Below, one piece after another: positions 1 to 51,446 of a stretch of 51,446 nucleotides of DNA. The stretch spans positions 1 through 51,446 of the forward strand of contig JAAXWO010000015.1 of the NCBI GenBank assembly GCA_013334965.1. The letters are read 5' to 3'. Position numbers and translations under genes: made by a program. How positions within the stretch are numbered: position 1 is the first letter of the stretch; each line of letters starts with the position of its first letter. The DNA comes from Chlorobiaceae bacterium (lineage in GTDB: Bacteria > Bacteroidota > Chlorobiia > Chlorobiales > Chlorobiaceae). Under the pieces are notes generated by a model. That model did not search any database, was not told where the DNA came from, and saw nothing but the letters and a program-made list of their open reading frames with translations.

Positions 1-142
1 ATCAGTAAAGTCAAATAACAGAACCCTTTCGGGCCTTTCCTCACTCTCGATCGTCGCCGTCTCAAGTGAAGGTTCCTAATGTACCAACTCAACCCTTTAC
101 TTCCAAACGGTTTCTCGCTTTTTCCCCCAATAATTGAAAAAG

Positions 143-238
143 AATGGACTCAATGGACGACATGGACGAATACAGACCTCTTCCCGTCCATTCAGTCCAT
201 TCTGTCCATTCGGTCCATTACGTCCATTACGTCCATTT
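143..238. repeat. Nonamer-phased inverted-repeat element
   Basis: The left arm (143-170) has three TGGAC-containing units at 9-nt spacing. The right arm (185-238) has six GTCCATT units, also spaced 9 nt apart. The arms are complementary, so the transcript could fold into a long imperfect hairpin with a loop of about 14 nt. Nothing in it looks coding. It lies downstream of the pyrG terminator. Similar units occur at 31311-31402 and 32479-32570. The rest of bases 1-142 holds no gene that I can support. Confidence 0.7.
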
Positions 239-247
239 CCCCACCCT

Positions 248-277
248 AAAAAAGAGCGGCGCCATCATGGGCGCCGC
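248..277 (-). terminator. Intrinsic terminator of pyrG
   Basis: A perfect 8-bp GC-rich stem (256-263 with 270-277, loop 264-269) is followed on the minus strand by CT and six T residues (248-253). It begins about 25 nt after the pyrG stop. Confidence 0.8.
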
Positions 278-303
278 TTCTTAGAAAAACCTTATTCAGA
301 AGC

Positions 304-2001
304 TCAGTTGGCTCCTTCCATCTCCTTCGGGCTGAGCCTGGGCATTTCCACCTCAAGCGAAAGCTGGCGCTTGCCCTGGGCATACTCCTTGGCTGCGGCA
401 ACGAAACCGCTGAACAGGGGGTGCACCTTCTGGACTCTCGACTTCAGTTCCGGATGGAACTGTACGGCGACGAACCAGCGGTGGTCCTTAAGCTCGATGA
501 TCTCGACAAGCTCTCCGTTCGGCGAGGTGCCGGAAAACATCATTCCTTTATCCTCCAGCATCTTGCGATACTGGTTGTTGAACTCATAGCGATGGCGATG
601 GCGTTCGTTGATAAGGAACTTCCTGTAGACGTCGTAGGCCTTCGACCCCTCTTTAATGATGCAGGGGTAACTGCCGAGGCGCATGGTGCCGCCCTTCTCC
701 TTGACTTTCTTCTGGTGCTCCATGAGGTCGATGACGGGAAAACGCGTCCGCTTGTTGAACTCTGTCGAATTGGCGTCCTGCATGCCGCATGCGTTTCTTG
801 CAAACTCTATCGTGGCGCACTGCATGCCGAGACAAATACCGAAAAACGGAATATTGTTCTCTCTTGCGTACCGGATGAACTGCACCTTACCCTCGATGCC
901 ACGGTCACCGAAACCGGGCGCGACGAGAAGGCCGCTGACTCCGTCAAGGGCCTTTGCGAGATTGAATGAAGGATCCTCGGCGTCTTCAGCCCTGAGCAAC
1001 CGTACGGACACCTTTACGTCATTGCTTGCGCCGGCATGGATGAACGATTCGAGGATCGACTTGTATGCGTCAGGATACTCGGTATACTTTCCACAGATGC
1101 CGATGGTGATCTCCCCGTCCTTCGGATGCTTGACCTTGTCGCAGAACTCACGCCAGTGGTCAAGGTTGGGTTCCCTGAATTTCTTCAGGCCAAGCTTTTT
1201 CATCACCCTCAGGTCGAGCTGCTCCTTGAGAAGCATGAGCGGAACTTCGTAGATGGTCTCGCAGTCGTTCAGCCCGATAACGTCCTGCTCGTGGACGTTA
1301 CAGAAATGGCCGACCTTGTTTTTGATCTCCTTTGACAGGGGCTTCTCGCTTCTGCAGACCAGGATGTCAGGCTGAATGCCGGTCTCAAGCAGCATCTTGA
1401 CGCTGTGCTGGGTCGGTTTGGTCTTCAGTTCGCAGGCCGCCTTGATGTAGGGCACGAAGGTCAGGTGAATGTTAAGAAGGTTGCGCTCACCGAGTTCAAG
1501 CTTGAGCTGGCGCATCGCTTCAAGGAACGGAAGCGATTCGATATCGCCTATCGTACCGCCAATTTCGGTGATGAGTACATCCAGGCCGCCGTTCTTGGCC
1601 AGATCTCCCATCTTCTCCTTGACTTCGTCGATGACATGGGGTACGACCTGTACCGTGCCGCCGAGATACTCTCCCCGACGCTCCTTGTCGATCACCGACT
1701 TGTAAACCCGACCCATCGTCAGGTTGGAGGCCTGAGATGTCGGCTCATCGAGAAATCGTTCGTAATGGCCGAGATCCAGATCGGTCTCAGCTCCGTCGTC
1801 GGTCACGTAGACCTCACCGTGCTGGTAAGGAGACATGGTTCCCGGATCGACGTTGATGTAGGGATCGTACTTCTGGATTGCCACACGCAACCCCCGGGAC
1901 TTGAGCAGGAGTCCCAGCGACGCGGAAAGGATGCCCTTTCCGAGTGAAGAGATGACTCCGCCTGTTACAAATATATGCTTTACGTTCTTCGGGCGTGCCA
2001 T
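304..2001 (-). CDS. pyrG: CTP synthase
   Basis: The 565-residue protein makes CTP from UTP, ATP and glutamine-derived ammonia, the last step of de novo pyrimidine nucleotide synthesis in the cytosol. The N-terminal synthetase domain opens with the family signature [14 protein letters not shown] (residues 11-24). The C-terminal class I glutaminase domain carries the nucleophile motif GICLGMQ (Cys390) and a late FHPEL motif with the His/Glu of the triad. Length is slightly above the usual 530-550, mainly a C-terminal tail. It is the last gene of a leftward cluster (CDGSH gene and gyrA upstream, 128 bp gap) and has its own terminator. The ATG is preceded by a poor Shine-Dalgarno site but matches family N-termini. 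Confidence 0.97.
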
Positions 2002-2129
2002 ACGTCTTGTGATGATTTAGTGATAACTGTTCCTGGTGTTTCATGGACGCCCCTGCTTATGAACTGCGCGGTCCGATGAGTGCGTTAGACAGTACTCGAA
2101 CCGCTCACGACACAGGTAGGAGCGACCGC

Positions 2130-2354
2130 TTACAGCGCCTTATGGGCGCCGTCGCAGAAAGGCATCCTGGCCGATTTGCCGCAACCGCATATGGCTACGT
2201 TTTTAGCCTGTTCAATCTCCACCTTGAACGGCACGGTTCCGCTGCCGGCGTGGCTTCCATCGCAATAAGGCCAGTTTGCTGTCTTTCCGCAGGCACAATA
2301 ATATTTGACGCCGGCTTCTTCGCTGATTACCGTTGGTCTGTTTTCTCTCTGCAT
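2130..2354 (-). CDS. Dual CDGSH-type iron-sulfur protein
   Basis: A 74-residue protein with two half-motifs of the CDGSH (mitoNEET-like) family: CACGKTANWPYCDGSH and CGCGKSARMPFCDGAH. Each supplies three Cys and one His, the known ligand set for a [2Fe-2S] cluster, so two clusters are expected. The exact role of prokaryotic CDGSH proteins is unsettled; redox or Fe-S handling is the usual proposal. The start at 2354 was chosen because AAAGGAG lies just upstream and translation begins directly at the domain; longer upstream frames would run into gyrA. It follows gyrA by 61 bp and precedes pyrG, probably in the same transcript. Confidence 0.88.
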   Translation of the reverse strand: MQRENRPTVISEEAGVKYYCACGKTANWPYCDGSHAGSGTVPFKVEIEQAKNVAICGCGKSARMPFCDGAHKAL

Positions 2355-2415
2355 GATTTCTCCTTTCTTTTCCTTTTCCTCAATCCATCTGAAAACTTTT
2401 ATGACTGTGCGCCTG

Positions 2416-4899
2416 TCAGAACAGGTCGATCTGTCCGTCCTCGTCCTCGTTGATGAATTCCGATGCCGTATCGTCATCGCTCTTCGGAACCCTTGCCGTG
2501 GCGGAAATCTTGTCACCGGAATTAAGCCTGATGAGCCTGACGCCGGAGGTGTTCCTGCCGATGAGGCGGATATCGGAAACGTGCTGGCGAATGACGATGC
2601 CGTTTGTCGTAATGATGATCAGATCGTCCTCGTCGTTGACGTCGAGCAGTCCGACCAGGTGCCCGATCTTTTCGTGGGCCTTGATCGTGATCACACCCCG
2701 CGCGCCGCGCTTCGTCATACGATACTCTTCAACGTTGCTGCGCTTTCCGTAACCGTTGTCGGTAACCGCCAGCAGTGATGTATCATTCCTCTTGGAGGTG
2801 ACCATCGAAATGCAGCGTTCGTCCTCGTCGAGAGTGATGCCCTTGACGCCCATGGCGGTGCGCCCCATCGGACGAACCTCAGATTCCGGGAACCTGACGG
2901 CATAACCGGAGCTCTTGGCGAGAATGATCTGGTGATCGCCGTCGGTAAGCCTCGCATCGATAAGTTCGTCGCCATCTTCGATCGTGATGGCCACGATACC
3001 CGTACGGCGGGGATGCGAGTACTCCTCAAGGCTTGTCTTCTTCACGATACCCCTCGCCGTCGCCATGATGATGAACAGCGGATCGTCGAAGTTCCTGATG
3101 TTGATATAGGTCTTGATCGACTCGCCCGGCTGGAGTTCCATGATGTTGGCCAGAGAGCGACCCCTTGCTGCCCGGCTTGCTTCGGGGATTTCATACACCT
3201 TGAGCCAATGGCAGCGACCTCGCGTGGTGAAGAAAAGAATGTAATTGTGCGTGGACGCGATGAACATGTGCTCCACGAAATCGTCCTGCTTGGCCTGTGC
3301 CCCCGTGACGCCGCGCCCGCCGCGATGCTGGCGACGGTAACCGGAGACCGGGAATCGCTTGATGAAACCGTCGTGCGTGATCGTGATGACCACATCCTCC
3401 TGGGCGATCATGTCCTCGATCGAAAAATCGCCTTCATTCGGCTGAAGCTCAGTCCGGCGCTCGTCGCCATATACCTCGCTGACTTTCAGGAGTTCATCCT
3501 TGATGATCTGCATCTGTTTGGCTGGGCTGGCAAGAATGGATTTCAGCTCCTCTATAAGGGCAAGAGTGTCCCTGTATTCAGCCTCGATCTTCTGGCGCTC
3601 CATTCCGGTCAGGCGCTGCAGACGCATCTCAAGAACCGCCTTGGCCTGGATTTCGGAAAGGCCGAACCGCTCGACAAGGCGCTCCTGTGCCGTGTTCGCA
3701 TCGGGGGACTGCCTGATCGTCGAGATAACCTCATCGAGGTTGTCGAGACATATCTTGAGACCTTCGAGAATATGTGCCCTCTTTTCGGCGGCGGTCAGAT
3801 CGAACTGGGTACGACGGAGCACGATTTCGTTACGATGCTTGACGTAGTACTGCATCATCTCCTTGAGATTCAGCACGCGCGGCACTCCATCGACCAGGGC
3901 AAGCATGATCACCCCGAAAGTGTCCTGCATCGGGGTATGCTTGTAAAGATTGTTCAGCACAACCTTTGCCACCGCATCCCGCTTGAGCTCGATGACCAGG
4001 CGCATACCGTCGCGATCCGACTCGTCGCGGATGTCGGCGATCCCCTCGACCTTCTTGTCGTGAACCAGCTCGACGATCTTCTCGATAAGCCTGACCTTGT
4101 TGACCTGATAGGGAAGTTCGGTGACGATGATCGATTCCCTGCTGTTCTTGGGGGTCACTTCAACCAGCGCCCTGGCGCGGATCACGACCTTGCCGCGACC
4201 GGTCAGGTAAGCAAGCCGGACGCCTTCATAACCGTTGATGATGCCGCCGGTAGGAAAATCCGGGGCTATGACGATCTTCATGAGATCGGTGATCTCGATC
4301 TCCGGATTGTCGATCAGGGCGATAATGCCGCTGATGACCTCCCGCATGTTCTGCGGAGGAATGTTGGTGGCCATGCCGACCGCGATACCCGATGCTCCGT
4401 TGACCAGCAGGTTGGGAATCGCTGAAGGCAATACTGTCGGCTCTTCCAGGGAGTCGTCGAAGTTCAGTGAAAAATCAACGGTCTCCTTGTCGAGATCCTT
4501 CAGCATCTCTCCCGCGATGGCTTTCATGCGAACCTCGGTATATCGCATGGCCGCAGGTGAATCGCCGTCGACCGAACCGAAGTTGCCCTGTCCATCGATC
4601 AGGGGATAGCGCAGTGAAAAGTCCTGCACCATACGAACAAGGCTGTCGTAAACGGCGCTATCGCCGTGAGGATGGTATTTACCGAGCACTTCACCGACAA
4701 TACGGGCCGATTTCTTGTGGGGCTTGCCGGCCTGAAGGCCAAGTTCGTGCATGCCGAAAAGCACACGCCGATGCACCGGTTTGAGTCCGTCACGGACATC
4801 GGGAAGGGCACGACTGACAATGACCGACATTGAATAATCGAGATATGAGTCCCGCATTTCTTCTTCAATGCTGATCGGCAATATCTTTTCGCGCTGCAT
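2416..4899 (-). CDS. gyrA: DNA gyrase subunit A
   Basis: An 827-residue type IIA topoisomerase subunit that breaks and rejoins DNA during ATP-driven negative supercoiling, acting as A2B2 with GyrB (not in this window). The catalytic tyrosine is Tyr120 in AMRYTEVRM. The quinolone-determining stretch [10 protein letters not shown] has Ser81 and Asp85, equivalent to E. coli Ser83 and Asp87, so it reads as wild-type sensitive. The C-terminal beta-pinwheel has a GyrA-box variant QHRGGRG, which favours GyrA over ParC, and an acidic tail ending DEDGQIDLF. rsfS lies 112 bp upstream with a terminator-like hairpin between, suggesting that gyrA has its own promoter. Confidence 0.97.
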
Positions 4900-4961
4900 A
4901 ATGAATGTCCTGACTTTGTTTTACCCTGAATTACAATGGCGTAATGTATGAAATAGCTTAT

Positions 4962-5011
4962 AAAACTTAAAGCTCAAGAGGCCCCGCAAGTCATGCGGAA
5001 GCCGCTTTAAG
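4962..5011 (-). terminator. Hairpin terminator after rsfS
   Basis: An outer 8-bp stem (4966-4973 with 5004-5011) encloses an inner CCGCA/TGCGG stem. The minus strand then reads TTTTATAA. It starts immediately after the rsfS stop. The large imperfect loop lowers certainty. Confidence 0.5.
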
Positions 5012-5446
5012 TCACTCTTCCTGTGCCTGGCCTCCTGCCGGTTCAGGCTCGACAACCCGGGTGACAACTGCATCGGACCAGAGGGATTCGAGGTCATAGA
5101 AACTGCGCTCGTCAGGCTGGAAAATATGGACGACGACATCGATGTAATCGATGAGCACCCACCGCAGCGTATCGAGACCTTCAATATGCATGGGACGCTC
5201 TCCGTCCTCTTTAAGTTCATCGACGATATGATCGGTTACTGCCTTGGCCTTCCGTTCCGAATCGGCGGTAATAATGACAAAAAAATCCGTAACAGTAGTC
5301 AGTCCCCGAAGATCGAGAATCTTGACATTTTCACCCTTCTTTTCCAGCGATAATTCAGCGACTCTCCTGGCAAGCAGCTCACTCATCGCCACTTCCCGGG
5401 CTTCAGACCCTGAAGTGACCGTATGCTCCAAACGAGACATAGACAT
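5012..5446 (-). CDS. rsfS: Ribosomal silencing factor RsfS (Iojap/YbeB family)
   Basis: A 144-residue protein that binds ribosomal protein uL14 on the 50S subunit and blocks joining with 30S under starvation. The RsfS core runs from about residue 20 to 125: [17 protein letters not shown], then the adenylate-like loop region and [17 protein letters not shown], a hallmark of the family. The C-terminus adds a short acidic tail. Starts at 5446 and 5440 are both possible (two ATGs two codons apart); an upstream in-frame extension to 5497 has no family similarity. It sits between tsaB (66 bp upstream) and gyrA, ending in a hairpin. Confidence 0.93.
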
Positions 5447-5512
5447 CCGTTTTAATGATAAAAAATCCTCTATGCAGGAAGCATTCCTGCGACACAATAT
5501 AGCAATAATGCG

Positions 5513-6193
5513 TTACTGTTTCTGCTGTCCCGGAACAAACTGTTGCCTGTAATCGGGAACAGCTTCGGCCAGGATTCCGTCAACTCCATCGGCAAGCGCT
5601 TTTTCGGCGTAAGGAAGCAAGCTCGCAGCATTAAAAAATGAGGCTTCGACACCGTAAGGGGCCAGTGCGGCAGAATAACCTGCCAGCTCTTCAATCGCAC
5701 GCCCTGTCAGGACAAACTCACCGGCAATGCCGTCAAGGCGACCGGACAGTTCGATAGCAAGACAGCGTGAACTTTCAAGCTCTTTCGGCATCCCATTGCC
5801 ACCATCCCGGCTAAAGACTGAATAAAAGTACTCTCCCGGCCTGGAGGGAATCACTGTAACTAAATACTTCGAGGCTGTGTGGGAGCAGGCCGAATCAGCC
5901 ATTGCCTGCATTGTCGGAACCGGCACGAGCGGTCGACCGGCGCCGAAAGCGATGCCTTTTGCGGCAGACATGCCGATGCGCAACGCCGTAAAGGAGCCGG
6001 GGCCCGACGAAACCGCGATGCCGTCAAGTTCGACAGGAGTCACTCCTGCATCCGACATCGCCTGTATGACCAGCGGTACGATTGCTTCGGCCGTCTTCTG
6101 CCACTCTTCGTTGTTCCGTTCGACAACGATGCTGCCGTTTTTCACTGCAACGCACGTCAACTGGTGCGTACACTCGATGGCCAATATCTTCAT
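5513..6193 (-). CDS. tsaB: tRNA threonylcarbamoyladenosine biosynthesis protein TsaB
   Basis: A 226-residue ASKHA-fold protein that partners TsaD and TsaE to transfer threonylcarbamoyl to A37 of ANN-decoding tRNAs (t6A). It begins MKILAIECTHQLTCVAV, the ATPase-fold phosphate-1-like strand, and has the strong family signature SSGPGSFTALRIGMSAAKG at about residues 62-80. A GTG two codons upstream (6199) is an alternative start; ATG at 6193 is preferred because it matches the family N-terminus. The tsaE stop is about 10 bp upstream, so the two are co-transcribed and functionally paired. Confidence 0.94.
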   Translation of the reverse strand: MKILAIECTHQLTCVAVKNGSIVVERNNEEWQKTAEAIVPLVIQAMSDAGVTPVELDGIAVSSGPGSFTALRIGMSAAKGIAFGAGRPLVPVPTMQAMADSACSHTASKYLVTVIPSRPGEYFYSVFSRDGGNGMPKELESSRCLAIELSGRLDGIAGEFVLTGRAIEELAGYSAALAPYGVEASFFNAASLLPYAEKALADGVDGILAEAVPDYRQQFVPGQQKQ

Positions 6194-6203
6194 GGTCACA
6201 AAT

Positions 6204-6632
6204 TCAGGTTATGACGATTCTCCGTTCATCCTCACCGGCAATGTACAACGTCACGCGGCGGGTGTAGCGGTTTTCGAAGGAGGGAAACTTCTCGCCCCAC
6301 TCAACGACAGACACAAAAGGTCCGGAAAGATACTCGTCAAACCCCGTAGCCTCAAGCTCCTTTTCCGTTTCAAGCCGGTACAGGTCGAAATGATGCAGCT
6401 CGACCGGCCGGCTACGCATCGCCCCCTCATAGATGTTCATCAGCGAAAAGGTCGGGCTGGACATCTGCTCATCACAACCGAACACCTCTGCGATACCCCT
6501 CATGAACTCGGTTTTGCCGGCGCCCAGCGGCCCCGTGAGGCATACCGCGTCTCCGGGGCCCAGCCCGGAGGCGAACCTCCGGGCATATTCGCGGGTCTCT
6601 GCCGATGAACGAGAAAGATATTCGCCCCTCAT
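6204..6632 (-). CDS. tsaE: tRNA threonylcarbamoyladenosine biosynthesis ATPase TsaE
   Basis: A 142-residue P-loop ATPase needed for turnover of the TsaBDE t6A complex. Walker A is GPLGAGKT (residues 34-41). The family motif [12 protein letters not shown] and the HHFDLYRL segment follow, then VVEWGEKF near residue 110. Its ATG overlaps the stop of the DUF1015 gene by 4 bp (ATGA), indicating translational coupling, and tsaB follows within about 10 bp. Length is normal for the family. Confidence 0.96.
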
Positions 6633-7912
6633 GCCTCCGGCTCCAGAGAGTGAAAAACCATGCCGGTCATGAGTTTCGGATAGAACCAGGTCGACTTCTG
6701 CGGCATGGCTTCCCCTGAACCGGAAACCGAAATAACCTCTTCAACCCTCACCGGCTTAACGACGATCCCGATCTGGGCCGCACCGGAGGCCACAGCCTCG
6801 AAAAGGTCACGGCAGTTGGTGATGTAGGTCAGATTGGTCTGGCGGGCCATCGCATCAAGGGAGATTCCCAGCATCTGACCAAGCACAAGGTCGTGCAGCA
6901 CCACGACCCCCATATTCTGCAGGACTTTCGGCACCGGGGTCGAAAGTACCTCCGCCGGATTGCTGTCAAGCGAAATACCGATCGTAATGCCCGGCATCAC
7001 GATCCCGTAGGAGGTTCCGCAACGGGCATTCAAGAGAAACTCTTCAAGCGCCTTCCGCCCGGGAAGCTCCCAGACGGTGAAATGTCGCTCGAGGCGGGCG
7101 ACGAAGCTTTCGGGGTTGAAAGACTCAAGGCCGTGAACGAGCCGGTGTATCGGCAGAACGAGCAGCCCTTCGTCATGGATGTTCGACAGGTATGCAAGGA
7201 TATAGTTATATGGCTCCCTGCCGGTATGGGCGGGATTGGCCGCCGCGCGCTCGTTCCGATAGGTGACGCCGGTTTCGTACCGATGATGACCGTCGGCGAT
7301 ATAAACCTTCAGATCGCCCAGCACAGACTGGACGATGCCGATGAGTTCCGGATCGGTCATTCGCCACATGCGGCTTCTCACCCCCTGAAACACGGCATCG
7401 ACAATAGGCTCATTACTTTCCGTGAACTCCTTCACGACCTGGTCGGCACGCCTGGAAGGATCGGCATAAAGCCCGAATATGCTGCTGAGGTTAGCCCTGG
7501 TTTCCCTGAACATATTCAGGCGATCCGCTTTCGGGCCCGACAGGGTCCTTTCATGTGGCAGCACCTGCTGTTCAGAGAATTCATACAGTCGAAGCGCAGC
7601 AAACAGTCCGGTCCTGGTGTGGGATACTCCGTGTTCATCCTCGAAAGTCTGGAAGTATGGATAAAGCGCAGGTTCGCCATCCTGAACCAGGGTGCCGGAG
7701 GCCAGCCACTCATGGAGTCGGGCGGCTGCGGCGGAATAAGGGTCCTGCTCCATGGGCAGCTCCATTCGGACTGCGTTGTACGGTGATGCGTCGTACAACT
7801 CCTGTTGCATCGATGGAGGAATGGCGTCGTAAGGAGGACAGATCAACCGGGAAGCATCCCTGATGACACCGGGTCCGTAAACAATCCCTTTGAACGGCAC
7901 AATTTCAGGCAT
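6629..7912 (-). CDS. DUF1015 family protein
   Basis: A 427-residue cytosolic protein of the DUF1015 family. Seen motifs include CPPYDAIP near residue 25, [16 protein letters not shown] near residue 115 (the conserved HERT-containing block) and [18 protein letters not shown] around residue 215, the most conserved block of the family. No signal peptide or membrane segment. The molecular function is not established from sequence; a small-molecule kinase-like role has been proposed for relatives, which I cannot test here. It overlaps tsaE by 4 bp and follows scpA by 20 bp, so it is part of the leftward operon. Confidence 0.9.
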
Positions 7913-7932
7913 GGGCTTTATTGATTAAGAGG

Positions 7933-8661
7933 TTAATCGACATGATCTCGCTGCGAAATCCAGAAATCATTGAAGCCGTCCTTGACAATGACGGAGATCT
8001 TCCTGTTCCGGCAAAGTTCGAGTACGGCAAGGAAGGTAACGACAAGCACGATCGCCTCACGTATTTCATCGAACAGGGAGCTGAAAGAGACCTGAACCCG
8101 TTCGCCAAGGCGAGCCATGATCAGGGCACTCTGCTGCTCGACGGTTACCGGCGCATCGTTCACGTTCTGGGTCCTGACCTTCGGTATGTTATCGAGCACC
8201 GACTGGTAAGCCTGCATGAGATGATAGATCGTAGGGCGATTGACCGGCTGGTCCATTTCATCGATCACTTCGGGCTCGATCTCTTCTACAAACCCGGCAG
8301 GAAACATACGCTCCCTGTCCAGGGCCAGAAGCTCCAGCTCCGAAGCCCCTTCCTTGATCCGTTTATATTCAATAAGCCGCTGGACGAGTTCGGTTCTCGG
8401 ATCGAACTCTCCGTCGTCTGACGTCTCTGCCTCAAAACGGGGAAGAAGCATCTTTGCCTTGATGCTCATGAGCATCGATGCCATGTAGATGAACTCGGCA
8501 GCGACCTCGAGGTTGAGGCGCTGCATTGCTTTTATATACGAGATGAAATCGCTGGTGATTTTCGAAATCGGAATATTGTATATATCAAGCTCATCGCGCT
8601 TGATAAAAAACAGGAGAAGGTCGAGAGGCCCTTCGAATTCGTCAAGACTGATGCGGAACAT
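7933..8661 (-). CDS. scpA: Segregation and condensation protein A
   Basis: A 242-residue kleisin that bridges the SMC heads together with ScpB for chromosome condensation. The N-terminus FEGPLDLLLFFIKRDELDIYN-like block (residues 9-28) is the ScpA signature, followed by EFIYMASMLMSIKAKMLLP at about 55-73. The acidic middle is a typical linker. The C-terminal winged-helix region covers the last 80 residues and keeps VTFLAVLELCRN. No scpB is adjacent. It appears to be the first gene of the leftward cluster, since 190 bp of non-coding DNA separate it from the divergent TPR gene. Confidence 0.93.
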   Translation of the reverse strand: MFRISLDEFEGPLDLLLFFIKRDELDIYNIPISKITSDFISYIKAMQRLNLEVAAEFIYMASMLMSIKAKMLLPRFEAETSDDGEFDPRTELVQRLIEYKRIKEGASELELLALDRERMFPAGFVEEIEPEVIDEMDQPVNRPTIYHLMQAYQSVLDNIPKVRTQNVNDAPVTVEQQSALIMARLGERVQVSFSSLFDEIREAIVLVVTFLAVLELCRNRKISVIVKDGFNDFWISQRDHVD

Positions 8662-8849
8662 TCAGGCCCTGTTGATTTCGTATTGAAATAGGGGGCCAGC
8701 GGATTACGATCCCTGCCGGCGAAGAAAAACAATATTTCAAGGTACTGACTTTCCATTTAATTTATTGAGTCACGATCGGTATTTTTACGACGTAGCCCCA
8801 AGCATATTACCGCATCTTGAAGAGTCCAACCACAATCAGTTCAGGCCCA

Positions 8850-9395
8850 ATGAAACGCCTTGCGATGTTTTTTTTGCTTGCGATCGCAGGGATGACGGCG
8901 TATGTCAACCTGTACGCCGCAGAATCAGCCAACGAATACTTCAACGAAGGACTCGCGATACACCGGACCGGAGACTTCAAAGAGGCTATCCGGCTCTATT
9001 CGAAAGCCATCGACACGGACAACCGGTTCGTGATGGCGTATCAGATGCGGGGTGCCGCATGGCATAAATTGAAACAGTACCAGAAGGCGATCGCCGATTA
9101 TTCGATGGTGATCAGCGTGGGGGAGCCCTATTTCCAGTCAGTCGGCTACTTCAACCGGGGAATCGTCAAAAACATCATCGGCCGATACAGCGATGCGATT
9201 CCCGATTTCACCTTCGCCCTCACCATAGACAAAAAAATGGCAGCCGCCTATTTCCATAGAGGCCTTGCCCGCTTCAAGTCAGGCGACCTTACAGGAACCA
9301 ATGAAGATTTCATCCAGGCGGCACAGCTTGGCGACCCGGATGCCGAACGCTGGCTTGACTCAACCAATCCAGGCTGGCGTCCGGTCAAGAAGTAG
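8850..9395 (+). CDS. Secreted TPR repeat protein
   Basis: A 181-residue protein. It begins with a Sec-type signal peptide (MKRLAMFFLLAIAGMTAYV, cleavage probably after the LYAA-like segment near residue 25). About four tetratricopeptide repeats follow (for example NEGLAIHRTGDFKEAIRLYS and HRGLARFKSGDLTGTNEDFI). TPRs mediate protein-protein contacts, so it is probably a periplasmic adaptor; no partner can be named. The ATG at 8850 was preferred over an upstream in-frame TTG (8817) because it places the signal peptide at the N-terminus. It converges on the protease gene with 10 bp between the stops. Confidence 0.85.
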   Translation: MKRLAMFFLLAIAGMTAYVNLYAAESANEYFNEGLAIHRTGDFKEAIRLYSKAIDTDNRFVMAYQMRGAAWHKLKQYQKAIADYSMVISVGEPYFQSVGYFNRGIVKNIIGRYSDAIPDFTFALTIDKKMAAAYFHRGLARFKSGDLTGTNEDFIQAAQLGDPDAERWLDSTNPGWRPVKK

Positions 9396-9405
9396 GGCGA
9401 CCTCC

Positions 9406-10329
9406 TCAGAAACCGAACTGGCTGGTATCAACCCAATCCAGGCTGCAGAGGGACCAGAAGTCAAGGGCAAACCCTTTCAGGACGTAGTCATAGGGTAGCC
9501 AGCCATAGCCTTTCTCCCCCCACTCTTCACCCCATGAGTTTCTGATCAGGAGAGCCCCCTTGCTCTTTTGTCCACTCCGGGTATTGACGATCAGCTTCGC
9601 ATCGTCGTAACCAACGGCCACAACGGCATGTCCCCATTCAGCAGCCTCTTTGGGACATGGCATCGGTATTGCCCCTGGCGTGTCGGCAAGAGCAAACGAC
9701 CTGAACCCGAAAAATCCAAACATTGACGGAATGCCTGCCGCGAGATAGGTTCTGACACCGAATAGAATTTCCGCTTTTGCGGGGCTGGCCCCTATCGGGT
9801 CGTGACAGAAATATTTCAAAGCCCTGAAATTATCGGCTACGGCATAGACAAATCCGCCCGGCTCCTTGTCGAAATCAGGCTGCTTGTCGGTATATGGCCA
9901 ATACTGTTCCGGAGGAACCCCGCAAAGCGCCAGCGCTCCCATGGTATTGCGCAACCAGGCGCCGGTATCTCCTGAAACCCCCATAAGACTGCGGGTCGCC
10001 TTATAAATAAAACGTCGAGAAGACTCGACATGCTTTCCGTAGGCCCGCTGCTGAAAATATTCGACGACTCCGGCGGCCGCATGTGCCGTACAGGCCCCAA
10101 GCTTACCCTGGTGCTCGACCTGCGAACACCACTGCCGAAGATCGACTGACGGAGGAACGGTGACGAGCCGCTTCTTGCGAGTATCGGGGATCTTCAGTTT
10201 TTTGGCAATTTCAGCGATATCCGGATGTGACTCAGTATAATCCCTCATATCGGGAATCGGGGAGAGCCAGCCTGTGCCGACCTCCACTCCGTTACTGGAA
10301 ACAGAAGAAAGAATCTTTCCGGGATACAT
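9406..10329 (-). CDS. Papain-like (C1A) cysteine protease
   Basis: A 307-residue protein with the full papain active-site set: oxyanion Gln74 and nucleophile Cys80 in QGKLGACTAHA, His234 in WGHAVVAVGYDD and Asn264 in IRNSWGEEWGEKGYG. The mature-like domain begins near residue 60 (VPPSVDLRQWCSQVEHQG). The 60 residues before it show neither a signal peptide nor a typical I29 propeptide, so the enzyme may be cytosolic or exported by an unusual route. GGGAGG-like Shine-Dalgarno sequence (GGGAGG, 6 nt before ATG) supports the start. Substrate unknown. It stands alone between a convergent TPR gene and the PII terminator. Confidence 0.9.
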   Translation of the reverse strand: MYPGKILSSVSSNGVEVGTGWLSPIPDMRDYTESHPDIAEIAKKLKIPDTRKKRLVTVPPSVDLRQWCSQVEHQGKLGACTAHAAAGVVEYFQQRAYGKHVESSRRFIYKATRSLMGVSGDTGAWLRNTMGALALCGVPPEQYWPYTDKQPDFDKEPGGFVYAVADNFRALKYFCHDPIGASPAKAEILFGVRTYLAAGIPSMFGFFGFRSFALADTPGAIPMPCPKEAAEWGHAVVAVGYDDAKLIVNTRSGQKSKGALLIRNSWGEEWGEKGYGWLPYDYVLKGFALDFWSLCSLDWVDTSQFGF

Positions 10330-10477
10330 GGCAAGCCTCCCTGATGAATAGGGTTAAGGGGTCAGGAACAACTGCTTATCATTATAACGATACAAAAAAC
10401 AGCCATAATCATGGGTATGACTGCGTGATTATGCTTCATGCCAGATTTTCCGGCCGAGCGAGTTTCGTGCCACCCAC

Positions 10478-10518
10478 AAAAAAAGCGGCAGGGGCTCATC
10501 GCCCCGCCGCTTTTTCCT
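10478..10518 (-). terminator. Terminator of amtB-glnK (bidirectional form)
   Basis: AAAAAGCGGC (10480-10489) pairs with GCCGCTTTTT (10506-10515), with an inner GGGGC/GCCCC stem and a 5-nt loop. A run of seven A on the plus strand gives a T-tract for leftward transcription. It lies about 30 bp after the glnK stop. The T residues at 10511-10515 would also serve rightward transcripts. Confidence 0.88.
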
Positions 10519-10547
10519 TTCGTACCGAACCCGGTGTTCAGGCTGAA

Positions 10548-10889
10548 TCAGATTGCGCTTCCTCCGCGCTCGTTGGTCCTGATCCTCACACACTCCTCCA
10601 TTGGCGTGATAAAAATCTTGCCGTCACCGATCTCGCCCTGCCCGTGTCTTGCCGCCTTGACGATAGTATCGACAGTGATATCGACGAACTCGTTGTTCAC
10701 GGCTATATCGAGACGAACCTTGGGAATCAGGTTAGGTGCGATTTTCTGGCCGCGATAGAACTCGATGTCCTCCTGACGGCCATGTCCTGTTACCCTGCTG
10801 ACGGTAATTCTTGTAATATCTGCCTGAATCAATGCCTCACGAACGTGATCGAGCCTGTCCGGCGGAATAATTGCTGTAATCAGTTTCAT
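10548..10889 (-). CDS. glnK: Nitrogen regulatory protein P-II
   Basis: A 113-residue PII signal protein that senses 2-oxoglutarate and ATP/ADP and typically plugs AmtB. PII signature regions are seen: the T-loop (about 36-55, GRQEDIEFYRGQKIAPN), the B-loop (GEIGDGKIFITP, residues 86-97) and the C-terminal RIRTNERGGSAI. Aligned with E. coli GlnB, the T-loop is one residue shorter and position 51 (the uridylylated Tyr) is Ile50, so classical uridylylation is not expected. The B-loop has about two extra residues. It follows amtB by 11 bp, the usual amtB-glnK pairing, which is why glnK is preferred over glnB. Confidence 0.93.
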   Translation of the reverse strand: MKLITAIIPPDRLDHVREALIQADITRITVSRVTGHGRQEDIEFYRGQKIAPNLIPKVRLDIAVNNEFVDITVDTIVKAARHGQGEIGDGKIFITPMEECVRIRTNERGGSAI

Positions 10890-10900
10890 GGCTACACTTG

Positions 10901-12235
10901 TTAGTTAAGATTGATAAGGCCATACCCCTGTTCGCCGTGCATGCTGTGGTCGAGACCAGACATCTCATCGTTCTCGCTGATGCGAAGGCCGATGGTTTTC
11001 TCGACGATGAAGAGCAGAATCAGCGAAACCACTGCGGCATAAACAATCGTAACACCGACAGCCGTAGCCTGAACACCGAGCTGCTGCCAGATGGTCCAGC
11101 TTTTCGTTGCAGATTTCCCTGCAGCCTCAACCAGCCATGGAGCGCGGATGAAGAAGGTCAGCATGATTGCACCGACGATACCGCCGACGCCGTGAATCCC
11201 AAAGGCATCAAGACTGTCATCGTAACCGAGCTTGTTCTTGAGCATGATTGCAAGATAGCAGACGACGGCAGCAATTGCACCCAGAGCGAACGCGCCGGAA
11301 GGCTGTACGACACCGGCGGCAGGCGTGATGGCGACAAGGCCGGCCAGGATGCCCGATGCGACGCCAAGGCTGGTTGCCTTGCCATGCTGGAAAATTTCGA
11401 TCATCATCCAGGTGAATGCGCCTGCGGCTGCGGCAAGCTGGGTAACGGTAAGAGCCCTTGCCGTCACCAGGTTACTGGCGATTGCGCTGCCTGCGTTGAA
11501 GCCGAACCATCCCACCCAAAGAAGGCCTGCGCCCATGAGAGTCATGACCAGATTGTTCGGATGCATGACGTTTCTCGGATACCCGCGACGTGCGCCAAGA
11601 AAAAGGGCAGCGACAAGTGCGGTGACACCTGATGAGATATGAACAACGGTGCCGCCTGCGAAATCGATTGCACCCATTGGCCCAAGGTTAAAGAGGAAAC
11701 CGTCAGAAGCCCACACCCAGTGGCATATCGGGCTATAGACAATAATGCTCCACAATGCGATGAACACCGCATATCCCTTGAAGTTCACCCGTTCAGCAAA
11801 CGCGCCGGCAATCAGCGCAGGAGTGATGATCGCGAATTTGCCCTGGAACATTGCAAATACATACTCGGGGATCTGGGTTGCCATGATGGTTTCATCAATC
11901 CCCTGAAGCATGAAATATTTGTTGTCCCAGCCAACCAGTCCGCCGAGAATGCCTGGGCCGAAGCTCAATGCATACCCGATCGTCGGCCAAAGAACGCCAA
12001 TGATAACCATCGCCGCGAAGCTGTGCATCATGGTACCGATAACGTTTTTGGTCCTCACAAGACCACCATAGAACATAGCCAGACCAGGCACCATAAGCAG
12101 GACAAGCGCCGTTGAGGTCAACATCCAGGAAGTCGTACCGCTGTCCGTCGTTACCGGTTCAGCCGACCATCCCGTGCTGTAGGCCATCATCACTGCCATA
12201 AACAGCAGTAGCGATGCACTAAGTTTCTTTCCCAT
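10901..12235 (-). CDS. amtB: Ammonium transporter
   Basis: A 444-residue Amt/Rh channel. The N-terminal signal peptide (MGKKLSASLLLFMAVMMAYS, cleavage near GWSA) is followed by 11 predicted transmembrane helices. Family motifs include FYGGLVRTKNVIGTMMHSF and the two pore histidines in FAGGTVVHISSG and DAFGIHGVGG, equivalent to the E. coli His168/His318 pair. The short cytosolic tail ends near MSGLDHSMHGEQGYG. It is operonic with the PII gene downstream. A sigma-70-like promoter lies 55 bp upstream. Expression under nitrogen limitation is expected from family knowledge but no NtrC or sigma-54 site was found. Confidence 0.96.
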   Translation of the reverse strand: MGKKLSASLLLFMAVMMAYSTGWSAEPVTTDSGTTSWMLTSTALVLLMVPGLAMFYGGLVRTKNVIGTMMHSFAAMVIIGVLWPTIGYALSFGPGILGGLVGWDNKYFMLQGIDETIMATQIPEYVFAMFQGKFAIITPALIAGAFAERVNFKGYAVFIALWSIIVYSPICHWVWASDGFLFNLGPMGAIDFAGGTVVHISSGVTALVAALFLGARRGYPRNVMHPNNLVMTLMGAGLLWVGWFGFNAGSAIASNLVTARALTVTQLAAAAGAFTWMMIEIFQHGKATSLGVASGILAGLVAITPAAGVVQPSGAFALGAIAAVVCYLAIMLKNKLGYDDSLDAFGIHGVGGIVGAIMLTFFIRAPWLVEAAGKSATKSWTIWQQLGVQATAVGVTIVYAAVVSLILLFIVEKTIGLRISENDEMSGLDHSMHGEQGYGLINLN

Positions 12236-12727
12236 AACCGTTCAGTTTAAACTGTTTGTCAATCCTTAATAATTAATGAACACAGCTAAATAATAATTAA
12301 TTTTTTAAGCGTTAGCAAGAAATAATCGTCTTTTTCTTACGCCAAAGTAGAATTAGCCGCGATTAGTGACATTCCGGGAGGTTTTGCCCCTGAAAATCAG
12401 GTGTTACAGAATGGAAAAATGAACGGGACAGAGGGAACCGGAATGAGATGCGAGGCTGATTTATTTTGGGAAAAGATTTAAAAAGCATCAGCTTGAATAA
12501 CATTTAATGGATAAACGGACGAAAAAAGCCCAAAAAGGAGCCGGACAAGCCTCTTTTTCGTCACCACTACTTCGCTCGTAATGTTTTTCTTTTTGAATAC
12601 CAATATTTATTAAGGTAAATTGATATTTAAATTAGCCAGTGGTTGGCTGATCGCTTTTCGAGTAATTGGTGCTTTGGTTATTCGGTAGCGTCTCTTTCTA
12701 TCAAGCACATGTTTCTACCGTCCTACA
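12236..12727. other. Divergent intergenic region amtB / RRM gene
   Basis: No ORF that I can support. AT-rich next to amtB. It contains a candidate amtB promoter (12290-12318), a hairpin formed by GACGAAAAA (12518-12526) and TTTTTCGTC (12554-12562) with a 27-nt loop, and a weak candidate promoter (TTGAAT at 12593, TAAATT at 12616, 17-nt spacer) for the RRM gene. The latter would give a leader of about 100 nt, as is common for cold-shock RNA-binding proteins. Confidence 0.5.
12290..12318 (-). promoter_or_regulatory. Candidate sigma-70 promoter of amtB-glnK
   Basis: On the minus strand TTGCTA (12313-12318) and TATTAT (12290-12295) are separated by 17 nt. The predicted transcription start lies about 45 nt before the amtB ATG. 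Sequence match only. Confidence 0.4.
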
Positions 12728-13000
12728 ATGAATATTTACATTGGCAATCTGCCGTACAACGTTTCAGAAGAAGATTTACGCGATGCTTTCTCTCAGTTTG
12801 GGCAGGTGCAAAGCGCCAACATCATCACTGACAAATTTTCTGGCCGCTCCAAAGGATTCGGCTTTGTCGACATGCCGAACGATGGTGAGGCTCGTGAAGC
12901 GATCGAATCAATGAACGACAAAGACTTCAAAGGTCGCACCATAAAGGTCAACGAGGCAAGGCCCCGTGAAGAAAGGCCGATGAGAAGGGAGCGCTACTGA
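12728..13000 (+). CDS. RRM-type RNA-binding protein
   Basis: A 90-residue single RNA-recognition-motif protein of the cold-inducible bacterial/cyanobacterial type. RNP2 is IYIGNL (residues 3-8) and RNP1 is KGFGFVDM (residues 42-49), whose aromatic residues stack on RNA bases. The C-terminus is a short basic tail rich in Arg, Glu and Pro. It probably acts as an RNA chaperone in the cold. A weak promoter gives a leader of about 100 nt. A strong terminator follows the stop by about 25 bp, so it is monocistronic. Confidence 0.94.
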   Translation: MNIYIGNLPYNVSEEDLRDAFSQFGQVQSANIITDKFSGRSKGFGFVDMPNDGEAREAIESMNDKDFKGRTIKVNEARPREERPMRRERY

Positions 13001-13025
13001 TAGCGTCCTGACTTATCCAAGTCAC

Positions 13026-13066
13026 AGGCGGACAGACCCACAAGGTCTGGTCCGCCTTTTTTATTT
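13026..13066 (+). terminator. Terminator of the RRM gene
   Basis: AGGCGGAC (13026-13033) pairs with GTCCGCCT (13050-13057), extended by AGACC/GGTCT with one bulged G, and is followed by TTTTTT. Rightward orientation. Confidence 0.9.
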
Positions 13067-13081
13067 TCATGCCGTACCCGC

Positions 13082-14023
13082 TCAGATCCCCCTTTCGACA
13101 AGATCGGCAAGCGCATCTTGCAGATTCGGCCATGCGAAATGAAAATTGTGCTCCAGCAAAAATCCAGGAACAACCTTCTGCCCCTTGACGGCGTAATCGG
13201 CCCCCTCTCCCATGAGAATCTGTACCGCGAACTTCGGCACAGGCAAAAGCGAGGGACGCCCCATCGCCAGGCCGAGATCTGTCGCAAATTCTTTCATGCT
13301 GGCAGGTTCCGGTGAAACCGCGTTTACCGGACCGTGATAGGCTGGATTGTCAAGCGCCTCAAGAAGGATCGCGACCTCATCGTCGATGTGGAGCCATGAC
13401 AGGCACTGGTTGCCGGTACCGACAGGGCCACCGACAAAATAACTGAACGGCGCCATCATCTTCTGCAGCATTCCGCCCCGGGTTGACAGAACGATACCAG
13501 TCCTGAGCAGCACAACCCTTACCCCGAGTTTTTCTGCCGGCACCGCCTCCCGCTCCCAGTCAAAACAGATTTTTGCAAGAAAATCCACTCCTGGAGGTGC
13601 AGATTCCGTCAACGGAGAGGTGTCATCGCATCGATCGAAGGAGCCGTAATAGCCTATGGCTGAAGATGACACAAATACCTGCGGTTTATTTTCGAGCTTC
13701 GACATGGCAGTAACCATGGCGCGGGTCCCGTTGATACGTGAATCATAACAGGCCACCTTGTGCTCTTCAGTCCATCTGCCTTCGAGCAAGGGCTTTCCGG
13801 CAAGATGGATAACGGCATATGCCCCTTCGAGCGATGCCGTCCATTCGCCCTCTTTCATGTCAGAATCCCAACGCACATAACCGGCAGCCCCGGGAACCGC
13901 CGAAGCGGCAGTCTGCGGGGACCTTGCAAAGACAATAACCTTGCGCCCTGACTTTATAAGCCTTCGGGCGACCTCGCTGCCGATCACGCCGGTAGCGCCA
14001 GTAATGACGATATGTCCTTCCAT
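13082..14023 (-). CDS. TIGR01777 family NAD-dependent epimerase (SDR39U1/YfcH type)
   Basis: A 313-residue atypical SDR. The N-terminal nucleotide-binding motif is TGATGVIG (residues 8-15). The conserved blocks VIHLAGKPL, VSSSAIGYYG and VLLRTGIVLS follow. The C-terminal DUF1731 region ends the protein, with the PVPKFAVQILMGEGADYAV segment and PGFLLEHNFHFAWPNL. The substrate is not known for this widespread family. It points toward the RRM gene and the stop lies 15 bp from that terminator. The upstream gene on the plus strand is more than 400 bp away, so it is probably transcribed alone. Confidence 0.92.
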   Translation of the reverse strand: MEGHIVITGATGVIGSEVARRLIKSGRKVIVFARSPQTAASAVPGAAGYVRWDSDMKEGEWTASLEGAYAVIHLAGKPLLEGRWTEEHKVACYDSRINGTRAMVTAMSKLENKPQVFVSSSAIGYYGSFDRCDDTSPLTESAPPGVDFLAKICFDWEREAVPAEKLGVRVVLLRTGIVLSTRGGMLQKMMAPFSYFVGGPVGTGNQCLSWLHIDDEVAILLEALDNPAYHGPVNAVSPEPASMKEFATDLGLAMGRPSLLPVPKFAVQILMGEGADYAVKGQKVVPGFLLEHNFHFAWPNLQDALADLVERGI

Positions 14024-14438
14024 GAATTTCCTGTTTAAGTACGTGTATCGATAAAAGATTCTATTCTAAAGGTTAACCGGTCGAACTGACGAAATAATTC
14101 CCAACGTCGTTTCACCTTCGGAAGATACCTTAAAATCAGGCGGGAGTCCCTGATCGACCATAACCAGGGCATCTTTCCGATAAGCGAAAACAAACTGTCC
14201 TGCTTGATGTTTCTCAACTGACGGAACCATGAACATCGGCTGGAACGCGAATACTCATCAGTTGATGGGCGGGTTCGCCAAAAGTGAAAACCATCAAAGC
14301 ATCTTCAATCAAGTGTTACATTTGATAACAGGCTCCGGGAGAGCGGGTATGCCGTTGGATCGAATGCCCTGGAATCTTTATATATCATTATGGTCAAACG
14401 ATCAACGCATCCCTGAGCACAGAACAAAGCATGAGCGC
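14024..14438. other. Intergenic region before the TPR-glycosyltransferase gene
   Basis: A 415-bp region with no convincing gene. A reading frame continues upstream of the chosen start at 14439 to an ATG at 14229, but those 70 residues resemble neither TPRs nor the paralogue's N-terminus. A possible promoter (TTGGAT at 14355, TATATA at 14379, 18-nt spacer) would start transcripts near 14391, inside that extension, which supports the downstream start. Confidence 0.4.
14355..14384 (+). promoter_or_regulatory. Candidate promoter of the TPR-glycosyltransferase pair
   Basis: TTGGAT (14355-14360) and TATATA (14379-14384) lie 18 nt apart, about 55 nt before the ATG at 14439. Sequence match only. Confidence 0.25.
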
Positions 14439-16541
14439 ATGCCACAACCATTGAGCGACAATACAACGCGAAGCCCTGCGCAAGAGCAGGAGAAGGTTCA
14501 ACGGGCATTGGCGTTTCATCAACAAGGGAAGATCGCCCAAGCGCAAGCACTGTACGAAGAGGTGCTCGCAATGACGCCCGACCACGCTGACGCGCTTCAC
14601 CTGTCAGGCGTAGCGGCTGCCCAATCGAACAACCTCCTGAAAGCGATCGACCTGATTGGAAAAGCCATTGAGCTCTCACCGAACAATGCGACGTATTACT
14701 ACAACCGGGGCAAATCATTCCAGGAGCTGAAAAAGTTCGACGACGCCATCGCATGCTATGACAATGCCATAGCCATCATGGCTGACTACGCGGAAGCCTA
14801 CTCCAACAGGGGTCTCGCACTCCACGCCCTGAAACAGTTCGACGACGCACTCGCAAGTTTTAACCGGGCCATTGCGTTGAAACCTGACTTCGCAGAGGCG
14901 TTCAACAACAGGGGCAATGCGCTCCGGGAACTCAGGCAAACCCAGGCCGCCGTGGAAAGCTATGAGCAGGCCATTGCCCTGAAACCTGACTTCGCGGAGG
15001 CATTCCACAACAGGGGAATCGCGTTCCGGGAACTCAAGCAGGCTGAAGCAGCCCTTGCAAGCTTTGACCTGGCAATCGCCCTCCGGCCCGACTACGCAGA
15101 GGCATACCAGAACAGAGGCAATGCGCTCCAGGAACTCCGGAAGTTCAATGATGCCCTTTCGAGTTATGATAAAGCAATTGCCATCAGGCCTGACTATGCG
15201 GAGGCATACTGCAACAGGGGATTTGCGCTCCAGGAGCTCATGCAGCATGAAAACGCTCTTGCCTGTTACGACAAAGCCATTGCCATCATGCCCGGTTATA
15301 CAGAAGCGTACAATAACCGAGGCTGCACGCTGCTGGATCAGAAAGAGTACGATGCCGCCCTGGCAAGCCTTGACAAAGCCATTGAGCTTGCACCTGATTA
15401 CGCACAGGCACACTACAATCGTGGGGTTGTGCTCCATAACATCAAACGCCTTGACGATGCCCTTGCCTGTTATAACCGGGCCATTGCCCTCAAGCCCGAC
15501 TATGCTGAGGCATACAGCAACCGGGGTTATGTGCTCCAGCAATTCATGCGACTTGACGATGCTGTCGCCGACTACAATCGGGCCATTGCCCTCCGGCCTG
15601 ACTACGATGCGGCTCTCTGGAATAAATCAATTGCCCTGCTTTTGCGAGGAGACTTTGAGCATGGCCTGCCGTTGTATGAAAAGAGATGGCGAACCGAACT
15701 AAAAGATTCCTGCCGCAACTTTCCACAACCGCTCTGGTCAGGAACAGAGTCTCTCAGGGGCAAAACCATCCTGTTGCACAGCGAGCAGGGACTGGGAGAC
15801 ACGATCCAGTTTTGTCGCTATGCCAGATCAGTCGCAGATCTGGGAGCACGAGTGATCATGGAAGTCGACCCTTCGCTCGCTGGATTACTGAAGGAGCTCC
15901 CCGGCATATCCGGGCTGGTGATCAAAGGAAACCCACTTCCCGATTTTGATTGCCATTGTCCTTTGTTAAGCTTGCCGTTGGCCTTCAAGACCGACCTGCA
16001 ATCGATTCCCTGCTCAAGCAGGTACCTGAAAACCGATACCGGCAAGGCGGCATACTGGAAAACCCGATTGGGACAAACAGCAACGCCTCTGGTCGGACTG
16101 GCATGGAGCGGCAGCCCTACCCACAGCAACGACAAGAATCGCAGCATTCCGCTTTCAACGATACTGGACCAGCTTCCGTCAGGCTATCGGTATGTGAGCC
16201 TCCAGAAGGAGATCAGGGAGAGCGACAAACAGACGCTTGAGGCCCATACCGGGATCATTCACGTTGGTGATGAGCTGAACGATTTTACGGACACCGCCGC
16301 GCTTTGCGACCTGATGGATCTTGTGATAAGCGTCGACACGAGTGTCGTTCATTTAAGCGGGGCATTGGGCAAGCCGACATGGGTGCTGGTTCCGTTCGTG
16401 CCGGACTGGCGCTGGATGATCGATAGAGACGACAGCCCCTGGTATCCGGGTATGCGGCTGTTTCGCCAACAACGACCGGAAGACTGGATTTCGGTTCTCG
16501 AGAAGGTCAAGTCAGGGCTTCTCGCCGCTTATGCGGGGTAG
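14439..16541 (+). CDS. TPR repeat protein with family-9-like glycosyltransferase domain
   Basis: A 700-residue protein. The first 400 residues are about 11 tandem 34-residue TPRs (typical unit NRGNALRELRQTQAAVESYE plus IALKPDFAEAF). The C-terminal 260 residues match the glycosyltransferase-9-like domain that commonly follows TPRs: LLHSEQGLGDTIQFCRYAR, VGLAWSGSPTHSNDKNRSIP, and FTDTAALCDLMDLVISVDTS, then PDWRWMIDRDDSPWYP. Sugar donor and acceptor are unknown; roles in protein or surface-glycan glycosylation are typical guesses. The start at 14439 was chosen because it aligns with the N-terminus of the downstream paralogue. No signal peptide. The TPR region is made of near-identical 102-bp DNA units and could change copy number. 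Confidence 0.87.
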   Translation: MPQPLSDNTTRSPAQEQEKVQRALAFHQQGKIAQAQALYEEVLAMTPDHADALHLSGVAAAQSNNLLKAIDLIGKAIELSPNNATYYYNRGKSFQELKKFDDAIACYDNAIAIMADYAEAYSNRGLALHALKQFDDALASFNRAIALKPDFAEAFNNRGNALRELRQTQAAVESYEQAIALKPDFAEAFHNRGIAFRELKQAEAALASFDLAIALRPDYAEAYQNRGNALQELRKFNDALSSYDKAIAIRPDYAEAYCNRGFALQELMQHENALACYDKAIAIMPGYTEAYNNRGCTLLDQKEYDAALASLDKAIELAPDYAQAHYNRGVVLHNIKRLDDALACYNRAIALKPDYAEAYSNRGYVLQQFMRLDDAVADYNRAIALRPDYDAALWNKSIALLLRGDFEHGLPLYEKRWRTELKDSCRNFPQPLWSGTESLRGKTILLHSEQGLGDTIQFCRYARSVADLGARVIMEVDPSLAGLLKELPGISGLVIKGNPLPDFDCHCPLLSLPLAFKTDLQSIPCSSRYLKTDTGKAAYWKTRLGQTATPLVGLAWSGSPTHSNDKNRSIPLSTILDQLPSGYRYVSLQKEIRESDKQTLEAHTGIIHVGDELNDFTDTAALCDLMDLVISVDTSVVHLSGALGKPTWVLVPFVPDWRWMIDRDDSPWYPGMRLFRQQRPEDWISVLEKVKSGLLAAYAG
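14493..15650 (+). repeat. Tandem 102-bp TPR-coding repeats
   Basis: About eleven head-to-tail units of 102 bp inside the gene. Adjacent units share stretches such as GCCATTGCCCT and GACTACGCAGAGG. The unit length is a whole number of codons, so recombination between copies would keep the frame. Confidence 0.85.
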
Positions 16542-16691
16542 CATCGCGCGGAACGAAGGAGGTTTGATCAGACAAAGCCAGCGCAGGCTCGTTGTTTCTA
16601 ATCACGGCGGAAAAGGATCAACACGCAAGTGATACCGTCAACATTGCACGGAAAGGCCATGTCGGATATCTGAAACTATCTCCCCGTCATC

Positions 16692-18164
16692 ATGTCAAGC
16701 CCTGATCCCAAAACAGCAGCCCGTTTCCAGCAGGCATTGTCGTTTCACCAGAAAGGAGAGCTTGCCGAGGCCCGGGCGATCTATGAAGAGATATCGAAAA
16801 TCGATCCCGGGAACGCCAATGTGTTCCATCTGCTCGGGGTTATAGCATCCCAGCAACAGAACCATCAGATCGCCCTTATCCTGATCGATCATGCGATCAG
16901 CCTTAATCCGATCGTTGCCGCCTATCACTCAAACCGCGGACTTGCCCTGCATAACCTGAAAAGATTCAGGGAAGCGCTCGAAAGCTATGACCGCGCCATC
17001 CAACTCAGGCCCGACTATGCCGAAGCGCTGTCAAACCGGGGCCTTGCCCTCTCTGCCCTCAATCGTTTCGATGAGGCTCTTGACAGTTTCAACCGTGCGA
17101 TCCGGCTCCAACCCGGTTTCGCTGATGCCCATTCCAATCGAGGCAATACCCTGCGGGAGCTTAATCGATATGACGAAGCCCTGGAGAGCTATAACCGAGC
17201 AATCCAACTCAAGCCTGATTTCGCCGATGCATATCTGAATGCTTCAATACTTTTTCTTAAAACAGGCAATTTCGAAAAAGGATGGCGCCTGTATGAGCGG
17301 AGATGGGACGTCGACAGCTTTGGCTCTCCCAGACGCAATTTTGCGCAGCCGCTTTGGCTCGGCCAGGAACCCCTCAACGGCAAAACCATTCTCCTTCATG
17401 GCGAACAGGGGCTTGGGGATACGATTCAATTCTGCCGCTACGTGAAGATGACGTCAGAACTTGGGGCGAAAGTGGTGCTGGAGGTTGAGACTCCGCTTCT
17501 GGAATTATTGAGGCAACTTGAAGGCGTTTCCCGGTGCGTGGCAAAAGGAGATGCCCTGCCTCCTTTTGACGTGCACTGCCCCTTGATGTCGTTACCCCTG
17601 GCGTTCCGGACGACGCTCGAAACGATCCCGTATTCATCGCCCTACCTGTCGGCAGAACCAGGAAAATCGGGCGCCTGGGCGAAACGGATCGGCGAAAATG
17701 AGCAGCCGCTCACAGGAGTTGTCTGGAGCGGGAGCGCCTCACATAAAAATGACCGTAATCGAAGCATCCCGCTCGCGACATTGCTTTCCGCCCTGCCGGA
17801 AGGATTCCGATATGTAAGCCTTCAGAAGGAGGTAGGGGATTCTGACCGTGAAGCTCTTGAATCACATTCCGGGATTCTCCATTTCGGGAATGAACTGAAG
17901 GATTTCAGCGACACGGCTGCGCTCTGCGGGCTGATGGATGTCGTTATCTGTGTCGATACGAGCGTGGCGCACCTGAGCGCAGCCATGGGAAAACCGACAT
18001 GGATATTGCTGCCATATGTCACCGACTGGCGATGGCTGACCGATCGAACCGACTGTCCCTGGTATCGCAGCGCGAGGCTTTACCGCCAGCAAGCCATTGG
18101 CGACTGGTCGGGGATTCTGCAGAAGGTTAAGGAGGATTTGCTGCAAACCCTGCCAATGGGGTGA
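16692..18164 (+). CDS. TPR repeat protein with family-9-like glycosyltransferase domain (paralogue)
   Basis: A 490-residue paralogue of the preceding gene. About five to six TPRs (residues 10-205) are followed by the same domain: LLHGEQGLGDTIQFCRYVK, GVVWSGSASHKNDRNRSIP, FSDTAALCGLMDVVICVDTS and VTDWRWLTDRTDCPWY. The shorter length is fully explained by fewer TPR units; the catalytic-type half is collinear. The ATG at 16692 gives the N-terminus MSSPDPKTAARFQQALSFHQ, parallel to the first copy. 150 bp separate the two genes with no terminator seen, so co-transcription is possible. The pair probably arose by tandem duplication. Confidence 0.88.
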   Translation: MSSPDPKTAARFQQALSFHQKGELAEARAIYEEISKIDPGNANVFHLLGVIASQQQNHQIALILIDHAISLNPIVAAYHSNRGLALHNLKRFREALESYDRAIQLRPDYAEALSNRGLALSALNRFDEALDSFNRAIRLQPGFADAHSNRGNTLRELNRYDEALESYNRAIQLKPDFADAYLNASILFLKTGNFEKGWRLYERRWDVDSFGSPRRNFAQPLWLGQEPLNGKTILLHGEQGLGDTIQFCRYVKMTSELGAKVVLEVETPLLELLRQLEGVSRCVAKGDALPPFDVHCPLMSLPLAFRTTLETIPYSSPYLSAEPGKSGAWAKRIGENEQPLTGVVWSGSASHKNDRNRSIPLATLLSALPEGFRYVSLQKEVGDSDREALESHSGILHFGNELKDFSDTAALCGLMDVVICVDTSVAHLSAAMGKPTWILLPYVTDWRWLTDRTDCPWYRSARLYRQQAIGDWSGILQKVKEDLLQTLPMG

Positions 18165-18221
18165 CCGCTTAAGGGGATCGCCGCACAACGGAACTCACCG
18201 GGGAGATGTGTTCATCCAGAT

Positions 18222-18258
18222 GGGGGGCTCCCTTCAACAGTATCGAAGGGAGCCCCCC
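18222..18258. terminator. 14-bp perfect hairpin between convergent genes
   Basis: GGGGGGCTCCCTTC (18222-18235) pairs perfectly with 18245-18258 across a 9-nt loop. Neither side has a T-tract. It lies between the stop of the TPR-GT paralogue and the stop of glmS, so it may block read-through or protect 3' ends from both directions. Confidence 0.55.
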
Positions 18259-18267
18259 CGAACGAAA

Positions 18268-20112
18268 CTACTCCACGGTCACCGATTTGGCCAGGTTTCT
18301 CGGACGATCGACGTTGCAGCCGCGCAGGGTGGCGATATGGTATGCGAGCAGCTGTAACGGGATAGCCGTCAGCAACGGCAGCACGGGAGCCGAGGCCTGG
18401 GGGATGTAGATAACGTGATCGGCAAGGCGACCGACCTCACGATCACCCTCGCTGGCAATGGCGATCACATTGCCCTTTCTGCTGCGAACCTCCTCGATGT
18501 TGCTCAGAATCTTGGTATAGGTGTTGTCCCTGGTTGCGATGAAGATCACCGGCATATCTTCGTCGATAAGCGCTATCGGGCCGTGCTTCATCTCAGCCGC
18601 CGGATACCCCTCTGCATGGATATAGGATATCTCCTTCAGCTTCAGCGCGCCTTCGAGCGCAACGGGGAAGTTGTATCCCCGGCCGAGGTAAAGCGCGTTA
18701 CGGGCATCCTTCAGCTTTACGGCGATCTCCTTGATCGTATCGTTCTGCTCCAGGATCTGCGCCACCTTTTCGGGAACCTCGGACAGCTCGCGGAGGTTCA
18801 GACGGATCTCGTCATGCGAAATGGTCCGTCCCTTGCTCAGCGCCATGGCCAGCATGAACAGCACGATCACCTGGGCCGTAAACGCCTTGGTCGATGCCAC
18901 GCCGACCTCCGGCCCCGCATGGGTATACATGCCACACAGCGTTTCACGGGCAATGGTCGAGCCGACGACGTTGCAGATGCCGATCACCATGGCCCCCTTC
19001 TCCTTGGCGAGCCTCAGGGCGGCAAGCGTATCGGCGGTTTCGCCCGACTGAGAGATAACGATCACCACATCATCCGAAGTCACGATCGGATTACGGTACC
19101 GGAACTCAGAAGCATAGTCGACCTCGACAGGGATCCGGGCAAACTCTTCGATAAGGTACTCGCCGATGAGTCCTGCATGCCAACTGGTTCCACAGGCGCA
19201 GATCACGATCCGCTTCGCCTGCTTCAGGCGATCAAGGTAATCCTCGATGCCCCCGAGCTGCACTCGCCCCTCTTCAACGCGAACCCTTCCGCGCATCACG
19301 TCGCGCATGACTTCCGGCTGCTCGAAAATCTCCTTGAGCATGAAATGTTCGTAACCGCCCTTCTCAATCTTTTCAAGGCTGAAATCCAGCTCGGTCACCC
19401 GCTTCTCCTGCTCGACGTTTTCGATCGTCTTGACCGTATAATTCTCCCTGGTCACGACCGCCATTTCGCCATCGGAAAGATAGACCACCTTGTTTGTATG
19501 CTCTACGATCGGGGCAGCATCGGATGCGATGAAAAACTCTCCGTCTCCGATACCGATGACCAGCGGACTGCCTTTGCGGGCAACCACGATCTTGTCCGGT
19601 TCCCGGGAGGAGATGACGCACAGTCCGTAAGCGCCCTCCACATGGCGGAGCGACTGCCTGACGGCCCCTTCGAGATCGAGGGTCGGATCAGCTTTCCAAA
19701 TGCGGTCGATCAGGTGCACCAGCACCTCCGAATCGGTATCGCTGCTGAATTCATAACCCTGGCCGAGGAGGTCCTGCTTCAGGATCGAATAGTTCTCTAT
19801 GATGCCGTTATGAATAAGGGCGATATCACCCGAAATGTTCATGTGGGGATGGGCGTTCCTGTCGCTCGGATCACCATGCGTCGCCCAGCGTGTATGAGCG
19901 ATGCCGGCCGTAGCCCCCAACAGTACTGTGCCTGAAACGTTCAAAAAATCTTCAAGGTTGCTGACGCTGCCTTTCTGCTTGAGCACCTGCATGCCGTCGT
20001 GAAGAACCGCGATGCCCGCCGAATCGTAACCTCGGTACTCAAGTCTCTTCAATCCGTTCAACAGCAACGGAGCCGCCTCGCGCCTGCCTATATATCCAAC
20101 TATTCCACACAT
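18268..20112 (-). CDS. glmS: Glutamine-fructose-6-phosphate aminotransferase (isomerizing)
   Basis: A 614-residue enzyme that makes glucosamine-6-phosphate for peptidoglycan and LPS. The start at 20112 is fixed by the family: after Met removal the N-terminal Cys of MCGIVGYIGRREAAPLLL is the glutaminase nucleophile, and AGGGA lies upstream. The glutaminase domain covers residues 1-220 (EYRGYDSAGIA, THTRWATHG-like IAHTRWATHGDPSDRNAHPH). Two SIS isomerase domains follow, with SQSGETADTLAAL and STKAFTAQ, and the diagnostic C-terminus PRNLAKSVTVE. No glmS ribozyme was recognised in the short leader. pyrF lies 118 bp upstream on the same strand. Confidence 0.97.
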   Translation of the reverse strand: MCGIVGYIGRREAAPLLLNGLKRLEYRGYDSAGIAVLHDGMQVLKQKGSVSNLEDFLNVSGTVLLGATAGIAHTRWATHGDPSDRNAHPHMNISGDIALIHNGIIENYSILKQDLLGQGYEFSSDTDSEVLVHLIDRIWKADPTLDLEGAVRQSLRHVEGAYGLCVISSREPDKIVVARKGSPLVIGIGDGEFFIASDAAPIVEHTNKVVYLSDGEMAVVTRENYTVKTIENVEQEKRVTELDFSLEKIEKGGYEHFMLKEIFEQPEVMRDVMRGRVRVEEGRVQLGGIEDYLDRLKQAKRIVICACGTSWHAGLIGEYLIEEFARIPVEVDYASEFRYRNPIVTSDDVVIVISQSGETADTLAALRLAKEKGAMVIGICNVVGSTIARETLCGMYTHAGPEVGVASTKAFTAQVIVLFMLAMALSKGRTISHDEIRLNLRELSEVPEKVAQILEQNDTIKEIAVKLKDARNALYLGRGYNFPVALEGALKLKEISYIHAEGYPAAEMKHGPIALIDEDMPVIFIATRDNTYTKILSNIEEVRSRKGNVIAIASEGDREVGRLADHVIYIPQASAPVLPLLTAIPLQLLAYHIATLRGCNVDRPRNLAKSVTVE

Positions 20113-20230
20113 GAGCAAAATCCCTTTCTTGTCGTTTGCATTAACCCACCCGGCCAATTGACCCGCCTCGACAGGAGAACGCCAGTATCTGTTTTATAAA
20201 ATCCAACGAATATACCCCGAGGGAACAAAA

Positions 20231-21055
20231 TCACAACATCCCCCTCATTCCGTCGTGCAGGCTTTTCGCCTCCCTTCCGACAGCAGCCTCGAAATCCTCC
20301 ACGGAGCTGAACTCACCTTCAGGAAAAATCAGGGCCCGGCTGACATTGACGATCGCGCTGCGACGTCCGGAATCGGCCCCCTGTTCGACGGCCTCCTGCA
20401 TCGAGCCACCCTGGGCGCCGACGCCCGGAATCAAAAAGAAAAGATCGGGGGCTTCACTGCGAAGCTCATGAAGGAGCCCGGCCTTGGTAGCGCCGACCAC
20501 GATACCGGCGTTGCCGTTCCGCTGCCACTGCCGAACCCTGTCAAGCACAGTGCGATAAAGCGGACGGCCATCCTGCATGAGCTGCTCCTCGAAATCTCTG
20601 GAACCGGGATTCGAGGTAAGGCACAGCACGAATACCAGCTTGTCTTCAAATTCGAAAAACGGCTCAAGGGAGTCGAATCCCATGTAAGGGGCCACGGTGA
20701 TCGAATCGAAGGGCCATGCCTCGAAAAATGCCTTTGCGTACTGCCTGCTCGTGTTGCCTATATCGGCGCGCTTTGCATCGGCGATGCTCAGACACTCGGG
20801 CGGAATGGCTTCGAGCGTCCCTTCGAGATCCCGCATTCCCGACATGCCTCTCGACTCGTAGAATGCAGTATTAACCTTATATGCCGCCGCATGGTTCCTT
20901 GTCGCCCTGATGACGGAGCGGTTGAACTCCAGAACCGGACGATCCATCGTCCTGAAAACCGCCGGTATTTTGGACGGGTCGCTGTCGAGGCCGACGCAGA
21001 GCATCGACTGCAATGATGCGATACGCCTGTTTGTCTTGTCCCTTGCTGAGCTCAT
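20231..21055 (-). CDS. pyrF: Orotidine 5'-phosphate decarboxylase (type 2)
   Basis: A 274-residue enzyme for the last step of UMP synthesis. The catalytic motif is DAKRADIGNTS, with the Lys and Asp residues of the charged network. The order LCVGLDSDPSKIP, AAYKVNTAFYESRG, TVAPYMGFDSLEPFF and LIPGVGAQGGSMQEAV is that of the longer type 2 (subfamily 2) enzymes. The ATG at 21055 gives MSSARDKTNRRI, the usual N-terminus; an in-frame ATG at 21106 would add 17 unconserved residues. Together with pyrG this window holds two pyrimidine genes but they are not linked in an operon. Confidence 0.95.
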   Translation of the reverse strand: MSSARDKTNRRIASLQSMLCVGLDSDPSKIPAVFRTMDRPVLEFNRSVIRATRNHAAAYKVNTAFYESRGMSGMRDLEGTLEAIPPECLSIADAKRADIGNTSRQYAKAFFEAWPFDSITVAPYMGFDSLEPFFEFEDKLVFVLCLTSNPGSRDFEEQLMQDGRPLYRTVLDRVRQWQRNGNAGIVVGATKAGLLHELRSEAPDLFFLIPGVGAQGGSMQEAVEQGADSGRRSAIVNVSRALIFPEGEFSSVEDFEAAVGREAKSLHDGMRGML

Positions 21056-21342
21056 GGTTGTCTGCTGGTTGATGGGTATGTCCTTTAATATAAGGATGCC
21101 GGGCAAAAGATTTGTACCTGACTGACGTCATAAGAGATGACCCTGCCGGTTCAACTGAAACTATTAGGATCGGGAATACATTTATCGGTTGTGGTTATGT
21201 ATCTTGCAAGTCGGCAGAATACTTTTTTATTATTAACAGCCGATGACTGCGAACCCATGTATTTATGCCCTTTACACACGATGTACATGGCCGCAAACCG
21301 ATGGACAATGTCAGTGAATCTTTTCAATAATGAGTGCTCTCG

Positions 21343-23472
21343 ATGGCAAACAACCCTTTCAAGCCGAAAAATCCTTATAAAAACGAACCTGAAAACGGAC
21401 AACGCCGACCCCGTTTCTCGATAATCTATTACGTCGCGGTCATCCTGCTGATCATTGGCTTTCAGCTTGCCTTTTTCTGGTCCGGCACGACGCAGGAGAT
21501 CGCCTACAGCGAATTCCGGCGCCTGATTACCGAAAACAAGGTCGAATCCGTACGGATCGCCCCAGAGAAAATCTATGTCCAGCTCAAGCCGGACCCGCTC
21601 TCTGCTGCGTCCCAAAAGGCTCCTGCACAGGAGATGCCCGGATTCCGCATGCCTAAACCGGCATCCTCGACAAAAGATGTTACCGTAAACCCACTCCGTG
21701 ACGACGGGCTCATTACGCTTCTTGAATCGAAGGGAATCAAATACCAGGCGACCCCCGGCAACTCATGGATCGGGGAGCTCCTTCAGTGGCTCCTGCCGTT
21801 CGGCCTTCTGATCGGCATCTACTTCTTCATGTTCCGCAGGATGGGCGGTCCCGGTTCGCAGTTCATGAACATCAGCAAGAACAAGGCGGCCCTCTATGAG
21901 AACCTTGACGAGCACACACGGATAACCTTCAAGGATGTCGCCGGCCTGGACGAAGCCAAAGCAGAAGTCATGGAGGTGGTCGACTTCCTTAAAGACCCTA
22001 AAAAGTATACCAAGCTTGGCGGAAAACTGCCCAAGGGCGTGCTGCTTGTGGGACCTCCCGGCACAGGCAAGACCCTCCTTGCAAAGGCAGTCGCAGGAGA
22101 AGCCGATGTGCCGTTCTTCAGCATCAGCGGTTCCGACTTCGTCGAAATGTTCGTCGGCGTCGGTGCGGCCAGGGTGAGGGACCTGTTCAAGTCAGCCAAG
22201 GAAAAAGCCCCGTGCATCATCTTCATCGATGAGATCGACGCCGTCGGAAGAAGCCGCGGCAAAGGCTTCATGATGGGCGCGAACGACGAGCGTGAAAACA
22301 CCCTGAACCAGCTTCTGGTCGAGATGGACGGATTCGCCACCGACAAGGGGGTCATCCTGATGGCGGCCACCAACCGCGCCGACGTGCTCGACACCGCCCT
22401 GCTGAGGCCGGGACGTTTCGACCGCCAGATCATGGTCGACAAACCCGACCTGAAAGGACGTATCGACATCTTCAAGGTGCACACCAAGAACCTGTCGCTG
22501 TCTGAGAACGTCAATCTCAAGGCGCTCGCTTCGCAGACTCCGGGATTCGCCGGCGCGGAGATCGCCAACGCAGCCAACGAAGCGGCCCTGCTCGCCTCCA
22601 GGCGCGGCCAGCTGAGCATCGAAATGAAAGATTTCGAGGATGCGATCGAGCGGGTGATCGCCGGTCTTGAAAAGAAGAACAAGGTGATCAACCCCAGGGA
22701 AAAGCAGATCGTAGCCTACCACGAAGCGGGTCACGCCATCGTCAGTTGGATGATGCCGGAAAACGACCCCGTGCAGAAAATCTCGATCGTACCGAGAGGC
22801 GTCAGCGCGCTCGGCTACACGCTGAACATTCCACTTGAAGACCGCTACCTCATGACCAGGAACGAACTGGTTTCCAGGATCTGCGGCCTGCTCGGCGGAC
22901 GTATCGCCGAAGAGATCATTTTCGGAGAGATATCTACCGGCGCCCAGAACGACCTTGAGCGGGTGACCGAGATCGCCTACAACATGGTGGTGGTCTACGG
23001 CATGAGCGAAAAGGTCGGCTATCTCTCTTTCCTTGAGAGCAACAACGCCTATTACGGCGGCCCCGGCATCGACAAAAAATATGGCGACGAGACTGCAAGG
23101 CTGATAGACAAAGAGGTCAAGGCAATCGTCGATGCAGCTCGAGAACAGGTGTTCGAACTTCTCTCCGCTAACCGCGACAAGCTCGAAGCGATCGCACGCG
23201 AACTGCTTGCAAAAGAGATCATGCATTACTGCCAGATCGAGCAGATCCTCGGGAAACGCCCATCAGGCAAGTTCTCGGAACATCTTGCCCACAATTGCCA
23301 GAACGGTGAAGAGGTGCATGAACCGGCTCCCGCAAAGAGCCTGCCAGAAGCTGTTGCAGCAGCCCCGGCAGCCGATTCAGACGACGGGAGCGCCCTGCCT
23401 GATGAAGAGCGCCAGGCGCTGGAAGCAGCCGTCGAAAGGCTCCGCCAGTCCAGGGATCAGTCGGTAAACTAA
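21343..23472 (+). CDS. ftsH: ATP-dependent zinc metalloprotease FtsH
   Basis: A 709-residue membrane AAA+ protease that degrades misfolded membrane and regulatory proteins. Two transmembrane helices (about residues 27-47 and 142-160) flank a periplasmic domain with an insertion of about 60 residues rich in Pro and Ala. Walker A is GPPGTGKT (237-244), Walker [12 protein letters not shown], the second region of homology follows with [21 protein letters not shown], and the zinc site is HEAGH (460-464). The C-terminal 80 residues are an Ala/Glu/Pro-rich tail. ATG at 21343 was preferred to GTG at 21334; neither has a good Shine-Dalgarno site. acyP follows by 10 bp. Confidence 0.95.
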
Positions 23473-23482
23473 GCTCCGATCG

Positions 23483-23758
23483 ATGGAAAAAAGAGTCAAC
23501 GTCATCGTGCGAGGGCTTGTCCAGGGGGTCGGCTTCCGCATGTTCGTCCTCAGGGAGGCGAATATGCGGGAACTCTCCGGATGGACGCGTAACCTGCCGG
23601 ACGACACCGTCGAAATCGAAGTACAGGGCGACAGCGGACTGGTGGACGAACTCCTCAACCGCGTCAGAACAGGTCCGTCGCGCTCTCGGGTGACCGCCCT
23701 GGCAGTCAGGGAAACCAATCTCGTAACCACAGAAACGAAGTTTCGCGTCCTGGGCTGA
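23483..23758 (+). CDS. acyP: Acylphosphatase
   Basis: A 91-residue enzyme that hydrolyses acyl phosphates. The ferredoxin-like fold signature VRGLVQGVGFRMFV carries catalytic Arg19, and GWTRNLPDDTVEIEVQG carries catalytic Asn37. Length is typical. It starts 10 bp after the ftsH stop, so the two are probably co-transcribed; no functional link is known. Confidence 0.95.
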   Translation: MEKRVNVIVRGLVQGVGFRMFVLREANMRELSGWTRNLPDDTVEIEVQGDSGLVDELLNRVRTGPSRSRVTALAVRETNLVTTETKFRVLG

Positions 23759-23847
23759 AGCAGACGCAGAAGCACGGCGAAACCCTTTCGTGGCGGAATC
23801 GCGTGAAATCAGAAGAAAACCGGGAAACAGGGAAGGAAGGGAAGGTG

Positions 23848-23921
23848 TGGGTCCCGAGGGATTCGAACCCCCGACCTACTGGGTGTAAACCAGTCGCTCT
23901 AACCAGCTGAGCTAGGAACCC
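23848..23921 (-). tRNA. tRNA-Val (anticodon TAC)
   Basis: The minus strand folds into a full cloverleaf. The acceptor stem is GGGTTCC with GGGACCC (one G-T pair), the D arm is GCTCAGCTGGTTAGAGC, the anticodon stem is CTGG/CCAG with the 7-nt loop TTTACAC giving anticodon TAC (valine), and the T arm contains GGTTCGAATCC. Discriminator is A; CCA is not encoded. It is antisense to the flanking genes and stands alone. Confidence 0.95.
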
Positions 23922-24116
23922 TCAGGCAAAGGCCAATATTATACTACATTTTGGCAAGATAACAAACGAAATCGTGCATTTCCTGTAATACCGGATGGGG
24001 GTTCACTTGTAAGCCGTGCCGAAAAAGCATAAATTCAGGCCAAAACAGCAACACGGCACACCGCAGAAACAGACCGCGCTGTCACCCGTTACCCGGCAAC
24101 CACCGTCCAAAACACC

Positions 24117-25265
24117 ATGAAATCATTCTCCGTCCTCGGCAGTACCGGCTCGATCGGTGTGAGCACTCTCGACGTCGTCAGGCAGCACCCCGAGCGGTTC
24201 CGGGTAGCCGGCCTTGCCGCAGGAAACAACATCACCCTTCTCGCCGAACAGATCAGGGAGTTCAATCCCCGCATCGTCTCGGTCAGGGATGAGGCCTCGG
24301 TTGAAGCGTTGCGCTCAGAGCTCGGCGACATCAGGCCCGAGATCCTTCATGGAATCGAAGGCGCGTGCGCCGTCGCCACTGCCGACGAGGTGGAGCTGGT
24401 CATCTCGGCTATCGTCGGCGCTGCCGGACTGGTGCCGACCGTCGCCGCCATCAAGGCCAAAAAGCATATCGGACTGGCCAACAAGGAGACCATGGTGGTC
24501 GCCGGTCGCCTCGTGTCCGATCTCGCCCGTGAAAACGGAATTGAGATACTCCCGGTCGACAGCGAACACTCGGCGATATTCCAGTCTCTGGCCGGACAGC
24601 GCCACGAAGATGTGCTTCGCGTCATCCTCACCGCATCGGGCGGCCCGTTCCTGAACACCCCTGCTGAAGAGATACGGAAAGTCACTCCGGCACAGGCGCT
24701 GAAACACCCTAAATGGAACATGGGGGCGAAAATATCCATCGACTCCGCCACTCTCATGAACAAGGGGCTGGAGGTGATCGAAGCGCACTGGCTCTTCGAC
24801 ATGCCCGCCGAAAAGATCGGTGTGGTGGTCCACCCCCAGAGCATCATCCATTCCATGGTCGAGTACATCGACGGCTGCGTGATGGCCCAGCTTGGAATGC
24901 CCGACATGCGTGCTCCTATCGCCTATGCCATGGCCTGGCCCGAACGCTGTCCCAGCGGTATCGCACGACTCGACCTGACCAGGACAGGAAACCTGACCTT
25001 CCAGGAACCGGACACCGAAAGGTTCCCCTGCCTGCAGCTCGCCTACGACGCACTCAAAGCCGCCCGCACCTACCCTGCGGTACTGAACGCAGCCAACGAA
25101 ATCGCCGTAGCGGCATTCCTGAACGGCAGGATCGGCTTCACAGGCATCCCCGAACTCGTTGAAAAAACCATGCAGGCGCACGAAGCATGGACACCGGTCG
25201 AACTGGAAGAGTACCTCCAGGCCGACCAATGGGCGCGCCGGACGGCAGAACAGCTCATCGCATAG
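24117..25265 (+). CDS. dxr: 1-deoxy-D-xylulose 5-phosphate reductoisomerase
   Basis: A 382-residue enzyme of the MEP isoprenoid pathway (needed for chlorophyll tails, carotenoids and quinones). The NADPH-binding motif is [14 protein letters not shown] (residues 7-20). [10 protein letters not shown], the metal-binding [10 protein letters not shown], the TASGGPF loop and [14 protein letters not shown] are all present, with the C-terminal helical domain ending normally. It is followed by rseP after 66 bp, a pairing seen in many bacteria. Confidence 0.97.
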
Positions 25266-25331
25266 GCGACACAGCCGCGCATCGCGGCGCAGATATCGAC
25301 GGACTTCTCGCATAAATCGACAAAGATCATC

Positions 25332-26693
25332 ATGGATACTCTCAGCACAATATTCTACTTCATCGTCGCGATCTTCATACTGGTCACGGCCCACGAGTTC
25401 GGCCATTTCATTACCGCGAGGATTTTCGGTATGCGAGTCGACCGCTTCTTCATCGGTTTCGACTTTTTCGGCATCAAGCTGTGGCAGAAAAAGATAGGCG
25501 AGACCGAATACGGCATCGGGGCATTCCCCGTTGGCGGATATGTGAAGATTGCCGGCATGGTCGATGAAAGCCTTGACACCGCCTATGTGCACACGGAGCC
25601 CAAGCCCTGGGAGTTCAGGGGAAAACCGGTCTGGCAACGCCTCATCGTCCTCGCCGGCGGCGTCGGCATGAACTTCGTGCTCGCGGCGCTCATCTTCATC
25701 GGCATCACCGCGATCTTCGGCGAATCGCGCACGCCGCTCACCACACCGGCCTTCATCGATCAGAACTCGGTATTCTCCTCAATGGGATTCAGGAGCGGAG
25801 ACCGCCTGATCTCGATCAACGGCAACAGGATCAACTACTGGGAAGAGGCCCTCGCCCCTGATCAGCTCTCCGCCAAAACCCTGCAGTATACCATCGAGAG
25901 GAACGGCCAGGTGCTGACACTTCAGGCTCCGCCCGACATCCTGTCCAGACTCAACGGAAGCAAATCCATCGGCCTCAGGCCGACCATGCCGCCGATCATC
26001 GACCAGGTACTTCCCAACGACCCTGCAGCCAAAGCTGGCATGAAGCCGGGCGCACTCATCACGTCGATCGACGGAACCCCTGTTTCGGACTGGACCGAAG
26101 TGGTCGGCATCATATCGAAAAACGGAGGCAAAAAGCTTGCCATCACCTGGCTCAGCCTGAAATCAACCCCGACCGGCCCGGTCACTGCCGAGATGATCCG
26201 CAGGAATGGCCAGAGCGGCACAACAGAGGTTGTCCCATCCAAATCGGGAAAAATCGGCATCTCGCTCAAACAGACCATCGAGACCGAACGCCACAAGCTC
26301 TCGTTCCCCGAATCTGTAGTGAGCGGCGTCAACCAGACATGGAAAACATCCGTGATGACCGTCCAGGGATTCGCGAAGATCTTTTCCGGACAGGAGGACT
26401 TCAAGAAATCGGTTGGCGGCCCGGTAAAAATTGCACGCATAGCCAACCAGAGCGCCGAACAGGGCCCGGTCAGCTTCTTTTATTTCGTAGCCGTCCTTTC
26501 GATTTCGCTGGCCATCATCAACATCCTGCCGATACCGGCGCTTGACGGCGGCCAGTTCATGCTCAACGCCATTGAGGGAGTCATCCGCAAAGAGATCCCG
26601 TTCGAAATTAAAATGCGCATCCAGCAGGTCGGCATGGCCGTGCTTCTGGCCCTGTTCGCCTATTTAATGATCAACGACATTTTCAACCCCTGA
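25332..26693 (+). CDS. rseP: Site-2 intramembrane metalloprotease RseP
   Basis: A 453-residue zinc protease that cleaves membrane-bound regulators (anti-sigma factors) and signal-peptide remnants. The zinc motif HEFGH (residues 21-25) sits in the first membrane helix. Two PDZ-like domains follow at about 130-190 and 210-275 ([20 protein letters not shown]). The third zinc ligand lies in [13 protein letters not shown] near the C-terminus. It lies between dxr and prfA (21 bp gap). Confidence 0.95.
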
Positions 26694-26714
26694 CCTTCAG
26701 GGGTTACATCAGCC

Positions 26715-27788
26715 ATGTTTGACAAGCTTCAGTCCATCAAGGACAAGTACCAGACGATCGAGCAGCAGCTTTCCGATCCGGAAGTCGTATCCGACCAGAA
26801 CCGGTTCAGGAAACTGAACAAAGAGTACAGCAGCCTCAAGGAGATCGTACAGGCTTACGACGCCTGGGTCAGCATCAGAAACCAGCTCCACGAGACGCAG
26901 CTCATGCAGAAAAGCGAGCAGGACCCCGAGATGCGCGCCCTTGTTGAAACGGAGGCCGACGAACTGCAGGCGAAGCTTCCTGACCTCGAACAGCAGCTCA
27001 AGGTACTGCTCCTGCCCAGGGACGAAGCCGATACGCGCAACGCCATCATCGAAATCAGGGCCGGAACCGGCGGGGATGAAGCAGGCCTTTTCGCTGCCGA
27101 CCTCATGCGCATGTACCAGCGTTTCGCTGAACGGCGGGGATGGAGCTGCCAGTTGCTCGATGCCAACGAAGGCTCGGTACCGGGCAGCCTGAAAGAGGCC
27201 GTACTCGAAATTAGCGGGCACGACGTCTACGGCATCCTCAAATTCGAGAGCGGCGTACACCGCGTGCAGCGCGTTCCCGATACCGAAACCCAGGGACGGA
27301 TCCACACCTCCGCGGCAAGCGTCGCCGTGCTTCCTGAAGCTGAAGAGGTCGACGTCGAAATCCGCAAGGACGACCTGCGAGTCGACACCTTCCGCAGCGG
27401 CGGCAAGGGGGGACAGAACGTCAACAAGGTCGAAACGGCCGTAAGGATCACCCACATGCCGAGCGGCATCGTCGTAGCCTGCCAGGAAGAGCGATCACAG
27501 CTCCAGAACCGCGAGCGAGCGATGAAAATGCTTCGCTCCAAGCTCTACGACATCCAGATCGCCGAGCAGCAGCAGCAACGTGCCGACATGCGGCGATCCA
27601 TGGTCACCACCGGCGACCGAAGCGCGAAGATCAGGACCTACAACTTCCCCCAGTCGAGAGTCACAGACCACCGAATCGGGTTCACGAGCCATGCCCTGCC
27701 GCAGATCATGCAGGGGGAGCTCGACCCCGTGATCGACGCCCTGAGGATGCACGACCAGGCCGAACGCCTTCAGGCAGAAACCGCCTGA
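26715..27788 (+). CDS. prfA: Peptide chain release factor 1
   Basis: A 357-residue factor that recognises UAA and UAG and triggers peptide release. The catalytic GGQ motif is at residues 232-234 ([20 protein letters not shown]). The stop-codon-reading P-x-T motif is Pro188-Asp189-Thr190 in [14 protein letters not shown], which marks RF1 rather than RF2 (SPF). No programmed frameshift. It follows rseP closely; the next gene is 186 bp away. Confidence 0.97.
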
Positions 27789-27974
27789 TCGCCAGAATAT
27801 GGCTCCGGCGCCATCGACATCCATACATTATTGCCGGATAGTCGCTATATTTTTATCTGGAAGTGTGCGCGCCACCAGACCTGATGCGAAAGCATTCCGG
27901 TCACCTGACAGTTTTACCAACAATTATGACACGATAGCGCTCAGGCGGACGCTCGAGCGGGAGGGAACGAGATC

Positions 27975-28586
27975 ATGGAAATGGACGCCACAGGAAAATG
28001 CAAAGGCCAATGGGTCTTTCACGGCGACTTCGACAGAACGGTCGGCTACCTGTCGGATCATGCCAGGATCCTGGGCTTCAATCCGTTCTGTCACAAAGTC
28101 GAGCCACTCGGGCCTGACGATGCCTACCGATGGTATTTCAGGGTAACCGACCCGCAGAACAACCCGTTCGACGTCATCTTCAACATCCAGCAGGAGACCG
28201 AGCTGTTGCTCGAACTGCCCGAAAATGCCGAGATGATCGACCCGACCGAATTGACCGACGAGATGATCAGCGAATACACCGTCGGGAGAAGGATCAGCTG
28301 GCGCCACCTTCCTGCCGGAGATACGATCGCGATGCCGGAAAAATACCTGTTTGAAGGCAAGGCAACTGCGGATATGCTCATACTGCCTCTGCAGGGTGAA
28401 AAAACGAAAGTCGATTTCGATCTCCAGGTCGATGTGAAGTTCGTGCTCTACCCGGCATTCCGCATCATCCCGGAACAGATCATACGCGCCATGACCAACG
28501 CAGGCATGTCGCTCGTCATGCAGACGGCGACCAACAAGATGTTCCAGAGCATCTCCAGCGACTTCGGCACGGTCCGCCAGCTCTGA
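27975..28586 (+). CDS. DUF1997 family protein
   Basis: A 203-residue cytosolic protein of the DUF1997 family, related to SRPBCC-type ligand-binding folds and found mainly in phototrophs (cyanobacteria, plants, green sulfur bacteria). No catalytic motif is recognised and no function should be assigned. The start is supported by a GGGAGG Shine-Dalgarno sequence upstream. It precedes the potassium channel gene by 36 bp. Confidence 0.75.
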
Positions 28587-28622
28587 CGATCAATCCGTAA
28601 CAACCATGACGACCATCGCCCA

Positions 28623-29657
28623 TTGACAAAGGACACGCAACAGTTTTCCGCCATACGCCGGTTTGCGGTATCCATCGTAAGCGTGGTGCTCCTTATCCTT
28701 TCTGGTACAGCCGGATACATGTATCTGGAGCATATGTCCCTGCTCAATGCCGTCTACATGACGGTCATAACCCTTGCCACTGTCGGCTTCAGTGAAGTCC
28801 ATCCCCTCACCGACATAGGCAAGATCTTCACCATATTCCTGATCATCAGCGGCACCAGCCTTTTTTTCTTCACCTTGAGCAACGTCGCCGTCTTCCTGCT
28901 TTCGGGAGAGTGGCGGGAACACTGGGAACAACAACGAAATGAACGCATGCTTCGCAAGCTGAACGACCACTTCATCGTTTGCGGCTACGGCCGTCTCGGG
29001 GGCAACGTCGCCGAGGAACTCCGGATCAAATCGATCCCCTTCATCGTCATCGACAACGCGATCGACCAGGTCCTCCGGGCGAGGGATAACGGCTACCTCT
29101 CCATAAAAGGCAACGCTGCGGATGAAAGCGTGCTCATCGACGCAGGGCTTCACCGCGCGAAAGGACTCATCGCCGCAGCCGGTACCGATGCCGAAAACGT
29201 CTTCATCGTACTGACGGCGCGAAACCTCAAACCCGACCTGCACATCGTCGCCAGGGCGGACAACGAAGAGTCGGAAAGCAAGCTGCTCAAGGCCGGTGCG
29301 GAAAAAGTGGTCATGCTCTACCGATCGGCAGGCAAACGGATGGCGAACCTTCTGATCGAACCCGAACTCGAAGAGTACCTCGACGAGCTCAGCGACGCCA
29401 GCAACCTCAACCTCAGGATCGCCCAGTTCCTCATCCACGAAAAATCATCGCTGATCGGCAAGTCCTTCCTCGAAGTCGACCTGTACAACAATCACCGGAT
29501 CAACGTCGTCGGCTACAAGCTCCCAGGCGGAGAGCTGCACACAACGCCAAGACCTGCGGAGATTATCCAGAAAAACGGCACCATCATCGCCATCGGTCAG
29601 GGCGGCGACCTCGAAATGCTGAACCATCTCGCACAGGGAGGAGAGATAAAGGCATGA
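28623..29657 (+). CDS. Two-helix potassium channel with TrkA-N/TrkA-C domains
   Basis: A 344-residue Kch/MthK-like channel. TM1 (about 14-33), a pore helix with the filter-like TVGFS (residues 53-57, in ITLATVGFSEV) and TM2 (about 66-92) are followed by an RCK domain: the Rossmann motif VCGYGRLGGNVAEEL and the NADH/ligand acidic residue in IVIDN. A TrkA-C domain ends the protein. The filter is TVGFS rather than TVGYG: the second glycine is serine. The start is TTG at 28623; no ATG lies before TM1, so TTG is the best choice. Its stop overlaps the nitroreductase start (ATGA). Confidence 0.88.
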   Translation: MTKDTQQFSAIRRFAVSIVSVVLLILSGTAGYMYLEHMSLLNAVYMTVITLATVGFSEVHPLTDIGKIFTIFLIISGTSLFFFTLSNVAVFLLSGEWREHWEQQRNERMLRKLNDHFIVCGYGRLGGNVAEELRIKSIPFIVIDNAIDQVLRARDNGYLSIKGNAADESVLIDAGLHRAKGLIAAAGTDAENVFIVLTARNLKPDLHIVARADNEESESKLLKAGAEKVVMLYRSAGKRMANLLIEPELEEYLDELSDASNLNLRIAQFLIHEKSSLIGKSFLEVDLYNNHRINVVGYKLPGGELHTTPRPAEIIQKNGTIIAIGQGGDLEMLNHLAQGGEIKA

Positions 29658-30169
29658 TCATGCACGAACTCGTCGCATCAAGGAAAAGCGTCCGCGGCTA
29701 CGTTCCGGACCTGCCCGTACCGCACGATACCCTCGAACGGATCCTCGATGCCGGGAGGCTCGCCCCATCGGCCAAAAACCTCCAACCATGGAAATTCGTG
29801 CTGGTCAGCTCCCCTGGAATGCTCTCCAAAATCCGCACATGTTATGCACGGGACTGGTTCCGTCAAGCCCCTCATGTGCTCATCGTTACCGGAGACCGCG
29901 AAGCTGCATGGGTGAGGCCCTCCGATGGATGGAACTCCCTCGAAACCGATCTCGCAATCGCCATGGATCATCTGGTGCTCGCCGCACATGCCGAAGGTGT
30001 CGGTACCTGCTGGATCTCCGCCTTCGACCCGATCATGCTCCGTGAAGCGCTCGGCCTGAAACCGACCGAAGAGGTCTTTGCCATCACGCCGCTCGGCTTC
30101 GCTTCTCCGAACGCCGAAACCCGTCCCAAGACACGCAAACCGATTGAAGAGGTAACGGCATTTCTCTAG
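29654..30169 (+). CDS. Nitroreductase family protein
   Basis: A 171-residue FMN-dependent oxidoreductase. Typical blocks are SRKSVRGYVPDLPVPHDTLE, the phosphate-binding RLAPSAKNLQPWKFV, IAMDHLVLAAHAEGVGTCWI and ITPLGFA. It is on the short side for the family. The natural substrate cannot be read from sequence. The 4-bp overlap with the channel gene indicates coupling. ATG at 29660 is an alternative start two codons later. Confidence 0.9.
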   Translation: MIMHELVASRKSVRGYVPDLPVPHDTLERILDAGRLAPSAKNLQPWKFVLVSSPGMLSKIRTCYARDWFRQAPHVLIVTGDREAAWVRPSDGWNSLETDLAIAMDHLVLAAHAEGVGTCWISAFDPIMLREALGLKPTEEVFAITPLGFASPNAETRPKTRKPIEEVTAFL

Positions 30170-30270
30170 CCAAGAGAGCCCGGCTTGACATTCTGACCTT
30201 GGGAATTGCCCGGTATTGCTCTCGAAATCGACTCCTGTTCGATCAACCATGTAACACATTTCTCCTGACC

Positions 30271-31305
30271 ATGCGTCTCAAAAATATCGCACTAACGCTA
30301 CTCCTTTTCACCTCGGTCTCACCCAGCCTGTCGGCCAGGTCTTTACCAATTCCAGTTTCAGCGACCAGCGTCTCCGCAGACCGACTGCCCGACACAAAAG
30401 TCCGCCTCGGAAAAGTCACGGTGACCAAGGATGTTGTCTACTCGACGATTCCCGGCTACCGTCCCTTGCTGCTCGACCTCTATACGCCTGCCGGCAAAGG
30501 CCGTCGACCGCTGATCGTCTACATCCATGGCGGCAGCTGGACCAACGGCTCAAAGCGTTCCACAGCAAACTTCCAGGATTTCCCCGGAGTGCTTGCCGCT
30601 CTTGCAGGACAAGGTTACACCGTCGCATCAGTCGACTATCGGTTGAGCAGCGAAGCGAAATTCCCGGCCGCAGTCCAGGACATCAAGGCAGCAATCCGCT
30701 ACCTGCGTGCCAACGCGAACCGCTACGGAATCGACAGGAGCAGAGTGGCCGTGTGGGGCGCCTCCGCTGGAGCACACCTCGCCGCGATGACCGCGTTCAC
30801 CGGCGACGAAGCGTCGCTTGAACCCGTCGACAGGAGCAACCCGGACCAGTCAGATAGCGTCCAGGCCCTTGTCGGGTGGTACGGCACCTACGAATTGCCC
30901 GGCATGTTCAGGTACGCCATGTCAGCGCCTCCGGTAACAGGCGTCCCCATGTCACCCGAAGAAGCGTCCGAAATTACCGGCCCCCTGAACTTCTTCGGTT
31001 GCACCATGGACGGCTGCCCCCCCGAAATATTCGTAAAAGGAAGCCCGATCAGCTTCGTCGACAAGCATGATCCTCCGACCCTCCTCATCCACGGCACCTC
31101 CGACACCAGGATACCGTCGGAACAATCAGTGGAACTCTATAATGCCCTGAAAGCCTCAGGAGTCAAAACCGACCTCCTGCTGATCGACAGAGCCAGCCAC
31201 GACTGGCTTGGAAACAACCAAAAAGCGACAGCTTCAGCATCGAGGAAAGCGGTCGCGGTAACTTTCGACTGGCTGAGAAAGGTCTTCAGTGAAGGGGGGA
31301 AATAA
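30271..31305 (+). CDS. Secreted alpha/beta hydrolase (carboxylesterase-like)
   Basis: A 344-residue enzyme. A Sec signal peptide (MRLKNIALTLLLFTSVSPSL) precedes the domain. The oxyanion motif HGG (86-88) and the triad Ser165 in WGASAGAH, Asp278 in HGTSDTRIP and His310 in ASHDWLG place it in the hormone-sensitive-lipase/BD-FAE-like esterases. Two Cys pairs in FFGCTMDGCPPE may form a disulfide in the periplasm. The ATG at 30271 was chosen because it starts the signal peptide. It is followed at once by the first copy of the inverted-repeat element. Confidence 0.88.
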   Translation: MRLKNIALTLLLFTSVSPSLSARSLPIPVSATSVSADRLPDTKVRLGKVTVTKDVVYSTIPGYRPLLLDLYTPAGKGRRPLIVYIHGGSWTNGSKRSTANFQDFPGVLAALAGQGYTVASVDYRLSSEAKFPAAVQDIKAAIRYLRANANRYGIDRSRVAVWGASAGAHLAAMTAFTGDEASLEPVDRSNPDQSDSVQALVGWYGTYELPGMFRYAMSAPPVTGVPMSPEEASEITGPLNFFGCTMDGCPPEIFVKGSPISFVDKHDPPTLLIHGTSDTRIPSEQSVELYNALKASGVKTDLLLIDRASHDWLGNNQKATASASRKAVAVTFDWLRKVFSEGGK

Positions 31306-31310
31306 GAACA

Positions 31311-31402
31311 GGACCAAAGGGACTTGAAGAACGAAAATGTAAAAGCCCGCTCGTCCCAGGTAACCGACCCTGCCGGGCCAACCCTTATCTCCTTTTGGTC
31401 CC
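31311..31402. repeat. Inverted-repeat element, copy A
   Basis: GGACCAAAGGGA (31311-31322) is imperfectly inverted as CCTTTTGGTCCC (31391-31402). The left 30 nt match copy B (32480-32509) at 28 of 30 positions, in the same orientation. The left arm shows 9-nt phasing of GGAC units as in the element at 143-238. No coding capacity. Confidence 0.75.
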
Positions 31403-31461
31403 CTGAGTTCTTCTTTATTGTTATCTTTCAGGTACAACCTGTAACAAGGGAGTAACCAATC

Positions 31462-32169
31462 GTGTCTGATCAGGAAACAAATCGGGCGAAATCGCTGCCG
31501 ATCCGGAGAACTTATCTCGACCGGCAGACGCCGTTCAGCTTTTCCTGCATGCGCTGCCTGAAATGCTGCGAATCAAAAAAAATACAGGTCAACCCTTACG
31601 AAATTGCGCGACTTGCCCGGAATCTGGGGATATCGACGACTGAATTCATTGCCGGGTATACTGACGGTAACGGCACATTCCTGAAATTCGACGAACAGAA
31701 CAGATGCACCTTTCTCGGTCCCGAAGGGTGCCTTGTTCATGCCGACCGACCGCTCGTTTGCAGACTGTATCCGCTCGGGCGGCATTTCAACGACCGTAAA
31801 GAAGAGTGGTTTTCAGAAATAGAGCCGGACACGGAATGCCGGGGCGAGTACGGCGACGATACATCTATCGAAAACTATCTTGCCGAACAGGAGGTTCAAG
31901 CCTACACACAAGCGGCTGACAGTTATCTCGACCTGCTCTGGGAGATGATGAATCTGCTTGAAGAGACGGCCGACGACGAAGGCGCCTCCGCAGATTCGGG
32001 ATCAACCTCAGTCGACGAACGCGACATGCCTGAAAACGGGGAGTGGCTCGACATGGATATGGCAGTCAGAAACCATTGCCTCCGGAAAGGGCAGCCGTGT
32101 CCCCTCGATCTTGATGAAAAAACCCGCATGCATCAGGAAGTAATACGTCTCTGGATAAAACAATCATAA
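31462..32169 (+). CDS. YkgJ-family cysteine-cluster protein
   Basis: A 235-residue protein of the YkgJ (CxxCxxCC, zinc- or iron-chelating) family. The N-terminal cluster is FSCMRCLKCCESKK (Cys29, 32, 35, 36). Cys82, Cys90 and Cys100 follow in the NRCTFLGPEGC ... RPLVCRLYP block; the second half is acidic with a further Cys pair (HCLRKGQPC). The family is thought to bind metal or an Fe-S cluster, but its function is not established. The start is GTG at 31462 with AAGGGAG at a good distance. The small secreted peptide gene follows after 13 bp, and the pair is bracketed by two repeat elements. Confidence 0.85.
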   Translation: MSDQETNRAKSLPIRRTYLDRQTPFSFSCMRCLKCCESKKIQVNPYEIARLARNLGISTTEFIAGYTDGNGTFLKFDEQNRCTFLGPEGCLVHADRPLVCRLYPLGRHFNDRKEEWFSEIEPDTECRGEYGDDTSIENYLAEQEVQAYTQAADSYLDLLWEMMNLLEETADDEGASADSGSTSVDERDMPENGEWLDMDMAVRNHCLRKGQPCPLDLDEKTRMHQEVIRLWIKQS

Positions 32170-32182
32170 ACGGAGAAGAGCC

Positions 32183-32458
32183 ATGAACAAACGCTCAAAA
32201 AAAGCCATTGCGATGGCTGCGGCCGTAACATCACTCGGAGCGGCACTCGGCGTTGCGACCGAAGAGTTGCATGCTGAAAGCGCCGCACCTGCAAAGGAGG
32301 CCAAAGCCATTAAACTGGATAATGTAAAAGCCGATTCAGCACAGATCAAGCTCTCCAACCAGCACAAAGGCTCAACGCAGATTAAAATGTCCGATCAGCA
32401 CAAAATCCCGACAGACAATAAAGGGTCAAACGCGATAAAGTGGGAATACAAGAAGTAG
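32183..32458 (+). CDS. Small secreted repeat peptide
   Basis: A 91-residue protein. A Sec signal peptide (MNKRSKKAIAMAAAVTSLGA, Ala-rich, probable cleavage near LHAES) precedes a 50-residue polar, lysine-rich region with four IK dipeptides: KAIKLDN, two copies of the unit QIK(L/M)S(N/D)QHK, and NAIKWEYKK at the C-terminus. No Cys. I do not recognise the family. A GGAGAAGAG Shine-Dalgarno sequence supports the start. It is translated downstream of the YkgJ-family gene (13 bp), so the two probably work together or share regulation. Confidence 0.7.
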   Translation: MNKRSKKAIAMAAAVTSLGAALGVATEELHAESAAPAKEAKAIKLDNVKADSAQIKLSNQHKGSTQIKMSDQHKIPTDNKGSNAIKWEYKK

Positions 32459-32478
32459 GAAACCCAGGAAGCAAGAAC

Positions 32479-32570
32479 TGGACCAAAGGGACTTAAAGGA
32501 CGAAAATGTCAAGCCCCTTCATCGTAAGCATCAGGCCTGCACGGACAAACCGTTGGGTCCTTTTGGTCCA
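32479..32570. repeat. Inverted-repeat element, copy B
   Basis: TGGACCAAAGGGAC (32479-32492) is inverted as GTCCTTTTGGTCCA (32557-32570), 13 of 14 pairs complementary. Same orientation as copy A, 1.17 kb away. A T-run (32580-32585) follows the right arm, so the hairpin may also end transcription of the YkgJ/peptide pair. Confidence 0.75.
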
Positions 32571-32644
32571 TTAAGCCGTTTTTTCATTTGGGTTATTCTT
32601 GCACCCCCTTTGTGAAAACCTGTCTCGGACCTTACATCCCCCAC

Positions 32645-33094
32645 TCAAACCACCTGTTCGAACAGCTCCCGCTCCAACCCCCTCCGCGTCACCAGTCCAC
32701 CAAGCTTCTTCCCGCCTCCGTAGACCCATTTGCCGAACTCGATGGCGGCGTTTTCGTACTGCCCCTTGTTGAGCAGTTTCAGGAGCGTGCTGTTTTTCAG
32801 GTTCTGGGCCCCGGCGTTGTAGGCGAAGTCCACGAGGGCGTCGAACTGGTTCTGGTTGATTTCGACGGTAACGTAGCGGGTAACGGCAGCTTCATACTCC
32901 CCGAGGGTGGCACGCATGATGTCGTCAGCCTGTTCCTGCGTAATGGGGGAATCGGTCAGCTTTACCGCACGGCCGTCGGCGTACCTCGTTGAGCCGTAAC
33001 CGATCGTGGGGATTCCTGCCGGACAACGGTAGGGTTTGGCCCTGAAGCCTTCACTCTTTCTGATGAGGTTTAAACAACCTTCTGATACTTGCAT
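32645..33094 (-). CDS. GH24 phage-type lysozyme (endolysin-like)
   Basis: A 149-residue muramidase with no signal peptide. The GH24 catalytic pattern is Glu15-x8-Cys24-x5-Thr30 in SEGFRAKPYRCPAGIPTIGYG, the Cys-for-Asp variant common in phage lysozymes. The rest (QFDALVDFAYNAGAQNLKNS, LVTRRGLERELF) matches the family throughout. No holin, spanin or other phage gene is nearby, so it is an orphan, probably acquired from a phage. ATG at 33094 was preferred over an in-frame TTG at 33136. A terminator-like hairpin lies about 50 nt upstream in the leader. Confidence 0.9.
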   Translation of the reverse strand: MQVSEGCLNLIRKSEGFRAKPYRCPAGIPTIGYGSTRYADGRAVKLTDSPITQEQADDIMRATLGEYEAAVTRYVTVEINQNQFDALVDFAYNAGAQNLKNSTLLKLLNKGQYENAAIEFGKWVYGGGKKLGGLVTRRGLERELFEQVV

Positions 33095-33146
33095 CTCTTG
33101 TCGTGTATGGTTTGTGGAATTGGTGAAACCGATCAACAGACACCTG

Positions 33147-33185
33147 AAAAAAAACGGGTTGCTCGCCGATCAATAACCGCAACCC
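33147..33185 (-). terminator. Terminator or attenuator in the lysozyme leader
   Basis: GGGTTGC and GCAACCC (33156-33162 with 33179-33185, 16-nt loop) are followed on the minus strand by G and eight T residues (33147-33154). It points leftward and ends about 50 nt before the lysozyme ATG. Confidence 0.6.
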
Positions 33186-33266
33186 TTTATTTAAATAGGT
33201 AATAAATCACATATAATTTACCAACGCACGACAGTTTATGTCAGTCATGGGAACGATATAAAAGAA

Positions 33267-33312
33267 TAAAGCGAAAAAGGCTGCCCGGTATGACGCAGCC
33301 TTTTTCGCTTTA
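33267..33312. terminator. Strong bidirectional terminator after sqr unit
   Basis: A perfect 18-bp stem (33267-33284 with 33295-33312) with a 10-nt loop. The A5/T5 tracts within the stem serve both directions. It lies about 40 bp beyond the stop of the small gene at 33351. Confidence 0.85.
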
Positions 33313-33350
33313 TGTTCAGTGCGTTCTGGAGTCGTAACCCCTGAAGATGC

Positions 33351-33509
33351 TTAGGAGTGACCGCCGGCCACGATGCGGATCATCTTGATGTTCAGGATAA
33401 AGAACCTGATGATCTGCCATGGCAGGAATTTCCTCCAGAACAGCGTGGTTTTGTCCGGCACCGGAGGATAGGCCTCGTCGTAGTATGCCTTGATTTTATA
33501 GTTGCCCAT
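33351..33509 (-). CDS. Small conserved-looking protein downstream of sqr
   Basis: A 52-residue ORF between sqr (99 bp upstream) and the strong terminator. It starts MGNYKIKAYYDEAYPPVPD and continues with an aromatic, basic amphipathic stretch (FWRKFLPWQIIRFFILNIKM), ending VAGGHS. The stretch could lie on or in the membrane and resembles in character the membrane-binding C-terminus of SQR. No strong Shine-Dalgarno site. I do not recognise the family. Position and composition suggest a real gene co-transcribed with sqr. Confidence 0.6.
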   Translation of the reverse strand: MGNYKIKAYYDEAYPPVPDKTTLFWRKFLPWQIIRFFILNIKMIRIVAGGHS

Positions 33510-33608
33510 TGGTCATGAATTTTGACGTTGCAATCAGTATACGATTTCCTTCTCTGTTTCATTCTGAAGTACGATGGTGATCCACCAGGTCGCGCAACAG
33601 ATTAATCC

Positions 33609-35066
33609 CTACTCCGGGATCAGGTACCAGAACGGATATCCCTTCGCCTTGTGAAAGAACAGGTAGTGGAGAATGAACTTCAGCCAGTGGCCGGCAAGAC
33701 CGGCTTCGCCGACAGAGTAATTCATGTCGCGGCCCCATTCGGGATACTTGTCCCAGTCGGGAACGACCGGAAAAAGGGTCATCGAGGCGCCGAGTCCGTC
33801 GAACGATCCGAAACCGGCCGACACGATGCAGGCTGCACCCATTCGGCTCATCGAAGCCTTGTGGTGATGCTCTTTGTGGCCGCCCAGGATCTGCTCTGCG
33901 ATGTTGAGCGCGACGATCTTTCCCATAACCCCGGAAGGCATACCGGTACGTGGCGGCGTCGGGAATATCTGGCGTCCGCTCGGGCTCGACATGGGTTTGG
34001 AGATCGGATGCGGCGGGGCAAAGGCAATGCCTGCCGCGTAAACGTTTTTGTAGAGCGGATTCTGGTAAACCGTCGGCCAGTCGTTTGCAGACCAATCCTC
34101 GAAGGCCTTGGGGGTATAATCGGCATCGACCTTCATGAACTTGCTCGGTGCGAAAATCTTTTCGGTGATGTCGGCGCCGCTCTTGTCGACGGCGGTCATG
34201 CCGACGCCCGAGAACGAGGGAATGAGCATGGCGAAATCGAACTCCTGGGTCTTCATTTCACCGTCGAGGGTTTCATAGTAGGCGACTCCCGGCTCTACCT
34301 TGTAGACACCCGCCCTGCGAATCCAGTTGATTCCGTACTCAGCAAGGAGTGATTCCGTGAAAACCTTGGTTGGGGTAATGTAACCGCCCCTTTTGATGAA
34401 CGCGCCGCCCATGCCGAAGTCGCCCAGTTCGTACTCGTTCGAGATCCAGGAGATCTGCGCCATGTCGCTCAGGCCGCGCCTCGAAATTTCGTAGGCGACG
34501 TTCAGTATGTATTCGAACGCGGCGCCCTGGCAAGTCGCCATGGCATGACCGGTACCGATGAGGAATCGCTGCTTCTGGCCGGCCTGCATTTTTTTAATGC
34601 TCTCCTGCAACTGCTCCCATGCGTGCGCCGCATGGCTGTAGGTGCAGACCGAAAGGCTGTTCTTGTCCGGACCAAGGCCTTCGGTAGCCTCGAAGTTCAG
34701 CTTCGGGCCGGTCGCGTTGACGAGGTAATCATAGGTGATGTTCTCAAGCTGCCCGGCACTCTCGCCTGAGGTGTATTCGATCGTGACGTATCCGCCATCG
34801 TATCCCGAATCTCCTTCGGGATGGATTTCAAGAGCCTTGGCCTGCTTGAAGACGATGCCCCAGCGGCTGTAGACCTTTTCCAGTTTGAAGCGGACCTGGT
34901 CGATGGTCATCTGCCCGACGCCGACCCAGATGTTCGAAGGTATCCACTGATAATAGCTGTTGGGAGAGACAACGACGACCTCATGATGCTTTCCGAGCTT
35001 CTTCTTGAGAAACGAGGCACATGTATGGCCCGCTACGCCGGCCCCTAAAACGACGACCTTTGCCAT
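33609..35066 (-). CDS. sqr: Sulfide:quinone reductase
   Basis: A 485-residue FAD flavoprotein that oxidises sulfide to polysulfide and reduces membrane quinone, feeding electrons to photosynthetic transport. The N-terminal FAD motif is VVVLGAGVAGHTCASFLKKK (residues 4-23). Cys141, Cys179 and Cys413 are candidates for the redox cysteines; Cys16 lies in the FAD site. The C-terminal helices (AGHWLKFILHYLFFHKAKGY) give monotopic membrane binding. The subtype cannot be fixed without a tree; a green-sulfur-bacterial membrane type (type IV-like) is my best guess. A sigma-70 promoter predicts a leader of about 220 nt, which contains a small upstream ORF. No good Shine-Dalgarno site of its own. Confidence 0.9.
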   Translation of the reverse strand: MAKVVVLGAGVAGHTCASFLKKKLGKHHEVVVVSPNSYYQWIPSNIWVGVGQMTIDQVRFKLEKVYSRWGIVFKQAKALEIHPEGDSGYDGGYVTIEYTSGESAGQLENITYDYLVNATGPKLNFEATEGLGPDKNSLSVCTYSHAAHAWEQLQESIKKMQAGQKQRFLIGTGHAMATCQGAAFEYILNVAYEISRRGLSDMAQISWISNEYELGDFGMGGAFIKRGGYITPTKVFTESLLAEYGINWIRRAGVYKVEPGVAYYETLDGEMKTQEFDFAMLIPSFSGVGMTAVDKSGADITEKIFAPSKFMKVDADYTPKAFEDWSANDWPTVYQNPLYKNVYAAGIAFAPPHPISKPMSSPSGRQIFPTPPRTGMPSGVMGKIVALNIAEQILGGHKEHHHKASMSRMGAACIVSAGFGSFDGLGASMTLFPVVPDWDKYPEWGRDMNYSVGEAGLAGHWLKFILHYLFFHKAKGYPFWYLIPE

Positions 35067-35125
35067 ATAACGTCAAGGTTTTCGATGATTGATGAATGCG
35101 CTTCTCCGGTTGCATTACGCATCAT
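35045..35125 (-). CDS. Possible 26-codon upstream ORF overlapping sqr
   Basis: A 26-residue frame (starts MMRNATGEAH, ends WQRSSF) with AGGAG 8 nt before its ATG. It ends 22 nt inside sqr in another reading frame. sqr itself lacks a comparable ribosome site, so translational coupling or leader control is possible. Real translation is unproven. Confidence 0.3.
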   Translation of the reverse strand: MMRNATGEAHSSIIENLDVIWQRSSF

Positions 35126-35470
35126 CTCAAAAGCTCCTGACGGTAGGGGGACGGCAGGGGAGAACTGATTGATACTGCTCGACAACAGGAAGGCATGACC
35201 GGGTTCGACAGCATCTGCAAGGGACTCTGGTCAGTAGCCCTGTGATTTCAACAAAGGAGAATGGTAAACGACAGACTCAGTAAATCTGCAATGCAATTAT
35301 AAGCATAAGCCCATAATTAAACAAGATCCCCTGCAATTATTGACATAAAAAAGAGGTCGATGCCGAAGAGCGTAACCGACCCGGCCCAGACTGAATTTTA
35401 AGGCCGCAGGAACGGTTACGATTATTACGACTGGCCAAAGGGCAAACAACCATTCCCCACCGGAGGCGTC
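35067..35470. other. Divergent intergenic region sqr / ArsA gene
   Basis: 404 bp. It holds the sqr promoter (35296-35324), the sqr leader with the small upstream ORF (35045-35125), and the upstream region of the ArsA gene, for which I see no convincing promoter (a TTGACA at about 35338 has no good -10). The ArsA gene has a GGAGG site 7 nt before its ATG. Confidence 0.5.
35296..35324 (-). promoter_or_regulatory. Sigma-70-type promoter of sqr
   Basis: On the minus strand TTGTTT (35319-35324) and a perfect TATAAT (35296-35301) are 17 nt apart. The predicted start near 35289 gives a leader of about 220 nt. Confidence 0.55.
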
Positions 35471-36673
35471 ATGAGAAACCTCATCTTTACAGGCAAAGGA
35501 GGCGTCGGAAAAACCTCGGTAGCCGCTGCAACAGCCGTCAGGGCGGCTGAAATGGGCTACAGGACGCTGGTCATTTCGACCGATCCCGCCCACAGCCTCG
35601 GCGACTCTTTCGATATCGAACTGGGCCCGTCGCCGGTCAAGATCGCCGAAAACCTTTACGGACAGGAGGTCAGCGTCTACGGAGACCTTTCTCTCAACTG
35701 GGAGATCGTGCGCGAGCATTTCGCCCACCTCATGCAGGTGCAGGGAATCCAGGGCATCTACGTCGAGGAGATGGGCGTGCTGCCAGGAATGGAGGAGCTG
35801 TTCTCGCTCTCCTACATCAAACGATACAACGAGTCGAAGGAGTATGACCTGCTGGTGGTGGACTGCGCGCCGACGGGAGAGACCCTGCGCCTGCTCTCCA
35901 TTCCGGAGACCTTCGGCTGGATGCTCAAGCTCATGCGCAACCTTGAGAAGTATGTGGTGAAGCCCATGATCCGCCCCCTGTCGAAAAAAATCAGCAAGCT
36001 GCACGATTACGTTCCGGAAACCGAGGTATACGAACAGGTCGACCACCTGTTTTCATCGATTGACGGAATCATCGACCTCCTGTCCGACGGATCGAAAACC
36101 ACGGTCAGACTTGTCATGAATCCTGAGAAAATGGTGATCAAGGAGTCGATGCGGGCGCTCACCTACCTCAACCTTTACGGCATCACTGTCGACCAGGTGG
36201 TGATCAACCGCGTCTACATGGACGATGTTGACGGGAAGTATTTCGCCGGCTGGAAGGAGATCCAGAAAAAATATATCGAACAGATCGAGACCTCGTTTGC
36301 GCCGATTCCGATCACCAAAGTGCCGCTTTTCCCGAAAGAGGTGCTTGGTCTCGAAATGCTCAGGACAGTCGGCAGTACCGTGTACGGTGAAAGGAACCCT
36401 CTCGACATCTTTTACCATGAGGAACATGTGGAGATCACCAAGGTCGCCGAGGGGCACTATGTGATGAAGCTGCGGTTGCCGTTCGTGTTTGACAACAAAA
36501 TGGAGGCCAACGTCACGCAGGTCGGGGATTCGCTGACCGTCAGGATCGGCAATTACCAGAAAGCCGTCGTCCTGCCGCTCTTCCTTGCCGGCATGAAGGT
36601 CGCCCATGCGGGTTATGAGGAGAAGTGGCTCGCCATCGAATTCAGGAAAAAAGAGGCTGCCGCCGCGCAATAA
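35471..36673 (+). CDS. ArsA/GET3-family ATPase with C-terminal HSP20-like domain
   Basis: A 400-residue dimer-forming ATPase. The deviant Walker A motif is GKGGVGKT (residues 8-15); switch I is [13 protein letters not shown]; the ArsA signature is [16 protein letters not shown] near residue 137. The last 90 residues (about 315-400) form an ArsA_HSP20-type beta domain. The family includes arsenite pump ATPases and tail-anchored-protein targeting factors; no arsB or arsR is nearby and the metal-binding Cys set is absent, so arsenic transport is not supported. Multiple such paralogues are known in green sulfur bacteria with undefined roles. It is divergent from sqr; iorA follows by 137 bp. Confidence 0.88.
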
Positions 36674-36810
36674 CAAGTGGCCCGGCCAGGATCGTAATCG
36701 TATTTCAAAAAGGGTGGAATGAGACGTAAATGCGAGAATCACGTTTTATCCCTCCCTTCAGAAGAAAAAATTTATGATCTTTGGGAATTACATAAGTATT
36801 GAACCCTCGA

Positions 36811-38415
36811 ATGAACCGTCAACTCCTGCTTGGTGCAGAGGCCGTTGCGCAAGGCGCGATCGATGCCGGACTGTCCGGCGTCTATGCCTATCCCGGCACC
36901 CCGTCCACCGAAATCACCGAATACATCCAGCGATCGAAGGAGGCCCGTGAACACGGGGTCCGCTCGTCCTGGTCTTCCAACGAAAAAACCGCCTACGAAG
37001 CCGCGCTCGGCATGTCTTATGCCGGAAAGCGCAGTCTCGTCTGCATGAAGCATGTAGGGCTGAACGTCGCCGCGGATGCGTTCATCAACTCTGCCATCAC
37101 CGGCGTGAACGGGGGCCTTGTGCTCGCCGTGGCCGACGACCCGTCGATGCACTCTTCGCAGAACGAGCAGGACAGCCGCTTCTACGGAAGGTTCGCCATG
37201 GTGCCGGTGCTCGAACCCTCCTCGCAGCAGGAGCTTTACGATTCGATGTTCCACGCTTTCGAGCTGTCGGAATCGGTTCGCCTGCCGGTAATCGTAAGGA
37301 TGACGACGCGCCTTTCGCACTCCCGCGCCGGAGTCACAAGGGCGGAAATGCGTGAACAGAACCCCCTCCATGCCGAATACGCGCCGGATCGTTTCGTGCT
37401 CATGCCGCACAACGCAAGGGTGCAGTACCAGAACCTGCTTGATCTCCAGCCGATACTCGAAGAGCTGTCGGAATCATCGTTCCTGAACCAGCCAGTCGAG
37501 GGGCGCGGCCCGGTCGGCGTCATCGCGTTCGGCATCGGGTACAACTATGTGATGGAAGCCCGCAACGCTCACGGCATCGACTGCCGCGTACTGAAAATAG
37601 GCCAGTACCCCCTGCCCAGGCCCCAGGTAAACGAACTCTTCGATGCATGCGATACGGTGCTGGTCGTCGAGGAGGGGTATCCGGTTTACGAGGAGCTTTT
37701 CAGGGGCTATTTCGGATCATCGAAAATCAGGGGCCGCATGGACGGAACCCTGCCGCGTGCAGGTGAGCTGACGACCGACCTGGTGGCTGTGGCGCTTGGC
37801 GCGAAACCGGCGGAGACGACTGCCGTTCCGGGCATCGTCGTCAACCGGCCGCCTGAACTCTGCAAGGGGTGCGGCCACCGGGACATGTTCGAGGCGCTCA
37901 ACATCGTCATGAAGGAGAACAGGGAGAGCCACGTTTTTTCGGATATCGGATGCTACACGCTCGCCGCTTTGCCGCCGTACAGCGCGATTCACACCTGCGT
38001 CGACATGGGAGCCTCGATCACCATGGCCATCGGTGCGGCCGATGCCGGGCTCAGGCCTGCCGTGGCAGTCATCGGCGACTCGACCTTCGGCCATTCCGGC
38101 ATGACCGGGCTGCTTGACGCTGTAAAAGACCATGCCCCGGTGACGATCATCATTGGCGATAACGAGACGACCGCCATGACTGGAGGCCAGCACTCGGCGG
38201 CTACGGGCTCGACGCTCATCGAGATCTGCCGCGGGCTCGGGGTAGAGGAGAGTCACATCAGGCTCATCGTCCCGTTGAAGAAGCACCTTGAGGAGAACAT
38301 CGCCGTCCTGCGCGAAGAGTTCGCCTACGAGGGGGTATCGGTCGTGATCGCGCAGCGGGAGTGCGTCGAGTCGGCTGCAAAGAAAAATCGCCGCGCAGCG
38401 GCAACAGGGCAGTAA
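36811..38415 (+). CDS. iorA: Indolepyruvate ferredoxin oxidoreductase alpha subunit
   Basis: A 534-residue TPP-dependent subunit that interconverts arylpyruvates and arylacetyl-CoA plus CO2 with ferredoxin. The pyrimidine-binding half has GVYAYPGTPSTEITEYI and SSNEKTAYEAALG; the TPP-binding half has CKGCGHRDMF, SDIGCYTLAALPPY and GDSTFGHSGMTGLLDAV followed by the metal-binding DNETTAMTGGQ. Classic IorA (about 600-650 residues) ends in a two-[4Fe-4S] ferredoxin domain; here the protein stops after VVIAQRECVESAAKK with no CxxCxxC array. ATG at 36811 was chosen over an in-frame TTG at 36799. iorB follows by 6 bp. Confidence 0.92.
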   Translation: MNRQLLLGAEAVAQGAIDAGLSGVYAYPGTPSTEITEYIQRSKEAREHGVRSSWSSNEKTAYEAALGMSYAGKRSLVCMKHVGLNVAADAFINSAITGVNGGLVLAVADDPSMHSSQNEQDSRFYGRFAMVPVLEPSSQQELYDSMFHAFELSESVRLPVIVRMTTRLSHSRAGVTRAEMREQNPLHAEYAPDRFVLMPHNARVQYQNLLDLQPILEELSESSFLNQPVEGRGPVGVIAFGIGYNYVMEARNAHGIDCRVLKIGQYPLPRPQVNELFDACDTVLVVEEGYPVYEELFRGYFGSSKIRGRMDGTLPRAGELTTDLVAVALGAKPAETTAVPGIVVNRPPELCKGCGHRDMFEALNIVMKENRESHVFSDIGCYTLAALPPYSAIHTCVDMGASITMAIGAADAGLRPAVAVIGDSTFGHSGMTGLLDAVKDHAPVTIIIGDNETTAMTGGQHSAATGSTLIEICRGLGVEESHIRLIVPLKKHLEENIAVLREEFAYEGVSVVIAQRECVESAAKKNRRAAATGQ

Positions 38416-38421
38416 CCGCAC

Positions 38422-38997
38422 ATGCAGAAAAACATCATTCTCGCCGGAGTCGGCGGACAGGGAATCCTCAGCATCGCCGCCGTCATCGACTGGGCGGCAC
38501 TGACGGGAGGACTCGAAATCCGGCAGGCTGAAGTGCACGGCATGAGCCAGCGAGGCGGGGCCGTCCAGTCGCACCTTCGCATAGCAGACCATGAGCTCTT
38601 CGCAGACCTTATCGCTCTGGGCACGGCAGACCTTATCCTCTCGGTAGAACCGCTCGAAGCTCTCCGATACCTCCCATTTCTCGCCCCTGGCGGCAAGGTG
38701 GTTACCTCGCTGGAACCGTTCATCAACATGCCGAACTATCCGGCGATGGAGCAGATTCTTTCCGAACTCGGCAAGACCGACCATCCGGTTCTTGTTCATT
38801 CCGCTGAACTGGCCCGCGAGGCCGGAAGCGCAAGAGCGTCGAACATGGTGATGCTCGGAGCCGCAGCGCAATTCACCGGCATCGACCCGGAGCGTCTCGA
38901 AGCGGGCATAAAGGCTCTTTTCGGGCCGAAAGGAGAGGCAATCGTCGATATCAATATCAAGGCGTTCCGTATGGGACAACGGCTTTCTAACCATTAA
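38422..38997 (+). CDS. iorB: Indolepyruvate ferredoxin oxidoreductase beta subunit
   Basis: A 191-residue gamma-type oxidoreductase subunit that binds CoA and completes the IorAB enzyme. It starts [20 protein letters not shown], the typical motif, with [18 protein letters not shown] near residue 38. Normal length. It lies 6 bp after iorA and 10 bp before paaK, so these are co-translated parts of one operon. Confidence 0.95.
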
Positions 38998-39007
38998 CTC
39001 ACCATTC

Positions 39008-40309
39008 ATGATCTGGAACGAGTATCACGAATGCATGGAACGCGGACTGCTGGTGACATTGCAGGGCCAGCGCCTGCGGGACATGGTGGAACGGATTTAC
39101 TTCAACGTTCCTTTCTACCGGAACAAACTGCAGGAGATGGGCATCGAACCCGGAGACATCCGTTCGATCGACGACCTTAAAAAGCTCCCCTTCACCACAA
39201 AGCAGGACCTGCGCGACAACTACCCGTTCGGCCTCTTCGCCGTTCCGCAGCAGGATGTCGTGCGTTTCCACGCGTCCAGCGGCACAACCGGCAAATCGAC
39301 CGTGGTCGGTTACACGCATAACGACATCATGATGTGGTCCGAGGTGGTCGCCCGATCCATCACCATGGCCGGCATCACAAAAAACGACATCGTCCAGGTG
39401 GCCTATGGTTACGGGCTCTTCACCGGTGGGCTGGGTTTGCACTACGGAGCCGAGAAGGTCGGGGCATCGGTCATCCCGATCTCAGGAGGCAACACCAAAA
39501 AGCAGCTTCAGCTCCTTGAGGATTTCGGGTCTACGGCAATCGCCTGCACCCCCTCCTACGCAGCGTATCTTGGCGAAGCGCTCGTCGAGGAGAAGATCGA
39601 CCCTTCAAAAATCAAGCTCAAGGCGGGTATCTTCGGCGCCGAACCATGGACGGAGGAGATGCGGACCGAAATCCAGCATATGCTGGGAATCAAGGCCTTC
39701 GACATCTATGGCCTCTCTGAAGTGATCGGCCCCGGTGTCTCGATGGAGTGCTCCTGCCAGAAAGGGATGCACGTCTTCGAAGACCATTTCATCCCTGAGA
39801 TCATCGACCCGGAAACCTGCAAAGTGCTTCCCTACGGATCGCTCGGCGAGCTGGTATTCACCACGGTCACCAAAGAGGCGCTTCCCCTCCTGCGCTACCG
39901 TACGCGCGACCTCACCCGCCTGCATGCAGACCAATGCGAATGCGGACGCACGCTGGTTCGCATGGAAAAATGCGTCGGTCGATCCGACGACATGCTTATC
40001 ATCCGGGGCGTCAACGTCTTCCCGTCGCAGGTCGAATCGGTGCTGCTCGAAATGAGCGAAACCCGACCACACTACCTGCTCGTGGTGGACCGCGAAAATA
40101 ACCTCGACACCCTCGAAATCCAGGTTGAAGTCGAAGACCAGTTCTTCTCGGACGAAGTCAAGGAGCTCGAAGGGCTGCGCAAGCGCATCCAGTCGAACCT
40201 TGCAAGCACGCTGGGGCTGCACGCCGCCGTCAGGCTGGTGGAACCTGGCACGATTGAGCGCAGCATGGGCAAGGCGCAACGGGTGGTTGACAAACGCAAA
40301 CTCACGTAA
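39008..40309 (+). CDS. paaK: Phenylacetate-CoA ligase
   Basis: A 433-residue AMP-forming ligase that makes arylacetyl-CoA (phenylacetyl-CoA or indoleacetyl-CoA). The ATP-binding loop is [16 protein letters not shown]; adenylation core motifs [10 protein letters not shown] and [17 protein letters not shown] follow, then the hinge and lid ([19 protein letters not shown]). The catalytic Lys is in [12 protein letters not shown] at the C-terminus. With IorAB it could either salvage arylacetates into arylpyruvates by reductive carboxylation or run the reverse; the strong reduced-ferredoxin supply of a green sulfur bacterium favours the former. The ACT gene starts 11 bp later. Confidence 0.95.
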
Positions 40310-40320
40310 CCGGAGGCAAC

Positions 40321-40749
40321 ATGATCATCAAGCAACTTTCGGTATTTCTCGAAAACAGGGCCGGCCGACTCACTGAACTGACCGGCATTCTTGAAGAGAA
40401 CGATATCAACATCTCTGCCTTCAGCATCGCTGACACGGCCGACTTCGGCATCCTGCGCATGATCGCCGGCAAACCCGACCTGGCCGAAAAGGTGCTCAAG
40501 GAGAAGGGTTTCGCCGTCAAAATGACCGACGTCATCTGCCTGATCGTTCCGCACAAACCGGGCGGGCTGCACAAATCGCTGCAGATCCTGTCGGACAACG
40601 GCATCTCGATCGACTACATGTACGCCTTCGCCACCTCCGACGACCGGGCGACCGTGGTCATCCGCACCGACGAAACCAAACGGGCCATCGATGTCCTGCA
40701 GATGCACAAACTTGAGATGCTGCAGTCGGGAGATGTATACCAGATGTGA
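40321..40749 (+). CDS. Tandem ACT-domain protein
   Basis: A 142-residue protein made of two ACT domains (about 1-68 and 70-140): KQLSVFLENRAGRLTELTGI opens the first and CLIVPHKPGGLHKSLQIL the second. ACT domains bind amino acids and regulate enzymes. Such genes commonly follow paaK/ior genes, so it probably senses an aromatic amino acid and tunes the operon or enzyme. A GGAGG site lies before the ATG. It ends the operon; no classical terminator follows, only the palindromic element. Confidence 0.92.
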   Translation: MIIKQLSVFLENRAGRLTELTGILEENDINISAFSIADTADFGILRMIAGKPDLAEKVLKEKGFAVKMTDVICLIVPHKPGGLHKSLQILSDNGISIDYMYAFATSDDRATVVIRTDETKRAIDVLQMHKLEMLQSGDVYQM

Positions 40750-40840
40750 TGACAGGGGAAATGAATGGAGCGAATGGACGCGTGGCTAAAGAATTTTTCA
40801 AAAGGAGTTAACGGGCTGAAGGGACAGAAGGGCCAAGAAA

Positions 40841-41208
40841 TAAGATATTGGGCTGAAGCCCTGGGTTTTTTTTAGGGGGCCTGTCTCCCCGGACTGAAGT
40901 CCGGGGCAACTGAATGTGGGAACCTTGAATATCCGGAGGGTTAAAACCCTCCTGAATATCGGACTTCTGTCCGGGAACTGAACCATATACTGAACATGAA
41001 ATGTTAAAACCCGGAGCATTTGACGTCCCGGTTACTGTAACTGTTTATATTTATTTCAGTTGCCCCGGACTTCAGTCTCTTGCATTCAGGAGTCCCGACT
41101 TGTAGGGACGACGGACACCAACATCTTACATTTTCTTCTGTTGCCCCGGACTTCAGTCCGGGGATGATGAAACAAAGGATACTCTCCCGGCTTCAGCCAA
41201 ATATCTTA
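40841..41208. mobile_element. MITE-like palindromic repeat element
   Basis: A 368-bp non-coding element. TAAGATATTGGGCTGAAGCC (40841-40860) is repeated inverted at the right end (41189-41208), 19 of 20 identical. Inside are several palindromes: the CCGGACTTCAGTCCGG type at 40888-40907, a partial copy at 41061-41078 and a full copy at 41144-41163, GGAGGGTTAAAACCCTCC near 40936, and GTCCCGA...GGGAC near 41090. No transposase and no clear target-site duplication. It separates the ACT gene from the aminotransferase gene; the flanks 40750-40840 and 41209-41242 hold no gene. Confidence 0.6.
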
Positions 41209-41242
41209 CTATCGAATAACACTTTATCGACAAAATCACATA

Positions 41243-42436
41243 ATGCCAAGATTCTCCTCCGCGGTCTCTTCCCTTCGATCTTCGGCCATCAGGGAACTCA
41301 TGGCCCTCGCTTCGAGACCAGACATCATCTCTTTCGCCGGGGGAATGCCCGGAAACGATCTTTTTCCGGTAAAGGAGGTCGAAGAGCTTTTCAGGGGGCT
41401 CGACATGAAATCAAAACAGGCCGCCTTCCAGTATGGCCCGACGCCCGGCCTGCCTTCGTTGCTCGAATCGCTTGGAGGATTCCTCGAACGGAAGGGGCTA
41501 CCGGTAAAGAGTGATCGCCTTATGATTACCACCGGCTCCCAGCAGGCGCTCTCCATTCTTGCCAGGGCGTTCGTCGATCCCGGGGACAGGGTGCTGACCG
41601 AGTACCCCTGCTTCATCGGGGCCATTGCTGCATTCCGCGGATGCGGGGCGGATATCGTCTCCCTGCCGGTCGACGAAGAGGGCATCGACATCGCGCAACT
41701 TGCAAAGGAGGCTCAACGACCCGATCCGGCAAAGTTCCTCTACATCACGCCGTACTTCCACAATCCGGCAGGCATGCTCTACGGAACGGAACGTAAACGG
41801 CAATTGATCGAAACCCTGCAGGGCAAGGACATCCCGCTCATCGAGGACGACGCATACGGCGACCTGTGGTTCAGCGAAGAGGACCGCGAACGCCTGCAGC
41901 CGATCAAGTCCATCGACCCTGAAGGCATCGACGTCTGCTATACCGGTTCGTTTTCCAAGATCCTTGGCCCCGGACTGCGCCTCGGCTGGATACTCGCACC
42001 TCAATCGATCTACGAAAAGTGCGAACTGATCAAACAGTCTGCCGACGCATGTTCGCCAAGCTTCACCCAGGTCATCGCCGACGCGTTCATCCGTTCAGGC
42101 ATGATCGACCCGTATATCGCATCCATCCGTGAAGAGTACAAACGCCGCGCCGCCTGCATGACCGATGCATTGAAAAGATACCTGCCCGATTACGTGCAGT
42201 GGAAAGAGCCACGAGGGGGATTCTATATCTGGCTGACCCTGCCCGAAGGCACCGACTCGACAAAGATCCTCAAACTCGCCATCGACAAGGGCGCCGTCTT
42301 CGTTGTCGGAAGCACCTTCGACCCGGACGGAACGCGCAACGACACCATGCGCATCTCCTACTGCAACAACAGCCCGGATGAGATCGAAAAAGGCATCCCG
42401 ATCATCGCCGACGCAATCAGGCAAGTCTGCGGGTAA
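41243..42436 (+). CDS. PLP-dependent aminotransferase (class I, 2-aminoadipate/aromatic type)
   Basis: A 397-residue fold-type I aminotransferase. The PLP-binding Lys239 lies in YTGSFSKILGPGLRLGW; the substrate-side FAGGMPGNDLFP, YGPTPGLPSL, and the TTGSQQALSILARAF block match the LysN/KAT II-like group. Substrate specificity cannot be read from sequence. Its position just beyond the ior-paaK-ACT genes suggests an aromatic or branched substrate: it could convert the arylpyruvate product to an amino acid. A terminator follows about 55 bp after the stop. Confidence 0.88.
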   Translation: MPRFSSAVSSLRSSAIRELMALASRPDIISFAGGMPGNDLFPVKEVEELFRGLDMKSKQAAFQYGPTPGLPSLLESLGGFLERKGLPVKSDRLMITTGSQQALSILARAFVDPGDRVLTEYPCFIGAIAAFRGCGADIVSLPVDEEGIDIAQLAKEAQRPDPAKFLYITPYFHNPAGMLYGTERKRQLIETLQGKDIPLIEDDAYGDLWFSEEDRERLQPIKSIDPEGIDVCYTGSFSKILGPGLRLGWILAPQSIYEKCELIKQSADACSPSFTQVIADAFIRSGMIDPYIASIREEYKRRAACMTDALKRYLPDYVQWKEPRGGFYIWLTLPEGTDSTKILKLAIDKGAVFVVGSTFDPDGTRNDTMRISYCNNSPDEIEKGIPIIADAIRQVCG

Positions 42437-42492
42437 GATGCCTGGCGTTGAGAACGGCGCTCTTGCCAGAATCATTTGAGCGTCACAACAGA

Positions 42493-42522
42493 AAGGGCCG
42501 CCTTTGCAGGCAGCCCTTTTTT
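42493..42522 (+). terminator. Terminator of the aminotransferase gene
   Basis: AAGGGC-C-GCCT (42493-42503) pairs with AGGC-A-GCCCTT (42508-42518) across TTGC, with six T residues at 42517-42522. Confidence 0.85.
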
Positions 42523-42567
42523 GTTCCTCACTGCCCGTTCAAGACAGTATCACTTTTCATTGAAACA

Positions 42568-43377
42568 CTACTGCTTCTGCATCTGCTGCATTTTGCGTGC
42601 CATTTCCTGCATCTCCTTCATCTTCTCTTTCGTCATCCCCTGAGGCGACGTCGGTATTTCCATTTTCGTTGCGTTTGCAGGGACCTTGAAGAGCGCATCG
42701 TCGAGAGAAGAACGTTCCACCTTCGTCAGTTCGGTCACGACGCCTGATGGCTTGAGCAACGTCTTGACCGGGAAACCGTCAACACCGGCAGCCTTGAGCT
42801 TTTCAGAAAGCTGCGACATGCTTTTGTCGCGTCCACCCTGCATGCGGGCATAGGTGAAATAGTCGAGAATGTCCTTGGTGACCCACATCTCGATGACGGT
42901 ATCCTTGCCGGGCTCACTGATCCTGATATGGGTGCAGTTGTACCCGTTGACCGTCTCCTTTCCGAGATTTTCGATCTTCGCATCCTTGAAAGGATCGACA
43001 GCTCCCTCCGCCTTGGCTTTGGAGATGTCGATCTCCATGCAACTGCCGTTGGCCTCGTTGATTATGAACACCTTGTTTGGCGTCTCTGATGGGGAAATGA
43101 CGGTCATGGCTATGCCGCTTGGCTTACCTTCGATAGTCGTCCTGCTTTCGGTGCGAACACCTTTCTTTCCGATGAAGAGCTTCATCTCACCCTTGGCTGC
43201 GCCGGGGATGGTGGTGGTCATGTACATAATGCCTTCGAACGGAGCGGCTACAAGCGGCGCCGATTCTTGCTGAACCGATGCAGAACCCGGTTCCTTCTGG
43301 CCTTTTCCGCCGCAGGCTGAGAGAAGGAGGGCGGGAAGCAGCACGACTGCAAGCAGACAACGGGAGATATTGTTCAT
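42568..43377 (-). CDS. DUF4412-type lipoprotein
   Basis: A 269-residue exported lipoprotein. The signal peptide ends in the lipobox LLSAC (Cys22), followed by a low-complexity linker. The rest matches the DUF4412 pattern (VRTESRTTIEGKPSG, NKVFIINEANGSCMEID, GYNCTHIRISEPGKDTVIEMWV), known only as a conserved beta-rich domain. The C-terminus (MTKEKMKEMQEMARKMQQMQ) is a Met/Gln/Lys-rich coiled coil, unusual for the family. No function known. It converges on the aminotransferase terminator. Confidence 0.8.
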   Translation of the reverse strand: MNNISRCLLAVVLLPALLLSACGGKGQKEPGSASVQQESAPLVAAPFEGIMYMTTTIPGAAKGEMKLFIGKKGVRTESRTTIEGKPSGIAMTVISPSETPNKVFIINEANGSCMEIDISKAKAEGAVDPFKDAKIENLGKETVNGYNCTHIRISEPGKDTVIEMWVTKDILDYFTYARMQGGRDKSMSQLSEKLKAAGVDGFPVKTLLKPSGVVTELTKVERSSLDDALFKVPANATKMEIPTSPQGMTKEKMKEMQEMARKMQQMQKQ

Positions 43378-43502
43378 AATGCTTCACGTTTATTAGTTGA
43401 CCTGGCAAAAAGCGTAGAAACATGCGTATGGAACCACTGCGCATGAATACTGGCGGGATGATATACACCAAATATAGGCAAAAATATCGTTTTCATCTTT
43501 TT

Positions 43503-45608
43503 TCAACCGCTGTATCGCTTACGGATGCCGAGCTTGTCTATTCGGGAGTAGAGCGTCTTTGCGTTGATTTCAAGCAGTTCGGCAGCGCCGCCCTCTCCGC
43601 TAACGCGCCCGCCAGCCCTGTCGAGGGCGTCGAGGATGAGCCTTCGTTCCATCACCTTGACCTCCTCTTCGAAATCGTGCAGTGTCCTGGGTATTGACCC
43701 TGCGATGGGCACCGTCCCCCCCGCGCGGGGAGTCAGTACTGACGAGAAATCGAGCGTCTCTCCTTCCGACAGGATCACCGCCTGTTCGACGCAGTGAGAA
43801 AGCTCCCTGATGTTGCCCTTCCAGTCGCGCGAAGTCAGCTCCCGAATGTCGCTGTCCCTGATGGCCCGGACAGGTCGACCGAACTCCCTGGCGAACTTCT
43901 GTGCGAAGTGCAGGGCAAGTACGGGAATGTCGTCACGCCGCTCACGAAGCGGCGGCAGCGATATGGGAAAGGCGTTGAGCCTGAAGAACAGGTCTTCGCG
44001 AAACCGCCCTGCAGCGACCTCCCGTTCAAGGTCGCGGTTGGTGGCGGCGATCACCCTGACGTCGACAGAGATCACCTGACGACCACCGATGCGTTCAAGT
44101 TCCCGCTCCTGCAATACCCTGAGCATCTTGGCCTGGAGTTCGAGAGGAAGTTCACCGATCTCGTCGAGAAATATGCTTCCCCCGTCAGCCAGCTCGAACT
44201 TGCCGATGCGTCGATCAGTTGCGCCGGTGAAACTGCCCCGTTCATGGCCGAAAAGCTCAGATTCAATAAGAGATGCAGGCAGGGCGGCACAGTTCACCCT
44301 CACCAGTACACGCTCCTTGCGTGGTGAACGGTTGTGGATAGCCCTGGCGATCAGCTCCTTGCCGGTACCGGTCTCGCCCTGGATCAGGACGGTCGCATCG
44401 GTAGGGGCGACCTGGCTTACCCGACGCAAGACATCGGCAAGCGGCGCACTGTTGCCAATGATCTCCTCGAAGTTGTGCGCCGCACGAATCTCTTCTACCA
44501 GGTAGGTCCGCTCGCCTTCGAGTTTACGCCGGAGCCGGTCGATCTCCTCGAAGGCAAGGTAGTTCTGGAGCGCAAGCGAAAGCTGGGGCATGATGAGCCT
44601 TACGGTTGCAAGCTCCGCTTCCCCGAAATCGCTGTCAGTCCCTGAAATGATCATCCCTGCGCGGCTCCCCGGAAAATCCCATAGCTGAGCTATGATGGAC
44701 GAACGGATCCTGAAGCGGTCACGGGCCATCGCCACCAGCTGGAATTCGCTGCAGAGCTCGTCGAAACGGGCGCCCGAATAGACGCCGGGCCTGGAAATCA
44801 CCTCCGCGCTTTCACGGATGATCCGCTCATCGCCGTCAATATTGAGCTTTTCGAGTGGAGAGAACGGTATGAAACTCCTGCCGGGCTCACGCATGAAATT
44901 GTCAAAGATTCGGAACCTGCCATCCTCACCGATAACCCTGATGCCGAGGAAGATGCACGGCATCAGCTTGCTGATCTGCTCGCAAACAGCCAGCAGCATC
45001 CTGCTGCGATCCTTGATGGTGAGCAGCGAGTTGTTGACAGCAAGCTGCATGGCCGTTTCAGCCTCCCGCTGACGCAGCTCCTCATAAGCGATCGAGTTGC
45101 TGACCGCTATGGCGATCGAGGAGGAGACCCCTGCCAGCAACTCCCTGTCGCTTTCGGTCCACTCCTGGGCGACCTTCGACACGAAATTCAGGAACCCGAT
45201 CACCTGGCCTCCCGAACGCAGGGGAGAGAGCACGACCTGGCGCATCCCGAGATCATGAAGCATCCTGAACAACGAGGAGTCCTGGTCGCTTGTGCCCGGA
45301 ATACCCTTGTCGAGGTCGACGGTTGTGACCGAGCGATCGTCCATGTGCTGTGCGATCCAGGAGCCGTTAATGAGCCGCTTCTGACGCCGCACCTCCTCGG
45401 GAACCTCAAACCTGAGCATCTCGAAAAATACGCTGACGTGGCGCCGGTCCTTGTCGATGGTGATGATCACCGCTGAATCGAACGAAAAAATGAGCCTGAG
45501 CTTGTCCGTAACGGTGCGGAAAAGCTCCTGGGGATCACGAATGGTACCGATGGCGTCGCCGATATACTGCATGAGCTGGCGCGACTCCGACAATGTGCTG
45601 TTGTTCAT
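43503..45608 (-). CDS. Sigma-54-dependent activator with two GAF domains
   Basis: A 701-residue enhancer-binding protein with FhlA-like architecture: GAF1 (about 25-175), GAF2 (about 200-352), AAA+ domain (about 383-620) and Fis-type HTH (about 655-701, RVSGEGGAAELLEINAKTLY). Walker A is GETGTGKE (411-418), Walker B IFLDE (479-483), and the sigma-54-contact loop reads GSFTGA (458-463) instead of GAFTGA. The GAF domains presumably sense a small molecule. It is divergent from the efflux operon, 193 bp apart, with a -24/-12 promoter and a palindromic site between, so it is very probably the efflux regulator and may regulate itself. Confidence 0.93.
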   Translation of the reverse strand: MNNSTLSESRQLMQYIGDAIGTIRDPQELFRTVTDKLRLIFSFDSAVIITIDKDRRHVSVFFEMLRFEVPEEVRRQKRLINGSWIAQHMDDRSVTTVDLDKGIPGTSDQDSSLFRMLHDLGMRQVVLSPLRSGGQVIGFLNFVSKVAQEWTESDRELLAGVSSSIAIAVSNSIAYEELRQREAETAMQLAVNNSLLTIKDRSRMLLAVCEQISKLMPCIFLGIRVIGEDGRFRIFDNFMREPGRSFIPFSPLEKLNIDGDERIIRESAEVISRPGVYSGARFDELCSEFQLVAMARDRFRIRSSIIAQLWDFPGSRAGMIISGTDSDFGEAELATVRLIMPQLSLALQNYLAFEEIDRLRRKLEGERTYLVEEIRAAHNFEEIIGNSAPLADVLRRVSQVAPTDATVLIQGETGTGKELIARAIHNRSPRKERVLVRVNCAALPASLIESELFGHERGSFTGATDRRIGKFELADGGSIFLDEIGELPLELQAKMLRVLQERELERIGGRQVISVDVRVIAATNRDLEREVAAGRFREDLFFRLNAFPISLPPLRERRDDIPVLALHFAQKFAREFGRPVRAIRDSDIRELTSRDWKGNIRELSHCVEQAVILSEGETLDFSSVLTPRAGGTVPIAGSIPRTLHDFEEEVKVMERRLILDALDRAGGRVSGEGGAAELLEINAKTLYSRIDKLGIRKRYSG

Positions 45609-45625
45609 GGCGTTCTTTCTGATTA

Positions 45626-45667
45626 TTTCAGAATACTATTTACAGAATATTCCGAATATTTCAGAAT
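45626..45667. promoter_or_regulatory. Candidate upstream activator site
   Basis: A perfect 7-1-7 palindrome AATATTC-C-GAATATT (45646-45660) is flanked by three CAGAAT boxes (45629, 45643, 45662). It lies about 100-150 bp upstream of the predicted -24/-12 start, the normal position for a sigma-54 activator, and just upstream of the activator's own ATG. Confidence 0.5.
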
Positions 45668-45750
45668 CCCACGTAACAAAGGAATACAAAGGAAAACCGT
45701 AATGACCTTTAAAGACGGCCGTTTACAGACAGATCGGAATTACAGGCACT

Positions 45751-45767
45751 TTGGCATGATAATTGCT
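45751..45767 (+). promoter_or_regulatory. Sigma-54 (-24/-12) promoter of the efflux operon
   Basis: TTGGCAT-N5-TTGCT, with the invariant GG (45753-45754) and GC (45765-45766) exactly 10 nt apart. Close to the YTGGCAC-N5-TTGCW consensus. Predicted start near 45778, about 25 nt before the tolC ATG. Confidence 0.78.
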
Positions 45768-45801
45768 GTTTAAATGACATAGTCAACAATCATACCGAGC
45801 C

Positions 45802-47130
45802 ATGAAGAAAAGCAAAACCATCGTCCCCCTTATCATGCTCGCAGCCGGACTCCTGTCGGCTCAGCCCGGTCTGGCGGCGAACAATATCTCGATCGCCCTT
45901 GAGTCGCTGACGCTCGATGAGGCGTTACGACTGACAAGGGAGCATAACCCGAAAGCCCTGCAGGCATCGGAAGAGGTGAAAGCCGCAGACGCAAAAATCA
46001 CCGAGGGACGCAGCGGATACTACCCGCACCTGTCTGCCAAAGCAGGATACCGCTATATGGACCCCGTATCGGAGCTCTCCTTCGGAGGAGTGCCGTTAAA
46101 GTTCATGCCGAACGACAACTATGACGCCAGGATCACTGCCGAAATGATGATCTACGATTTCGGCAGGACAGGGCGATCCGTCGACCTAGCCGTTTCGGGA
46201 AAAAACGCAGCTGGCATCCGGCAGGACATGACCGTTCGAGACCTTTCACTGGCGACCGTCAGGGCCTTCTACTCAGTGATGTTCCTGCAGGAAGCCGTGA
46301 AGGTTCAGGAGAGGGAGATCGTCGCCCTGCAGAAAAATCTCGACCAGATGCAGAAACGCTATAAAGAGGGGGTAGCTACCCGTTTCGACCTCCTGACGAC
46401 ACAGGTGCGGCTCGCCACGGCAGGCAACCGCAAAATCGACCTCCAGACGCAGCTCGACAACCAGGAGATCTCCCTTCGCCGCCTCTGTGGCCTCAAAGGG
46501 GAAAACAAGCTGAAGCTGAAGGGCTCTTTCGAAATCTCCGCAGCTGACATGGACGGATCAAGGCTTGTCGCATCTGCTCTCGAACAGCGTCCGGAAGTGA
46601 TGCTCGCCCGGGAAAATTTCCGCGCAGCTTCGTACCGCAAATCGATGTCCGCTAAAGAGGGTATGCCCAGAATCGTCGGCAGCGCCTCCTGGGGAACGAC
46701 CAACGGCTACGTTCCGGACATCAATGAGATGCGCACCAACGTATCGGCAGGCGTCGAATTGAGGGTGCCGATCTTTAACGGATTCAGGACGAGCGCGTCA
46801 ACCAGGGAGGCCGCAGCCATGATGCGCTCCGCTGAACAGGAGCGGATCGATACCGAGGATCTGGTTCAGGCAGAGGTACGGCAATCGGTCAATTCGCTGA
46901 AAACCAGCATCGAAAAAATCGAAACGACCAAAATGCAGGTAGCCCAGGCTGAACTGGCCGCACAGCATGCACGTGCCCGATACCAGAACGGCCTCGCCAC
47001 CACTCTCGACCTGCTCAATGCTGAAAACTCGCTGGCAGAAGCTGAACTAGCACAGCTGCAGGCCCGCTATGAATATGTACTGAACGCCTATTCGGTCAGG
47101 CGCGCCGCCGGCGACCTGATCAGGCAATAA
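45802..47130 (+). CDS. TolC-family outer membrane efflux protein
   Basis: A 442-residue outer membrane factor. The signal peptide MKKSKTIVPLIMLAAGLLSA is followed by the two OEP repeats typical of TolC, with long helices (LQKNLDQMQKRYKEGVATRF and MQVAQAELAAQHARARYQNG) and the conserved NGLATTLDLLNAENSLAEAE. It forms the outer channel for the EmrA-EmrB pump encoded downstream. First gene of the operon, 35 bp after the sigma-54 promoter. Confidence 0.93.
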   Translation: MKKSKTIVPLIMLAAGLLSAQPGLAANNISIALESLTLDEALRLTREHNPKALQASEEVKAADAKITEGRSGYYPHLSAKAGYRYMDPVSELSFGGVPLKFMPNDNYDARITAEMMIYDFGRTGRSVDLAVSGKNAAGIRQDMTVRDLSLATVRAFYSVMFLQEAVKVQEREIVALQKNLDQMQKRYKEGVATRFDLLTTQVRLATAGNRKIDLQTQLDNQEISLRRLCGLKGENKLKLKGSFEISAADMDGSRLVASALEQRPEVMLARENFRAASYRKSMSAKEGMPRIVGSASWGTTNGYVPDINEMRTNVSAGVELRVPIFNGFRTSASTREAAAMMRSAEQERIDTEDLVQAEVRQSVNSLKTSIEKIETTKMQVAQAELAAQHARARYQNGLATTLDLLNAENSLAEAELAQLQARYEYVLNAYSVRRAAGDLIRQ

Positions 47131-47143
47131 CCGGACGTCGACC

Positions 47144-47626
47144 ATGACAAAGACCATAAATAAACCATTACGCACCATCCTCTGCCCGGTTGATTTCTCG
47201 CCGTCTTCCGAGAAAGCGCTTCTGCACGCGGCAGGACAGTATTCTGCAGACAGCGAGCTGATCATCCTTCACATCGATTATCCGGGATCGGGCGATCGGG
47301 GTACGCTCCTGAAAGAGCACCTGCATCACTTTTCGCGCTATTCCGATATCCTGTCCGAATATGGCTGCAAGGTCCGCTTCGCCGTGGAGTATGGAACACC
47401 GGCAGAGGCCATCATTCTATTTGCAGAGAAATACGGAACCGATTTAATCGTGATGGGATCACACGGCTCCAGCAACATCTTGCGGCTGCTTGTGGGAAGC
47501 ACGGCAGAAAAGGTCATGCGAAACGCTCCTTGCCCTGTAATGATCCTTAAGTCCCCTGAATCCGTCGAGACAGCGGACGAGGCCGTTTATGAAAACATCG
47601 AACTCTTGTCAAACACCAACGATTGA
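47144..47626 (+). CDS. Universal stress protein UspA family
   Basis: A 160-residue single-domain Usp. It starts LRTILCPVDFSPSSEKALLH; the ATP-binding motif G-2x-G-9x-GS is GSHGSSNILRLLVGS near residues 106-120, so it is the ATP-binding class. It sits inside the efflux operon between the tolC and emrA genes (13 and 6 bp gaps), an unusual insertion that suggests stress-linked control or protection during toxin exposure. Confidence 0.93.
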   Translation: MTKTINKPLRTILCPVDFSPSSEKALLHAAGQYSADSELIILHIDYPGSGDRGTLLKEHLHHFSRYSDILSEYGCKVRFAVEYGTPAEAIILFAEKYGTDLIVMGSHGSSNILRLLVGSTAEKVMRNAPCPVMILKSPESVETADEAVYENIELLSNTND

Positions 47627-47632
47627 TCACCC

Positions 47633-48625
47633 ATGGCAGACCCGAAAAACCATAACCACGACACCTCGGCATCAGCGGCAACAAAACCGGAAAACGACAA
47701 GTCATGGATACGTATAGCCATATTCGGCATACTCCTCGTCGTGGGAGTCGTCTGGGGCGGCACGAAGCTTTACCGCTCGTTCCAGTATGTCGAAACAGAC
47801 AACGCCCAGATCGAGGGGGATATCTACCCTGTCATTCCGCGCGTCCCCGGCAAAGTGATTGAAGTGACAGCAAAGGACAATCAGGCCGTCACGAGGGGCG
47901 ACACGCTCATCAAGCTTGACCCTGCGGATTACCAGATCAGGCGTGACATGGCTGAAGCGGCCCTGCTGAATGCGCAGGCATCCGTTTCGGAAGCAAGGGC
48001 GGATATCAGTGCAGCGGGAGCCACCCGGATAAAGCTGGAAGCCGATCTCCGGCGCAGCAGGAACCTTCAGCGCCAGGATGTCATTTCACAGGCGGAGCTC
48101 GACGCGACACAGGCAGGGGCGACTGCTGCCACGGCAAAACAGACGGCTGCTGGCGACAAGTATGAAGCGGCAAAAGCGCAGGTAAAGCTTCGTGAAGCAG
48201 AGCTGAAGAACGCTGAACTGCAACTCTCATGGGCGAACATAACCGCCCCTGCATCAGGCCATATCTCCAGGAAGAACATCCAGCCTGGCCAATACGTCAC
48301 CCCCGGCCAGCAGTTGATCGCGATCGTCGGAAGCAACGAGCTCTGGGTGGTGGCCAACTTCAAGGAGACGCAGCTCGAAAAGGTACGACCCGGCCAACCG
48401 GTGATCATCCGGGTCGACGCGTTTCCCGGCAAGGAGTTCAACGGCAGGGTAGAATCTATCTCCGCAGGAACCGGAGCAAAATTCACACTGCTGCCTCCCG
48501 ACAATGCCAGCGGAAACTTCGTGAAAGTGACGCAGAGGATTCCGGTTAAAATCGTCTTCACCGAAAAGCCGGACAAGCCGCTTTCAGCCGGCATGAACGT
48601 CATTGTCGAAGTCAAGGTAAAATAA
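47633..48625 (+). CDS. EmrA/HlyD-type membrane fusion protein
   Basis: A 330-residue periplasmic adaptor. One transmembrane helix (about 26-43, RIAIFGILLVVGVVWGG) follows a His-rich cytosolic start (KNHNHD). The lipoyl-like halves YVETDNAQIEGDIYPVIPRV and ITAPASGHISRKNIQPGQYV flank an alpha-hairpin coiled coil (about 100-190, Ala-rich). It joins EmrB to TolC. 17 bp before emrB. Confidence 0.94.
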   Translation: MADPKNHNHDTSASAATKPENDKSWIRIAIFGILLVVGVVWGGTKLYRSFQYVETDNAQIEGDIYPVIPRVPGKVIEVTAKDNQAVTRGDTLIKLDPADYQIRRDMAEAALLNAQASVSEARADISAAGATRIKLEADLRRSRNLQRQDVISQAELDATQAGATAATAKQTAAGDKYEAAKAQVKLREAELKNAELQLSWANITAPASGHISRKNIQPGQYVTPGQQLIAIVGSNELWVVANFKETQLEKVRPGQPVIIRVDAFPGKEFNGRVESISAGTGAKFTLLPPDNASGNFVKVTQRIPVKIVFTEKPDKPLSAGMNVIVEVKVK

Positions 48626-48642
48626 GGCAAAGGAAAGGCATC

Positions 48643-50262
48643 ATGGCTGCAGAAGCAACAGGGGCGAAAGGCATCATCTCCGATCCGGCGCATCAACTGC
48701 CGGCACACACCTATGAAACCGGGATGAAAAAGGTGATCATCACGGCTACGGTCATCATCGCGGCAATGCTTGAGCTGATCGACACCACCATCGTCAACGT
48801 CGCCCTCAACCACATCAGCGGCAACCTCGGCGCAAGCATCGAAGACGTTTCCTGGGTAGTGACGAGCTATGCCATCGCAAACGTGATCATCATCCCGCTC
48901 TCCGGTTTCCTCGGCAACCTCCTGGGACGCAGGAACTATTTCGTCGGGTCAATCCTGCTGTTCACGCTGGCGTCGCTGTTCTGCGGCATGTCGACGAACA
49001 TCTGGATGCTGGTTTTTTTCAGGTTCGTCCAGGGCATTGGAGGCGGTGCGCTCCTGCCGACATCACAGGCCATTCTCTACGAGACATTCAAGCCGGAGGA
49101 GCGGGGCACTGCCACCGGCATCTTTTCGATGGGCCTGATTCTCGGCCCCACCTTTGGCCCCCTGCTGGGCGGCTACCTTGTCGACTACTTCGCGTGGGAG
49201 TGGTGTTTCTTCGTGAACATTCCCGTCGGCCTGATGGCCGCATGGGCTGCCCTCACCTTCGTCAAGGAGCCCAAAGTCCGGCACATCGTGCAAAAGATCG
49301 ACTGGGCAGGCATCGCCCTGCTTGCCGTCGGCATCGGCTCCCTGCAGTTCATTCTCGAACGAGGCGAGTCCAAGGACTGGTTCGAAACGCCCTATATCAC
49401 CTTTTTCACCTTCATCGCAATACTCTCTCTCGCTCTTTTCGTATGGCATGAACTGCGCACAGAGCACCCTGCGGTCGACCTGAGCGTGCTCGGACGCAGC
49501 AAGAACCTGGCCATCGGCGCCGTACTGACCTTCATCGTCGGTTACGGGCTCTACGGCTCCCTCTTCGTATTTCCGGTTTTCGTACAGCGACTGCTCGGTT
49601 TTACCGCTCTGCTGACGGGAGAGGTGCTCTTTCCCAGCGCGTTGCTCACCGGCGCCATATCGATCCCGCTGGGCATCGCCATGCAGCGTGGAGTATCGCC
49701 AAAATTGCTCATGGCCATCGGGATGAGCGCCTTCATGCTCTTCTGCTGGGAGCTCGGGATGCAGACCTTGCAGTCCGGTTCGCCCAACTTCTTCTGGGTG
49801 CTGCTCCTGCGAGGATTTGCCCTCGGCTTCATCTTCATCCCGGTCACCATGCTTGCCGTCGCAGGGCTTCACGGGCGTGACATAGGACAGGCGACCGGCC
49901 TGAACAACATGGTGCGTCAGCTCGGAGGTTCGTTCGGCATTGCCATCACCAACACCTATATTGCCAAACGCGTCGCGGTTCACCGTACGGAGCTGCTGAG
50001 CCATATCTCCCCCTACGATCCGGCTGTGGTAATGAGGATCGAAGGGCTCAAACAGGCGTTGGGATCCAGGACCCTCTCACCCGTGGAGGCACAGCAGGGA
50101 ACTTGGAAAGCGCTCGAAGGGATCGTCACCGGCCAGAGCTACCACCTCGCCTACATGGACGCATTCAAGCTTATCGCCCTGCTCTTCCTCTGCTGCCTGC
50201 CACTGCTGCTCTTCATCAGGATAGACAAAAAAGAAAAAGCGGACCTTTCACAGGTCCATTGA
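48643..50262 (+). CDS. EmrB/QacA-type MFS drug efflux transporter
   Basis: A 539-residue drug:H+ antiporter of the DHA2 family with 14 transmembrane helices. Motif D1 LIDTTIVNVALNHI, motif A-like GFLGNLLGRRNYF, and motif C ILGPTFGPLLGGYLVD are seen. An N-terminal hydrophilic leader of about 25 residues precedes TM1. Substrates are unknown; EmrAB-TolC pumps handle hydrophobic uncouplers and antibiotics. Last gene of the operon; a bidirectional terminator follows. Confidence 0.95.
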   Translation: MAAEATGAKGIISDPAHQLPAHTYETGMKKVIITATVIIAAMLELIDTTIVNVALNHISGNLGASIEDVSWVVTSYAIANVIIIPLSGFLGNLLGRRNYFVGSILLFTLASLFCGMSTNIWMLVFFRFVQGIGGGALLPTSQAILYETFKPEERGTATGIFSMGLILGPTFGPLLGGYLVDYFAWEWCFFVNIPVGLMAAWAALTFVKEPKVRHIVQKIDWAGIALLAVGIGSLQFILERGESKDWFETPYITFFTFIAILSLALFVWHELRTEHPAVDLSVLGRSKNLAIGAVLTFIVGYGLYGSLFVFPVFVQRLLGFTALLTGEVLFPSALLTGAISIPLGIAMQRGVSPKLLMAIGMSAFMLFCWELGMQTLQSGSPNFFWVLLLRGFALGFIFIPVTMLAVAGLHGRDIGQATGLNNMVRQLGGSFGIAITNTYIAKRVAVHRTELLSHISPYDPAVVMRIEGLKQALGSRTLSPVEAQQGTWKALEGIVTGQSYHLAYMDAFKLIALLFLCCLPLLLFIRIDKKEKADLSQVH

Positions 50263-50288
50263 GAGGAGTCAGGAGTCACCATAACATG

Positions 50289-50316
50289 AAAAGCCGCCCT
50301 GATTATGGCGGCTTTT
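50289..50316. terminator. Bidirectional terminator between emrB and the repeat protein
   Basis: AAAAGCCGCC (50289-50298) pairs with GGCGGCTTTT (50307-50316), 8-nt loop, extended by an imperfect 6-bp outer stem. It serves both convergent genes. Confidence 0.85.
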
Positions 50317-50372
50317 CGTGTTATGCTCTCAAAACAGGAGCACTTCCGGCAGGCTTTTGCCTCAGCCTTTCG

Positions 50373-51446
50373 TCAGTCCCGGACTATCACCACGGGGACA
50401 GGACTCGAGTAAACCAGCGAACCCGTCTTGAAATAGTCGCCCGACACGTTGCCCAGCCTGATCAGCGTTCCTTTCAGTGACGTACGCCCGGCAACATCTA
50501 GATGCATCGTCGCATCATTGGTGATCGAGCCGGTCGACACCAGCGTCAGGCTTCCGGCTGAGCTCTGGCCTCCAGACAAACTGGTTGCCGACAGCACCGT
50601 TGCACTGTTCTCGCTGATGCTCACGCTTCCGCCGCCCACAAATCCAAGTTTCCCGGTATTGAAGGCGTCTCCTGCGGCGTTGCCCACGTTGATCGAGCTG
50701 CCCGACAGCGTGCTCAGGCCGGTTACCGTGATGGTCGACGACGGCGCGTTCGACAACGCACCCGACGAAACCAACGTCAGGCTCTGCGCCTTGTTCACCC
50801 CTGCCAGCATCGTCGAACTGTCCTCGCTGATGCTCACCGAACCCGGACTGGTAAAGCGCAGCGTACCGGTATTGAAACTGTCGCTACTGGCATTCCCCAC
50901 GTTGATCGACGCACCCGACAACGTGCCCAGGCCCGTCACGGCAATGCTCGACGAGGCTGCGTTTGAGAGTGCTCCAGTCGAAGAGAGCGTCAGGGCATAA
51001 GCGCCGCTGGCTCCCGTCAGCATCGTATCGCCATCTTCGCTGACGTTCACGTTGCCGGTACTGTTGACGCGCAGCGTGCCTGTCCTGAAATCGTCTCCTG
51101 CCGCGTTGCCCAGGTTGATCGAAGTGCCCGACAACGTACTCTGGCCGGTTACGCCAATCCTCGATGAGGCCGCGTTGGTCAGCAGACCTGACGCGGAGAG
51201 GACCAGGGTCGAGGCCATGTTGACGCCTGCCAACGTAGTATCGCTGTTTTCGCTGATGTTCACATCTCCCGGGCTGTTGAAGGTCAGGCTGCCCGTGTTG
51301 AACGCGTCTCCGGCTGCGTTGCCCAGATTGATCGATGCTGCAGACAACGAACTCAAGCCCGTCACAAGAATGTTTGACGATGCCGCGTTGCTCAACGCTC
51401 CCGTCGAGGAGAGCGTCAGCGTCGAGGCCCGGCTTGCTCCCGACAA
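50373..51446 (-). CDS. Large repeat surface protein, C-terminal part (runs off window)
   Basis: The last 357 residues of a larger protein whose start lies beyond the window edge. It consists of four 71-residue repeats in exact register, plus a fifth degenerate unit that carries a 6-residue insertion near the C-terminus. A typical unit has LTLSSTGALSNAASS, SSLSAASINLGNAAGDAF and GDVNISENSDTTLAG. Composition (Ser, Thr, Gly, Asn, Ala; no Cys) fits a beta-helical adhesin or haemagglutinin-like exoprotein. The C-terminus ends VVIVRD without an autotransporter barrel, a sorting motif or a CHU-type tail, so secretion may use a two-partner or type I/IX route. Nothing in the window identifies its partner. 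Confidence 0.75.
   Translation of the reverse strand: MSGASRASTLTLSSTGALSNAASSNILVTGLSSLSAASINLGNAAGDAFNTGSLTFNSPGDVNISENSDTTLAGVNMASTLVLSASGLLTNAASSRIGVTGQSTLSGTSINLGNAAGDDFRTGTLRVNSTGNVNVSEDGDTMLTGASGAYALTLSSTGALSNAASSSIAVTGLGTLSGASINVGNASSDSFNTGTLRFTSPGSVSISEDSSTMLAGVNKAQSLTLVSSGALSNAPSSTITVTGLSTLSGSSINVGNAAGDAFNTGKLGFVGGGSVSISENSATVLSATSLSGGQSSAGSLTLVSTGSITNDATMHLDVAGRTSLKGTLIRLGNVSGDYFKTGSLVYSSPVPVVIVRD
50430..51446 (-). repeat. Tandem 213-bp repeats
   Basis: Equivalent points occur at 50661, 50874, 51087 and 51300: exactly 213 bp apart with no indels. The unit nearest the stop is offset by 231 bp (point at 50430), an 18-bp insertion. Copies differ by scattered substitutions. Confidence 0.9.

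Follow-up and report, generated by a model that had tools for sequence, protein, structure and literature searches.

A linked gene pair for a YkgJ-type cysteine-cluster protein and a putatively exported lysine-repeat peptide in Chlorobiaceae: a candidate Fe-S maturase and its proposed substrate

Results

Organization of the locus

The window, that is the whole stretch of 51,446 nucleotides analyzed here, belongs to a Chlorobiaceae genome of 2.48 Mb in 20 contigs and has a GC content of 55%. Its features are compiled in Table 1. The original prediction had described a two-gene unit consisting of a metal- or Fe-S-chelating family protein and a small secreted peptide, and both parts were confirmed: the first gene product scores 50.6 bits with PF03692 (YkgJ/YcgN), whose cut-off is 23, and the second is a lysine-repeat peptide with predicted export. 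The repeat QIK(L/M)S(N/D)QHK, reported earlier to occur twice, is present as QIKLSNQHK and QIKMSDQHK, encoded by a tandem duplication whose two 36-nt units are 72% alike. Only 13 nt separate the YkgJ stop codon from the peptide start codon in the window, and 13-25 nt do so across the loci read.

Table 1. Features of the gene pair and its surroundings in the window
Feature	Position	Strand	Size	Remarks
TrkA-type and nitroreductase-type genes				both named by eye; form with the abhydrolase gene a conserved three-gene run upstream of the pair
Abhydrolase gene	30271-31305			last gene of the three-gene run
Left hairpin element	31298-31401	+		first arm from 31311, 6 nt past the abhydrolase stop codon
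Left direct repeat	31298-31348	+	51 nt	30-nt core 31311-31340
Inverted arms of left copy	31311-31323 with 31389-31401
YkgJ/PF03692 protein gene	31462-32169	+	235 aa	GTG start; candidate Fe-S maturase
Exported peptide gene (predicted)	32183-32458	+	91 aa	signal-like leader, hexad [ST]xQxK repeats, C-terminal NAIKWEYKK
Tandem units encoding lysine repeats	32336-32407	+	2 x 36 nt
Right hairpin element	32467-32590	+		lies 3' of the pair, whose genes converge with the phage-lysozyme-like gene
Right direct repeat	32467-32517	+	51 nt	30-nt core 32480-32509
Inverted arms of right copy	32479-32499 with 32550-32570			81% complementary
Phage-lysozyme-like gene	32645-33136	-		downstream of the peptide gene
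Sulfide-quinone-reductase-like gene	33609-35066	-		beyond the lysozyme-like gene

The YkgJ-type protein

The window protein contains cysteines at positions 29, 32, 35, 36, 82, 90, 100, 126 and 206. All nine are invariant in 13 sequences of the pair type, the close ones of which are 51-67% identical to the window protein. In 28 diverse PF03692 proteins C29, C32, C35, C36, C82, C90 and C100 are invariant and C126 is nearly so, such that the window protein shares the same eight cysteines with the family at large. Its C-terminal part (about residues 145-235) is common to the pair subfamily and to proteins from G271. An AlphaFold model built from a 28-row alignment reached a pLDDT of 86.4 and a pTM of 0.82, as compared with a pLDDT of 49 for a poor model built from 13 rows. 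For the 28-row model, no known SAM-binding fold was recognized by Foldseek against the PDB (best E value 0.49), VIA-align gave a best Z score of 5.7 with an rmsd of 3.8 over 75 residues that comprise C-terminal helices only, and the sequence search of solved structures yielded a best E value of 0.17. YkgJ/PF03692 proteins occur in 86 of 247 genomes of the phylum and in nine of 14 control genomes. A longer YkgJ paralogue of about 256-271 residues (L009-L019 and L106) is encoded near a small cysteine-rich protein in several genomes and near a membrane protein gene that, labelled by eye, we take to be QmoC-like.

The lysine-repeat peptide

The window peptide did not match any Pfam or NCBIfam model at 1e-3. 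Twelve peptides were aligned, and motif and residue counts refer to the 11 intact ones, with the frameshifted L043 peptide excluded. All 11 share a leader with the consensus MNKxTKKAxALAAAVTSLGASLGVA, which by eye spans about 26-31 residues in the window peptide. The mature part, defined as all residues after residue 26, is polar and free of cysteine. The hexad [ST]xQxK occurs 35 times in the 11 peptides, as compared with a mean of 2.1 and a maximum of 7 in 1000 shuffles, and 51 of the 107 distances between consecutive lysines are exactly six, so that lysine recurs roughly every six residues. The ratio of lysine to arginine is 118:5 in the peptides, 93:186 in the partner YkgJ proteins and 357:375 in 14 other proteins of the window. 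From the difference between peptides and partners it follows that lysine itself is conserved and not merely positive charge. One peptide (L024/G105) is devoid of most repeats and of the IKWE end.

Distribution, linkage and decay of the pair

Whether the two genes are always linked was a question raised along with the original prediction. The peptide profile matches 13 of 86 Chlorobiaceae genomes, and a YkgJ reading frame adjoins the peptide in all 13, with degraded units in G068 and G078. These counts are by genome; many loci represent one genome twice. A peptide lacking a YkgJ frame was not encountered among the Chlorobiaceae matches. The arrangement resembles that of RiPP loci, in which a leader-bearing precursor gene lies beside, and is inherited together with, a gene for an enzyme, here presumably YkgJ. 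Phylum-wide, the peptide profile matched 17 of 394 genomes at E values up to 0.01; besides the 13 Chlorobiaceae, these are four weak matches (L155-L158, E 0.004-0.0075). When each species was represented by a single genome, the scan returned 11 pair loci, all from Chlorobiaceae and among them Chlorobium ferrooxidans DSM 13031.

The pair is found in about five genomic contexts. Most loci reside beside an ABC-type ATPase near ligA; the others are the window site, a site common to C. ferrooxidans and L032, that of L030, and remnants in L033/L034 located upstream of a glycosyltransferase gene. Both genes are conserved together under purifying selection, as judged from dN/dS values of 0.11-0.44 for the YkgJ and peptide genes in three comparisons. 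They also decay together, for degenerating units usually have both genes affected: G068 (L034:6010-6257) and G034 (L102) keep remnants with a similar internal deletion that fuses the beginning of the YkgJ gene to the repeat end of the peptide gene, G084 retains a YkgJ fragment, and in G074 the YkgJ gene is shortened and the peptide missing. G063 possesses a full-length YkgJ gene without the peptide, and G078 one with a frameshifted peptide.

Among 30 PF03692 loci the Chlorobiaceae one is the only combination of YkgJ with a lysine-rich peptide; none of the other 29 has such a partner, which sets the window protein apart from the remainder of its family. Likewise, no such peptide adjoins the two YkgJ relatives of G271, which belongs to another family, although they have the same C-terminal part. 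A named counterpart did not emerge, in agreement with the original prediction, where the pair had not been recognized, and a literature search did not retrieve a description of it. The pair is thus a real, linked unit that has apparently not been described.

Several lines of search addressed mobile elements and defence. Viral contigs gave 23 pattern matches, none of which could be confirmed, and a single weak phage match was seen; in PHROGs the YkgJ protein had one weak match (phrog_38238, E 0.0022) of unknown function. Plasmids yielded three weak matches to YkgJ, the best of the long 256-aa paralogue type without such a peptide alongside, and the peptide was not found in them. Neither gene of the pair was matched by PADLOC, and carriage on phages or plasmids as well as membership in a defence system were dismissed. 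The record NZ_CP061968.1 (L210) is named a Klebsiella plasmid, and yet its genes resemble by eye those of an anaerobic Gram-positive bacterium; it is perhaps a mis-binned contig.

The flanking repeats

Two copies of a repeat in the same orientation, about 1.17 kb apart and just outside the two genes, had been predicted and were found exactly there (51 nt, 84% identical, spacing 1169). Beyond these two copies, the 30-nt core was not matched again in the window or its own genome with up to three mismatches allowed; zero matches are expected in shuffles of the window. The RNA fold of the right copy is better than that of shuffled sequences (z -2.45, 2 of 200 as good), and that of the left copy is not clearly so (z -1.24, 24 of 200 as good). 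Within the genome neither copy has a closer match than the other (76% over 103 nt, E 2e-12), the next match having an E value of 1e-4.

The repeats have further relatives. The genome contains 12 exact occurrences of the arm GGACCAAARGGAC, and frequently two of them face each other. When one mismatch is allowed, the 13-base arm gives 25 matches versus 23 for a reversed control; since this is near the control level, recurrence was judged on the 12 exact matches and on BLAST, which with the right copy as query found 24 segments in the genome. With E values up to 10, including many weak ones, some match to the right copy exists in 20 of the 21 genomes of the genus. A strong expansion of the hairpin family, with 78 BLAST segments as opposed to 24 and 35 candidate places, is seen in the sister genome G018 of the same genus.

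The context was assessed for 17 of the 25 arm matches, generally one per site. A gene 3' end lies on the left side of 12 of the 17 sites and on the right side of 11, eight being situated between two gene 3' ends. Six fall within reading frames of at least 100 aa; four of these are one-mismatch matches and possibly due to chance. Shortly past one arm-like site (L072, G000:C20, about 63,000) there is a lengthy run of tandem CCACTAT units. Intrinsic terminators consist of a G+C stem with a loop of 3-8 nt, followed by a T run. Neither flanking hairpin appeared in the list of the terminator scan, and their loops measure about 50 nt or more; for both reasons they are not textbook intrinsic terminators. 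Promoter and terminator scans were at chance level, and the sole Rfam match, isrD, had an E value of 0.75 and stayed under its gathering score.

The insertion site

The abhydrolase gene is present in 13 of the 21 genomes of the genus, the genome of the window included. Downstream of it the pair was found in none of the 12 others, among which L108, where the sequence stops at this gene, is uninformative. That relatives carry an empty site, for which the original prediction had recommended a search, is borne out by L114, L115, L116 and L117, in all of which a 52-aa gene comes within reach after the abhydrolase gene; in the window this gene is located past the lysozyme gene. The quinone reductase (SQR) gene is within reach as well in L115 and L117, and L112 has the lysozyme gene and lacks the pair. 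The site 3' of the abhydrolase gene (window 31306-33350; L109-L119) harbors differing inserts in nearly every genome and in this respect resembles a small insertion hot spot.

Among 16 YkgJ proteins placed in a tree, that of the window clusters with L024-L027 of the sister genus (support 98/96), and the pair is absent from the 20 other genomes of the window's own genus. Because of this nested position, the absence from congeners and the empty site in relatives, the pair in the window was probably acquired horizontally.

Discussion

The cysteine-cluster gene is followed by the lysine-repeat gene, an order suggesting, though not proving, that the first product modifies the second. We propose a two-gene operon in which a dedicated Fe-S maturase would modify lysines of an exported multi-repeat peptide in a RiPP-like manner, a reading to which we assign about an even chance of being correct. 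As outlined here, the first gene would provide a cytoplasmic PF03692 (CxxCxxCC) protein with a probable Fe-S cluster, and the second gene the substrate dedicated to it, in which a signal peptide precedes hexad repeats and every sixth residue of these is a lysine. The putative enzyme would act on the hexad lysines ahead of export; with regard to the chemistry, N-methylation is a first guess and the simplest option. The flanking repeats would not take part in peptide modification. Counting against the proposal are the full-length YkgJ gene of G063 that has no peptide, the frameshifted peptide of G078, the two G271 relatives devoid of such a peptide, the weak similarity to FliB, the failure to recognize a SAM-binding fold, and the L024/G105 peptide with most of its repeats missing.

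The proposal of YkgJ as a lysine modifier is based on the analogy with FliB, where a cysteine-cluster protein likewise coincides with an exported protein, and on the regularly spaced lysines, the best conserved feature of the mature peptide. FliB is reported to methylate flagellin lysines in the cytosol ahead of export, to have eight highly conserved cysteines and to carry a [4Fe-4S] cluster on a cysteine motif, CX4CX3CC, which the authors of that study compare with PF03692 (PMC8598068). About eight conserved cysteines including a CxxCxxCC-type cluster are present in both proteins, both genes adjoin a gene for an exported protein, and lysine modification prior to secretion would fit the pair studied here. 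On the other hand, the cysteine motif of the pair-type proteins is CX2CX2CC (13 of 13 aligned), the window protein comprises 235 residues as opposed to 373 positions in the FliB model, and the partner is a short repeat peptide instead of flagellin. Furthermore, pair-type proteins attain at most 13.5 bits with the FliB model NF038110, whose cut-off is 85 bits: this value stems from the C. ferrooxidans orthologue and is confined to the cysteine region, whereas the window protein gave no match at E values up to 10. None of the 394 genomes of the phylum exceeded the cut-off. FliB is the nearest characterized analogue, but the YkgJ protein of the pair is not FliB.

Examples of RiPP precursors paired with their maturases are bufferins with MNIO enzymes and repeat peptides with radical-SAM enzymes. 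Like these, the pair combines a short precursor made up of a leader and a repeated core with a single adjoining candidate maturase gene. It differs in that neither gene product matched a domain of radical-SAM, MNIO or other known RiPP enzymes and in that the core is cysteine-free and lysine-based. A more far-reaching version, in which a stand-alone CxxCxxCC Fe-S protein that is neither a radical-SAM nor an MNIO enzyme would be the only maturase, modify every lysine of the peptide and define a new RiPP class, is put forward tentatively and with some doubt.

How the pair arrived at its site bears on the original prediction that the flanking copies had moved or duplicated it as a cassette. Movement as such is upheld by the empty site and the several genomic contexts. 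The uniqueness of the 30-nt core to the two copies and their mutual best match likewise favor the view that the repeats delimit a mobile or duplicated unit. Against this role stand the recurrence of the arm type across the genus, for the most part where genes have their 3' ends, and its absence from all pair loci read in other genomes; independent copies of the pair are hence not flanked by the same repeats, and the intergenic flanks of five such loci contain no bracketing inverted repeats at all. We regard it as very improbable that the repeats brought the pair here, and the cassette explanation is probably wrong. Instead, the flanking repeats look like gene-end hairpins of a genome-wide family. 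A hairpin of this type seems to close each transcription unit, and mobility is then not needed to explain the bracket around the pair. Local duplication or a shared origin may still account for the fact that neither copy has a closer relative in the genome than the other.

As regards function, the two genes could share an operon without an enzyme-substrate relationship, YkgJ serving in metal handling or regulation and the peptide remaining unmodified as a structural or surface protein that would, for example, keep Fe(III) minerals off the cell. PF03692 is in fact named as putatively zinc- or iron-chelating, and the carriers include C. ferrooxidans and the L304 Chlorobium MAG, both of which are listed among photoferrotrophic Chlorobium (PMC8302410), which hints at a possible link between the pair and iron oxidation. 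However, the strict hexad and the preference for lysine over arginine suggest lysine chemistry rather than charge alone, and nine of the 11 peptides carry little net charge (-2 to +4). This reading is accordingly held to be rather unlikely. A role in competition, with a bacteriocin-like secreted peptide directed against relatives and a YkgJ protein that matures it or confers immunity, would agree with a pair that is patchy, horizontally spread and readily lost. Yet a dedicated exporter or peptidase does not accompany the pair across all neighborhoods compared, the polar mature part has no membrane-active stretch obvious to the eye, and PADLOC recognized neither gene, leaving this possibility quite improbable. 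Under the preferred reading, a maturase acting on lysines of the exported peptide, the product itself may serve at the cell surface, in competition or in contact with iron minerals.

In the literature searched, FliB is the only PF03692-related protein to which a reaction has been assigned. If the proposal holds true, the pair would add a PF03692 enzyme with a non-flagellar peptide substrate, and other unassigned YkgJ proteins may be protein-lysine modifiers as well. With its short and repetitive partner, the pair-type YkgJ makes the chemistry of the family easy to assay. For anaerobic phototrophs, some of them iron-oxidizing, the pair would then represent an extra route of peptide modification.
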